From the NCBI GenBank assembly GCA_023055425.1, contig JALGPY010000010.1:23452363-23516362 (forward strand): 64,000 nt of DNA, in the 5' to 3' direction. The position numbers and the translations under genes are program-made. The notes beneath the pieces were generated by a model. That model saw only the letters and a list, made by a program, of their open reading frames with translations. It was not told the origin of the DNA and searched no databases. Origin of the DNA: Linanthus parryae (taxonomy: Eukaryota; Streptophyta; Magnoliopsida; Ericales; Polemoniaceae). Shown here in pieces: positions 1 through 64,000 of the stretch (position 1 is the first letter of the stretch; every line of letters starts with the position of its first letter).

Positions 1-1500
1 CAAAATCAGGACGAATACCTTTCCTAATTCCAGAGAACCAAAGTGAAAGCGATTTTTTTCCCAGATATGAAGAGGATGTGATAAAATAGTCAAAACCCCT
101 GCTATTACAACTCTATTTTCTTCACAGAGTCCGTAATTCCTTGCGAAATTTAAATTGGATGGCTATTACAACGGTATATCCTTTCTGGAAAGGCAAAATC
201 AGATCACAAACTGACCCTAATACTATTGTTATTGAACAAAAATTAATTGCGAAACCCAACTAAACCAAATGAAACTAAAGCCAGACTTTAGACAGTAACA
301 TAGATTGAACAAACAACCAAGTTCAACACAAAGGATTACTGAAAATTAAATGACTATCTTGTACCAAAAAAAAAAACTAAATGAGTATCCAAAGTCCAAA
401 CAACCAAGTTCGACCGGCGCGAACAAACTGCGAGAGAGAAAGAAAAATACGATACAGTCGTATTGATTGAAGAAGAGGACGAACTGGAACGGTGAAGAAC
501 TGAGAGAGAGAGAGAGAGAGAGAGGATCGATTGTATTCATAGTGTATTTAGTTTAAGAGAAATCTGGAGAGGAAGAACAGCTGGAGAGAAATCGGCAAAA
601 AACTGACTGAAACAAACAAAATGACTGAAAGAGATAGTTCGGCAGAATTGTTACAGAATAACATGGTACAAACTAACTTCTATTTTAGTCGTCGTCTCAA
701 TTTTTCAGAGTGAGAGAGGTGTGACTGAATCGTTATAGAGTCGGAGACGTGAGAATTTGGGTAAGAGAAGTTACCAGCAACCGGAACGGGTGTTGATTCA
801 GTGAGATGATGAATGCCGCAAAAAATTTAGGCCGATGAAAAGCCAAAGCGAAATTGAGTCTGTTGAAAAGCCAAAGCAAAATTGAAACAATAAAAATCGA
901 AATTAATAGAAACCCTTACAACAAACGAACTGACTGAACAAACAAAATGACTGAAATTGAAGAGGGATATGAGAGGGTTCGGTAAAATTGTTACAGAAAT
1001 GAGTACTGAAAACTTACTGATAGAAGAAGACAACGAAATGGAGAAGAAGAATGGTGAAGAGCAAAGAGAAGAGGAAGTGATGGTGAAGACCCGCAAGAAG
1101 GATGATTGTATTATAGCGTGATCTGTTGGAGAGAAATCTGGCCATCGCGTTGCTGGTTGGATAGAGATTTGTTGCACGCTTGTTCGGTCGGAGAGAAGTC
1201 TGCGAGAAGAAGAACCGTGTGAGAGAAATGTGCAGAGGATGACTTCAGTTAGGTTACTTCGCTTGAGATGTGGGAAAAAGCCTGATGTTTTCTTTTCTTG
1301 TTTCTGTGTTTTTCCTTTATGAGAATGGGGGGTGTTTGTCTGATAGAAAAAGAAGATAACTACCTATTGCTGAACGTGGTTGCAGTAGATTAGAAACGTG
1401 GGTATGTTTCGGGAGAAGCTAGTGGAGGTGTGGCTCTGAACAATTACGATTTTAACCTCCACTTACTAATCCCATGAACTTATAGTGTGGTGGATAAATT
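1..1500. other. Non-coding purine-rich region, no gene recognised
   Basis: No convincing reading frame is visible on either strand. The plus strand is rich in GA. Two stretches resemble each other (about 600-660 and 918-1000, both carrying the word AACAAAATGACTGAAA followed by a TTCGG..AATTGTTACAGAA block), so an imperfect local duplication is likely. This could be an old transposon interior or intergenic DNA; I cannot assign it. Confidence 0.5.
502..524. repeat. (GA)n microsatellite
   Basis: A run of GA dinucleotides of about 22 bases inside the purine-rich region. Confidence 0.9.
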
Positions 1501-3303
1501 TGGCATTATAAAAGTATGACAGGCTTCACTTTTTGATTTCACCACAATTAGTGTTGGCATTATATATTAGTATAGATAATTGTTGGAGTTCATATGAATA
1601 TTGTATGAATTTACTCCCATGACCGCTTTTCAGCCTCTGTTTTACACCTAAACAACTCTGAAAGATAATGTTTAAAAATACTTAAAAGTTTTCATAATTT
1701 TTGATATTTTTATATGTTATCATTAAACTCTTTATCTATGTTATGTAAAAATTTTGGGTCCAAAATAATTAGTTTGAGCTACCTATGAATTTCCAAACTA
1801 GCGATAGTTACACTTTGCTTATGAGCATAATCTAGAAGTTTATCAAGTTTATTAAAGCTACTTTATGTAAGTTCATTTTTAGTTCATAATATGTCATATT
1901 GCATTGATGTGTTTCATTATACATGTTATATGCATTTAATAACAAGTATAAGGTTCTAGAAATGAATATGTGAGAAGTTAGTTCATCTTACATTGATAAG
2001 TCTAGTGTCGCTTAGCTAAGTGATTTGGGCATGTACTATGTTTGGAATAATTTCGTGCCAAGTGATTATATGATATGTTTCAAATGATTTCTTGCTAAGT
2101 TCTTATATGTATGATTTGTAGCCTTCTTTGCTATTTACGTGACGTGGAGTTGATGCTCGTACGATTAAGGAATGAGTTAAGGAATATTAAGTAAATGGAT
2201 TATGCTCCCAAGGTGAGTTACCCTACCTCCCGAAGTTTGTACCTAACCTCAAGTTTCTTAAAAGCTTATGTATGTTCATGTTACCCTATTATGTATGTAT
2301 CTATGCTTTCAAATCAAATAAATGTTTTATGCCCTATGGATGCTAAGAAAGATAACGAACGTTTCATAAGAAAAAATACGATTTTCAGAAAAGGCCACGG
2401 TTACCGTAGTGAAACCCCTTGTCGGGTATAGGCAGGCTACGGCCCTTTTGCCGGGGCAATATAAGCAGGCAACGCGTCGCCTCACGAGCCGTCGCGATGG
2501 ACATGTCCCTATGTTATGTTAAGGCACGAAGGTTACACGGGCTATAAGATAAGAAAATAAGCAAGCATGTTCAAGTATGTTAAGGTCTCCACGTGAGACA
2601 AAGTAAGGTTCCTACTTGGAACAATATGATTTTACACGACTTAAGTTATGCGTTACGTTACGCTTTCTTTATGATTCACGTTATGTTTTATGAATGTCAC
2701 GATGTTTCAAGTTAAACAAGAATATGTATATATGACTATGATTTATGTTCACGACGCTCCATGGAAAATATAGCCCCTTTTCGTTTTCCAAACCTACGGA
2801 GTGGCGTAGATGTAACTGACTAAGCTAGTTGAGCTCACTCTTTTAAATTACCTTTCTTTTCAGTTTTTAAGAGCACTTAAGAAGCAAGAAGTAGCATGGG
2901 TTAAGTTGATATGTGACAACGTGCTTGGTGATGCATTGTGCTTAGATGTCGAGTATATGCTAGACGCTTGAGCTATTCTAGAATAGAATACATGTTTGTA
3001 TATTGTTTTAAGAATGTAAGATTTGTATAATTATGTATATAAGTCTTTGTATGAGCCATTGTGTGATACCTAGAAACATTCCCGAGTTATGCTCTGTATA
3101 AGTTATGAGTCGAGAGGGCTAAACGATATTGATTTATTGCTTCCAAGTTCAAACTTTATTTGTTTTGAGCAAATTTTTACAATTCAAATTTTATATCAAG
3201 ACGACCCCAAGTAAATTGTTATTTACGCTTCCGCAAAGTTTTTTTCAAATACAATTTTTTGATCACGACTTTTATAAATTAAATTATTTAGCCTCTCGAC
3301 GAG
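1500..3303 (+). mobile_element. Probable Ty3/gypsy (Tekay-like) LTR, left part
   Basis: This 1.8-kb non-coding stretch reads like a long chromovirus LTR: AT-rich upstream part, then a block with GCCGGGGCAATATAAGC-type sequence near 2450, then an AT-rich tail. It stops exactly at the ACGAG duplication of the inserted element at 3304. The sequence after that element (12001-12091) ends in GATGTGACA, the kind of terminus Tekay/Del LTRs have, so the two pieces probably form one LTR. The start of the LTR was not located and no own target duplication was found. Confidence 0.35.
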
Positions 3304-4966
3304 TGATAACTCCCTTTTAGGAGTTATTTTAATACTTCCATATTACTTGTAATAGGCTTATTTCACATGATTGATGTGTTATATGTGCGTAAATATGTGA
3401 ATTTGACTATTTATAAGCCTAAGAGTGAAAAGTTGTGTTTCTAGCTTATTTGTGCATGTTTTCTCTCATATTTGCTATGATTATTGCACGGGTTGTTTAG
3501 TGTTGTGTATCTCAGGTAAAGTAGGTGCAATGGAGCTTATGAGATGCTTGGATATGCTTGGAATGGAGCTAGATGAAGAGGAGAAAAGGAGACGCACAAA
3601 CGAAGCAAAGCTGGAAAAGTCACACAGGACCAGCCTGCACTCTTTTCGATGCTCAGGAAAATATACAACGAATTTTGGAGCAAGGCTTGCGTCATTAGAA
3701 AGTATACATCCGTAGCTTTCCAACGGTATATGGTAGGCCCGAAGACGAGTTCGTATGAGGGAGATACAGCCTGCGCAAGATCAGCAAATAATTCTGTCCG
3801 GGAATTACAAACTGGAGGGGCTGAAGTGCAATTTCGACCAAATAACATAAAAAATCGTGCCCAGCTGGTAAAAAACGTAAGAGACGACCTAAGAAAAGAG
3901 TATTCACGTACGGGAGCCATTGGAGAGCACCTAGGAGCTTGGGGATCGCACGGATTCGCCAAAGCTTTGGCGATTTCATCGTTTGATTCTTCTCTTACCC
4001 TCTCTTTATCACTTGTGATTTTGGCATAAAAATTAGTAGCTGATTTCTTTGTTAGGCTCTATGGAGAGCCTAGGGATATGACTTAGACTTATTTTCCGGA
4101 TTTTGTTGATTGATTCATGCGTTTGATCCAATTAATGTTTATTATTCTTCATCTTGTATTGTGAATCCGTAAGCTAAGGCTATTGACACGTGTTAGTGAT
4201 GAATGGAATGACCATGTTAGATGAAGATGATGAACTAGTTGAATTCATAGCTTAATGTTACAAACTAATTGATTAGAAATCATGATCTAGGCATAATTTT
4301 TAGCAACAAGGGAGCCGCGAACCGGAGTTGTTAGTGAACTAGGTGGGTGCTCGACAGAGACTTAACTCGGTTACGAATAAGATCATGTTTTTATTCCCGA
4401 ATCATTGAGACCGATAGGCGAGATGAATAGGAGTAGTCGTGTGTGGGTAGATTCGGTTGAACTAGTTAGGTGAGTGAATCGGTGGACCGACAGGACCCGG
4501 TGAACGAATTTGACTAGCCAGCTAGAACGTAACGGTAGATGGAGGTGGACCTACAGGACCCAAAGTAAACTGTTACGTAAATTTACATGAGATCGACAGA
4601 AGATTGTAAGTGCTATTTCCCGGCATAATCAGTTAGTGCGTAACGTGTTTCAATACAAATTCCGGAACTGTCTAAAGACCCTAGGTGATTCTTAGATCGC
4701 CTAGTTTTCTCCATAATTTGTTTAAATTCTTTTAATTGAAAAATAAAGAAATATTGTCTCTACATTCATTTTATTCAGTCGCTTGTTTGTGGGCGACGAA
4801 CATTCAAACTCAAACCACTTCTTACCGGTTACTTAGGTATCTTCTAATTGATTCTTAATTAGCTAGTAGTCGTCTATTTCCCTTGGGTTCGATACTCGGA
4901 GTCGTAAAATAATCCACTTTTACTACTTGACCGTGCACTTGCGTATACACGTAAGAAATCGTGTCA
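3304..4966 (+). repeat. Left LTR of the inverted-LTR element
   Basis: It runs from TGATAACTCC to CGTGTCA, 1663 bp, and is followed six bases later by the primer-binding site. It contains a perfect 16-bp palindrome, CGCCAAAGCTTTGGCG, at 3957-3972. Short reading frames inside it are not conserved as proteins and are taken as chance. Confidence 0.85.
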
Positions 4967-4972
4967 AGTTTT

Positions 4973-4990
4973 TGGCGCCGTTGCCGGGGA
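4973..4990 (+). promoter_or_regulatory. Primer-binding site (tRNA-Asp type)
   Basis: TGGCGCCGTTGCCGGGGA matches the primer-binding site known from Athila, Tat and Calypso gypsy elements, where minus-strand synthesis is primed by an Asp tRNA. It lies 6 bases after the left LTR. Confidence 0.85.
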
Positions 4991-5103
4991 CTTAAACAGT
5001 TTATTAGTTTAGTTAAAAATTAATTTAGGATACTTCTTTTATTCTCTTTTTGTTACTATCAGTCTACCTCACGGGTGTGCTAGTGTTGTTTTCTCAGGTA
5101 GCT

Positions 5104-7227
5104 ATGGCGGAAGGACAAGGGCAGATTAGCCTCACCACAGAGCAGCTACAAGCTTTGGTGGCTGAAGCTGTAGAGAAAGCACTGGCAGCAACATCAAGAC
5201 CGCACCCGACCTCAATGCCATATAATCGTTCAGGGAAAGCAATAATCCACGCATTTGAGGCGGATCTTCAAGGAAGGGAGCCAGCAATTGTGGTGCCACC
5301 AATTCAGGCAGAAACCTTCTGTCTTAAGCTGGGCACAATTCAATTTGCGCGGGATCAGTGCACTTTTGCTGGGACAGACGAGGAAGACCCACATGTATTC
5401 ATTGGAAGATTTCAGAGCCACTGTGGGCAGATCCGATATAATGGGGTCACATCTGAAGCGCTAAAACTGATGCTCTTTCCCCATTGTCTCAAGGGAGCTG
5501 CTATGGATTGGCTGGACTCTATGCCATCCATTACAATCAAAACGTGGGAAGAGTGTGTGGCACAGTTCATGAGTAAGTTCTATCCTATCTCACGTGTGAT
5601 TCAGCTTCAGAATGAGATCTGGATGTTCGGGCAAAATCAAGATGAATCACTTGTCAAAGCATGGCATCGCTTCAATCATTTGCTACGTAGATGTCCCAAC
5701 CATGGTATTGACAAGCGACAGTTAATCCAGGTCTTCTATGATTCACTTGGACAGCCCAATAGAGACAAAATGGATATAGAAGCTGGGGGAAACTTCTTAT
5801 TTAACTGTGATCATGAAGGGGCATATGCATTGATCAGATGCTTGGTTCAGCAAGAAGAGAGCATGGATTACCAGTACAGGCACATGGAACTGGTAAGAGA
5901 TGAAAAGATGGCTTATAACACTGTTCAGGTGAATGCGGTAGAGGTAGTGCATGAAGCAAATGTTTCAGAGATGCATCAGCAGCAGCCAGTACCACCATTA
6001 GAGTTGACCGATATAACAGGGATAATAAAGATGATGGCTCAGCACATGACAGACATGTCCACACATGTCAGCTCTGTAGCAATTGCACTTCAAGTTGCTC
6101 AAGCAGAAATAAAAGATCTAAAGGAACAACTTGAACAAAGGGAACTGGGTAGCATTGTTGACACATCAGAGGGACAGGCTCAAGCCATCACCACTCGAAG
6201 TGGTATTGCACTTACAGATCCTCCATATACAAGTCATGCCAGAGCGGAAGCCTCAAAGGCGAAGGAACATGAAGTCTTTGATTCTGAGAAGACACCTGTC
6301 ATGATCCCTAAATCAAAGGGCATGATTCACCAGGATGCAGAGAAATCTACCGAGGTACCACTTCCATCTTCTCATTCTTCTTCAGAACTACCATTTCCAT
6401 TACGTACTAGGAAGAAGAAGGATGATTCTGAGGAATACAAGCGCTTTTTGAATGTCTTCTCTAAACTGCATATCGATATCCCATTGATTGAGGCACTTAA
6501 AAAGATGCCTATGTATGCTCGATTTATTAAAGATGCAGTTCTTGGAAAGAAAGGGGTGGATGAATTTCAGAGAGTAAACTTAAATGAACAGGTTAGTTCA
6601 TGTGTTTCGCATGGGTTACCTAAGAAAAAGAAGGATCCAGGTAGCTTTGTCATTGAGGCTACATTGGGTGATTCCTACACTGGAAGAGCTCTCTGTGATC
6701 TGGGAGCGAGCGTGAATTTGATGCCGTTGTCGGTATTCAAAAAGTTAGGTGTGGCGGAGCCCCCGAAAACCTGGATAACACTCCAATTTGCAGACAAATC
6801 ATCCAAGAAAGCATGTGGGATGGTAAAAGATGTGCTAGTGAGGGTCGGAAGTCTGATCATTCCGGCTGATTTTGTTATATTAGATATGCCAGTAGGTGAT
6901 GTTCCGCTAATTTTGGGTAGGCCATTCTTAGCTACTGGTCGGACTCTCATTGATGTAGAGAATGGGGAATTAATTATGAGGGTACATGATGACATGGAGA
7001 CTTTTCGGGTCTTCAAACCGTCACCCCAGTGTTCATGGGAGTATCAACCAGGTGTGCCATTTGCTGTACAAGTGAAGCGTCAAATCCCAGAGTTGTCGCA
7101 AGGGGATCCACCTGACTACTGGGAAAGAAATAAGCCATCAGCGGTGCACGCACATGAAGCAGTGCTTCAAATCCAACACGGGAAAGCTAAGCTGGAAGCG
7201 GCACAATGTTGCAAACCACCCTCGTGA
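5104..7227 (+). CDS. Gag-protease polyprotein of an Athila/Tat-type gypsy retrotransposon
   Basis: I chose the ATG at 5104 (MAEGQGQ...). The open frame extends upstream to 5050 without an ATG, through sequence that looks like leader. The 707-residue product has a plant retrotransposon Gag (capsid) domain at about residues 95-250, with the typical block W..C...F...F, then a charged linker (about 350-460) with a basic KKKK patch. An aspartic-protease domain follows: the active-site motif is D532-L-G-A-S and a hydrophobic LILGRPFL block lies near the end. No CCHC zinc knuckle is obvious. The frame has no internal stop or frameshift, in contrast to all other retrotransposon genes here. It ends without an RT domain and no RT, RNase H or integrase follows, so at best it supplies capsid and protease. 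It acts in cytoplasmic particle assembly if expressed. Confidence 0.85.
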   Translation: MAEGQGQISLTTEQLQALVAEAVEKALAATSRPHPTSMPYNRSGKAIIHAFEADLQGREPAIVVPPIQAETFCLKLGTIQFARDQCTFAGTDEEDPHVFIGRFQSHCGQIRYNGVTSEALKLMLFPHCLKGAAMDWLDSMPSITIKTWEECVAQFMSKFYPISRVIQLQNEIWMFGQNQDESLVKAWHRFNHLLRRCPNHGIDKRQLIQVFYDSLGQPNRDKMDIEAGGNFLFNCDHEGAYALIRCLVQQEESMDYQYRHMELVRDEKMAYNTVQVNAVEVVHEANVSEMHQQQPVPPLELTDITGIIKMMAQHMTDMSTHVSSVAIALQVAQAEIKDLKEQLEQRELGSIVDTSEGQAQAITTRSGIALTDPPYTSHARAEASKAKEHEVFDSEKTPVMIPKSKGMIHQDAEKSTEVPLPSSHSSSELPFPLRTRKKKDDSEEYKRFLNVFSKLHIDIPLIEALKKMPMYARFIKDAVLGKKGVDEFQRVNLNEQVSSCVSHGLPKKKKDPGSFVIEATLGDSYTGRALCDLGASVNLMPLSVFKKLGVAEPPKTWITLQFADKSSKKACGMVKDVLVRVGSLIIPADFVILDMPVGDVPLILGRPFLATGRTLIDVENGELIMRVHDDMETFRVFKPSPQCSWEYQPGVPFAVQVKRQIPELSQGDPPDYWERNKPSAVHAHEAVLQIQHGKAKLEAAQCCKPPS

Positions 7228-8801
7228 GGTGGCAGAGGTAACTGGGTCGGGTCGTCGACCGTAAATTACAAGCGCTTGTTTGGAGGCAACCCAACGTATT
7301 TTATGCATTAGTTTAGCGAGTGTGTTTTAAATAATGTCGTGTGTGTTTTTCATACTATATAGTTATCTGAGAGGTGAGAGAGTGAGGATCTCATGTTTGA
7401 AATGAGTCTCTGCAGGTTACAGGGTGAAGACGTGATCGAGACGCCCCTTCTTGATGCGTACCGACGAGAATGTGCGCATCGGAGTCGAAACGCAAAAGAG
7501 GAACGCAAAAGAAAGAAGAAAAAAAAATGGCGAATTGCAAGGCAAAGAGGTATTTCATGGCTTGAAGGGAGAATTATAGAGTGTGTTGAAAAATTTCTCA
7601 CACTTATGAATTCCACACGAGTTGAGGGAATTAACGGTAAAAACGGCATACGCATTGGAGTTCGGGAGGTCAAAAAAAAATTGAAGCAGGAGTCAGGGGT
7701 GTTCGCACGAACAACCCCTGTGTTCGCAGGAACAGCCAAGCCCCAAAAACTAACTGCCGGATATTAAGAACAAAAAATAGTGTTCTTGAGAACACTGTTC
7801 GTGCGAACACCTCATTTGTTCGCACGAACAGGGGTAAAGGTGGAAGTTCATTGATTTTTGAGGGTAAAAGAGATAATTTCGGTCAATTGTTTTTGTTCAC
7901 CGGGCATCTTCTTCCTCGATTCATCGTCCATCCATCTCACTCAAACCCTCAACCCTTCCTCCAGCTCTCTCAAATCTGAGCATCCTCCGGCGATTCCCCA
8001 TCGCGTCTCCGGCCTCTTCACTCCGGCGACTCCCTCTCTCACTCCGGCGATTCCAGCAACACCCTCACCCTTCACCACCCGACGGCTTTCTCACCACAAA
8101 CCACCGCCATCTCTTCTCCGGCGAGCTTTTGTGGTTTTGTCGTCGCAACTTCCGGCCGCCTGTAACTCCGGCGGCCTCTCACCCTCTCTCACTCCGGCGA
8201 ACCCGAACCCGCAGCAGAAACTTTCCCCCTCCCCGACAGCTTTCACGCCACAACCACCAAGAACCAACCTTCAATCACCAAAACTTGAACAACCCACAAA
8301 CCCAGATCGTCCTCCACCGCCTCTCTAACCAATTCGCAGCCACAGAGCAAATCGAGAACCCAACTGAACCTACCTGCGATTGAATTCGGGTCAGCCATCA
8401 AGGGTTGGAATCAACTCCTCCCTCTCTGTTCTTCGCTGCTGCAACTGGGTTGATTGCTCGGTTTTCTGTAAATTTAAATGTTTTTGTTGAGGATTGCAGC
8501 GACTGTGATGTGTTAACATTTGTTCTGGGTTTAGGTGTTGGCTGCAACTGGTGGGTCTGGTGGTGAAAGATGGGAGGTAGAAAGGTCGAATTGGGTGTGG
8601 CCGTGTGGGTTTGCTACAATAGAAGAGCTGGTGTATGTGAATGAGGTGGTGAAAGGGTTAAACTAGGGTTTTTGTCAAGACAAATTTGTCAATTTTGTTC
8701 TCAACCGGTTGGAATTAGAGCAAACCGTTTGCGGGGTTGTATTGGGGACAACGAGGAGAAGTCGTTGAGCTAAAAATCTCACATCATTATCGAAAAATCA
8801 G
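7228..8801 (+). other. Non-coding interior of the inverted-LTR element
   Basis: Just after gag-protease is the word TTTGGAGGCAACCCAA, found in this position in related non-autonomous gypsy elements. At 7695-7830 lies a cluster of short inverted repeats with arms TGTTCG/CGAACA. From about 7900 to 8400 the plus strand is C/T-rich and repeats CTCCGGCGA about seven times, which resembles the 5' part of a plant gene and may be captured host sequence. No polypurine tract or normal 3' LTR is seen; the stretch ends at the truncated inverted LTR. Confidence 0.55.
7695..7830. repeat. Cluster of TTCG-NN-CGAA hairpins
   Basis: At least four short inverted repeats lie within 136 bases: 7695-7719 (arms AGGGGTGTTCG, one bulge), 7779-7796 (AGTGTTC/GAACACT), 7796-7809 (TGTTCG-TG-CGAACA) and 7817-7830 (TGTTCG-CA-CGAACA). 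A degenerate copy is at 7720-7735. Confidence 0.8.
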
Positions 8802-11800
8802 TCAAGTAGTAAAAGTGGAGTATTTTACGACTCCGAGTATCGAACCCAAGGGAAATAGACGACTACTAGCTAATTAAGAATCAATTAGAAGATACCTAAG
8901 TAACCGGTAAGAAGTGGTTTGAGTTTGAATGTTTGTCGCCCACAAACAAGCGACTGAATAAAATGAATGTAGATACAATATTTCTGTATTTTTCAATTAA
9001 AAGAATTTAATCAAATTATGGATAAAACTAGGCGATCTATGAATCACCTAGGGTCTTTAGACAGTTCCGGAATTTGTATTGAAACAAGTTACGCACTAAC
9101 TGATTATGCCGGGTAATAGAACTTACAATCTTCTGTCGATCTCATGTAATTTTACGTAACAGTTTACTTTGGGTCCTGTCGGTCCACCTCCATCTACCGT
9201 TACGTTCTAGCTGGCTAGTCAACTTCGTTCACCGGGTCCGGTCGGTCCACCGATTCACTCACCTAACTAGTTCAACCGAATCTACCCACACACGACTACT
9301 CCTATTCATCTCGCCTATCGGTCTCACTGATTCGGGAATAAAACATGATCTTATTCGTAACCGGGTTAAGTCTCTGTCGAGCACCCACCTAGTTCACTAA
9401 CAACTCCGGTTCGCGACTCCCTTGTTGCTAAGAATTAAGCCTAGATCATGATTTCTAATTAATTAGTTTGTAACATTAAGCTATGAATTCAACTAGTTCA
9501 TCATCTTCATCTAACATGGTCATTCCATTCATCACTAACTCGTGTCAATAGCCTTAGCTTACGGATTCACAATACAAGATGAAGAATAATAAACATTAAT
9601 TGGATCAAACGCATGAATCAATCAACAAAATCCGGAAAATAAGTCTAAGTCATAACCCTAGGCTCTCCATAGAGCCTAACAAAGAAATTAGCTACTAATT
9701 GTTATGCCAAAATCACAAGTATTCTCCATAGAATGATAAATAGAGGGTAAGAGAAGAATCAACGATGAAATCGCCAAAGCTTTGGCGAATCCGTGCAATC
9801 CCCAAGCTCCTAGGTGCTCTCTAATGGCTCCCGTACGTGAATACTCTCTTCTTAGGTCGTCTCTTACGTTTTTTACCAGCTGGGTGTAGGGTTTTGATTC
9901 ATGGATGCGCAACGGAAACAATAATTAACCATGCAAAACCCTCCAAGGATCACAAGTCAAGAGACATAACGATGGTAAAGGAAGAAATCAATTAACACAC
10001 CTTAGGGTTCTCCTTTGATGACTTCAAACGCGAATTGTGTCACGTCTCTACGGTTGATCCACGCCTAGAGGTGAGAACTAGATCTTCCAATCCTTGGTGC
10101 TAGCCCGGAAAGAGGAAGAGGAAGAAGAATCATGCAACAATGGAGCACAAAGGTGGGGCGCCACCTCCATGTGAGGCCGACGGGTAGGGGGCGGTCCCAA
10201 TGGGGGGTTCGGCCCTCTTTCGGGACTTGCTCTCTCCTTGCTTTACTCTCTCCTACTCTATCATATAGATGTGTGGTGTGTAGAGAGAAAAATAAGCTAG
10301 GGGTGTTCTTTATATAGTCCAACAACTCCTTGTCCTACTACATAAAGAACCCCTCTCCTATTCCTACTCAAGTTCGGATTAGTCCCTTTTTTTTGCAAAA
10401 CATAGTCCTTCTCATGTCAATACATGGATAAGTTCTATTTGCAAATTAATCCTAATCATGTCTCTACATGAATTAGGCCACCTTGGCATATCCTAATCAT
10501 GTCTATACATGGATTAGTCCAACTTGCATATTAGTCCTACTAAGTTAGCAAGTTGTTGCGATTTGATCCTTTTAATTAAGTAATCATATTGATTAATTAA
10601 TTCCCATGTCTATTCACCCCTATATGGCGTGTTACTCCATAGGTTCTATTTTCTTGGTAGTAACTATTTACTAATATGGAGCGGCCTCTAGCAAGACATC
10701 CATTCTAGCCAACAAATAGAATAGTCATCATGACAAACCTTGTGCAAGTAATTGTCTCATCCCTTTGTCCCAATATCCGGATTGGACACGAGACATACAA
10801 GTCACACTCGTATATCCAATCCATAGTTTCTCGATCCTGGGAATAGCCTTATTCGTGCAATTAACATCAATATCCTATATTGATTTATTTGAGTGTGGCC
10901 AGACATTTTATAAGCACTATCCCTCGAGTGGCCTAGGATATTTGCTCCCGTTATGTGGGAGGGACAAATTCTATCTACGTCTACTACGGTCTCTAAGCTT
11001 GCTTGTTATTGTATCCAGTACACGCCTTTTATAACTAACCAGTTACGGTGTAGCGTTTGACGCTACCAAGATCACAATAATCCACAACTAGACAATCTAG
11101 TGACTTCAAGTCTAAGGATGACAATACCATTGCACCACGAGAAGCACTTGTGACTTAACATAACATGTATGTAGCCTTCTCGGAGATGGGTCAATTCGGT
11201 ATGCCATTACTCCTAATTCATACCCATGTGTTGGATCATTGATATCTCCATATCAATCCAACCCCATACTAGTCTATAGATGATTGTCCTATTAATCATT
11301 ATAATCGACTAGGGATATTTAAGAAGATAACAATTATATTCTAAGGCTTCATTCATGTTAACATATCTCCATATCGATAATATAATGAATCGTAAATCCA
11401 TAAATGTCACAATTAATTGATTTCCTCTAGGGCACAATTCCAACACTGGGCACGATTTTTATGTTATTTGGTCGAAATTGCACTTCAGCCCCTCCAGTTT
11501 GTAATTCTCGGACAAAATTATTTTCTGATCTTGCGCGGGCTGTATCTCCCTCATACGGACTCGTCTTTGAGCCTACCATATATCGTTGGAAAGCTACAGA
11601 TGTCTACTTTCTAATGCCGCAAGCTTTGCTCCAAAATTATTAGTAGATTTTCCTGAGCTTCTAAAAGAGTGCAGACTGGTCCTGTGTGACTTTTCCAACT
11701 TTGCTTCGTTTGTGCGTCTCCTTTTCTCCTCTTCATCTAGCTCCATTCCAAGCATCTCATAAGCTCCATTGCACCTATTTTACCTGAGATACACAACACT

Positions 11801-11995
11801 AAACAACCCGTGCAATTATCGTAGCAAATATGAGAGAAAACATGCACAAATAAGCTAGAAACACAACTTTTCACTCTTAGGCTTATAAATAGTCAAATTC
11901 ACATATTTACGCACATATAACATATAAATCATGTGAAATAAGCCTATTAGAAGTAATATGAAAGTATTAAAATAACTCCTAAAATGGAGTTATCA
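8802..11995 (-). repeat. Inverted right LTR (interrupted)
   Basis: This is the reverse complement of 3304-4930, collinear throughout, including the palindrome (9772-9787). It lacks the last ~36 U5 bases at its inner end but has an exact U3 terminus at 11995. Without the solo LTR at 9885-11445 and its extra duplication copy it is 1628 bp. It differs from the left LTR by scattered substitutions. Confidence 0.85.
9885..11445 (-). mobile_element. Ty1/copia solo LTR nested in the inverted LTR
   Basis: It starts TGTAGGG and ends CCAACA, 1561 bp, with a perfect 5-bp target duplication CTGGG at 9880-9884 and 11446-11450. The interrupted LTR rejoins collinearly when it is removed. It is clearly related to the LTRs of the copia element at 12092-22145 (shared blocks from 10540 to 11440), and by that comparison lies in minus orientation. 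Confidence 0.9.
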
Positions 11996-12000
11996 ACGAG

Positions 12001-12091
12001 TCAAGGCCGCATCGGCATGTCGCGCCCTCCTCCCGATAACGCAAAGTTTTATTAATCGCAAATCGGGGTCGAACGGGAGGGGGATGTGACA
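12001..12091 (+). mobile_element. Probable Ty3/gypsy LTR, right end
   Basis: This GC-rich stretch ends GGGAGGGGGATGTGACA and is the likely continuation of the LTR ending at 3303. It joins abruptly to a truncated copia LTR at 12092. Confidence 0.35.
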
Positions 12092-12983
12092 AGTATGTTG
12101 TTGCGATTTGATCCTTCTAATTAATTAACCACATTAATTAGTTCCCAAGTCAAGTTCAATCCATATGGCGTGTGACCCCATATGTTTCTACTTAGTTGGT
12201 AGTAAATATTTACTAATATGGAGCGGTGTCTAGCAACACATACATACCACCCAACTAATAGAAATAGTCATCCAACATACCTTGTGCAAGTATTGTCTCA
12301 TCCCTTTGTCTCTATATCCGGATTGGACACGAGACATACAATTCACACTCATATATCCAATCCATAGTTCCTCGATCCTTGGAATAGCCTTATTCGTGCA
12401 AATAACATCAATATTCTATATTTATTTATTTGAGTCTGGCCAGAAATTCTATAAGCACTATCCCTAGAGTGGCCTAGGATATTTTCTCCCGTCATGTGGG
12501 AGGAAAAAATTACATCATTACGATATCTAAGCTTGCTTCTTATTGTGTCCAATACATGCCTTTATGACTACCCAGTCACAGTGTAGCGTTTGACTCTACC
12601 AAAAACTCAATAGTCCACAACTAGATGGTCTAGTGACTTCAAGTCTAAGGATGACAATATCGTTGTCACCGCGAGAAGCACTTGTGACTTTACATAACAT
12701 GTATGTAGCCTTCTCGAAGATGGGTCAATCTAGTATGCCATTACTCCTAATGCATACCCATGTGTTGGATCGTGGTATCTCCATATCAATCCAACCCCAT
12801 ACTAGTCTACAGATGATTGTCCTGTTAATTAGTATAATGGACTAGGGATATTTAAGATAAACAACACAATTGTAAATCTAAGGACTGCATTATATTAAAT
12901 ATCTCCATAAATAATACAATAAATATTCTAGCCAATTATTGTTCATACTAAACTAGATTGCCTCTAGGGCATCTATTCCAACA
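12092..12983 (-). repeat. Truncated 3' LTR of the copia element
   Basis: It ends CCAACA at 12983 and matches the 5' LTR at 20741-22145 over about 890 bp. The other ~500 bp, including the LTR end, are missing at 12092. Confidence 0.85.
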
Positions 12984-12998
12984 GTGTCCCACTTCAAC
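12984..12998 (-). promoter_or_regulatory. Polypurine tract of the copia element
   Basis: On the minus strand GTTGAAGTGGGACAC lies directly before the 3' LTR start TGTTGGAAT. This is the usual copia plus-strand primer position. Confidence 0.75.
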
Positions 12999-13294
12999 TA
13001 GATCCAATCTGCTGCATTTCGTATGCCATTTCTCCTTGTGTGCCCTTCATGTTTGCGCTGCACAAGCGTCTTTGTAAGTGGATGTGACTGATTCTCATTT
13101 GTAGGAATCTTTCATATCCGAACATCTCCTCTATCGATAATATCTCGAGTAAGATGGAACTTCCTAAGTACGTGCTTGGATTTCTCGTGTGACCTTGGTT
13201 CCTTTGATTGCGCAATCACCCCAGTGTTGTCACAACAACTCTACTAGATCCGCAATGCTAGGAACCACACCAAGCTCAGTGATACTTCCTAATC
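12998..13294 (-). pseudogene. Copia RNase H, C-terminal part
   Basis: Minus-strand translation gives the typical copia RNase H tail: D-N-T-G, then A-Q-S-K-E-P-R-S-H, then S-K-H-V-L-R-F-H and P-L-T-K. The stop is at 12998-13000. The piece starts next to the CAAAC duplication of the solo LTR at 13300, and the upstream half is at 15465-15837. At least one frameshift and one stop disrupt it. Confidence 0.8.
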
Positions 13295-13299
13295 CAAAC

Positions 13300-15459
13300 T
13301 GAAAAAACCTGGGATCTCGTTTCAGGGTTAAAGAGACAATCGACAACCAGAAGTAGAAAATTAATTATTAAGATTACATTTCATCTAATAAATACAACAA
13401 TCTTGAGAAGATAAGTTTACAAATGTAATGTGATTGAAATAAGCTATGTGATCTACTAAATGATCTAATTTAAGCTAAACGTCTTTGTCTGGATTCGCGT
13501 TCCCATCCCCCATCCCAATTGATGACATGCGGTTTTAAAATGGCAAAAGCCGACGTAGTTTTGAAGAAATTGATCAGTAAAAACTGAGTAAGTACACACT
13601 ATGACATGTAAATGAACTAGGGGCACGGAAGCATGAGTTGAAAAAAAACAGCAAGTTTAAAACAATAATAGTAACATGCTGGGGATTTTGGAACAACTGA
13701 AATTAACCGAATAACAAAACCTCTCTGTTTAAGAACTTTAAGTAACCCTAAGTATTTAGTGAAATCTCCAGAGTAAACAAGTCCATTTGGATTTGATAAC
13801 GATATTAGTTCATGAGTATCCAAAGCTTTTCAAATAATTTTATTTGATTAAGGCATATCAAGAGACACAAACAACATCAATAGAGTAGTCAATTTTCTTC
13901 AAGTTCAATTAACCGTTAAGTTTAGCTGGGGCAAGTCAAGAGCCACCAGCGGATCAATGTAAATAGAGGGATCACGAAGTAATCACAAAGGGTTCCTTCT
14001 AGGGTCAATAAAACCCTATTTCACCCAAGCGTTAAGGGAGCCCATTCGTTAACCCAGCTCACAACATTAGCTAAAGGCCTTAAGTGTAGACACCCCTATA
14101 CCGTAGTGACCCTTACAAGTATAAGTAGCACTCTATAGCTCTAACAAACCCCTTGGCCTCAATACTTTGGTACATTTTATCTCATCAGGGGCGGATTTGT
14201 GAACAATTAAGTTCTATCCACTAATAAGAAGCATTGCTTCAATGGTCTTAGCCATAAGAAAATGGAGGATCGCTTGGCGCCTCCCATTAATAACACAACT
14301 CTGTACATCGTTCTAAATCTATTAGAGGTATCTTATTACCGTTATTTCTCATAACCAAAGTTGGTATAAAATCTTCACAAGTCATTTCCAAGACTTCTCA
14401 GTATAAATCAATAATCGGAATTTTTTGGTATAAATCATGCTTTTCATACTCTTCCAAATAAGTGATATTCATTTAAAATGTCACTCACATGGGCACAATG
14501 TGATAATTAAGTTTTTGGACGTATGTATTTTATTTCTTCTCTTAACCATAGAAAAAATCAGATTATCAACTTATCACAAGTAAAGTTCCAGGACTTAAAA
14601 AGAGGATTCAATTTATATCCAAATAATTTCGAGTATAAATCATGCTTTACATACTTTTTTAATTGACAAATTATTCATCCGAGTCATCACACAAACTCTT
14701 ACACTTTGATAAGTAAGATTCGAACATATGTACTTACCGATGAGCCAAGAAAGGCGCAAAGCTAGAACTCCTACAACGCTCATCTCATTTGAATCTGGGT
14801 CTCACAGTCAATGCAGCGATAAAAACACGTACGTCTATCGCGGAACGGTCCACAACCCGGTGGATATACACAAGTCAAGTATAGAACCTATTAGCATATA
14901 CCCTCTATACGAGGTTGTATGCATGAATGCAATAAAATGCAGGTCATGCAAGCTAACTTGACTGAAACGGCTCTAATACTCCAAAACTATCCAATACCAA
15001 CTATGATTGTGTATGGACCCAAACTATACTCATACTGGCCCAAAAACATGTAAGAATGAGTTCATGGTGGTTGGAGGAGAAAGAAGAGGAAGAAGAAGAA
15101 AATGATGATTGAAGGAGATGAAAATGTCTCTCCCACACAACTCAGCAGCTTAGAGTGTTTCTATCTAACCCAAGATGTGTCAAAATGAGCATGCCAAGTG
15201 GCACTCATGCACTAGGGGGTTGTAAATGTAGTTTTCCAAACTTTTGGGTACAAACTAGAATTTTAGGTATTCACTTACTTTCAGAGAATTGCACAACCAC
15301 CCCAAATATTTCTAGTGCCTCAAAATCATTGTAACAACTTCCAAATATTTCTAACACTCCGAAATTCCACCTTTAAAGTCGTGACAAACTATTTACAAAT
15401 TCGCCCCCGAAGACTTGATATTGCACTTAAGAACACTCTCGGGAATCAACGGGGTTACA
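13300..15459 (-). mobile_element. Gypsy-like solo LTR inside the copia RNase H gene
   Basis: It starts TGAAAAAACC and ends CGGGGTTACA, 2160 bp, flanked by perfect CAAAC duplications (13295-13299 and 15460-15464). Removing it rejoins the RNase H codons. Its minus-strand start, TGTAACCCCG, resembles the Tekay LTR start, which suggests minus orientation. No gene is seen in it; two short frames (13617-13823 and 14728-14961) look accidental. Confidence 0.85.
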
Positions 15460-15464
15460 CAAAC

Positions 15465-15837
15465 AACCTCCTTTGTTGCGCCCTTCGCAGCAATGTACTC
15501 AACCTCTGTTACAGAATCAGCAACCGTCTCTTGCTTAAGAACTTTTCCAGCTTACCGCTGCTCCATTCAGGAAAAACACAAACCACGATTGTGATCTGAA
15601 ATCGTCTTTGTCGGTTTTGAAGCTTTCATCCATGTAACCCCTTACACGTAACTCCTCCTTTTCTACAAATATAAAGAACGCAACATTAGTTCTTCTCAAG
15701 TACTTTAGGATGTTCTTGACTGCAATCCAGTGACTCTCACCTGGATTGGACTGATATATTCTTTTCATACTCAATGCATATGACACATCTGGTCTAGTAC
15801 ATAACATGGCGTACATAAGGATCCTATGGCCGAGCAT
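15465..15837 (-). pseudogene. Copia RT end and RNase H, N-terminal part
   Basis: It encodes the conserved stretch around M-Y-A-M-L-C-T-R-P-D, then YLRRT and the T-E-V-E-Y-I-A-A block of copia RNase H. It is then broken by the solo LTR insertion. The first part continues in frame-shifted form from the RT piece at 15824-16150. Confidence 0.8.
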
Positions 15838-16679
15838 AAGGAACCCTACTCATGCGTTCCTTCTCAATCTCATTGGAAGGACAACCACTCTTCGAAAGAG
15901 TGATTCCATGCGACATGGGCAAGAATCCCTTCTTGGAATCCAGCATGTTGAACCGCTTCAAAACCTTGACTATATATGTAATTTGACTCAGGCCGAGTAG
16001 CTTCTTAGATCTATCTCCATAGATCTTGATACCAAGTATATGTGTTGCTTGACCTAAGTCTTTCATTGAGAAACACTTTACTACCCAATATTTAACAGAT
16101 TGCAACATAGGGATGTTATTTCCAATGAGTAGTATGTCATCCACATACAAGAGCAGAAAAGAAACATAGCTCCCACTAACCTTCTTGTAAACACAAGATT
16201 CATCTTCGTTTCTGATGAAGCCAAACTCTTTGAATACTTCATCAAAACGTCGATTCCAAAATCCTAGAAGCTTGCTTCAATCCATAAATGGATCGTTGCA
16301 ATTTATAGACTTTGTTGGCTTGCTTTGGATCTTCACAAACCTCAGGTTGTGTCATGCACACGTGCTCAAGGAGATTTCCATACATGAATGCTGTTTTGAC
16401 ATCCATCTGCCAAATCTCATAGTCGTAGTAAGCCGCAATAGCGAGTAAGATTTTAATGGATTTGGTCATTGCGACTGGTGAAAAGGTTTCATGATAGTCA
16501 ATACCATAAATATGTTTGAATACTTTAGCAACCAATCGGCTCTTATAGGTAATCACATTACCAACCATGTCGATCTTCTTCTTGAAGACCCACTTGCACC
16601 CTATAGGCCGAGCATCTTCGGGTTGTTCCACCAAAGTCCATACTTTGTTGGTATACATGGATTCCATCTCGGATCTCAT
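15824..16679 (-). pseudogene. Copia reverse transcriptase
   Basis: Two overlapping frames (16679-16242 and 16150-15824) cover the RVT_2 domain. The first has W-T-L-V, then C-K-W-V-F-K-K, Y-K-S-R-L-V-A-K and M-D-V-K-T-A-F, the last containing the first catalytic Asp. The second has the intact catalytic Y-V-D-D followed by I-L-L-I-G-N and then F-S-M-K-D-L-G. A frameshift near 16200 separates them, so the enzyme cannot be made from this copy. Confidence 0.85.
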
Positions 16680-16979
16680 GGCCTCAAGCCACTTTGAGAA
16701 TCCGACCCTTTTATGGCCTCTCCATAGGTAGCAGGCTCATCATCTATGAGCAACGTGTCACCAGACTCAGTCATGAGAAGTCCATACCTCTCTGGCTCCT
16801 GGCGCACTCTACTCGACCTACGGAGTTCATGTGTTACTTGAACAGGCTGCTCCACAACCTCTTGGGTTTCCTATTCATGTTCCATATTAGGACCAATGCC
16901 TTTTGGTTCTTTAACTTCTTGAACTTCAACAGTCCTCCTACTTGCTTCTTTAGAGACAAACTATCTTTCTAGAAATACG

Positions 16980-18183
16980 CCAGACCGAGCAATAATTTTT
17001 TTGTCTCAGTTGGACTGTAGAAATAATATCGCTTAGTTTCCATACGGTATCCCAAAAACTTGCATTTTTCCGACTTAGGCCCTAGCTTGTCTGATTTTAA
17101 ACGTTTATATAGACATCGCAACCCCAACTCTTCATGAACGACATTATGGGATGACTATCTCATGTGGTGTCTTCATGAATGATTTAGATGGAACACGGTT
17201 AATGGTGAAAGCTCCACTCAATAGAACGTAGCCCCAAAATGACAATGGAAGATCAGTTTGACACATCATAGATCAAACCATATACAATAGAGTTCGATTC
17301 CACCTCTCAGACACGCCATTCCACTATTCTTTTCGGGTTTAGTGAGTTGGGATATTATCCCACACTCTCTAATATAGTCATGAAACTGTTGGCTCAATTA
17401 TTAACCTCCACGATCCGATCGTAGAGCCTTAATACTATTGCAAAGTTGCTTCTCTTATTCATTCTTTAATTCTTTGAAATTTTCAAAGGATTTGGATTCG
17501 GCCTTCATAAGGTACACAAATCCATATCTACTGAAATCATTAGTTTATGTGATGAAGTAGACGTAACCACCCCTGGCAGGCGTGGCAAAAGGTCCACATA
17601 CATCAGTATGTATTAGCGCCAATTGCTTACTAGCCCTATCACCTTTCTTATTTAAAGGGGACTTTGTCATTTTTCCCAATAAACAAGCCTCACATGTCTC
17701 ATATGCAAAATCAAATGAGTCTAGAAAACCATCCTTATGGAGTCTAGATACACGTTTCTCATTTATATGGCCTAAACGACAGTTCCATAGATAAGCTGGA
17801 TTTAAATTATTCATTTTAATCCTCTTGGTAATAATGTTATAGACAGGATTGCTTAGATCAAGGATATATAATCCATTAATTAATTGCCCACTACAATAGT
17901 AAATACTATCAAAATAAATGGAACAACAATTGTTCTTTATTGAAATAGTAAAACCATCCTTGTCCAAACAAGAAATAGAAATAATGTTTCTGCTCATAGC
18001 AGGCACAAAATAGCAATTATTTAATGCTAAAACTAATCTTGTAGACAGAGACAGCTCGTACAAGCCTACGGCCAATGCAACAACCTTTGCTCCATTCCCA
18101 ACGCGCAAGTCTATCTTCCTTTTAGCCAATCTTCTACTTCTCTTTAGATCTTGCACTTTTTGACAAATGTGAGATCCATCCAC
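16980..18183 (-). pseudogene. Copia integrase
   Basis: The 17545-18183 part holds the GAG-pre-integrase zinc region (W..R-L-G-H-I-N, then C-E-A-C-L-L-G-K) and the first core Asp in H-T-D-V-C-G-P. It is open for 212 codons. Downstream (about 17540-16980) the core continues in broken frames with remnants of D-D-F-S-R-Y and a lysine/glutamate-rich stretch. Upstream it follows gag after a short protease region that I could not delimit. Confidence 0.78.
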
Positions 18184-18279
18184 ATCCAGTATCCAATAAC
18201 CATGATGAAGAGATAGTTAAGTTGAAATCTATAACAAAATACCTGGTGGTGGTGGAATTACTATTCCAAGCCTCTTATC

Positions 18280-19095
18280 CTCCATATATTTTGGGCAGTT
18301 CCTCCTCCAGTGTCTAGACTGACTGCAGTAGTGACACTCACCTTTAGTCACACTTTTCGGAATGTTGCCAACAGGTTTAAGGGCAGATTCCTTGGGTTTG
18401 GCAACTTATTTGCCCTCCCTTGGAGGTAGACGCAAAACTTTTTCCCTTTCCTTTGTGTACCATCATTACGGATTGTCCCTTACCCTTGTTGATGCTTTGT
18501 TTAGCTGTCCTCAACATACTAAGTAAATCTGGCAGAGGTTTCGCAATCTCATTCATGTTATAGTTCAGAGTAAACTGTCCATAACTCTCAGGCAACGATT
18601 GCAATATGAGATCGGTGGCCAAATCTTGACCCACCGGAAACCATAGGCGGCTAAGGCTCTCAAGATAGTCGATCATACGTAACACGTGCGGCCCCACCGG
18701 GTTTCCTTCTGACATATGAAATTTGAACAATGCCTTGGAAACTTCATACCTTTCAACACAAGCCTGCTATTGGTAGAGCTGCCTCGAGTATGTGATCATG
18801 TCGACTGCATTCATGCTCTCATGTTGCTTCTGAAGCTCAGAGGACATGGTGCAAAGCATCAGGCAGGCTGCATCATTAGCATCATCAACACGCTTTTGAT
18901 ACGCCTTTAGGGCTGCAGGAGTATTGTTTTTCGGACCTTCGAGAACTTTTTCCTCTAGAGCGTACAATTTATTTTCCTACTTGAGAGTGATTCTCAAGTT
19001 TATGTACCCGTATAGAAAATTGGTCCCAGAGAGCTTGTCCTTCTCAAGGGCAGAGCGTAGGGAGTGTGATGAGCTCGATGAGTTGTTTTCCAATG
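18280..19095 (-). pseudogene. Copia Gag
   Basis: Minus-strand fragments give a UBN2/retrotran_gag-type copia Gag: L-E-K-D-K-L-S-G-T-N-F near 19040, C-L-M-L at about 18860, L-P-E-S-Y near 18590, and a zinc knuckle C-H-Y-C-(4)-H-(4)-C at about 18290-18335. At least two frameshifts and one stop break it. Confidence 0.8.
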
Positions 19096-20727
19096 GAATT
19101 CTACAAAAGAAAATACGCAAGTTTTAGTATTTGTGAACAATTTTACTATATAATAATGGTTAGATTATTAAATACTGCTCCCTGTATTTTTCTACGGATC
19201 AATAACCCTTAAGATATTAATGCGGAAACTATCTTTATATTTTCTTGCGGGACAAGATCCATATTTCATTTTCTTTTGAGCTTGCTTTGGCAAGTCACCC
19301 AAAAGTTAGTTATTTAGGTAGGAACAATTCCAATTGTATCCCATGCAACTCTTGGTTCAATTAGGCAAATAACTCCTTATTTATCTATCCCATAGATAAT
19401 CCTAATTGATTGCCTCTAGGTTTTTAATCCTTATTAAAATTACCTAGTTACGTCCAACCTCTTACTCCAACAATCGCACAATATATGTGTCATCGCACCA
19501 CACAATGATGAATCAAGTCGCCTTGCTTTGACACGCACGAGCTTGATTAATCGATTTTGTGATGAGTGTTTAAGTAACGAGAAGGAAAAACATAATATTT
19601 AGTTTTAAGGAATTTTCCATTCAATTTTAATTATTTTGTTGATCTTTATAAACTATCTACTTATTTGAGTTTCAGCAAAAATCCAAATTAATGATCCGGG
19701 TTGTTTAATTATCTTATTATCAAATTGCATGGATCATCCATACACCAACAACAATAATAATACAATAAAATAAACATCCACAAAATAGAAATTAACTTGA
19801 TATGGATATGGCCTCCTAAACTAAAATATTCCCAAGCCAATGAGCATATCTATGAACCCTAAAATAGCAAGTGCATCTCCATATGCCTCCATCTTTTGGT
19901 CCATCCTCCATAGCCTTGTGGAATGCTCCATGCTCCATGTTGTGGCTCCTTTAATTCCTTGGGATTATTTTCTTCAATCTTGGTTATCATCTATTTTATC
20001 TAGTACTAGCTAGCATCTATACTAAATAAAATAAATCTCAAAAGTTGAGAAAAATACCGGCTCGCAGGCCGTAAACCCTAATTAATAAATACATCAAATT
20101 GATCAGCTCGCAGGCCATAAACAAACCACAAAAATTAAACATTCACAACAAACCACTTCTAAGGCTATATCCAATCACCATAAAAATTGCACATAAACAG
20201 TTAAAACTAATTTTAATGCGCTTAGTCAATTTTTCATTTATTTTAGGATTATTAGGGTCAAAACGGTCCAAGACGCCCAACCAACTAGGTGGTCGAACTC
20301 TTGGGAGCCGCCAGGGCTGAGCCTAGGCCGGTCGGCCCAACCCGCGGGGTCAGCTGGACCGCCTAGGCGGCAAAGATGGAGGGGCGGTATCCCTAGGGGG
20401 GGGGGGGAGGGGCGAACCAATTAGAAGTGGTTTCCAAAACAACTTCTTCCTTGTTCCCCAAGTCCAAAACGATTCCATATTGAAACTCCTATGTTTCCAA
20501 AACGATTCCAAAACGACTCCAATTTGTGCCCAAACCCTAGATCTAATATCATGGAATTTCTCAAACTCACTAATTCATACATCTCATGTAAAAGTTAGAT
20601 CTTGTTTGGTTGAATCACATTCAACATGCATCTAATATGCTTAATTTGTTGTTTTAACCCAATAATCACCAATTATAGGTGAAAACAACAAAATCGTAAC
20701 ACATGAAATATGTTATGCTCTACGACG
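19096..20727 (-). other. Long non-coding leader of the copia element
   Basis: This stretch of 1.6 kb between the primer-binding site and gag is longer than usual for copia. It shows no protein coding. It contains two copies of GGCTCGCAGGCC-like sequence (about 20058 and 20106), a GC-rich block (20270-20420) and a run of twelve or more G near 20396. A further unrecognised insertion is possible. Confidence 0.5.
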
Positions 20728-20739
20728 GCCCTGATACCA
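20728..20739 (-). promoter_or_regulatory. Primer-binding site (initiator-Met type) of the copia element
   Basis: The minus strand reads TGGTATCAGGGC, a one-base variant of the common TGGTATCAGAGC. It sits one base from the 5' LTR end. Confidence 0.8.
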
Positions 20740-20740
20740 C

Positions 20741-22145
20741 TGTAGCGTTTTGATCTTGGATAGCAGAATAAACCATAATTTATCCGATCAAGACTGTCCA
20801 AGGATCACAGGAAGAGAATTCATAACGATAGTAAATGATTCATAACTAGTACCTTGTGGGTCTCTTGTGATGACTTCAACCACAAATATTCTTGTGTTTC
20901 TACGGTTGATCCACGCCTAGGATTGAGATCTAGATCCTCCAACTCCTTGTACTAGCTAGGAACGGTGGAGGAGGAAGAAGAAATCACGCAACGGAGACCA
21001 AAAAAGAGGGTTCGGCCTCTCTCTTTGGCCAACGAGTAGGGGGCAGCAGCAAGGGACTTCGGCCTCTTGTTTGTCTTGCTCTCTCATTGCTTTTCTTCTA
21101 CTCAACTTATGTTATGAGAATTAGTATGTAGGATGGAAAATAGGAGCATCCTTTATATAGTCCAACAACTCCTTGTTACTACATAAAGGCCCTATCCTAA
21201 TCCTACTCAAGTTCGGATTAGTCCAACTTGCATATTAGTCCTTCTAAGTTAGAAAGTTATTGCGATTTGATCCTTCTAGTTAACTAACCATATTAATTAA
21301 TTCCCAAGTCTAGTTCAATCCATATGGCATGTGACACCATAAGTTTCTACTTAGTTGGTAGTAACTATATATACTAATATGGAGCAGTGTCTAGCAACAC
21401 ATCCATACCACCAAATTAACAGAAATAGTCATCCGACAAACCTTGTGCAAGTATTGTCTCATCCCTTTGTCTCTACATCCGGATTGGAGACGCGACATAC
21501 AAGTCACACTCGTATATCCAATCCATAGTTCCTCGATCCTGGGAATAGCCTTATTCGTGCAAATAACATCAATATCCTATATTGATTTATTTGAGTCTGG
21601 CCAGACATTCTATAAGAACTATCCCTCGAGTGGTCTCGGATATTTTCTCCCGTTATGTAGGAGGGACAAATTCTATCTACATCACTACGATATCTAAGCT
21701 TGCTTCATATTGTGTCCGATACGCGCCTTTATGACTACCCAGTCACGGTGTAGCGTTTGACGCTACCAAAAACACAATATTCCACAACTAGATGGTCTAG
21801 TGACTTCAAGTCCAAGGATTACAATACTGTTGTCACCGCGAGAAACACTTGTGACTTTACATAACATGTATGCAGCCTTGTTGGAGATGGGTCCATCCGG
21901 TATGCCATTACTCCTAATGCATACCCATGTGTTGGATCGTGATATCTCCATATCAATCCAACCACATACTAGTGTATAGATGATTGTCCTGTTAAGTATA
22001 ATGGACTAGGGATATTTCAGATAATTAGCACAATTGTAAATCTAAGGACTTCATTATATTAAATATCTCCATAAACAATACAATGAATATTCTAGCCAAT
22101 TATTACTCATTAAACTAGATTGGCTCTAGGGCATCTATTCCAACA
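20741..22145 (-). repeat. 5' LTR of the copia element
   Basis: It runs from TGTAGCG to CCAACA, 1405 bp. It shares long blocks with 12092-12983 and with the solo LTR at 9885-11445, for example the region around ATGGAGCAGTGTCTAGC. Confidence 0.88.
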
Positions 22146-22559
22146 CTCTGCATACCCAATTGTTTCGCCTACTGCCTTGGCGACAATGAGAGAGACAATT
22201 ATTGAAGCCCTAAATCAGATGGAGGAGGAGAAAAGAAGTAGAAACACAGCACCGACGGCTTACCATGTTGAGTTCTCCAATTTAAGATTAATAAACTGAT
22301 TGTTATAATTGAGTTTAATACACCGATTGAGGACGAGGTTAACCAGAACGAAAATACGTCAATCCCCTGGGCTTCTCACTGAAGGTGTGGGAGTCTCGTC
22401 AATCGTTGAGAAGAAGGGCGTGGGTGAGGTAAGATAGGAATCCTACATGCATGGTTCGGTTGAGAAGAAGGGGATGAGAGAAAAAGAAAAGATATTACCA
22501 AAACATTTATGAAAATATAGTGACTATTTTGGGGCGGGAGTGTAAAATATTTGGAGTGA
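22146..22559. other. Unassigned segment before the CACTA end
   Basis: No clear gene. A short open stretch near 22182 (M-R-E-T-I-I-E-A-L) is too brief to assign. It may be interior of the CACTA transposon whose end follows. Confidence 0.4.
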
Positions 22560-22759
22560 AAAGGTTGACCGTCGTATTTTTAACTAGATACAAAGCTGAC
22601 ATTATGTAGGTGTAGTTAAACTATTTCAAATACGATGCTAAATAGACAAGCGTAGTAAAAACATAAAATACGACGGAAGTAAAAAGTATGCCGTATTTAA
22701 AATAAAAAACGACGTTTCCAATTTGCTTACCATCTTTTTAAGAGACATTTCTTGTAGTG
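22560..22759 (-). mobile_element. Terminus of a CACTA (En/Spm-like) DNA transposon
   Basis: Position 22759 ends in TTTCTTGTAGTG, whose reverse complement CACTACAAGAAA is the classical plant CACTA terminal inverted repeat. Over the adjoining 200 bases the motif TACGACG/CGTCGTA recurs in both orientations (about 22570, 22632, 22669 and 22711), as expected of CACTA subterminal repeats. The other terminus was not found; the copia insertion or truncation may have removed it. Confidence 0.7.
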
Positions 22760-23412
22760 TTATATCCTTGATGAACTCCTGTAAGTGTTCGAGGGGAATG
22801 GAACCATCTGCTCACAACTGCAAACTTGGTCTTCGCGTTTTCTTAGCGTTTGTCTTTTAGACTTCTTCTCGACGCTTAGGAGCATATTCGAAGACTTGAC
22901 TTGCTTCCTCACAACTCTGCTATTTGTTCATTATTCTTGTGAGTTGCACATCATGATAACTCACAATCTTTCTCATCTCTTTAAACCCTTAAGTGAGTTC
23001 TGTTACTTTCTTTCAAGGGAAACTATGTTGGTTTTCATGACAGGCATGCCACTCACATCATATGAAAGACCTTTGGTACTACTGGATGACACTTCATCAG
23101 AGTCACTTTCACTTTCTTCTGCACGAGACTTTCCCGCAATAGAGAATTCTTGAGGAGTTGTTTGTCCCGACTTCACCTTCTCTATAGCATCACCTATGAC
23201 AGCATCTACGTCAATCTTCGTTGGCGAAACATCGTCTTTGCCCCCTGTTGATTCAGAGTAATCATTAGGCTTTGACTACTAGGAGCTAAAGACATGAGAA
23301 ACCCTTGGGAAGGTCGTTGGAAGAATCCCATTACTTGATGCCTTAGTCTTGCTTCGAGTGATGAAACCAACATCTTTTGAGGCCTGATTTAGTCACATTG
23401 GTGGAAGATTCA
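22760..23412 (-). pseudogene. Decayed gag-like reading frame, main part
   Basis: Read on the minus strand after removing the chromovirus, the sequence continues from 51609-51663. It gives G-F-I-T-R-S-K-T-K, then an acidic serine-rich stretch (E-E-S-E-S-D-S-D-E) and M-P-V-M-K-T-N followed by a coiled-coil-like L-E-R stretch. That order resembles the N-terminal Gag region of some plant gypsy elements, but I cannot name it with certainty. Several stops and frameshifts are present. Confidence 0.4.
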
Positions 23413-24927
23413 TGTAACAGCCCTTGATTCCTAGACTTTCCGTTCCGGACCGGATAGCCCGGGTGGGTGCTACTCAGTATGAAATGGCGGAAATCAAGAA
23501 CAAACACTGCCATAATTATACATTACATAGCCCAACTGTCTTAAACATTGTCTTAAAACTATTATTACACAAAAGAGTTAACCGGTCTAGAGTCGGAGTT
23601 ACTACGAGTACTGATAATTACTAGGTGAGTCCGCGTGCCCCTTCTTATGCACGCCTTCTTCGTCTAGACCTGCGGTGGGAATAAAACAGCTCGTAGTTTT
23701 TCTAATGTCAGCAATGAAATACTGAGTAAGTAAACACCCAAGCTTGTAAAAATACTATGAAGCATATCTTTCAGAAAGAAAAACATGAAGGATAATGACC
23801 GATAAATACTAGAGGAATAAAGTATGAATAATGTAACTCATATGAAATTCTCTTTCTTTTGCCTTATATCTCAAACGGGGAATATCATTTCCAATCTATC
23901 TCTTCTTTCTTGTCATAAATCTCATTCTTAAATAAACTCATATTATTAGCTTGTTGATACGGGGGGGATCTATCCTTTCAGTAGCTACCATGACCATAAG
24001 TGCCGGCACCCCCCTAAGACTTCTTGCGGACAGAGAGAAAAGTACACGGAGACACCCGCCAGGTCGCGACCGGGTTAAAATAATACTTGGTCGAGTGAAT
24101 AAATTCACACGACAATTTATCAATAATATAACAGTCCCCGCACAACTTTTTCCACTTTGCGTTATTAACGGATTATTATTTTCGTGTGACAACCTCAAAG
24201 CATTTATCTCAAAACAAAATCAATATCAAGTAAAGCATGCAAGTCACAAATCACATTTTGAGACAGATAATAAAATCATATTCGACACGAAAGAAGCTAG
24301 GCACGCTAGACTTGGCATATTTACTCACCTCAACAATACGGCAAATAGCACGTAAGCTCTTACAGGTAGACGTAGCCCTCGTCTACAAATTCGTCACCTA
24401 CAAATTTATAATTTCTAATTAATCGAGAGTCTAACTATCACGTAATATGCAATTGACGGCGTGAGAAAGCCCAATTTAATTTAATAGTGCGTCTAAATCT
24501 TTATTTGTGACTATAATTGTCAAGATTGTTCTAGTTTACAATAATCATATCTTTCAATCATAATTATCTATTATTAGTACTTGATTTTACAAATAATACA
24601 ATTGTATTTGAAATTGTGAGAAAATAATATATTTATTTTTCCTAAGTATAAACTCTTATAATAGGAAATAAAGATACACATTTTATTCTTAATATTCTAA
24701 CAATTATATTCGAATTTTCTAAAGTAAATTCTCCATAGAAAGCAAATCATTAGATTAGCAAAATTATTTTTGGGGATATATATATATATATACACATATA
24801 TACTTGGAATAAAATAATTAGATACTAACTTGTTTTAAAAATTATATATTAGGGAAAAAAGCGTTGTTATCTGTATATATAATTACTAATTTTGCTAGTA
24901 CTAACGAAAAGTGTTTATATGCATATA

Positions 24928-24973
<46 letters not shown>

Positions 24974-24979
24974 GTTGTT

Positions 24980-25021
<42 letters not shown>

Positions 25022-25042
25022 ATTATTATTATTATTATTATG

Positions 25043-25119
<77 letters not shown>

Positions 25120-26522
25120 CTTCAAGTAATGAGTCTTGTAATATTATCAAATAAGGGAAACGATTGTTATTCTTATTGAAAAAGAATTAACTTTCAACTT
25201 ATAGAAATTCTTTCTTAGTATTTCACAATTATTTCTAATATGTATATATATAAAAATATATATGTATTTACTAGTAGAAACGATATTTAATTAGCAAATT
25301 TTGTTAGTAGAATAAATATTCATCTTATAGGCATACCAAATCTAACTAGCTAGAAACTACAATCTATTCTTATCTTATCAATTTAAATATGTAACTAGCT
25401 CTTTTTATTCATAGAAATTATTCTCCTTCACAATACAACACCCAAACCACTTCATTTTGTTAAAGCTTAATATAACTACAATTTGTTATTATGAATAATT
25501 GGATTTTGTATAATCAACAACAAGATCCCCCCTACGTTTTCACATTCCATAACATGTCTTTAAACTTTCAGAAAGTACAAGGTAAAAGACAATCGATACT
25601 CCAAGTTTTATGAAAAGACACTTTCACCCCCTTTTACATAAACTATGAAATTGATCAACCTAAACCCGGATTCAAGCCTCAAGATATAATTTTGATTATC
25701 TAATATGAACTAGGGCTTGATTTAGAGCTTAACCAAGCCAAAAACAGCGAAAATCTGTCTAGAAATGAGGTGGTTCGAGTTTGCCGTCGGGTGGGCCGAC
25801 GATGGTTTTCGTTGGCGACTTTTTTGGCGTTCATGGCACCGATTGGGCTCGTCTAGTGTCTCCTCGAGTCCCTGGGAGGTGGTAATTCCGGGTTGATTTT
25901 GCAGCTAGCTGCTGCTTCTATTGCCTCCCCTTGGGTTGAAACAGAGATGGAGAGGGAGGCTACAGGTCGAGGGAGGCAGGAGAGACGTGTAGGTGGTGGT
26001 GACGGTGGTTCAGTCAGTCTTTTCCGGCGGCGGTGGCGTTGGTTATAGCCACTGTTGCTGCCGTTGCTTCTTCTGTTTCTGTTTGGATGGAGGGAACAAA
26101 GAGGAGGGAGAGACGGCAGTTGTGGTGGTGGTGGCGGGTCTGATGCCGATGGTGGTGGCGGCCGGTTGTGAGTCGAAGAAGGATAAGAAGACGTTCAAGA
26201 AGAAGGAGGAGAGGCGAGACAGAACTATATTTTATTCTTTTCTTTCCTTGTTTTTTGGTAGAAACCATCAGATGATGGCGTGAGAAAGGGAGGAAACTCT
26301 CTTATTTTTTTATTTCACTTTATTTTATGTTTTGTTTATTTAATTTTCTTTTACTAATTTACTCAATAGGATCTAGAGTTTGTATAAATTACAATCTTTA
26401 CCCCCAACTTAAACAACATATACTTCTTGAAACAGCAACTACCTCCCCTCCCGTCCAATAATTAACAACTAAACTATACGAGAAGTCTGCAATTACCCTT
26501 CTAATAAAAACGGGGTATTACA
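23413..26522 (-). repeat. 3' LTR of the chromovirus
   Basis: It is 3110 bp, TGTAACAG to GGGGTATTACA. It has a large TTA/TTG microsatellite, an AT-rich middle and a GC-rich G/T-biased block (25760-26290). Relative to the 5' LTR it lacks about 100 bp near 25885 and a partial duplication of about 160 bp near 26090. Confidence 0.92.
24928..25119. repeat. Compound (ATT)n-(GTT)n-(ATT)n microsatellite
   Basis: About 190 bases of trinucleotide repeats with a GTT core at about 24973-25021. The same site in the 5' LTR (33437-33515) has only about 80 bases of ATT. Confidence 0.97.
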
Positions 26523-26535
26523 TCCTCCCCCCCTT
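26523..26535 (-). promoter_or_regulatory. Polypurine tract of the chromovirus
   Basis: The minus strand reads AAGGGGGGGAGGA directly before the 3' LTR start TGTAATACC. It is preceded by the CGAGGACAAAT word common at the 3' end of Tekay elements. Confidence 0.88.
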
Positions 26536-26724
26536 AAAGAGAGATTTGTCCTCGAAGCTTAAACCAAATCCGCGTAATGTTATCAAAAGATTTTCTATAT
26601 ATATTGTGACATTCAATACACAAGATAATACGATAAGTTTATTAATATCTAGTTCGATACATGGGGCGTGGAAGCGTACAAGGATTAGGGTCATGAAAAC
26701 TAAAGGGTTAGATTCCTCTCCCCC

Positions 26725-27027
26725 TTAGAGGAAAGACGTCCTCGGAACTCTGTTTTCCTCGTCAAAGAAGTGTGGATACTTCTTCCTCATATCTTCCTCT
26801 GCTTCCCAAGTAGCTTCTTCTGTCTGATGGTTCGTCCATTGGACTTTCACTAGCTTAACGCTCTTGGTACGCGTGTACCTAGTCTTGGTATCTAGGATCT
26901 TGACATGAGTCTCTTCGTAAGTCAAGGATGGATATAACTCGATTGGTTCGGGATCCAGCACGTGGGATGAATCAGGTACATACATCTTTAGCTGTGATAC
27001 GTAAAAGACATTGTGTATACGTCCCAA
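26725..27027 (-). pseudogene. Integrase C-terminus with chromodomain
   Basis: This 100-codon open piece starts with V-F-H-V-S-Q-L-type sequence (here N-V-F-Y-V-S-Q-L-K), the normal link from integrase to chromodomain. A chromodomain follows with V-K-L-V-K-V-Q-W, E-A-T-W-E and E-E-D-M-R-K-K-Y-P-H-F-F. The chromodomain directs integration by binding methylated histone H3 in chromoviruses. A stop follows F-F-D-E-E; a frameshift near 27060 separates it from the core. Confidence 0.88.
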
Positions 27028-27079
27028 ATTAGATGGTAGGTCCAGACAGTATGAAACTTCTCCAATTCTCTTCTGGATT

Positions 27080-28070
27080 TTAATATGGCTTAAAAAACAT
27101 TGGCCTGAGTTTCCCTTTCTGATTGAATCTTGTTACTCCCTTGGTAGGCAAAACCTTAAGAAACGCCTTCTCACCCACTTGAAATTCTAACTGTCTTCTT
27201 TTCTGATTTGCATAGGATTTTTTTCTGTCTTGTGCTGCCTTCATTTGTTGCTGGATGAGTCTCACTTTATCTGTCATTTCTTCAATCATTTGTGGGCCTA
27301 TCACCACTTTCTCGCTGATGTCACTCCAACATAGAGGCGTTCGGCACTTTCTCCCATACAATGCTTCATTGGGTGCCATGCCAATGATGGCGTGGTAGCT
27401 GTTGTTGTATGAGAACTCTATCAGTGGAAACTTTTCGACCCATGACCCTTGGAAATCCATTACACAAGTTGAGTTCCCAACGCTTCTTGAAGAGGCTTCT
27501 AGAAATGTGAGAGAAATTTAGGGTCCCTGTCTGAGATTATTGAACTCGGAACCCCGTGGTATCTCACTATGTTCTTGATATACGCATCATCTCTTTCCTC
27601 CATGCTCCATGTGTCCTTCATTGGAATGAACCTTGCTGTCTTGGTCAATCGGTCTACCACTACCCATATCTGATTGAGTCCATTCTTCGACGTCGGCAAA
27701 GCAGTTACGAATTCCATAAAAATGGAATCCAATTTCCAGACTGGGACGTCCAATGGCTGAACTAAGCCCCCCATTCTCTTGTGCTCGAACTTCACCTTCT
27801 GATAGGTTAAGCATCGTGCTACAAACTCAGCTACTTCCTTCTTCATGTTGGGCCACCAAAAGGTCTTCTTCAAATCCTTGTAGAGTTTTTCCCCCCAGGG
27901 TGAACAGAATAAGGAGTGTTGTGGGCTTCGCGCATTAGCTTTTCTTTGGTTTCTGCGTACTTTTGCGGTACGCAGCACCTTCCCTTGTAGCGAATGCCCC
28001 CATCTTCATGAATCTCGAAGTCTTTAGCTTCTCCTGCTGCATTCTTCTTCCTGATCCTTTCGAGCTTCAC
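27080..28070 (-). pseudogene. Chromovirus integrase
   Basis: The minus-strand pieces 28070-27870, 27978-27499 and 27460-27080 carry, in order, the zinc-binding region (H..H in E-A-H-N-T-P-Y-S-V-H, and C-L-T-Y-Q-K), the rve core with V-V-V-D-R-L-T-K and S-D-R-D-P-K-F, and the later core with E-F-S-Y-N-N-S-Y-H and E-A-L-Y-G-R-K-C. The first catalytic Asp, normally in M-D-F-V, is Glu here (M-E-F-V). Two frameshifts break the frame. Confidence 0.87.
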
Positions 28071-28239
28071 ATCTCCGGCTTGGTCGGTCTTATTTCCTCG
28101 ATGAAGTTTGGCACAACTTCACGCTCTCAAGTATGCCATGCACTTTCCCTTGTTCCACCACTTCTATCAAGTTTTTTGAATTCGTGGCATAGCCAAATTG
28201 GCAAGACGATCATAACAATCATTTCATGGCTCGACTTTC

Positions 28240-28836
28240 GAATCAACGCATCGGCGACCACATTTGCTTTCCCTTCGTGGTACTAGATACGCAAGTCATA
28301 GTCCTTGATATTCTCTAGCCATCTTCTTTGTCTGTTGTTCAGTTCCTTCTGCGTGAAGATGTATTTCAGGCTTCTATGGTCCGTATAGAGCTTGCAAACT
28401 GCCCGTACAGATGATGTCTCCATATCTTCAGCGCGAAAACTATGCTGCCAACTCCAAGTCATGCGTAGCATAGTTCTTCTCGTGGGGTTTCAATTGTCTT
28501 GAGGCATAGGCAATTACTCTTCTTTCTTGCATAAGCACAAACCCTAGACCTTTCTTTGATGCATCATTCTACACCTCAAACTCGCCAGAGTTTTTGGTAG
28601 AGCCAATACTGGTGCCGTAGTAAGTCTCTCCTTCAAGGTCTCAAATGCCTCTTCACAGCTGTCATCCCATTGATACTTCACTGTTTTCTTTGTCAGCGTA
28701 GTCAGTGGCCTAGCGATTTTGGAGAAGTCTTTACAAAGCGCCGATAATACCCTGCTAAGCCAAGGAAACTCCTTATTTCAGACACGTTCTTCGGAGTTGG
28801 CCAATCTTTAACTGCTGAGATCTTTCCTGGGTCTAC
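28240..28836 (-). pseudogene. Chromovirus RNase H
   Basis: Broken frames encode the RT connection and RNase H, ending with [14 protein letters not shown] and [13 protein letters not shown] at about 28290-28400. This is the diagnostic end of gypsy RNase H. Multiple frameshifts and stops are present. Confidence 0.82.
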
Positions 28837-29584
28837 TTATATTCCTTCCTTTGAGATGATGTGACCCAAGAATGGAACACTGTCCAGCCTAAACTCACAT
28901 TTAGACAGCCTGGCATACAACTGTTCTTGTCTCATAGTCTGCAACACTTTTCTTAGATGTTCCTCGTGATCCTCCTCGTTCTTCGAGTATACAAGGATTT
29001 CATCGATAAAGACCACTACAAATCGATCCAGAAACGGCCTCATTACTCGGTTCATCAAATCCATAAACACTGCAGGTGCATTGGTCAGACCAAATGGGAT
29101 CTCTGTGAACTCATAATGGCCATATCTGGTTCTGAAGGTAGTCTTCGGAATATCCTTTCCGGCTACCCGAAGTTGATCGTACCCTGAACTCATATCAATC
29201 GTAAAGAAAACACTAGCCCCTTGTAGTTGATCGAACAGATCGTCAATCCGGGGCAGAGGATACTTGTTCTTGATGGTTACGCTGTTTTAATTCTCGATAC
29301 TCGATGCATTGCCTCAGGCTTCCATCCTTATTCTTTACGAAAAGCACTGGTGCTCCCCAGGGTGATACACTTGGTCGTATATATCCCTTCTCCAGGAGTT
29401 CTTGTAGTTGATCCTTGAGCTCCTTTATTTCTGCTCGTGCCATCTGATACAGTGCCTTCGAGATAGGAGCCGTTCCAGTTTCTAAGTCTAGGGTAAACTC
29501 CACTTCTCGTTTAGGTGGCATCCCTGGAATTTCGTCTGGAAAGACATCGGGAAAGTCCCTCACGACGAGTATCTCCTCCAACAT
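28837..29584 (-). pseudogene. Chromovirus reverse transcriptase
   Basis: The N-terminal piece (29584-29243) has F-P-D-V-F-P, then [13 protein letters not shown] and a variant of C-I-D-Y-R. The C-terminal piece (29193-28837) has [25 protein letters not shown], the catalytic box F-I-D-E and F-L-G-H-I-I-S. The box is normally F-I-D-D, so the second catalytic Asp is lost. A frameshift near 29240 separates the pieces. Confidence 0.9.
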
Positions 29585-29605
29585 ATTTTCCTTCTTGGAT
29601 ACATC

Positions 29606-30090
29606 CTAGACGTAACACAGGTAGGCAGAGTTTCCCTTCCTCACTTGATTGACTATAGTCAAGGCTGAAACTAGTCTGATGCGAGGTTCCCTTGTGATAC
29701 CACGATAGGTGATCTTCTCCCCTTTGGTTCCTTTCAACCGAACCTTCTGATGATAAGAGTCGATAACTGCGCGATACGTCCCGAGCCAGTCCATCCCTAG
29801 AATAACATCTATACCCCCAAGGTCAAACTTTATCAGGTTGGCTGGTAGGGTACTAGTTAGGATTTTCAGCTTGACTTCTTCAAATATGGTGTCACACACT
29901 GTTATTTGACCAGTAGGGGTTGCTACGGGAATGAATATGGTAGATGACTTATTCAAACCCAGTTTTTCAACAAATGATGATGATATGAAAGAGTAAGATG
30001 TACCAGAATCAAATAATACGAATGTTGGTTGCTCGTTGATAAGAAATGTACCAGTGACAACTCCATGAGCAGCTTCTGCTTCAGTCTTTG
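29606..30090 (-). pseudogene. Chromovirus aspartic protease
   Basis: The open piece 29956-29606 holds the protease body, with F-D-V-I-L-G-M-D-W-L as the conserved block (here G-G-I-D-V-I-L-G-M-D-W-L). The catalytic motif L-F-D-S-G-T-S lies upstream near 30010-30025 in a continuing frame. The region links zinc-knuckle gag to RT in the usual order. Confidence 0.83.
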
Positions 30091-30429
30091 TGATGACAGC
30101 AATCCTTCCGACATTGGCATTCTGAGTTCTAGCTCCTCCTGCTGCATTGTTGTTGACTGCAGCGCCAGCGTTGTTGTTGCGGTTATGGCCTCCATTCTGT
30201 CTGGCATTCCTCTGGTTGTAGTTTGGCTACCTTCCATAGCAATTACCCCCATTGTTCTGAGGGTTTCCAAAGTTCCCATACCCAATCTGCAGGTTGGCCG
30301 GTTGCTGGTTTCCATACTGTTGGTTGTGCCTGAAATTGTTCCCATTTTGCTGGCGATTCCCCTGGTGGTTGTTTTGTTGCAGCCTCCGAAATTTTCCTCC
30401 TCGATTCACTTGATGGTTCCCTGCTGGTG

Positions 30430-31269
30430 GTGATCGTTATTCATAGGCTCGATGTCCCCTCCTGCCACAGTGTTGCAGGTGACTACATTTCCTTCACAAT
30501 CCGTCCCTGAGTGGTTCCGTGGGCACATCTTGCAGAAATGGCGACGAGCTCGTTGATTTTCTGGTTCTGTTGGTTGACTCGATACTGACCGTGGTTACCT
30601 CATCCGTTGTTGGACCTCATCCTCTGGTTTCCTTTCGCAAAGTTATTGTTACATCCTCCGGCTTCCTCTAGCTTGCGCTTCTTGCTTCTTTCCTCCTGGA
30701 CTTCTTGGACTCGCCATATATCAGCGGCTCTATCATAGACTTCATGAAGGGTTGGATAAGTTCTGCCCAGCAGAGACGTCTGCAGCCGCTCGTGCAATCC
30801 AGAGAGGAATTTTGAAACTTTCGACTCTTCATCGGGAATCGTGTTGCCAGCAAACCGCATCAGCTCTCCGAAAATACTCTGTTACTGAGTCATTTCCTTG
30901 CTCCAGGTTCTGAAATTCTTGTTGCTTGCTCCTTTTTTCATGACAAGGATAAAAGCGGGATCTGAGAGCAGTCTTAAGGGATTCCCAATTGAAGTTGGGC
31001 TGAGTCAAGAGGGCTTCTCGAGCATTCCTCCACCAGAGGTTTGCCTCGCTCTTCAGATAAAACACCGCACAATTGATCTTCCGGTCCTCAGGGCATTCCA
31101 CATTCTCAAGGATCTTGTCCATCTCCATGATCCAGTCTTCCAGTTCAACAGGGTTTTCATTTCCCATGAAACTTGGCAGTTTCATGTCTGCCACTTGCTT
31201 GGCCCAGTTATTTCCTGTCCGAGATCCATTGCCCATCATTTCAGCCATTTGAGAAAAGAATTTCTCCAT
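30430..31269 (-). pseudogene. Chromovirus Gag
   Basis: The first 146 codons (31269-30829) begin M-E-K-F-F and include W-I-M-E-M-D-K-I, then A-N-L-W-W and F-N-W-E-S-L-K. The frame then shifts into 30860-30600 with F-L-S-G-L and Y-D-R-A-A. A zinc knuckle of form C-K-M-C-(3)-H-(4)-C lies at about 30497-30537. Retrotrans_gag order is clear; one frameshift at about 30840 and later breaks inactivate it. Confidence 0.85.
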
Positions 31270-31833
31270 TTTTTTTGTTTTTGTTTTCTTCCATCTGATC
31301 TTGTTGGACTCTCCTGGTGTAGTAGCGCATTGCTCTATCTGTCATATCCTTACACTATCACCTATTGTATCATTTCTTAATCTATTATTGGATCGAAAGA
31401 TAAACATAAATCACCTTATAAAGTACATGCTTAACAGTCCATGTAACACATGTATCACACTTAAAAACCATCTACCACATAAGAATCAAGACATGCAACA
31501 TCTAACAATTCGTAATCATACTTGCTTTCATAAATTTTCTCAATGTATAATTGTCTTTTCTCAAGCAAGCTTAATACAAAACTCTTTTCTTCATTACGAG
31601 AGTAAATTATATCCCACATATAGCAATAAAGATAATCACAACTAGTATCTCCAAGTACTGTCAAGCACATAACGTGTCTCGTGACTAACAAAAAAGATGT
31701 AGGTGGGTGGGACCAATAAGACCAGAACTTAGACTACCCATAACCCAATCGGCTTGTCAATTTTTATTATATTTTTCCTAGTTTAATTTTAAGGTTGCCC
31801 TACAGGTTTTAATTTTCCCTTTTTGGACAGCCC
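31270..31833 (-). other. Chromovirus 5' leader
   Basis: Non-coding sequence between the primer-binding site and the gag ATG. It is AT-rich with no conserved frame. Confidence 0.6.
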
Positions 31834-31845
31834 GCTCTGATACCA
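31834..31845 (-). promoter_or_regulatory. Primer-binding site (initiator-Met tRNA) of the chromovirus
   Basis: The minus strand reads TGGTATCAGAGC, two bases from the 5' LTR end. Confidence 0.9.
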
Positions 31846-31847
31846 CC

Positions 31848-31927
31848 TGTAACACCCCTTGATTCTTAGAATTTCCGATCCGCCACCTGTAACACCCCTT
31901 GATTCTTAGAATTTCCGATCCGGACCG
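31848..31927. repeat. 40-bp tandem duplication of the LTR end
   Basis: TGTAACACCCCTTGATTC and the following bases occur twice, starting at 31848 and 31888. Both copies are preceded by CCACC. Confidence 0.95.
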
Positions 31928-33436
31928 GATAGCCCAGGTGGGTGCTACTCAATATGAAATGGCGGAAATCGAGAATAAACACTGCCATAATATACATTAC
32001 ATAGCCCAGTTGTCTTAAACATTGTCTTAAAAATATTATTACACAAAAGAGTTAACCGGTCTAGAGTCGGAGTTACTACAAGTACTGATAATTACTAGGT
32101 GAGTCCGCGTTCCCCTTCTTATGCCATGCCTTCTTCGTCTAGACCTGCGGTGGGAATAAAACATGAACCGCAGTTTTTCTAAAGTCAGCAATGAAATACT
32201 GAGAAAGTAAACACCAAATCTTGTAAATAGACTTTGACGCATATATTTCAAAAAGACAACCATAAAGGAGAATGAACGATAAATACTAGAGGAATAAAGT
32301 ATGAATACTGTAACGCATATGAAATTCTCTTTCTTTTGCCTTGCATCTCAATCTTTCTCTTATATCTCAAATGGGGAATATCATTTCAATCTATCTCTTC
32401 TTTCTTGTCATAAATCTCATTCTTAAATAAACTCATACTATTAGCTTGTTGATACGGGGAGGATCTATCCTTTCACTAGCTACCATGACCATAAGTGCTG
32501 GCACCCCCCTAAGACTTCTTGCGGCCAGAGAGGTAAGCACATGGAGACAACCGGAAGGTCGCGACCGGGTTAAAATAATACTTAGTCGAGTGACTAAAGT
32601 CAACACGACAAACTATCAATAATATAATAGTCCCCGCACAACTTTTTCCATTTTGCGTTATTAACGGATTATTATTTTCGTGTGACAACCTCAAAACAAT
32701 TATCTCAAAACAAAATTAATCTCATGTAAAGCATGTAATTCACAAATCACATTTTGAGACAGATAAATAATCATATTCGACACGAAAGAAGCTAGGCACG
32801 CTAGACTTGGCATGTTCACTCACCTCAACAATACGGCAAATTGCAGGTAAGCTCTTACAGGTAGACGTAGCCCTCGTCTACAAATTCGTCACCTACAAAT
32901 TTATAATTTCTTATTAATCGAGAGTCTAAATATTGCGTAATATACAAGTGACGACGTGAGAAAGTCCAATTTAATTTAATACTACGTCTAAATCTTTCTT
33001 TGTGACTATAATTGTCAAGAGTGTGCTAGTTTACAATAATCATATCTTTCAATCATAATTATCTATTATTAGTACTTGAGTTTACAAATAATACACTTTT
33101 ATTTTAAAAAGTGAGAAAATAATATATTTACATTTAGAACTTCCTAAGTATAAACTCTTATTATAGGAAATAAAGATACACATTTTATTCTTAATATTCT
33201 AACAATTATATTTGACTTTTATAAAGAAAGTCTCCATTGAAAGCAAATAATTAGATTAGCAAATTAATTGTTGGGGATATATATATATACACATATATAT
33301 TTATTTTAATAGTGGAATAAAATAATCAGATACTAAGTTGTTTTAAAAATTATTTATTAGGAAACAAGCGTTATTATCTATATATATAATTACTAATTTT
33401 GCTAGTACTAGCGAAAAGTGTTTATATGCATGTATC

Positions 33437-33515
<79 letters not shown>
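33437..33515. repeat. (ATT)n microsatellite in the 5' LTR
   Basis: About 80 bases of ATT with one ACT interruption. It is allelic in position to the longer tract at 24928-25119. Confidence 0.95.
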
Positions 33516-33639
33516 CTTCAAGTAATGAGTCATGTAATTTTATCAAATAAGGGAAACGATTGTTATTCTTATTGAAAAAGAATTGACTTTCAACTTAGAG
33601 AAATTGTTTCTTAATATTTCACAATTATTTTTAATATAT

Positions 33640-33843
33640 TGTTGTAAGACGAGATCTAAGATGAGAGAAGAAATAAAGAGAAACAAGGTGTAGGGAGAAT
33701 AGTGATGATAGATGATATTATTCTCCAACCCTATGCCTCCTTATATAGGCATTAGGGTGGGCTAATGGGCCAATAACAATGTACAACGGGCTTACAAGAT
33801 GTGGTGGATATTCACCAATAAACTAGCCCAATATTTCATAACA
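33640..33843 (-). repeat. 3' LTR of the non-autonomous element
   Basis: 204 bp, TGTTGTAAG to CATAACA. The minus strand has a TATA-like CCTATATAAGG. Confidence 0.93.
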
Positions 33844-33853
33844 CTCCCCCTTG
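33844..33853 (-). promoter_or_regulatory. Polypurine tract of the non-autonomous element
   Basis: The minus strand reads CAAGGGGGAG directly before the 3' LTR. Confidence 0.8.
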
Positions 33854-33870
33854 AATATTCACCATAAGGA

Positions 33871-34198
33871 TGCCTCGTTAAAACCTTGTCAAGAAAAACC
33901 CAGTGGGACAAAATCTCTGACGAAGGAAAAAGAGTACATCGGTGCTTGAAAACTTGTACCGTCTGCCTCGTTAAAACCTTTACCAAGTAAAACCCAGTGG
34001 GACAAAAACTTGGCTCAGGAAAAAGAGTACAGACCTAAATAAACGTTCTCCTTGTCATTGCGAATCTTCTGGATTCTTTGTTGACTTTCATTGAAGATGA
34101 CATTCTTCAGGATCTCACATTTGGCTGCGTGCCTCATTAAAAACCTTGCTAGGAAAAACCCTGTGGGATAAAAACCTCAGCGAAAGAAAAGAGTACAG
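33871..34198 (-). repeat. Three dispersed copies of a ~67-bp repeat
   Basis: Copies start at 33871, 33964 and 34130. Each runs TGCCTCGTTAAAACC, then ACCCAGTGGGACAAAA, then AAAAAGAGTACA with small changes. The same words are common just upstream of the polypurine tract in plant copia elements. Confidence 0.88.
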
Positions 34199-34525
34199 CG
34201 CCTCATAGTTTCGGGATTGAACATTGAAACTCCCCCTCTTCATAGCATCAATTGATATAAATTTCACTTCCTTCAATGCTTTCTTGGAAGTATATCATCA
34301 TAAATCATTTGGGGCTTAGGACCTGTAATATAAAATCACGGAGAAAACAAAATCTAGCCATTTGTGAATAGACATACAAACACATCCAAATATATGATGC
34401 AATACTACATGACCATGTAGAGATAATAAACAAAACTATTTATCAATAGTCGTCATGTCATGTGATTGTATGTAATGTCAGGTGATATGTGACAAAATGC
34501 AAATGCACCTAGACTACTCGCGAGT

Positions 34526-37500
34526 GTACACTTTGAGTTGCTTCAGGCAACTAGATATCTTTCATGGGTATCAACCTCCATGATTTTCACATAAAGTGAT
34601 TCGTACGATCATTTGGTGTAACTAGTTACTTTCACATTCGTAGTCTTCTAGACTAAACGAAATGTCACAATCACTCTTACCAAAGAGATGATTTGTGGGT
34701 TATAATTATAACCATGAGAAATATTGATGTAACTTAGGCATCACTTGCACTATGGCATAATTCTCTTTCAATAGTCTCAAGCATTCAACCATTAGGGTGC
34801 GGACATTTGAATATATTATTCTATACGAACATGGATGCTATGAGCATATAAAGTACTTCAAGGTACTTCCCAAATATGCTCTATGCATTAACTGCAGAGC
34901 ATGTGTATATTTACACACACTAATTCAATATGGACATTGATGCTTCGAACATCACAAGTACTCTTGGTACTTATAATTATACTCCATGCACTGCTAAAAT
35001 GCAGAGTTTGTATCCTCTTGTCCATTATTGGTTGACTTTTGTCATGGCCAAATATTTAAGTCAACTTCATCCACTTCAAGTGGTAAATGGAAATCATATA
35101 TGATTTCAAGCGCTTTTCTAATTAAAGTATCATCAACCGTAAGATCATGAGATTAATCTCAAATTATGTACCTTAGCTTCTTCAAGAGCTTCATGCCTCT
35201 TCCAGGGCAATTTATTTTCCAACGTTGGCTTTGATCTAATGTTGATGATATCATATCTTTTCTCATAATCATGAGAATTATTCATATCTTGTGTTCTCAA
35301 TTTGGGACTTTAAATCGCACAAGATTTGGATGCTTTTGACATCCTCTTCTGGAGGATCATAATATTTGAACAAGCAATCCTTACATGCTACTGGCATGAT
35401 TTCAAACCAAATACTCATTAGTCAATTAGACTTCAGTCTATAATGGAACTTCTAACTTTACACCAGTATAGCTGGATGTAAATGAGATAAAAATAAAGTT
35501 CACGTCGTGCAATATGGTCTATCTCCCCCTCATGACGTGAAACTCATGACCGTAATAACTTCTCGATTTATGCTTCTAGCATAAAAAAATCCAAGCAGAC
35601 ATTAAAGTCATGCCATGCAATTTATCTCTCTATGAGATATGATATGTCACAGTTCCAATTTTCATATTCTCATAAACTCTAGTCACTACTACCATGCGAC
35701 GAGTTATTATTCATTGAGAAATATGTCGTGATTCTGACTTCCTTCAAGAAGTTTAATGAGATAATTTGGTCGTTCTCTCTGGGGAACGCAAGAGGTAGAA
35801 ATAATCCCCAAAAAAATCCTTGTGGGATTAGTATCAATTAATGAAATCTCTCAAAATTGGATCATAATATCCTCCATCAAGCATAAATGCTTCTATGAAT
35901 ATTTAGAATAACATGCTAAAGTTCTCAAAATAATCTCCGTGGAGGGAGGATAGCAAGTTTCATACTCTTCGTGAGGCTTCATACAATATTTAGATATTTC
36001 TAAATGTATGAATGATAACATCGAAACCACTGCAGGGGTTGATTGTTATATCTCAACCTCTTTTAGAGATTTTCAATGACAATTTCTATCCATAACCACA
36101 ACTTAGTCCGTTATCTTGTAGACTATTTGGACCATATGACATTCACTTCTGGGAATGTGGGTCAATTTTGGTTGGTCATTTTGAGAGACTATACGTCATT
36201 AACAAATATTCATCATAAATAGCAATATAACATCAAAACCACTTCAGGGGCTTGATTGTAATTTGATTATCTTCTTTCCCATTGATACAAAAATACAACG
36301 CATCAACTAGGCGTTGGTTTGGCGATGTAACCATCAAGCCTTATGCGTTCCCTCATAAAGATATCTTCGTAAAGAATGCCCTCTTTCTCCAAATGATTTG
36401 AAGTTTGATTCATGGAGTCATAGCTCTAAAGATGCCAAGCAACTAGAAGCTTCTCAAATAACCCAATAAAGCTCCAGAACGCAACAAAGTTCATAGGGGA
36501 TGCTCTTTTTGCAACTATTGATGCATTTATTTTCTCCCCCTGTTTTTATGCAGTCTTTCTCTTTCGGATAAATCATAAAGATGCACTTCAATATATGACA
36601 ATGGACGTGCATATCATTGCAACTTGAGTCCATGACTGCAGCGATTATTGTGACACCATAGATTGGTTCACTTAAGAAAATGCGTCACCATTTTCTTAAA
36701 AAAATTGTTGTAGAGTAGGCATTTGCTTCTGGAAATGCTCTACAGTCCATTTCTCAACAAGGGACCAACTTATCATAATGTTGATCATTAAATCTTTCGC
36801 ATTACTCCACAGGAGTGTCCATTTGATAATATGCTATAACTCTTGGTCATAACATGTATTTCACAACTTCTGGCATGAAATACAACATATATCAATATCA
36901 ACTGCTTTAAGAGTCTACCATTCAAAGATTGTGTACTCATATCATGAGGAGGCCATAATAAAAAAAAATCCTCTTAAGGGAGGATGACTCATCTTTGCAA
37001 TGATCAAAACAACAAGCTCATATTCATCCATTCACAATCGCTTGAGCCTTTCATATGAGTGGCTTGTGGAAACAGAATGAGTTGTACTTCTGGTACACGA
37101 TCAGGATTCTGGCCTTTTCTAGCAGTGTTTATTTTTTTGAATTGAACTTCGGGTTCAATGGTTCTGAGAAAATAGCCTCAACTTTATCAAAATTTTTTGA
37201 CTTCGGGTCATAAAATACCTCATAACTGCATTATATGAGTAATTAAATATGTCCAACAAATATTAATGTGGACTAAGAACTTCTTCCAGAGGTTCTTTCG
37301 ACAAAATAGAGATCTTCTTCCCGAGTTTAATCTCTTTTAGAGATTTTTCACATTCACAACCATGACCGCCTCTATCGTCACGTGAATTTCGACCGGATAT
37401 AACAAAGTGATTCGCTTCTGGGAATGCACTACCATTCACTCATGGGAATGGGGTCGAATTAGTCGGTCCTGAACAATGGCTATAGTTTAAATGTCATAAC

Positions 37501-38680
37501 TTCAAGTTATTGACAATGTAACTTCCTTTCACAACTTCTGGTGTGAAAAATTTCTTTGCCGCTAGCAATATCAATTGCTTTTTATACTTGCCATTGTATG
37601 GTATACAAGTCTCTCCAGGAGATCTTTTGACATAACTTTATAACATCATGTTATAATTTCTTCATGTTTTTCATAACTTTTGGTATGAAAACGATTTTAC
37701 TCGCATGCAAATAGCGTATGTCCATTAAATAATCATGGACTAAGAACATCTTCTGGATGCTCTTCAGGGGGATTAATCAATTATCAATTTTGTATATATC
37801 TCTTCAGGAGAAGTGTCATAACTGCAGGTTATGATCAATACATCATGTAATTCGTAACTCCAAGTACGATACAAACTTACGCCCCTTATGTCCAGTATAA
37901 GCAATGGACTTAAAATCTCTTCTGGAGATTTTACTTTGACCAATAATCAACAAAGATCAAGAGTGTAGAAAAAAAAATTATGTACAAGTAAAGAAAAAGA
38001 AAAAGAACTGAACACGACCTCTTCAGGAGGGTGGATCATTATTTGAATTGTAGCAATCTCTGTAGGAGATCACTATTTATAATATTTCATAACTTCAGGT
38101 TATGAAAGTCATAACTACAAGTTATGATTGATGTAATGTAATTCGTTACTCCAAGAACAAATTACATGGCTAGACATGTGTGTCAATAGCCTCTACGAAA
38201 ACTCTTCTGGAGTTTCGTTTTTGATCCATTATAAGTATATAAAAAAAAATGAAATGCAGAAAATTAAAGTGCATAAAAGTAAAATAAACTAAAGAACACA
38301 TAACGCTACCTCTTCAGGAGGCTTGGTAATAACAAGCGTTTTAGATGTTTCAGACATCTCTTCAGAGGATGTAGTGATAATACCTATGACTTCAGGTCAT
38401 AAAAAAATATTATTGTAACTTAGCCGCCTATATAAAACCTATGACTTCAGGTCATAAAAAATACCTATGACTTCAGGTCATAAAAAAAATATTATTGTAA
38501 CTTCAGGTTACAATCAAATATTATGTAGCTCATAAATTCAGGTGTGAAAACATAATTTCTGTAAGCGTATGAAAAGCTTAAACCATCGATAGTGGTCATG
38601 TATTACGACCTCTTCCGGAGGTTCCGTCGGATTATGACCTCTTCTGGAGGTTTTTAGAGAACAACCTCTTCAGAAGGTTT
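34526..38680 (-). repeat. Array of dozens of short hairpins with a conserved pentaloop
   Basis: Over 4.1 kb the sequence is studded with perfect short inverted repeats with arms of 4-9 bp, a 5-base loop and a C-G closing pair. The loop is mostly TTCNG/A on the plus strand (YNGAA on the minus, transcript strand). Examples: 34536-34552, 34641-34655, 34956-34972, 35341-35357, 35384-35398, 35569-35583, 37083-37097, 37141-37159, 37817-37833, 37913-37931, 38085-38107, 38109-38127, 38199-38215, 38494-38514. Arm sequences differ from hairpin to hairpin while the loop stays similar, so these are not copies of one palindrome. Longer-looped ones also occur (36145, 36860, 37530, 37670). Confidence 0.85.
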
Positions 38681-39739
38681 AAATAATAACATAAAAAAAA
38701 TATCTTCCAGAAACATGTATGTTCTTCAACAGAAAAAACAAATAAATAATATGATATACGACATAAACTTTGTGAACTAAAGTAATTAATACTCAGAATA
38801 AGTAGCCATACACACATTTGAACAATCACTGCCACATTGATTGTACATTAGCTAATTGATAAAAAACATATTAATCTCGTTGTGAGTTGGTAACCAAACA
38901 ACCCATTAACTAAAACACATATTATCACGTAACATAACAGATCAAATATTACATCCTCTAAATTGTCAAGGACACACGATTGCAAAAGATTTGATGTTCC
39001 TTTCTTTGTCATGCCAAATACTGTTTATACGAATGTTCAAAAACAAAACTTGCATAACATACATATAGACCATGTATCTACCCAAAAGTGGTGCGAAGCT
39101 TTTAAGGAACACAGATTCTACTCTAGCCAACACTAACTCTGTTTTTATTCTAATATATTTCTCTTTTTGTAAAATAAGAACTTAATAAAAATAAATAGAG
39201 ATAAATAATCAATAAACAAACACCTAGGCTAAAAATCCTAAGTCATGTTCATAGCCTTTTTCTTGGCTATCAAAAACTACTGGTAAGTACTGTGTCCCTT
39301 AGGTGACATCCAGGAAAAAAAAACTAGGTACTTTTCTCAAAGAAAAGCTAGGTACACAATTTATTTTCAGATTTAAACAAGTGCTATTAGAGAGATGACA
39401 TCATCATGCAATTTCTTCAACAACTTATGGATAAGCAGGAAGTTGGACGTTTGATTCGGGGCGGTGACTTCGGTATGCTAAGCCTACCCAAGCCTACTGG
39501 ATCCCTTTGACCCATTCTTTTGAAGCAATACATAATAAAAAAAAATCATAATATGAACATACTACCTCTGTTCAAATCACGTAGGACATCCAAAACCGAA
39601 AAATTAATTTTTCCGTTTGGGTGTTCTTTTCTGATTTACAAAACTAAAACCCATAATCCAAACATATACCTGTTATTTGGTAGATCCCTCTTATTAATAT
39701 ATCTTCTCCGACTGATTGATGCGGAGCTGGTTAGAGCAA
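38681..39739 (-). other. 5' interior of the non-autonomous element
   Basis: AT-rich, no reading frame of note, and almost no hairpins of the array type. It lies between the primer-binding site and the hairpin array and probably serves as leader. Confidence 0.6.
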
Positions 39740-39752
39740 CGTGCTGATAACG
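39740..39752 (-). promoter_or_regulatory. Primer-binding site of the non-autonomous element
   Basis: The minus strand reads CGTTATCAGCACG directly after the 5' LTR, a form common in plant copia elements. Confidence 0.75.
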
Positions 39753-39956
39753 TGTTGTAAGACGAGATCTAAGATGAGAGAAGAAATAAAGAGAAACAAG
39801 GTGTAGGGAGAATAGTGATGATAGATGATATTATTCTCCAACCCTAGGCCTCCTTATATAGGCATTAGGGTGGGCTAATGGGCCAATAACAATGTACAAC
39901 GGGCTTACAAGATGTGGTGGATATTCACCAATAAACTAGCCCAATATTTCATAACA
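39753..39956 (-). repeat. 5' LTR of the non-autonomous element
   Basis: 204 bp, identical to 33640-33843 except for G instead of T in CCCTAGGCC. Confidence 0.93.
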
Positions 39957-42900
39957 TATATATATATATATATATTTACTAGTAGAAACGATATTTAATT
40001 GCAACTTTTGTTAGTAGAATAAATATAGGCATACCAAATCTAACTAGTTAGAAACCACAATCTATTCTTATCTTATCAATTTAAACATGTAACTAGCTCT
40101 TTTTATTCATATCAATTGTTCTCCTTCAAAATTAAACACCCAAACCACTTCATTTTGTTAAAGGTTAATATAACTACAATTTGTTATGATGAATAATTGC
40201 ATGTTGTATAATCCACAACAAGATCCCCCCTACGTTTTCACATGCCATAACATGTTTTTAAATTTTCAGAAAGTACAAGACATCCCCCTACCAAAACTAT
40301 GGACAGTTTAAATAAAAGACAATCTATACCCCAAGTTTTATGAAAACACACTTTCACCCCCTTTTACATAAACTATAAAATTGATCAACCTAAACCCGGA
40401 TCCGTGCCTCAATATATGATTTTGATTATATAATATGAACTAGGGAGTGATTTAGAGATTATGTAACACCCCCACCTCTCAGAGCTGGAGAATATACCAG
40501 AAGACCCCGAGACTCGTGGGAGTGTCCTCCGCTAAGGCACGGGAATGCCTCAGCAAGGAGTCAAAGTCTAACGGTTCTGTTAAGAGACAGAATTAAAGAA
40601 ACTGAAAACTAAATCAAACTTACTATTATACTTTGAGTACTTCTAAGTGATTGACTATATCCCCATATTCCCACGTCCTCGAAGACACTCAAGCCAGGAC
40701 CTTGTCACATTGACACATATAACACAGATAGAATAACGGTAAATTATAACTCATGGAATCCTCAATAATCCATAACCATCACAACCATACCAGCCTTATA
40801 CGGAGGATCCCGAATCCCACCACCCAGAGGGTCGTGAAACAAGATTCACTTCCGACAAGGAAGGTTTAATCAATCCATCAAGACAAACTAGACCTTTAGT
40901 GTGCACACCCCCTACTGGACATTAGTCCAGAGAGTAGTACTAGTTGCCTACTATGTCCGAAGACAATTCCCAGTTGTCCGAAGACAACACAACGTCCGAA
41001 GACGATTCCCAGTTGTCCGAAGACAACACAATGTCCGAAGACGATCATACCACCACATATCACAACTAGGAACTATATGATTCATATGAGTGCTATCATC
41101 TTATAGTAAGACATGCACTAGAACAAGCATACATATGCATACCTGATATCCAGCCTAGTTTCCTAATCAGCATAGCTGATTTCATAATCTAGCAAACATT
41201 ATTCAATTCCAACATATATGCTATTAACACTTGTCCTCAAAGTAACGAGGAATGCACAATGCAGATGTTATGTTGATTGTCCCGCCAGGATTACTATTTT
41301 TCCCATGACAACTCAGTCTCTTCAATACAGTCTCAGACTGTGCCTGAACCTCCCAATGATACTCAATGAAGTCTATAAATATACAAATATGATTCCTATA
41401 CCTTCCTGATATACTCAGTTTTGAATTCTATAACTTTCACTTATTTACATTCAGGTTCCTGTAGCTTAACAAAACTACAAAAAAGTCCCTACAGTTGACT
41501 TTTAGTCGATTTCAACCCAGATAGGTGTATACTAGCTCCAAATATTATGAAACTGGTACATAGGCAAGAGGTCATGCCTAGAGTTAGGATTTTACAGTCA
41601 AATTCAAATTATTACAAAATTACCGATTTGCCCCTCCTATATAGCTCAGCCAAACTACGGTTTTCAGAAAGTTGAACTTGGTCAAACTTGACCCGTAGAC
41701 TTAAAATGTTATTCCGAACAACTTTCGAGAAGGATATTTTGGTCAACTAGTTCATCTTACAAGTCAAATGACACGTAAATGAGAAGAAACAAACAGACCT
41801 CCGATTCATTTAGCGGTCATGAAGATACTGCGATCCTTATGATATGTCAAACTTCAGGATGATGATAACTTAGTTCCAATGGACATTCACTACCACTTTA
41901 ACCAGCATCTGGGTGTGTTTAGATACATGGCTAAGCTAGCACATGATCATAGCTTTGTAGCTGGCAAAGTTAGGAGGACTGAGGTTTAAGATTTGATCAA
42001 ATTGGTTTAGTATTACTCATGATACAGCAGCCACAAAGTGGCAAAGAAAATCCAGGGCAAAAACTTGTGAGCCAACATTGGCCACATGTAGAAACTTCTA
42101 ATCTGATACCAAGAATGATTTATTATTTTATTTTTATTTCTTTTGTTTGTTTATTATTTTCTTAAAGCAGGATATTGGAGCTTGAATGCTCAAGATTACA
42201 ATAAAGATAAAAGTCATTTCACCAAGACAGTAGTTAGAAATATTCTTGGCAATTTGGTTGAAATCCCAGGGCAGTGCATTATGCTTCATGAAAAATAGAT
42301 ACAACCACCTTCAACACAATTTTCAGGAGCTCGAAGGTTCGCATTAAGAGACAAATAAACTTGCAAATTGCAGTATTACGTGTATGGAACAAACAGGATC
42401 AAACAGAGATTCATTTGACTTATTAATGATCAAGTTACAAAGATCACAATTTTGTCGAAAATCACAGGTTCAAGTACGACAGTTCATAGCAAAGTTCCGT
42501 AACCATTTCAACCCATTTTGAAGAGATTTAGAGACTCATTTAGGAGAAGAAATCAATATGAAAATTCTAGTATCAATCACTCGGAATAAACAGTAACAGT
42601 TATCTCCTAAGATTATTCACTTAGGTGGTAGCTACAGGGACAACAAAAATGGATTAAGTCTGAGACTCTATAGTTCACAATCAAGAACAAGTAATCCCCC
42701 TTAATGTTGTAGAGGGGAGTGTGATGAATCAAATGCACCCAGAAGCAAGACAAGATATCAACGAGAGAAGAGGTACAGAACTCCAAGAACAGGACACAAC
42801 TATCACCGTAAAAACGATGACTTTCAGTTAAAAGAAAGCACGAGAGATGATTTTACCATGCTCCGACAAACAATGGAAGAAACCGGCGAGTTCCTTGCCA

Positions 42901-43274
42901 GTTTCCGGCGACAGTTGGGATTCTCGACGAGTCATGCCCAAAAATGGGATTTAGGGGTTCGCCGTTTTCCTGATCACTTGTTTGCTGTCATCTCTAATTG
43001 ACCTAGGGCTTTCACTCAGCAGGTGACAGAGAGCTTCCCACAGCGGCAGCTCCGCAAATAGTGAGGTAATGGTGGTGGTGTTGTGGTTGTGGCCGTGGTG
43101 TTGGTGTTGGTGTCTTATTCATCCAAAAAAATGGAGGATGGAGGATTAGGGGTGAAGTATAAATAAGGATGGGCTGGTGCTGAATCATACCATGGGCTAG
43201 CTGAGGTGTTGCCACCTATGTAGGTTATGTGGCAAAATTTTAGAGTGTGAAAATGAGAGTTTTCACATTGGGGT

Positions 43275-44531
43275 TGTCACGACCCGTACCTTTTTTTTTC
43301 GCTTTAAGTTGATTACGAATTTGTCAGAGTAGAACGCGCACTTTTCGGCCGCGACGGAAATACGAACCTTTTTCGCTTTTAGATAAAATATAGCGGAAGC
43401 TTTAGAAATAAACAACTCTTTTCATTTTCAATCAAAATCATCATTTTCCTATTCATTTGAACAATAAACGTTTACAAATCTCTAATAAAAGAATATTAAC
43501 AAATATTACAATTAATATGAAAATGCCGTAATCTAAGCACGTCTATAGTCTTCGATCCATCCGTTCCGGTACCTGTAATTATTTTAAGGTGAGCAAAAAG
43601 CCCAGTAGGTACCGCCTAACCACTGGCGTAGAAATATAATAATCATTTAAACTGTAACATCGATCACGAATCACATAATTATCATGCTTTATACTTCATG
43701 CGAATAACAAACAATAACTTAACAATCAACATATAAGCAGATAATCATGTGCATAGACCGTAATTACAGTAGACGTGAGAACTATATTTCCCCTACCTTA
43801 ATATCATCTTCACGATAACAGCATTGAAATGATATGAAAAACTCCGAATCTTTTATCTCAGAATATTCTCAATATATCTCTAGTGCATCCCTATCTCTCT
43901 CTCACTTATCAGTAGTTAAATTGAATCTGGAAAGAGAAATAACTATAGCACTGAACCCTATTTATAGAAGTCAACGACCAATCAGATCGCGACGAGTCAC
44001 AGGGACACATGTCTCACATGCAATGAAAGCTGTGCCACACGACGACACGTGTCGCCTGTGTGTCACACATGGATAAGGATGGCCTCAGAGCATGACACAT
44101 AACCCCCTTACGTGTCGCGCATGCAGGGACAGTCGCAGATATTGTGACACATGTCCCTCTGCGTGTCACACATTCATTCGGCTAAATATAAATGCTTATC
44201 CTCAACCACCGCGTCAAATAAACATGTAATTTAGTCATGTCAAGCATTTAACAAGCCACATATCGCGAGATGCATAAACAATACTTAATTATCACTTAAA
44301 CTAGTGATTAGAACTAATTAACACTCAAACATTAGCACTAATTAACACTTAAACTAGTGATTAGCACTAATCATTCCCTAATTTTTTTTATCTTTAATTC
44401 AGAAATAGAATAAGAAATTGTGACTTTCGGTGTCTTTCTAGACGAGCTTAACATTTATAGTTTAGCAGTTATGAATAGATCTATCAGAAAGCTAAATTCT
44501 TAAACATGAAATAAAGTGAAGTAATATAACT
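43275..44531 (-). repeat. LTR copy A1
   Basis: 1257 bp, diverged from the B type. Relative to B its U3 end on the minus strand lacks about the first 30 bases, so it ends ATATAACT on the plus strand instead of TTATTACA. Confidence 0.88.
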
Positions 44532-45183
44532 TGTCACGACCCGTATCTTTTTCTCTTTACGTTGATTAATAATACATCAGAGTAAACGCGTCATTTTTAG
44601 GCCGCGACGGAAATACGAACCTTTTGGCTTTTGAATAAAAATAGCGGAAGCTTAGAAATAGACAACTCTTTTCAATTTGAATGAAAAACGTCATTTTCCT
44701 ATTCAATTGAGCAATATCGTTTACAATTATCCAATAAAAGAATCTTGACAAATATTACAATTAATTTGCAAACGCTATAAATCTAGCCCGTCTATAGTCT
44801 CGAATCGACCCGTTCCGGTACCTGTAGATATTTTAGGGTGAGCAAAAAGCCCAGTAGGTACCGCCTAACCACTGGCGTAGAAATATAATAATCAATTAAA
44901 CTGTAACATCGCGAATCACATAATTATCAAGCTTTAGACATCATGCGAATAACAAACAATAACTTAACAATCAACATATAAGCATATAATCATGTATAGA
45001 CCGTAATTACAGTAGACGTGAAAACTATATTTCCCCTACCTCAATAATAGCTTCAGGATAACAGCTTTGAAATGATACAAGTAGCTCCTAATCTCTTATC
45101 TCGGAATATTCCCAGTATCTCTCTATCTCACTTATCGGTAGTTGAATCGAATCTGGAATGAGAAATAACTAAAGCACTAGCCT

Positions 45184-45394
45184 CTATTTATAGAAGTCAA
45201 CGACCAATCAGATCGCGACGAGTCACAGGGACACATGTCGTGCATGCACTGAAAGCTGTGCCACACAACGACACGTGTTGCCTGTGTGTCACACATGGAT
45301 AAGGATGGCCTCAGAGCGTGACACATAACCCCCCCTACGTGTCGCGCATGCAGGGAAAGTCGCAGATGTTGTGACACGTGTCCCTCTACGTGTC
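45184..45394 (-). promoter_or_regulatory. LTR promoter with TATA box and ACGTG cluster
   Basis: On the minus strand a TATA box, CTATAAATAG (45184-45193), is preceded within about 200 bp by four ACGTG elements at 45272-45277, 45337-45343, 45373-45382 and 45388-45394. Three of these include ACGTGTC. ACGTGTC is the ABA-response element core and CACGTG the G-box in plants. The same arrangement recurs in B2 and B3. Confidence 0.6.
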
Positions 45395-45513
45395 AAACAT
45401 TTATTTGGCCAAATCTAAATGCTTATCCTCAACTACCGCGTCAAATAAACATGTAATTTACTCACGTCAAGCATATAAAAAGCCACATATCACAAGATGC
45501 ATAAACAATACTT

Positions 45514-45631
45514 AATTAACACTTAAACTAAAGATTATCACTAACTAACACTTAAACTAGTAATTAGCACTAATTAACACTTAAACTAGTGGTTAGCACT
45601 AATTAACACTTAAACTAGTGATTAGCACTAA
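45514..45631. repeat. 29-bp minisatellite in the B LTR
   Basis: About four copies of a unit like TTAACACTTAAACTAGTG followed by ATTAGCACTAA. A-type LTRs have two to three copies. Confidence 0.88.
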
Positions 45632-45812
45632 TCATTCCCTAATTATTTTTATCTTTAATTTAGAAATAGAATAAGAAATTATGACTTTCGGTGTATTTCT
45701 GGTCGAGCTTAACATTTATAGTTTAGTAATTATGAGTACATCTATCAACTACTAAACAATTAAATATGAAATAAACAGATGTAACATAAGCTTAAGAAAT
45801 GCAGTTATTACA

Positions 45813-46157
45813 TTCTTCCCTCCTTAATAAAATTTCGTCCTCGAAATTTGAATTTTAATTATAGTGGGTTTCTATTTCAAAAATCATTCTTATCATGACA
45901 TAAACAATCTCATCACTTTTGCATAGCCAGACAGCATGCCTACAACACTCCCCTTGCGCCCCGGCATACCTCGCTTGGATCAAGTTAGCCAAGACCGAGT
46001 CCCGTGCGTAGGTGACGAGCGATGCAGGTACCACACTCTACCCCAAAACGTATCCGGCATACCTCGCTTGGATCAAGTTAGCCAAGACCGAGTCCCGGGC
46101 GCAAATGTCGGGTAAGGTGGATTTAACACACCGGGCTGGCACCGCTCTGATACCAAA
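45813..46157 (-). other. Internal domain 1 of the array
   Basis: 345 bp. On the minus strand it has primer-binding site TGGTATCAGAGC (46144-46155) and polypurine tract AAGGAGGGAAGAA (45813-45825), preceded by a CGAGGACGAAATT word typical of Tekay 3' ends. A 44-bp block occurs twice (45961-46004 and 46054-46097). No coding capacity. Confidence 0.9.
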
Positions 46158-47414
46158 TGTCACGACCCGTACCTTTTTTTTTCGCTTTAAGTTGATTACG
46201 AATTTGTCAGAGTAGAACGCGCACTTTTCGGCCGCGACGGAAATACGAACCTTTTTCGCTTTTAGATAAAATATAGCGGAAGCTTTAGAAATAAACAACT
46301 CTTTTCATTTTCAATCAAAATCATCATTTTCCTATTCATTTGAACAATAAACGTTTACAAATCTCTAATAAAAGAATATTAACAAATATTACAATTAATA
46401 TGAAAATGCCGTAATCTAAGCACGTCTATAGTCTTCGATCCATCCGTTCCGGTACCTGTAATTATTTTAAGGTGAGCAAAAAGCCCAGTAGGTACCGCCT
46501 AACCACTGGCGTAGAAATATAATAATCATTTAAACTGTAACATCGATCACGAATCACATAATTATCATGCTTTATACTTCATGCGAATAACAAACAATAA
46601 CTTAACAATCAACATATAAGCAGATAATCATGTGCATAGACCGTAATTACAGTAGACGTGAGAACTATATTTCCCCTACCTTAATATCATCTTCACGATA
46701 ACAGCATTGAAATGATATGAAAAACTCCGAATCTTTTATCTCAGAATATTCTCAATATATCTCTAGTGCATCCCTATCTCTCTCTCACTTATCAGTAGTT
46801 AAATTGAATCTGGAAAGAGAAATAACTATAGCACTGAACCCTATTTATAGAAGTCAACGACCAATCAGATCGCGACGAGTCACAGGGACACATGTCTCAC
46901 ATGCAATGAAAGCTGTGCCACACGACGACACGTGTCGCCTGTGTGTCACACATGGATAAGGATGGCCTCAGAGCATGACACATAACCCCCTTACGTGTCG
47001 CGCATGCAGGGACAGTCGCAGATATTGTGACACATGTCCCTCTGCGTGTCACACATTCATTCGGCTAAATATAAATGCTTATCCTCAACCACCGCGTCAA
47101 ATAAACATGTAATTTAGTCATGTCAAGCATTTAACAAGCCACATATCGCGAGATGCATAAACAATACTTAATTATCACTTAAACTAGTGATTAGAACTAA
47201 TTAACACTCAAACATTAGCACTAATTAACACTTAAACTAGTGATTAGCACTAATCATTCCCTAATTTTTTTTATCTTTAATTTAGAAATAGAATAAGAAA
47301 TTGTGACTTTCGGTGTCTTTCTAGACGAGCTTAACATTTATAGTTTAGCAGTTATGAATAGATCTATCAGAAAGCTAAATTCTTAAACATGAAATAAAGT
47401 GAAGTAATATAACT
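46158..47414 (-). repeat. LTR copy A2
   Basis: 1257 bp, essentially identical to A1; I noticed a single difference (TTTAATTTAG versus TTTAATTCAG). Confidence 0.9.
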
Positions 47415-48695
47415 TGTCACGACCCGTATCTTTTTCTCTTTACGTTGATTAATAATACATCAGAGTAAACGCGTCATTTTTAGGCCGCGACGGAAATACG
47501 AACCTTTTGGCTTTTGAATAAAAATAGCGGAAGCTTAGAAATAGACAACTCTTTTCAATTTGAATGAAAAACGTCATTTTCCTATTCAATTGAGCAATAT
47601 TGTTTACAATTATCCAATAAAAGAATCTTGACAAATATTACAATTAATTTGCAAACGCTATAAATCTAGCCCGTCTATAGTCTCGAATCGACCCGTTCCG
47701 GTACCTGTAGATATTTTAGGGTGAGCAAAAAGCCCAGTAGGTACCGCCTAACCACTGGCGTAGAAATATAATAATCAATTAAACTGTAACATCGCGAATC
47801 ACATAATTATCAAGCTTTAGACATCATGCGAATAACAAACAATAACTTAACAATCAACATATAAGCATATAATCATGTATAGACCGTAATTACAGTAGAC
47901 GTGAAAACTATATTTCCCCTACCTCAATAATAGCTTCAGGATAACAGCTTTGAAATGATACAAGTAGCTCCTAATCTCTTATCTCGGAATATTCCCAGTA
48001 TCTCTCTATCTCACTTATCGGTAGTTGAATCGAATCTGGAATGAGAAATAACTAAAGCACTAGCCTCTATTTATAGAAGTCAACGACCAATCAGATCGCG
48101 ACGAGTCACAGGGACACATGTCGTGCATGCACTGAAAGCTGTGCCACACAACGACACGTGTTGCCTGTGTGTCACACATGGATAAGGATGGCCTCAGAGC
48201 GTGACACATAACCCCCCCTACGTGTCGCGCATGCAGGGAAAGTCGCAGATGTTGTGACACGTGTCCCTCTACGTGTCAAACATTTATTTGGCCAAATCTA
48301 AATGCTTATCCTCAACTACCGCGTCAAATAAACATGTAATTTACTCACGTCAAGCATATAAAAAGCCACATATCACAAGATGCATAAACAATACTTAATT
48401 AACACTTAAACTAAAGATTATCACTAACTAACACTTAAACTAGTAATTAGCACTAATTAACACTTAAACTAGTGGTTAGCACTAATTAACACTTAAACTA
48501 GTGATTAGCACTAATCATTCCCTAATTATTTTTATCTTTAATTTAGAAATAGAATAAGAAATTATGACTTTTGGTGTATTTCTGGTCGAGCTTAACATTT
48601 ATAGTTTAGTAATTATGAGTACATCTATCAACTACTAAACAATTAAATATGAAATAAACAGATGTAACATAAGCTTAAGAAATGCAGTTATTACA
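47415..48695 (-). repeat. LTR copy B2
   Basis: 1281 bp, nearly identical to B1. Differences noticed are ATATTG for ATATCG and CTTTTGG for CTTTCGG. Confidence 0.9.
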
Positions 48696-49040
48696 TTCTT
48701 CCCTCCTTAATAAAATTTCGTCCTCGAAATTTGAATTTTAATTATAGTGGGTTTCTATTTCAAAAATCATTCTTATCATGACATAAACAATCTCATCACT
48801 TTTGCATAGCCAGACAGCATGCCTACAACACTCCCCTTGCGCCCCGGCATACCTCGCTTGGATCAAGTTAGCCAAGACCGAGTCCCGTGCGTAGGTGACG
48901 AGCGATGCAGGTACCACACTCTACCCCAAAACGTATCCGGCATACCTCGCTTGGATCAAGTTAGCCAAGACCGAGTCCCGGGCGCAAATGTCGGGTAAGG
49001 TGGATTTAACACACCGGGCTGGCACCGCTCTGATACCACT
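48696..49040 (-). other. Internal domain 2 of the array
   Basis: 345 bp, a copy of 45813-46157. Here the primer-binding site (49027-49038) is followed by the spacer CT before the B3 LTR, instead of AA before A2. Confidence 0.9.
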
Positions 49041-50321
49041 TGTCACGACCCGTATCTTTTTCTCTTTACGTTGATTAATAATACATCAGAGTAAACGCGT
49101 CATTTTTAGGCCGCGACGGAAATACGAACCTTTTGGCTTTTGAATAAAAATAGCGGAAGCTTAGAAATAGACAACTCTTTTCAATTTGAATGAAAAACGT
49201 CATTTTCCTATTCAATTGAGCAATATCGTTTACAATTATCCAATAAAAGAATCTTGACAAATATTACAATTAATTTGCAAACGCTATAAATCTAGCCCGT
49301 CTATAGTCTCGAATCGACCCGTTCCGGTACCTGTAGATATTTTAGGGTGAGCAAAAAGCCCAGTAGGTACCGCCTAACCACTGGCGTAGAAATATAATAA
49401 TCAATTAAACTGTAACATCGCGAATCACATAATTATCAAGCTTTAGACATCATGCGAATAACAAACAATAACTTAACAATCAACATATAAGCATATAATC
49501 ATGTATAGACCGTAATTACAGTAGACGTGAAAACTATATTTCCCCTACCTCAATAATAGCTTCAGGATAACAGCTTTGAAATGATACAAGTAGCTCCTAA
49601 TCTCTTATCTCGGAATATTCCCAGTATCTCTCTATCTCACTTATCGGTAGTTGAATCGAATCTGGAATGAGAAATAACTAAAGCACTAGCCTCTATTTAT
49701 AGAAGTCAACGACCAATCAGATCGCGACGAGTCACAGGGACACATGTCGTGCATGCACTGAAAGCTGTGCCACACAACGACACGTGTTGCCTGTGTGTCA
49801 CACATGGATAAGGATGGCCTCAGAGCGTGACACATAACCCCCCCTACGTGTCGCGCATGCAGGGAAAGTCGCAGATGTTGTGACACGTGTCCCTCTACGT
49901 GTCAAACATTTATTTGGCCAAATCTAAATGCTTATCCTCAACTACCGCGTCAAATAAACATGTAATTTACTCACGTCAAGCATATAAAAAGCCACATATC
50001 ACAAGATGCATAAACAATACTTAATTAACACTTAAACTAAAGATTATCACTAACTAACACTTAAACTAGTAATTAGCACTAATTAACACTTAAACTAGTG
50101 GTTAGCACTAATTAACACTTAAACTAGTGATTAGCACTAATCATTCCCTAATTATTTTTATCTTTAATTTAGAAATAGAATAAGAAATTATGACTTTCGG
50201 TGTATTTCTGGTCGAGCTTAACATTTATAGTTTAGTAATTATGAGTACATCTATCAACTACTAAACAATTAAATATGAAATAAACAGATGTAACATAAGC
50301 TTAAGAAATGCAGTTATTACA
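49041..50321 (-). repeat. LTR copy B3 (outer 5' LTR)
   Basis: 1281 bp, ending at the right GGGGT duplication. It matches B1 closely. Confidence 0.92.
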
Positions 50322-51608
50322 GGGGTATTATTGCAGTTTTCTAAAAATTAGGGTAGGAAAAGAATTAGGTAGAAATTCTAACTTTCTGAGAATTACACCT
50401 TACCCCTAATTTCTAAAGTAGTACACATTTTTTTTTTTATTCCTTCTTCATCTCATTGTAAAAGAAATCCAATCTAAACTCTGTTAGGAAATTAGAAAAT
50501 TTAATTTAAAATTTTACCTCAAAAATCTTTGAAATATTACACATTAGCCCATCATAATTTTCAGCGGTGTTACAGATTACCCAAGCCAAAAACCGCGGAA
50601 ATCGGTCGAGAAATGAGGTGGTTCGAGTTTGCCGCCGATAGGGCTAGCGATGGTATTCGTCGGCGATTTTTCCGGCGTTCTTGGCACCGGCTGGGCTCGT
50701 CTATTGTCTCCTCGAGTCCCTGGGAGTCTCCTGGAGCAGATTTGAAGTAGTGGGTAGCTCAGGTTAGTTCGGGCTTCGAGCTCCTCGCTGACGTCAATGT
50801 CGTTGGCTGCCGGCGGTGATGGTTGCGGGTTGATTCTGCAGCTAGCTGCTGCTTCTATTGCCTCCCCTTGGGTCGAAACAGAGAGGGAGAGGGAGGCTAC
50901 GGGTCGAGGGAGGCAGATGAGAGACGTAGGTGGTGGTGACGGTGGTTCCGTTGGTTTTCTCCGGTGGCGGTGGCGTGACTTATAGCCACTGTTGCTGCTG
51001 CTGCTTCTTTCTGGCCGAGAGGGAGGGAAGAAGCAGAGGGATGGAGGGTGAGAGAGAGAGATGGAGAGAAACAGAGCAGTGGTGGTGATGATGGCGTTCT
51101 CGTCGTCTTCTCCGGCAGCGGTCGTGGCGTGGCTTACGGCCACTGCCGCTGATTCTTCTAGTTCTGTTTGGCGGGAGGGAACAGAGTGGAGGGAGAGACG
51201 GCAGTTGTGGTGGTGGTGGCGGGTGTGATGCCGGTGGTGGTGGCAGCCGGTTGTGAGTCGAAGAAGGAGAAGAAGAAGTTTAAGAAGAAGGAGGAGAGGA
51301 GAGAGAGAACAATATTTTATTCTTTTCTTTCCTTGTTTTTTGGTAGAAACCATCAGATGATGGCGTGAGAAAGGGAGGAAACTCTCTTATTTTTTATTTC
51401 ACTTTATTTTATGTTTTGTTTATTTAATTGTCTTTTACTAATTTACTCAATAGGATCTAGAGTTTCTATAAATTACAATATTTACCCCCAACTTAAACAT
51501 CATATACTTCTTGAAACAACAACTACCTCCCCTCCCGTCCTATAATTTAAAAACTAAACTATACGAAAAGTCAGCAATTACCCTTTTAAAAAAAAACGGG
51601 GTATTACA

Positions 51609-51663
51609 ATTCAAGTCCTCCAATCTTGAGTGGTGGATCTTGAAAATCTTTCTTGGGAGCCAT
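51609..51663 (-). pseudogene. Decayed gag-like reading frame, start
   Basis: An ATG at 51663 opens M-A-P-K-K-D-F-Q-D-P-P-L-K-I-G-G-L-E, which continues across the chromovirus insertion into 23412-22760. It has the look of the N-terminus of a plant gypsy polyprotein. An LTR-like sequence lies just upstream on the minus strand (51728-52605) and could be its 5' LTR. Confidence 0.4.
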
Positions 51664-51727
51664 CACAATATTCGGAAGATGAAAGTATTTGAGGAGAAGA
51701 GATGAGGGGAAGAGAGGTACTACTGGG

Positions 51728-52605
51728 TGTGCCAAGATTTGTACATACAAATTTTATGCTAATGAAAACAAAAGCGATAAATTTGGAGTATCTAATATTA
51801 TATCGATGAAGTTGATGTAGCCGATTACAATATCTGAATATAATTAAACATCAACAAAATCCTCTGATTCTTCTTCTTGAACGTCGAACCAGGACATCAC
51901 AGCTTGATCTTGGATCGAACGAGTAGGAGTTCTTCGATTTCGGCGAAGAACACGTTGAAGGTCTTAAAGAACACGAAAAACTTGCTTGAAGATCTTCGAA
52001 TGTCTGAAGAACCGGGCGACGATCTTTATGTTTGATGTATGAACTCTTCAGGGCTTTGGTAGCTTGATCTTCAGAGATCTCTCCTTCTTGCAAGATCGAA
52101 TCGTGTTATTTATGGCCTAGGTGTGACTCCTTTATATAGGCACTGGAGTAAGAGTTGTAGTCCTGTTAATACTCATACACCTAATTATATTTAATTGATT
52201 TATTCAATACAAGAATAGTCTCCACTAATAACATAGTTAATAAATGATTACTCATTTAGGAATAATGTTTTATTATTAGAAGTATTGTTTCGTATTTTCT
52301 GCACAAATTTGAAAAATGACGCGATATGATTGATCAAACTTGCTAGTCTTGTAGTTGCATCAATTTGACAAGTGGCCTTCTTTGATCGGACGTACTCGCT
52401 GACTTGTAGCCATGTCGTGCAGTGACATAGCGTCGTCATGGACCGTCCTTGTCTGTAAATAAGTGTTGCCTTATTTATAATTTAATCCATATTTAATTAT
52501 AATTCAAGGACAATAATTTGTCGAGCGATGCTTTTCGATCCACGAATTTCCAAAATAAGTGAGAACCCGTGGCGGTTTAAGTATCTGAAAATTTACATGT
52601 CTACA
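51728..52605 (-). mobile_element. LTR-like segment with TATA box
   Basis: TGTGCCAAG to GTCTACA, 878 bp, flanked by CTGGG and CTAGG, a 4-of-5 match. A minus-strand TATA (CCTATATAAAGG) lies near 52130. It is either a solo LTR with one mutated target base or the 5' LTR of the gag-like pseudogene beside it. No coding sequence. Confidence 0.45.
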
Positions 52606-53226
52606 CTAGGTCTCAAGTTGGAACTGCTGTAACCATGACTATACTTAATTGGGTCATTCTAAAAATACCATCTGACATACACTTTGGTCTCACAAAGAAA
52701 AACATTTGTTAACCAAAAGGAAGGGCCAACTTATGCGCAGAAAAGACAGCTAAAAGGGCAGGGTTTCCACTTCCGTCTCCATGTTTAAAGGGCCAACTTA
52801 TGAGCTGAAAAGACCAGTCAAAGAGTCAGTTTTCAACCCCGAACTTCTAAATTATATGACATGATACCAGGATTAAAGCGCGAAAATGGGAATGCAACGC
52901 AACCAATTTCACACTATCTTTTTTTTTTTTGCATATATCCTTTAACGCAAGTACATCATAGCAATGGAATTCTTTGAAAAACAAATAATATAAAAGCCAG
53001 CAAATGCAAACACACATACACAAGGTGATCTTGTCGCTTATTAACTTCCTCTGCGACGATGAGTTGGTCGCAAACCTCCTGTCAATACAAAATCATGCCA
53101 AATTAAATGGAATGGTATTTCAGTAGTTAATTTGTCATTAGAAAGCATTTAAACAATTGAGTGAATGTGATTTTGGTATGAGGATAAATAATGGCATACC
53201 TTGGAATATGGACAACTCTAGTCTTT
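52606..53226. other. 3' flank of the P450 gene
   Basis: No gene seen. It includes an imperfect repeat of AGGGCCAACTTATG (about 52725 and 52789) and a T run at 52919-52930. The P450 transcript 3' end is expected here, but I cannot fix a polyadenylation site. Confidence 0.5.
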
Positions 53227-54795
53227 TTACTGTCTAGGAAAGAGGTTGACCTTTAGTGGAGTCTTCATACCAGTATGGAGGTTTTGGTTCTCTGAGAGGT
53301 CAATCTTCTGATTAGCTGGAATGCTCCATTCGAAACACATGACCAAATTGGCTAGAAGGAACTCCAAATTCTGAATAGCCATTCCATATGCCGGGCACAT
53401 CCTCCTCCCAGCTCCAAACGGCATCATCTTTATCTCTGTTGTCCCAGTTAAATCGAAAGAAACCGTGGCCGCATCTCCACCTGCGACGTTTGTGGTGGTC
53501 AAGAACCTCTCAGGCTTGAACTCCATGGGCTCCTCCCACACCTTGGGATCCATTCCTAACTCTGCTAGCATGAAGATAACCATGGCATTGGTGGGGATAG
53601 TATATCCCTCCAACTCCACCTCTTGAGTTACAGCATGAGGGATCCCGAAATGCGTTGGTGGATGACGCCTTAGACCTTCCAAGACCACGGCTTTTAAGTA
53701 AGGCATGTGTTGCAGATCCTCTTCTTTTACTCTACCGGTTACAGGCGAAACAACTTGCTTGATCTCTTGGTACAACTTGAGTTGTATGTTAGGGTTCTTT
53801 ACTAGATTCGCCATGATCCACTCTAGCGTGATGGACGTTGTATCCGTCCCCGCTAAGAGAAACTCAACGCAGAGACTAGCCATCTCTTTGTAACTCAGAT
53901 TTCTCTTCTGGTCGGGCAGCTCAAGATCCATCAATGTGTCTACATATGCCGTGGGATCTTCATTCTTGTTTTTGCCCCTCTGCCTTACGTGCTCGATTCG
54001 CGATTTGATCAAAGGGACTAGTAAATCCTCCTGATTTTGGTTCCCCCTTGCCAACTCCTCGTAACGGTCAGGGAACAAGATCTTCGACAGCCTGGGGAAC
54101 ACGTTAAGAGCTGTTGACCGCGATGCTATCAGCATGACTTGGTTAACCGCTGTTTGGACATCCCGGATTTTCTCATCCTCCAACCGTTTCCCCAGGCACA
54201 TGAATACTGAGAGAGAGAACGTGGCGTACTGGAAATGACTCAGTACGCCGATCCGACGACTGGACGACGACTCGTCCAGCAGACGGTCGATTAGCGTCTG
54301 GAGGACCCAATCACGAGCACCTGAGAAGGACATGGCCTGGGTAGGATTAAGAACCCCTGAGGTTAGGTTGCGGCGGAGAAGGCGCCAAGTGGAGCCGTAG
54401 GGAGCCAATGAAATCAGATCCTGGCTTTCTTTCTTCATGAACTTGACTGTTTCGACTGCTTTAGGACGCTCCGAGAATATGGCACCTTTTTGGATAAGAG
54501 CCTCATGGGCGGCGGAATGGCTGCTGATGAAAATAGCCCGGATAGGGCCTATCCGTAGTCCAAAGATGGGTCCATACTTGGACTTGAGGTCAAGGATTAC
54601 CTTCTCCAGCCCGGAGGAGAATTTAGGTGGAAATAGGACGCCGGCCAGAAAACCAAGTGTAGACGGTCCCGGGGGAAGGTGTTTCTTTTTGGTAGCTGAG
54701 GATCTGGTGGAGCTAGTAGCCAATGTATTTATGAGACATTTGAGGAAGAACGAGACACAAATGGATGCGATCACGAATGCAATCCAGCGTTCCAT
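53227..54795 (-). CDS. CYP89A: Cytochrome P450, CYP89A-type, intact and intronless
   Basis: A 522-residue haem monooxygenase, normal length for the family. The N-terminus has a membrane anchor (residues 5-27) and a proline hinge (P41-P-G-P44). The C-helix W137-R is present. The I-helix oxygen-binding motif is A315-G-T-D-T-T320. The K-helix E-x-x-R is E373-G-L-R376, PERF is P428-E-R-F431, and the haem loop is F460-G-A-G-R-R-M-C467, with C467 the haem thiolate. The usual Gly two residues after that Cys is Ala469, within C-P-A-Y-G. The set fits plant A-type P450s, and the overall sequence fits CYP89A, which are typically single-exon as here. Arabidopsis CYP89A9 acts in chlorophyll catabolite oxidation; whether this protein shares that substrate is unknown. 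It would sit on the ER facing the cytosol, supplied by P450 reductase. No stop or frameshift is seen. It is the only clear host gene in the window. Confidence 0.9.
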   Translation of the reverse strand: MERWIAFVIASICVSFFLKCLINTLATSSTRSSATKKKHLPPGPSTLGFLAGVLFPPKFSSGLEKVILDLKSKYGPIFGLRIGPIRAIFISSHSAAHEALIQKGAIFSERPKAVETVKFMKKESQDLISLAPYGSTWRLLRRNLTSGVLNPTQAMSFSGARDWVLQTLIDRLLDESSSSRRIGVLSHFQYATFSLSVFMCLGKRLEDEKIRDVQTAVNQVMLIASRSTALNVFPRLSKILFPDRYEELARGNQNQEDLLVPLIKSRIEHVRQRGKNKNEDPTAYVDTLMDLELPDQKRNLSYKEMASLCVEFLLAGTDTTSITLEWIMANLVKNPNIQLKLYQEIKQVVSPVTGRVKEEDLQHMPYLKAVVLEGLRRHPPTHFGIPHAVTQEVELEGYTIPTNAMVIFMLAELGMDPKVWEEPMEFKPERFLTTTNVAGGDAATVSFDLTGTTEIKMMPFGAGRRMCPAYGMAIQNLEFLLANLVMCFEWSIPANQKIDLSENQNLHTGMKTPLKVNLFPRQ

Positions 54796-54883
54796 ATTTA
54801 TCTATATGTCGCTCAACCAAAAAAAGGTTGTTATGATTGATTGCTACCTGTGGATGGCATGCTATTAGGGTGAAGACCTTGTG

Positions 54884-54891
54884 CTTATATA
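54884..54891 (-). promoter_or_regulatory. TATA box of the P450 gene
   Basis: The minus strand reads TATATAAG about 90 bases before the ATG at 54795. This would place the transcription start about 55-65 bases upstream of the ATG. Confidence 0.7.
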
Positions 54892-54899
54892 GAGGGTCT

Positions 54900-55424
54900 G
54901 TGTGATCAATTTCACCTTACCCCTCTATGTTTATGTGAGTTCTCTTTATGGCCATTGTCCTATTTACGTTTTTTCTTTCCGAAATTGCAGAAGCGTAACG
55001 GAGGCTACTAGCAATCTCATTACCGTCTTAAGTGTGAGCAATGCAATTAATATGTAATCAAACATGAAATATTTTACAAGAAGGTAATGTTACATGTTAG
55101 TATAGATAATAGACGTGGCAATAGAACCGAAAAACCTCATTTTGTTTTGAGAAAAACCACATCCAATGTTACATCCATGAAAAAGATTGAAAAGAAAGAG
55201 ACACTGCTTGTTGGAAAGTTAAATTGATTAGATTTAGTGTTTCATTGATAAAATAGTGCTGTTAAAAATTGTCAGCAACATCTTTCTCCATTCGGAAAAG
55301 AGAAACTTGGCGGTGCAAAGTAGGACTTGAACCGAACATGGACGCACTGGGTGTGTGTGTGAAGCATAACTTAGCTGGCGTAAATATATAATGCATATTT
55401 TATATAGTAGATAGATCTCTATAT
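54900..55424. other. Upstream region of the P450 gene
   Basis: AT-rich, no gene or recognised repeat. It presumably holds the P450 promoter. Confidence 0.5.
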
Positions 55425-56667
55425 CTTGTAAATTATTAAGTCAGGGATTTTTTATTGTATCGTGTTGATTACTCTAATGTTTTTATTTATAAATTGTAAA
55501 AAAAATATAGTCAACGCATAGCTGGAGGCATGCCAAAAGCACGTTTAAAAAATATTTGTTGCTCTGGACGCAATAACTGTGCATTAGTTATATATTTATG
55601 TTTACAAAAAACTAAAAACAATGTGTAAACAAATTTTAGGTACAAAACAAGCCAAGAGGGACGATCATACCGCAGAGGGATTAGAAATAGACGGGGATGA
55701 TATATGTGCATGTCAACTGTTGAATATGGGAGTCCATGTTGATGATCGGCCGATTCAACAGTCCATTAGACCACCTCAAGCAGGAATGTTATAAAAAATA
55801 AGAACATCATTGTCAAAAAACATGCTCCAGATTAACTTTAAATAGGTCATCGTAAACCGCTCCATCCAAAAATCCATCTGACCATATTTACCAGTGCTTG
55901 AAACCAAACACAGAATTTATGATCATGGTCCAACCAATCCATTAAACCTCTCAAGCAGGAACCATGAACTTAAAAACAAAAGCATAACAACATTTTATTT
56001 CTTGTAGCTTGGTTACAACTTCATTAGAGAATGAGAGCTCTTGTAAATTATTAAGTCAGGGATTTTCTATTGTATCGTGTTCATTACTCTAATGTTTTTA
56101 TTACTTTGTTTAACTAAATATAAATTGTAAAAAAATTATAGTCAATGCATAGCTGGAGGCATGCCAAAAACACGTTAAAAAAATATTCGTTGCTGGACGC
56201 AATAAATGTGCATTAGTTATTTATTTATTTTTACAAAAAACTAAAAACAAAGAGTAAAAAAATTTAGGTACAAAACAAGCCAAGAGGGACGATCATAACG
56301 CTGAGGGATTAGAAATAGAGGGGGATGATATATGTGCATGTCAACTGTTGAATGAGAGGGTCCATATTGATGATCGGTCGATCCAACAGTCCATTAGACC
56401 ACCTCAAGCAGGAATGTTATACGAAAATAAGAACATCATTGTCAAAAAACATGCTCGAGATTAAGTTTAAATAGGTCATCGTAAACCGCTCCATCCAAAA
56501 ATCCATCTGACGATATTTACCAGTGCTTGAAACCAAACACAGTATTGATGATCATGGTCCAACCAATCCATTAAACCTCTCAAGCAGGAACCATGAACTT
56601 AAAAACAAAAGCATAACTACATTTTATTTGTTGTAGCTTGGTTACAACTTCATTAGGGAATGAGAGC
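55425..56667. repeat. 615-bp direct tandem duplication
   Basis: Copy 1 is 55425-56039 and copy 2 is 56040-56667. They are collinear with scattered substitutions and small indels (for example TGTGTAAAC versus GAGTAAAA). Both copies start CTTGTAAATTATTAAGTCAG. No coding function is recognised in the unit. Confidence 0.92.
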
Positions 56668-57170
56668 TCTCCTTACCCTCACTTGCTATTTGGTATTGAG
56701 AGACATGGACACAAGTGGTTTAACATTGCCGTTTCCCTTTTGCGCAAATGCTAATTTGTTCATCTTCTTCCCCATTAACTCTCCATTGCAAAAACTGGCC
56801 AGCTTCAGGTTCTTACCTGCCAACACCGTGCTCCCACTCAACCGGCCGGTGGCCATTAACGCGATCCCGCCGTCGGCCGATTATACCGTTGTGTCGAAAT
56901 CTGACCGAGCAAATCGGAATTTACTGAATTAAGGCAGAGAAATTTGTGAGAGCTTAGTGCTGGTTACGTTATAGGCATAGAAACAGAAGATTGGGCCACG
57001 TTACCCATATTTGATTGTATCGACCAGCTCTCTTGTGTTTGTGTGAGCTTGTAATATTTCAAATACACTAGGAAAATTATTGGAAGGCCCGATAGTTCAT
57101 GTTTAGTTACCTGTTGGGGAATATTTGTTGGTGCTGTTTGACGATTAATCCATATAAGTAGAAAAGGTTT
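56668..57170. other. Unassigned segment with a short open frame
   Basis: A 90-codon plus-strand frame (56660-56932) begins inside the end of the duplication and has a hydrophobic start. It resembles nothing I know, and its GC-richer part (56810-56890) could equally be part of a gene on the other strand. I do not call a gene here. Confidence 0.35.
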
Positions 57171-57300
57171 GGGGTGTAGTTGAGTTGGTTGGACTTGCAT
57201 TCTTAAGGCATTGGGCGCATTTCCTTAGAGGTCTTGAGTTTGAACATTGAGCCCATTGGCCTCTACAGCAGCGAGTCCATTGAGTACATTGAAATATGTA
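57171..57300 (+). mobile_element. tRNA-derived SINE-like element
   Basis: It starts GGGGTGTAGTTGAGTTGG, which fits a Pol III A box at 57177-57189. A B-box-like GAGTTTGAACA follows at 57236-57246, a spacing of about 50 bases. Plant SINE heads look like this. The 3' end and target duplications could not be fixed, and it may be truncated. Confidence 0.5.
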
Positions 57301-57565
57301 TCTTCCTCCTCCATCGCAATTCCTCTTTAAATCCTCCTCACCTTCGATCCCTCTCCTTCCACATCGCATCCCTCTCTCTCACGATCCCTCTCGCCTCTCT
57401 CTGCAATAACCGAATCCTTCACCACCAACGTCTTCTCTCTCTCTCTCTCTATCTCTCCGCGGCTCTCTGTTCGCCAGAAGAAGAAAAGAGCAGGGCGGCA
57501 GCAACCAGAACAGGTCGGAAAGACCAGTCAGGCCCCCCACCACCACTCCAAGTTTCGGATTATTG

Positions 57566-57647
<82 letters not shown>

Positions 57648-57810
57648 CCCCTTCTTCTCTTTGTGTTCCTCCAGTGTCCAGGGTCGTTTCTGACCCCTTT
57701 GTCTTCGAGCAGTTCGTCGGCTACAAAGAACTCTCCGGGTCTCTTCTTCGTTGCCTTTTCCTGTCGTCAATCTTTCCTCGTGTTAGACTCCATCTTTTCA
57801 ACTTGTAAGT
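57301..57810 (+). other. CT-rich leader-like region
   Basis: A strongly pyrimidine-rich plus strand resembling a plant 5' UTR, with GCCAGAAGAAGAAAAG in the middle and a long CT tract. Open frames through it consist of Ser/Leu repeats and are not credible proteins. It may be the start of a gene without recognisable exons here, or a retroelement tail. Confidence 0.4.
57566..57644. repeat. (CT)n microsatellite
   Basis: About 75 bases of CT dinucleotides with one CCT interruption near the start. Confidence 0.95.
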
Positions 57811-58852
57811 TTTAACCGTTCGTCAATTTTTAGATTTTGTATCTCTATTTTCAGATTCTTATTGCGCTCTTACTGCTTCAAATACTTGATAATCAATTGT
57901 TAAATCATCTTTCACATTCATGTAAAAGTTTTACCCTTACACCCTAGGTGTGTAGGTGGTTAAAATCACTCTGAAACAATAGGTTGATTATAAATTATCA
58001 CTTGTTTGAGTATTAGGTTGCTAAGGCGATTTGTAATCGTCGAAGAGTTGAATTAGAATTAATCGTGGCTGTTAAACATGTTCTTTTGTGTTCTAGGGAT
58101 TTTAAACAATCTGCCCGGTCTGAAAAGAACCAAAATTTGTCGCTTATAAGCCTGAAATTTGTTGCTAAAAGTGCAAAAAACTGTCTTGAATGCTGATGCA
58201 TTTAGTTGCAGTGCCTAGTTGGTGAAATGAGCTAAAATAGAGGGGATAATGAACAAGAAAAGAACAAAAAAAAAGTGAAAATAGAACAACTTAGTGTGCT
58301 TACGTTCGCGCCGAAAATTTGGATTCCATCCAAGTATAGCTTTGAGAGAGAAACTAGAGTGAAGCCTTATTTCACAGAAGTTGTGAATCCCTTCACGGTG
58401 ATAATTTGCATTCAAACGCAATCGATGCTAAGAGGGTTCCGAAAACCTCATATGACTAGGTGAAGAAAGGCTAGAATGGAACTTGATCAAAGTTGTACCA
58501 ATTGAATTTTAAGATGTTCCCTTGTCTTGGTTTGAAATGGTGGTGGAAAAAGGACACCTTAGTGAGCTGATACATTAAATCAATTTATTTCAAAATCTTC
58601 TTAATTTTTTTGGGATTTCATAAAGGATTAGTTCAAGAGAGACAGATTGGCCGATCTTGTGAAAGGAAAGTACTTAAAGTATTATGTTTTTTGTGTGTTA
58701 ATATCGAGTCTAGAATTGCATTGCATCATCTTGCTACAATGTAGAGTCGTAAGAGTCTTGTAGATTCATTTGTGTCTTGTTTGCTAGTATACAGGTGAAT
58801 GCAATAAATGAGACTTTGCTCTAGACGCGATAATGGCAAGTGCGGGGGTATT
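57811..58852 (+). other. Probable 3' interior of a gypsy element
   Basis: No gene recognised. It ends with GGCAAGTGCGGGGGTA at 58835-58850, which looks like a polypurine tract directly before the LTR at 58853. This suggests the tail of an Athila/Tat-type element. Confidence 0.45.
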
Positions 58853-59754
58853 TGATAACTCCTTAGTTGGAGTTATCTTTCTTATGTAGAACATTGCTTG
58901 TGCGTTTCGGTGCTAAGTGATGGAATTCAGGCCAAGAAGTGAGATTATTAGCTTTTATGAGTGTTTTAGTGTAAATTAGAAGTTCGGGCGTTTCTTACAA
59001 TTATTTGAAATAATTATTAGATTTGATCTTCGGGGGTGTGTTCTTGTTGTGATTTATAGGAATTCTGCATGCGGGGAGCATTTGGAGAGAAGAAACTAGC
59101 TTCGGAAGCTTGGGAACTCAAAGTGCATGACATGTATGTCCTCTCACGAAGACAATTGTATTCGCACTAAGAGAGTAAATATTCAAAATCATGGAGGTCT
59201 AGGTGTTCCTCGCACGAAGAGGGCTTGTATTCGCACGAAGACCAACCCTTCGCACATTTTTGAAGCTCATAAAGTGTTCGTGAACACCCTTGCAGGCGCA
59301 ATGTGCGAAGGGTGTTCGCACGAAGGACGTTTTGGTCGCATGAAGACTCGATGTCTTCGCACGAAGACACTGCAGAAGGCGGAAAACTTTATGGAAATGT
59401 TGCGTGATCAATTCAAAACTTGTCCCATCTTTTAGGAAATTTGTATGAATACGTTTACGTCGTATTTTCATTGGGGAACAAGTTGGAGCACGAATAATGG
59501 GCGATTTTGGGGCTTGGAGTGCATCGTGAGAGCGAGTATTCCATCGTTTGATTTCTCTTCTCTTTCTTTTCATTTTTTTTCTCATGATCACACAAACTCT
59601 TTCTACCGTGTCCATGTGTAGTAGTAGCTAAGTTTTTATATCGAGATTTCTCTAGGGTAGCAAGGGTTTGAAGCCGTTTTGGCGAATTATGGATTTTGAT
59701 TCACATTTTGCTTACTTAATAGATGATGAACAATTTGCTATGTTTAATTTATGT
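58853..59754 (+). mobile_element. Athila/Tat-type gypsy LTR, 3'-truncated
   Basis: It begins TGATAACTCC and GGAGTTATC, like the LTR at 3304, and follows a purine-rich tract, so it is probably a 3' LTR. It holds a cluster of TTCG-CA-CGAA hairpins. The homologous sequence stops at about 59754, where another LTR-like segment begins. Confidence 0.65.
59230..59369. repeat. Cluster of TTCG-CA-CGAA hairpins in the LTR
   Basis: Includes TTCGCACGAA at 59230-59239, GTGTTC-GT-GAACAC at 59274-59287, and a perfect 8-bp hairpin TGTCTTCG-CA-CGAAGACA at 59352-59369. A 14-bp inverted pair, ACCCTTCGCACATT (about 59244) and its complement (about 59300), encloses the middle. Confidence 0.82.
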
Positions 59755-60450
59755 TGTACACAAAATTTCTTTTTCGGAATTGTGGAACAAGTAAATCTAA
59801 GTCAAAATCAATAAAATGAAAATAATAAAGAGGGATTAAAATTATTGATATGTATTTCTTTAAGTAAGAAAACAATCTCCTTTGATTGTTCTTTCCTTCT
59901 TCTTTGATCAATGGTCTGAGCGACTTGATCTCGAACGAATGATTTGGTTTCTCTGTTTTGGGTGGAGATTGTAATTTGACAGTAATGAAGTCCTCCGGGA
60001 CTCGGCGGCGTGTTCGGCGGAGCTTCACTTGATGATCTCTGATTTGTCGGAGTTGGGATCTCCGATGGATGTATTGAGGTCATCCGGGACTTTGCGGCGT
60101 GTTCGTCAGATCTTCTTTAGCCTCTGAAACTTTATACTGTTGTAATGTGTTGTGTTTTTCTCCTCTTGAAATGCACATCTATTTATAAGCAAACCGAGTG
60201 GGGTATTTTGGTCATTATACTTCAGATTTGAGATTCACAAGATACTAACAACCCATTTATTATTGTCTCCTTAACTTGTTCAAAGATAATAGTAAAAATT
60301 AATTACATATTTATATAGTCACATTTTAATTAGTAACTATATATGTAACTAATGTTTCATTTTATTCAACCACCTATAGCGTGTCAAACGTGACATTTTT
60401 GCGCAAATAAAATAGTGGTAAAATAATAGTTTTTTTTTTGTGTGTCAACA
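59755..60450 (-). mobile_element. LTR-like segment, minus orientation
   Basis: It starts TGTACAC and ends GTCAACA. A minus-strand TATA (CTTATAAATAG) lies near 60180. The arrangement resembles the segment at 51728-52605 (GC-richer leader part, TATA, then AT-rich part). I found no target duplication. Confidence 0.4.
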
Positions 60451-60913
60451 AGTTCCACCTCGAGACTTGTTTGCCGGCTCCGTTAGCTTGTTGGTGGACA
60501 TGTCTCAAAATTTGAAGTCATCTTTGGTCGACATTTTCACAGCTTGTTTGACTTTGTTTCTTTGTCAATCCGTAAGGATTCTAATTTGGCTTTCCGAACG
60601 TCATGTTAAGGTGACCAGACATTCTTTTGAACTTTGTATTTCTATTTGAGCTTCTAGCAACTTTATGTAATTCCTCTGTTTGGAAACTTCATATTTTCTA
60701 ACTCTTGTCGGGTTGGACCTTGGATCGTTCGGATTTCTTATGAGATTTTTGCAATTTTCGAACTCTTTGGTCCCATGTGTCTCTTTCTTGAGTTTGAAAA
60801 GAAGCAATTTGCTACGACTGATCTTGGATGCTACCTGCTCTTACGACATCTTCATTTGGCCTTGGACTAATGCTTCCATCCTAAATTGGAACATTCCATA
60901 CTGGGTTGTCACT
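60451..60913 (-). other. Decayed unassigned sequence
   Basis: A broken minus-strand frame (60807-60601) rich in Lys, Glu and Asn continues upstream with a stop. It cannot be assigned. It lies between an LTR-like segment and the copia insertion and may be transposon coding sequence. Confidence 0.35.
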
Positions 60914-61398
60914 TGTTAGAATTTTATGGATCTAATACAAGAAATTAAAACACCTTTAGAATATTTTACTAACCATAAAATGTACCGTTGATCCAGCCAT
61001 CATTAGTTGTTGTCGAATCTCCTCAAACCAGAAGAGCTAGAGCTCCGGATCGTCCACTCCTACTCCCACTCTTGTTTGTTTTTAGATAGGGCTAATAGTT
61101 CCCCAACTGATCTTATTTATAAGAGCCAGCTGGGGTTTTTTGGAGCGGAGAGGGGACCGGGCCTAATGATCATAAAACAGTCATTGGGCCCTCCTATCAA
61201 GGAGCCCAATAACCAACCAGCCCAAACTTCCATACCACACTAATAATAACACTAAGATGCACCATAGCCCAAACACAAGATCAGAAACGTATTGGGCTCA
61301 TAACGGAGAATAACTTGAACCACTTTCAACCCGTTTTACAAATAATAAAATGCAATTATTCGCAGCCCAAATAATTGGTTAAAAACAATTTTTTGACG
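60914..61398 (-). repeat. 3' LTR of the copia fragment
   Basis: TGTTAGAATTTT to TTTTTTGACG, about 485 bp. The minus-strand start would be CG instead of TG, one mutation. Many copies of the word AGCCCA/GGGCT occur. No gene is present. Confidence 0.65.
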
Positions 61399-61413
61399 TT
61401 CTCCCACTTGGGC
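61399..61413 (-). promoter_or_regulatory. Polypurine tract of the copia fragment
   Basis: The minus strand reads GCCCAAGTGGGAGAA before the LTR. AAGTGGGAG is a frequent copia polypurine tract. Confidence 0.75.
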
Positions 61414-62041
61414 AACAATAATTTTGGATTTGAAAAGTATTGTTTTTTATAAAACGACACTCGGGTGGAACAACTGAGTGGCCATAAACATGGTTCAAGA
61501 ATTTTTCATCTTATCTCAAGAGCTCGTTCAACAAGCATATTAGAATCAAACAATAGCGGCAATTATGTTATTTATCAACATAAGACCTTCTATAATTACA
61601 AATCCTGACATATTGCAAACATAGACCCCCAAAGTATGATCAAGTGCAATGTAGAATATATGTACATGTGATCCAACAATATACCATGTAAATTCATCAT
61701 CAAGTCCTACATGACCATTGAAGGTCACTCACAGGAATATATCCCAACACACTTCCAAAAAAAAAGCTAACACATCTCTGAACCGAGACACCATGCTTTT
61801 ATTCCAAAGCACTCATGTCTTAAACCAAGACAATAGTTACATGAATCCATCAACACTTAAAAATCGTAGCAATATTTTCATCTCGAGACCGCTTAACCTG
61901 CAAAATCTCAATGCAAAGAGGAGCACAATTTCAATAATCATATAAAATTTCCATTAGGCAAGTCCAGAATGGGAATAAATTTGATAAGCCATCAAATAAT
62001 ATCATCTCACGGATTGTAATAAAGATTTACATAAACTCCCA
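61414..62041 (-). other. 3' untranslated interior of the copia fragment
   Basis: Non-coding AT-rich sequence between RNase H and the polypurine tract. A second purine block (TTTGGTTAGTGGGAG on the minus strand) lies near 62037-62050. Confidence 0.6.
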
Positions 62042-62487
62042 CTAACCAAAAACATCGAAAGAATCAACTACGCTCATATGCTCAACATGTTTAGTAAACT
62101 CTAAAGGTCGTAGCCCCTTTTTAAGTGGATTAGCTAACATGTCTGCAGGACCAATGTGCTCATAGAATACTTCCCCCTTTTCAACCCTTTCTCTAACCTT
62201 GAAATACTTTATGTCTATAAACCTAGAAGCCCTCAATTTTTGTTTTTCTTTGAGATGAACATTGCATCGATATTATCACAATACATCTTCATAGGCTTAG
62301 AGATGGAGTTGAAAATATTTAGCCCTGCGATGAAATTCATTAGCCTGATAGCATGTGCCCCACCATCAGTACAACTAGCAAAGTCCGCATCGGTGTAACC
62401 AACAATCTCAAGAGGATCAACATTCTTATAGACAAGCAAGTGATTCTTGGTTTTCTGCAAATACCTCAGAACTTTCTTGGCTCCCAC
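62042..62487 (-). pseudogene. Copia RNase H fragment
   Basis: The first piece (62487-62233) has K-K-V-L-R-Y-L-Q-K-T, G-Y-T-D-A-D-F-A and Y-C-D-N, the copia RNase H core; the second (62236-62042) has H-I-D-I-K-Y-F-type sequence (here F-I-D-I-K-Y-F) and D-M-L-A-N-P-L-K-K-G-L. A frameshift near 62235 joins them. The N-terminal side is interrupted by the LTR at 62489. Confidence 0.82.
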
Positions 62488-62488
62488 T

Positions 62489-64000
62489 TGTAGCGCCTTT
62501 TAGGAGCTATATTTCTTTGACATTTACCACATGTTTGATAGGTTTTTGGAGAGTTTTGAGCCTAATATTGTTGATATGAGCATGATTTGTCACATGTTCC
62601 TTCATATGCTTAATAGTTCACGCATGTTCTTTATGTTGATTTGTGCTTAATTTGTTGGATTTAATCGCTTGGTGTAGTTGTTGTTTTTGTCTTTGACATG
62701 ACATAGCGCTATTGGAGTGATTTGAATCAAGAACATGAACTTTGGAAGCAAGGAAGGGCAAGTAAAGAGGCTCGGGAACCAAAAGGACAAGAAGTTTAAG
62801 ATTCAAGAATGTTGAAGCCTAGGCATTTCGGCCCGAAATGCCAGCCGAAATGCTAGCCGAAATGAAGGCCATTTCGAGCCGAAATGCTAGCCATTTCAGG
62901 CTGAAATGAGCGGAACTTATGTGAGAATTTTTGGGGATGAAATGCAATTCTTAAAGACCTAGCATCCCTACTTCGACCTAAACAACAAGGGTCATGAAAA
63001 GACCTCAGTTGGGAGCCAAGAAGACATGAGAGAGCAAGGAGACTTCGTTGGGAGCACCATCAAGCAAGGAGACGAGCCCGGGCCAACACCATAATCATAT
63101 TTTTAGCGTTTGATCTATTTTTTCTCTTTCTATTGTATGAAATATTCAAACAATATGTTAAATTTTTTATGAGTAGCTAAAATTATACCTAGGCATCTAT
63201 GGAGAGCCTAGGTTTTATGTTTTGATGAACTTTTCCGGATCTTGGATGATCTTTCATGTAAGGTTTTGTGATTCAATAAAGATTGTTCTACTTTATATCT
63301 TGTTGAGTTATTCCATTGACAAGTTCGGACTAAGATGTATGATCTTGGTTATCTCTTTATTTATTCAATCATGAAATTGGCTTAATGAGAATTTTAGTAG
63401 CTTAATATCTCGTTTATTGTGTTTAATCCTTAGTGATTTAGGAGTCATGACCCGACCTTGCTATTTAACTAGTGAGTGTGTGAAAGAAACTCTAACCTAG
63501 TTGGGATGAGTAGACGGGAACATTCTTAATCGATGATACTGGGAAGTGAGTTGAGTAGGAATGGCTAGAAGAGGGTAGATTCGGTAGGAGATAGTGAAGT
63601 GTTCGTGTGATGATGCTTGAGAAGACATTATTCTATGCACCGTCGTTAGCTTGCTAGAACGTATTGGTAGTTAGAGTTGGCCTGAAAGGGACAAATCAGT
63701 ACAGGTGTGTAGAACGACAAGAGACCGATAGGTAATTGTCAGTGCCATTACTCAGCTTAGCTTACTAAGAGTTGTCGTGTTAGAACATGGAATCTGGAAT
63801 CGTCAAAACAACCCTAGGTGATCTATAGATTGCCTAGTTTTCTCTCCTTTGGTTTAATCTAAATCATTTCTTTTGCTTAATCTTACTTATAGTTTCTAGT
63901 CACTTGATTGAGGGTGACAACACTCTAAATGAAAATATTTTTACAGGTTACTAAGTAGATTAAAGTAGTTGCACCTTACCTTGGGTTCAATTACTCGAAG
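62489..64000 (+). mobile_element. Athila/Tat-type gypsy LTR, continues beyond window
   Basis: It starts TGTAGCGCCTTTTAGGAGCT inside copia RNase H (left flank CCACT). It parallels the LTR at 3304 in layout: a CATGTTCTTTA-type upstream part, CTATGGAGAGCCTAGG at about 63199, CCCTAGGTGATC at about 63811 and ACCTTGGGTTCAATTACTCG at the window end. The end of the LTR and any interior lie outside. Confidence 0.75.
62822..62908. repeat. Cluster of CATTTCG-NNN-CGAAATG hairpins
   Basis: Three hairpins: GGCATTTCG/CGAAATGCC (62822-62842, 9-bp arms), CATTTCG/CGAAATG (62870-62886) and CATTTCA/TGAAATG (62892-62908). All have 3-base spacers. GCCGAAATG words recur between them. Confidence 0.85.

Follow-up and report, generated by a model that had tools for sequence, protein, structure and literature searches.

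Structure and coding content of the element

The window analysed here is a 64,000-nt stretch of Linanthus parryae DNA (GCA_023055425.1, JALGPY010000010.1), and all coordinates are window positions. It contains an element with two LTRs, a target-site duplication, a PBS and a polypurine tract (PPT), whose order places the transcript on the minus strand (Table 1). The primer that pairs with the PBS is presumably a 5' half of tRNA-Ile, an identity that we assign from resemblance. A strict PBS pattern occurs at 4 places and a broader pattern at 74.

Table 1 Features of the element and of its stem-loop array
Feature	Position	Strand	Details
Element, LTR to LTR	33640-39956	minus	Transcribed strand judged by PBS and PPT
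Target-site duplication TATAT	33635-33639 (left), 39957-39961 (right)		Sequence read directly
LTR, 204 bp, 3' LTR in transcript sense	33640-33843	-	One mismatch to the other LTR
LTR, 204 bp, 5' LTR in transcript sense	39753-39956	-	LTR comparison
PPT AAGGGGGAG (transcript sense)	33844-33852	-	Adjoins 3' LTR; sequence read directly
3' domain	33880-34176	-	Three 37-nt direct repeats; second and third 84% and 81% like the first
Stem-loop array	34067-38705	-	37 C-TTCNR-G sites (+ strand), C-YNGAA-G on transcript
Hairpin ATCCTC/GAGGAT	35341-35357	-	Third pair T-A in 23, C-G in 6 sequences; no intermediates seen
Bulged-class example	36139-36158	-	Stem continues after a single unpaired base next to the C-G closing pair
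Hairpin ATTGAAC-TTCGG-GTTCAAT	37141-37159	-	
Hairpin TAAAATCTC-TTCTG-GAGATTTTA	37911-37933	-	Perfect 9-bp stem
Hairpin TTTCATAAC-TTCAG-GTTATGAAA	38085-38107	-	Perfect 9-bp stem
Densest array part	38379-38660	-	Tandem units, period ~26, at 38379-38487
Hairpin ATTGTAAC-TTCAG-GTTACAAT	38494-38514	-	Sixth pair C-G 17, T-A 7, T-G 4, A-G 1
Leader, PBS to array	38710-39727	-	No paired motif hairpins; varies among copies
PBS with tRNA-like extension	39728-39752	-	PBS CGTTATCAGCACG (transcript) at 39740-39752

A first-pass annotation of this DNA had described the element as gene-less, and its interior bears this out. Every frame carries 114-135 stops per 1969 codons, which simple arithmetic puts close to the expectation from base composition, the longest stop-free stretch of the window copy is 78 codons, and the 10 open fragments scanned, a subset of those found, had no match in Pfam. 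Given the stop counts in all frames and the lack of Pfam matches for these 10 fragments, we rejected a decayed coding sequence as the identity of the interior. It is likewise very improbable that the repeats described below are leftovers of a repetitive protein-coding sequence: CCTCCTGAAGAGG-type hairpins do translate as PPEE at a few places in open fragments, but unit spacing is irregular and the arms vary with pairing kept. No known RNA family was recognised either, as Rfam gave no match at the gathering threshold within the window.

Together these features suggest a LARD-like non-autonomous LTR retrotransposon with an RNA of ~6 kb that would be mobilised in trans. LARDs are large retrotransposon derivatives, for example Sukkula of Triticeae, and LARDs with conserved RNA structure are already known. 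Like them, the window copy has a long interior that lacks gag and pol, and copies are structurally uniform across the family, with leaders that differ. Its LTRs measure 204 bp, in contrast to the very long LTRs (~4.4 kb) of the original Triticeae LARDs. What it adds is a regular string of ~35 hairpins with one pentaloop; none was found in the LARD descriptions available to us, and we rate the string itself as a new variant. Retrozymes and TRIMs (Cassandra) are similar in being non-autonomous plant LTR elements with functional RNA sequence (PMC4918200, PMC7215508), whereas the present element has a large interior, and Rfam detected neither a ribozyme, the hammerhead of retrozyme LTRs included, nor 5S sequence in the window at the gathering threshold.

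A strand-specific array of pentaloop hairpins

Between 34526 and 38680 we counted 30 hairpins with arms of at least 5 bp and a loop of 5, compared with a mean of 6.4 (maximum 13) in 100 dinucleotide shuffles. With arms of at least 6 there were 19 (shuffled 1.8, maximum 5), and with arms of at least 7 there were 8 (shuffled 0.5, maximum 3). Twenty-five of the 30, counted from the hairpin list, are closed by a C-G pair. The earlier annotation had reported at least two dozen perfect hairpins of this kind and had proposed shuffled sequence as the control; the number holds, the four hairpins that it named are all present, and shuffling does not reproduce the density. All loop lengths from 3 to 11 exceeded their shuffled means at arms of at least 5 (12-30 versus ~6); a loop of 5 was the commonest, and loops of 6, 7, 8 and 9 ranked next, with 17, 25, 18 and 20 hairpins.

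The loops share a sequence and a strand. As had been noted, the motif is mostly TTCNG/A on the plus strand: CTTCNRG occurs 34 times on the plus strand of this stretch and once on the minus strand, at a plus-strand density of 8.2 per kb compared with 0.5-0.6 per kb elsewhere in the window, and the strict form CTTCNGG occurs 25 times and 0 times, respectively. The transcript consensus is C-YNGAA-G, or loosely C-YNRNA-G. Across the whole interior (33844-39752) there are 82 TTCNR sites, 37 of them C-TTCNR-G, and the median gap between motif sites is 103 nt. Motif sites reach beyond the limits that the annotation had given, from 34067 to 38705.

The arms differ from site to site and yet pair within each site. 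Arm positions 2-8 were paired in 153 of 259 cells at the 37 sites, compared with 79.9 when right arms were swapped between sites (SD 7.8, maximum 115 in 10,000 swaps). When bulges were allowed, with the bulge side read from one trace per site, the stem score reached at least 4 at 32 of the 37 sites, compared with 7.9 after swapping (maximum 14). Simple tandem duplication suits the units at 38.4-38.5 kb, not the variety of arms. We set aside a DNA-level dyad of protein-binding half-sites, given that these half-sites are variable and the loop one-sided.

The array is a family trait. Thirty-seven of the 38 other loci read for the family carry 19-42 CTTCNRG motifs on one strand versus 0-7 on the other. 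The exception, L014, has no array and was excluded from the array statistics; it has the LTRs and PBS type of the family, its LTRs being 99.5% alike, so integration does not strictly require the array. Five loci of low mapped length (L024, L026, L029, L035 and L037) were kept in the diversity and covariation statistics with their covered parts. In 12 LTR-to-LTR copies, arms were pairable at 394 of 442 motif sites compared with 101.7 after arm swapping, and the number of each hairpin type varied (ATGAC type 0-3 and CCTC type 1-7 per copy). Diverged subfamilies retain the array though their other sequence has diverged, and a first look at the genome returned 935 candidates for an array piece and 15 for the leader of the window copy. 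Where the PBS was exact, in 26 copies, the density of motif hairpins peaked 1-2 kb from it, with only 1 hairpin in total within the first 500 nt. On contig C1, four of the five places with the 19-base PBS pattern that fall inside the range of the hairpin matches listed had a same-strand ATGAC hairpin 0.57-0.87 kb inward. Outside this genome, a search of viral contigs with one pattern gave 0 matches, plasmids gave no match, and a protein search with one fragment of the 3' domain gave no candidate.

Probable selection on the transcript hairpins

Sequence diversity among 33 copies was 0.059 in stems, 0.112 in flanks and 0.098 in the rest, and in 24 of 31 hairpins the stem was less diverse than its flank (Wilcoxon p 5e-6). 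The control for the choice of perfect stems, chance palindromes whose loops span 12-59, gave 0.091. This test supersedes a plain comparison of stem identity, which is biased because perfection in the window copy was the criterion for choosing stems. Across 18 canonical hairpins, diversity was only 0.021-0.022 at the two final loop bases of the transcript (AA), 0.105 at the loop G and 0.15-0.17 at the two initial bases. Taken together, the loop bases were as diverse as the flanks (0.108). In many hairpins the plus-strand C and the last G lie in a CHG methylation context, which may raise loop diversity.

Pairing and wobble were examined in sequence clusters formed by greedy clustering, as were loop classes. 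Positions 2-5 were paired in 85, 85, 77 and 80 of 87 hairpin clusters compared with 31-41 expected from the columns, a count inflated by preselection, because only hairpins in which 5 or more of the first 6 positions paired were kept. Mismatches in motif stems were G-U on the transcript in 17 clusters, G-U on the other strand in 5 and of another kind in 21 (p 0.017 for 17 versus 5); unique hairpins gave 48, 16 and 53, and single changes between divergent subfamilies, whose sequence pairs are not independent, gave 42, 12 and 64. The strand that this bias favours is also the one indicated by the order of PBS and PPT. For all C-G-closed loops the bias did not reach significance (29 versus 20 clusters, p 0.25), and for loops of any kind it was weak (84 versus 57, p 0.028); base composition alone tilts slightly toward transcript G-U (0.123 to 0.104). 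Among the remaining C-G-closed loops, 11 of 22 clusters matched YNRNA, whereas its reverse complement was matched by 1 of 22.

Compensatory change at matching hairpins was less clear. Within the close family, cells with a double change numbered 23 compared with 10.7 after shuffling (maximum 16; slid controls 6-16), and pairs with a double change 9 compared with 6.5 (maximum 12; slid controls 4-14). Between divergent copies, 9 of 40 double changes were Watson-Crick where simple counting expects ~13, a comparison in which misalignment adds broken pairs. The covariation that the annotation had asked for is therefore strong between different sites of one array, weak within the close family and without excess in the divergent comparison. 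The folding energy of the array is barely unusual: the mean z of 31 array pieces was -1.19 on the transcript strand and -1.63 on the other, compared with -0.91 for 30 pieces elsewhere, and with the lower value on the other strand the test gives no preference to the transcript.

These results bear on whether mutation alone could have built the array, with slippage or template switching multiplying the units and with arms perfected by fold-back copying during reverse transcription, without selection on RNA. The tandem units at 38379-38487, the hairpin number that differs between copies, the weak orthologous covariation and the modest folding energy all fit such a by-product. That process alone would leave unexplained the restriction of a single loop class to one strand (34 versus 1), the reduced diversity of stems and loop AA, the bulged class with its intact loop and the G-U bias of motif hairpins, and we consider it unlikely. 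Short hairpins of the transcript are instead probably under selection. The annotation's reading of selection on RNA structure is supported insofar as the hairpins are real, strand-specific and above chance, with arms that preserve pairing; its weaknesses are the modest folding energy and the compensatory change at matching hairpins, which is weak or absent.

Possible roles of the array

Sireviruses, also plant LTR elements, have non-coding palindromic motifs in high copy number (PMC2829016). As described there, those motifs lie in the LTRs, and 5' of env as well in HOPIE and Inga, near the promoter and mostly with a CGG-CCG core, whereas the present hairpins lie in the internal domain and combine variable arms with a common loop. 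By eye, the 204-bp LTR contains no CGG-CCG cluster, and the element has no gag. Sirevirus palindromic clusters have been linked to small RNAs (PMC10760457), and the hairpins here could conceivably feed or evade small-RNA silencing, as proposed for maize Sirevirus LTR palindromes. We think this improbable, as a common loop would not be expected. Moreover, at 5-9 bp the stems fall well short of the length of miRNA-like hairpins.

Gag binding or packaging is the reason for the hairpins that we tentatively put forward, and a LARD-like element with selected hairpins and a Gag-bound packaging array is, with similar reserve, our best explanation overall. The RNA of the gene-less element would be a succession of about 35 short stem-loops, each displaying a pentaloop, YNGAA or loosely YNRNA, above a closing C-G pair. 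Stem sequence would be irrelevant, the loop being presented on interchangeable stems, and one protein, most likely the zinc-knuckle Gag of an autonomous element, would bind many copies simultaneously. As a multivalent packaging domain, the array would let the gene-less RNA enter foreign particles and be reverse-transcribed inside them. A more specific version, which we hold to be possible but rather less probable, is that all genes were lost and the internal domain became mostly a C-YNRNA-G tag that captures foreign Gag at many sites, making it a case, in an LTR retrotransposon, of the dispersed packaging signals that are so far known from RNA viruses and designed capsids.

Our search for an autonomous partner, by Copia reverse transcriptase, scored 150 of 65,693 RVT_2 first-look candidates; at E 0.01 BLAST linked none of the 8 Copia regions sampled to the family, and 7 of the 8 had the ordinary iMet PBS. 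One of these regions (L047) contains 19 loop-5 hairpins in 4.1 kb, none with a C-G-closed motif loop. The binder could instead be a host protein, SR-type or glycine-rich and GAAG-liking, acting in export, stability or nuclear retention. The motif includes GAAG, which some plant proteins of these types prefer; the RNA-level evidence (arm pairing, stem and AA diversity) would be identical, and the 8 Copia regions offered no Gag partner. Binders of single-stranded GAAG would hardly need stems, however, and we regard a host protein as a minor possibility.

Comparable hairpins occur in viruses and phages. Lambda boxB is a C-G-closed pentaloop of the GNRNA type; the present loops share its closure, but their first base is mostly a pyrimidine, the copies are many and there is no N protein. 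In MS2, satellite tobacco necrosis virus and hepatitis B virus, one RNA likewise carries numerous stem-loops with a common loop motif (PMC6281560, PMC7612645), and the array has these properties together with variable stems. Coat protein contacts have been measured in such viruses (PMC4751978), whereas here the RNA is that of a retroelement and the binding partner a postulated one. Ty1 offers a further analogy: its cis-acting packaging sequences map close to the 5' end of the RNA, and additional sites scattered along it are considered likely (PMC4974528).

We found no hairpin array of a comparable kind in the open-access literature, which was covered mostly at the level of titles and abstracts. 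To our knowledge there is no settled account of what selects the RNA of LARDs and TRIMs, which are gene-less LTR elements, for packaging. Even in Ty1, packaging signals have been called not clearly defined (PMC4974528). With ~35 like loops on free stems, this high-copy family would offer a ready-made, testable recognition code, and its hairpin string may be a natural parallel to the dispersed packaging signals of RNA viruses.

A one-sided hairpin array in a gene-less retroelement

We found that the window contains an LTR retroelement with LTRs of 204 bp each, which differ by one mismatch, and a 5-bp target-site duplication, TATAT. Transcription is expected to follow the minus strand, given a PBS-like sequence next to the right LTR and, next to the left one, a polypurine tract. 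The first-pass annotation had described the element as free of genes, and this held: every one of the six interior frames carries 114-135 stops per 1969 codons. Pfam returned no matches for ten fragments of the interior, and Rfam none across the window.

Features of the window
Feature	Position	Strand	Remarks
Broken Gypsy-like element	26728-31341	minus	by eye, open frames carry fragments that look like gag, RT and integrase
LTR retroelement	33640-39956	minus (transcript)	encloses the hairpin array
Motif sites	34067-38705		
Leader (interior between PBS and array)	38710-39727		varies between copies, in which the array is kept
PBS	39728-39752		resembles the 5' half of tRNA-Ile(AAU)
29-nt tandem arrays (TAATTAACACTTAAACTAGTGATTAGCAC)	44286-50141		recur at about 1.2-1.7 kb steps
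Open frame, 524 aa	53230-54801	minus	resembles plant cytochrome P450, by eye

The abundance of hairpins with a five-base loop, also claimed initially, was borne out by 30 loop-5 hairpins against 6.4 in shuffled sequence. The loop motif, CTTCNRG on the plus strand (C-YNGAA-G on the transcript), occurs 34 times on one strand and once on the other, and its plus-strand density in the remaining window is less than one-tenth of that in the array. The median gap between sites is 103 nt. With small bulges allowed, 35 of 37 sites had a stem score of at least 3 and 32 a score of at least 4, compared with 12.4 and 7.9 when left arms were paired with right arms of other sites. Traces placed an unpaired base next to the closing pair on the plus-strand left arm at 9 of the 37 sites and on the other arm at 1.

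The array across family copies

The element family is present in many copies in the Linanthus parryae assembly containing the window (1.51 Gb), where an LTR query gave 1444 first-look candidates and a 1-kb array piece gave 935 (40 scored for each). The hairpin pattern ATGACTTCNGGTCAT was found at 1064 places, compared with 4 for the pattern read backwards. We read 38 loci, comprising 14 LTR-defined, 20 array-defined and 4 from hairpin-pattern matches. CTTCNRG was one-sided in 37 of them (19-42 on one strand vs 0-7 on the opposite one); the remaining locus, L014, had 1 and 0. Because 24 of the 38 were chosen via a match to the array piece or a hairpin, they are biased for array presence; in the LTR-defined set, the only one free of that bias, 13 of 14 loci carry the array.

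Our searches of open-access papers turned up no description of a regular 4.6-kb array of one-loop, many-stem hairpins. LARDs are likewise LTR elements without genes, reportedly with well-conserved RNA secondary structures (PMC7215508). In Sireviruses, palindromic motifs lie in the LTRs (PMC2829016). Separately, a sampled Copia region (L047) has 19 loop-5 hairpins with varied loops in 4.1 kb upstream of the reverse transcriptase, more than the roughly 6 expected from the shuffled rate; the motif is absent from these.

Probable selection on RNA shape

Across 12 copies (the window and 11 others), arms could pair within 394 of 442 sites, compared with 101.7 for swapped arms. Among 33 copies, diversity was lower in stems (0.059) than in flanks (0.112). 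The difference held for A/T sites (0.053 vs 0.087) as well as for C/G sites in neither a CpG nor a CHG context (0.066 vs 0.149); chance palindromes with long loops, a control, gave 0.091. Within 18 canonical hairpins, the loop AA (transcript positions 4 and 5) had a diversity of 0.02, whereas the remaining three loop bases (0.105-0.166) were no better than flanks. Broken pairs of motif hairpins tend to remain G-U pairable in the transcript: inside their stems, mismatches fell into 17 clusters that were G-U on the transcript, 5 that were G-U on the opposite strand and 21 of neither kind, and stem changes in divergent subfamilies numbered 42, 12 and 64, respectively. For all C-G closed loops the G-U bias was not significant (29 vs 20). 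Loci L044-L046, from such subfamilies, are 56-59% alike with the window over the aligned piece (short BLAST matches mostly 77-90%) and retain the same kind of array, with different arms in some.

Compensatory change between arms, suggested as a check in the first-pass annotation, gave a weak and mixed signal. Double-change cells exceeded shuffled data (23 vs 10.7, maximum 16 in 300 shuffles), but pairs stayed within the shuffled range (9 vs 6.5, maximum 12); controls at shifted positions gave 6-16 cells and 4-14 pairs. The most distinct cases were 35347 and 38502. Of 40 double changes in the divergent set, 9 were Watson-Crick, where simple counting expects about a third. Folding energy of 150-nt pieces of the array was only slightly below that of sequence elsewhere, and lower on the non-transcript than on the transcript strand. 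The case for selection therefore rests on within-site pairing, low stem diversity, the G-U tendency and array retention in divergent subfamilies, and not on orthologous covariation. A rival explanation for the same stems is that fold-back copying upholds the hairpins mutationally.

Primer-binding site, leader and an array-free locus

Of 38 oriented sequences, 26 carry the exact PBS, CGTGCTGATAACGTG (plus strand, first two LTR bases included); some of the 38 stop short of or have lost the PBS end. We take its match to tRNA-Ile(AAU) to run until roughly nucleotide 40, except for a G at the position of the gene's A34, which becomes inosine when the tRNA matures. A half-tRNA primer, as used by Drosophila copia, with inosine copied as G would fit this match, and we infer such priming by tRNA-Ile. 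The L014 PBS has A at the inosine position, where the other PBS has G. Elements of such PBS/LTR type may exist in other plants; a putative ice-plant microRNA, mcr-miR6 (TTCGTGCTGATAACGTGTTGAA), matches this type of junction (PMC4977306).

In the 26 copies with an exact PBS, the nearest motif hairpin lies 0.4-1.4 kb away and density is highest at 1-2 kb; the first 500 nt, an internal control, hold 1 in total. Twelve of the 26 leaders match another over at least 200 bp, forming four groups, and 14 match none. The window leader has 15 genome matches, of which, besides itself, one is full-length and one covers more than half.

L014 (1-3508) has family LTRs, 99.5% alike, and the family PBS type around an unrelated 3-kb interior, with no polypurine tract beside the LTR and no motif array. 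By eye, this interior resembles a fragment captured from a host gene, and its junctions look intron-exon-like. The locus suggests that integration is possible for elements with such ends even when the array is missing, much as mini-Ty1 fed by a helper chiefly requires its ends (PMC4974528).

A candidate reader of the hairpins

The hairpins are strand-biased and constrained, and the remaining sequence diverges. Other readings of them are binding by a host protein and small-RNA effects. A gene-less element must enter foreign particles, which makes Gag of an autonomous element the likeliest reader. Such a protein would read the apical C-YNRNA-G, with the stem serving for presentation only, and the array may form a multivalent packaging domain bound by this Gag.
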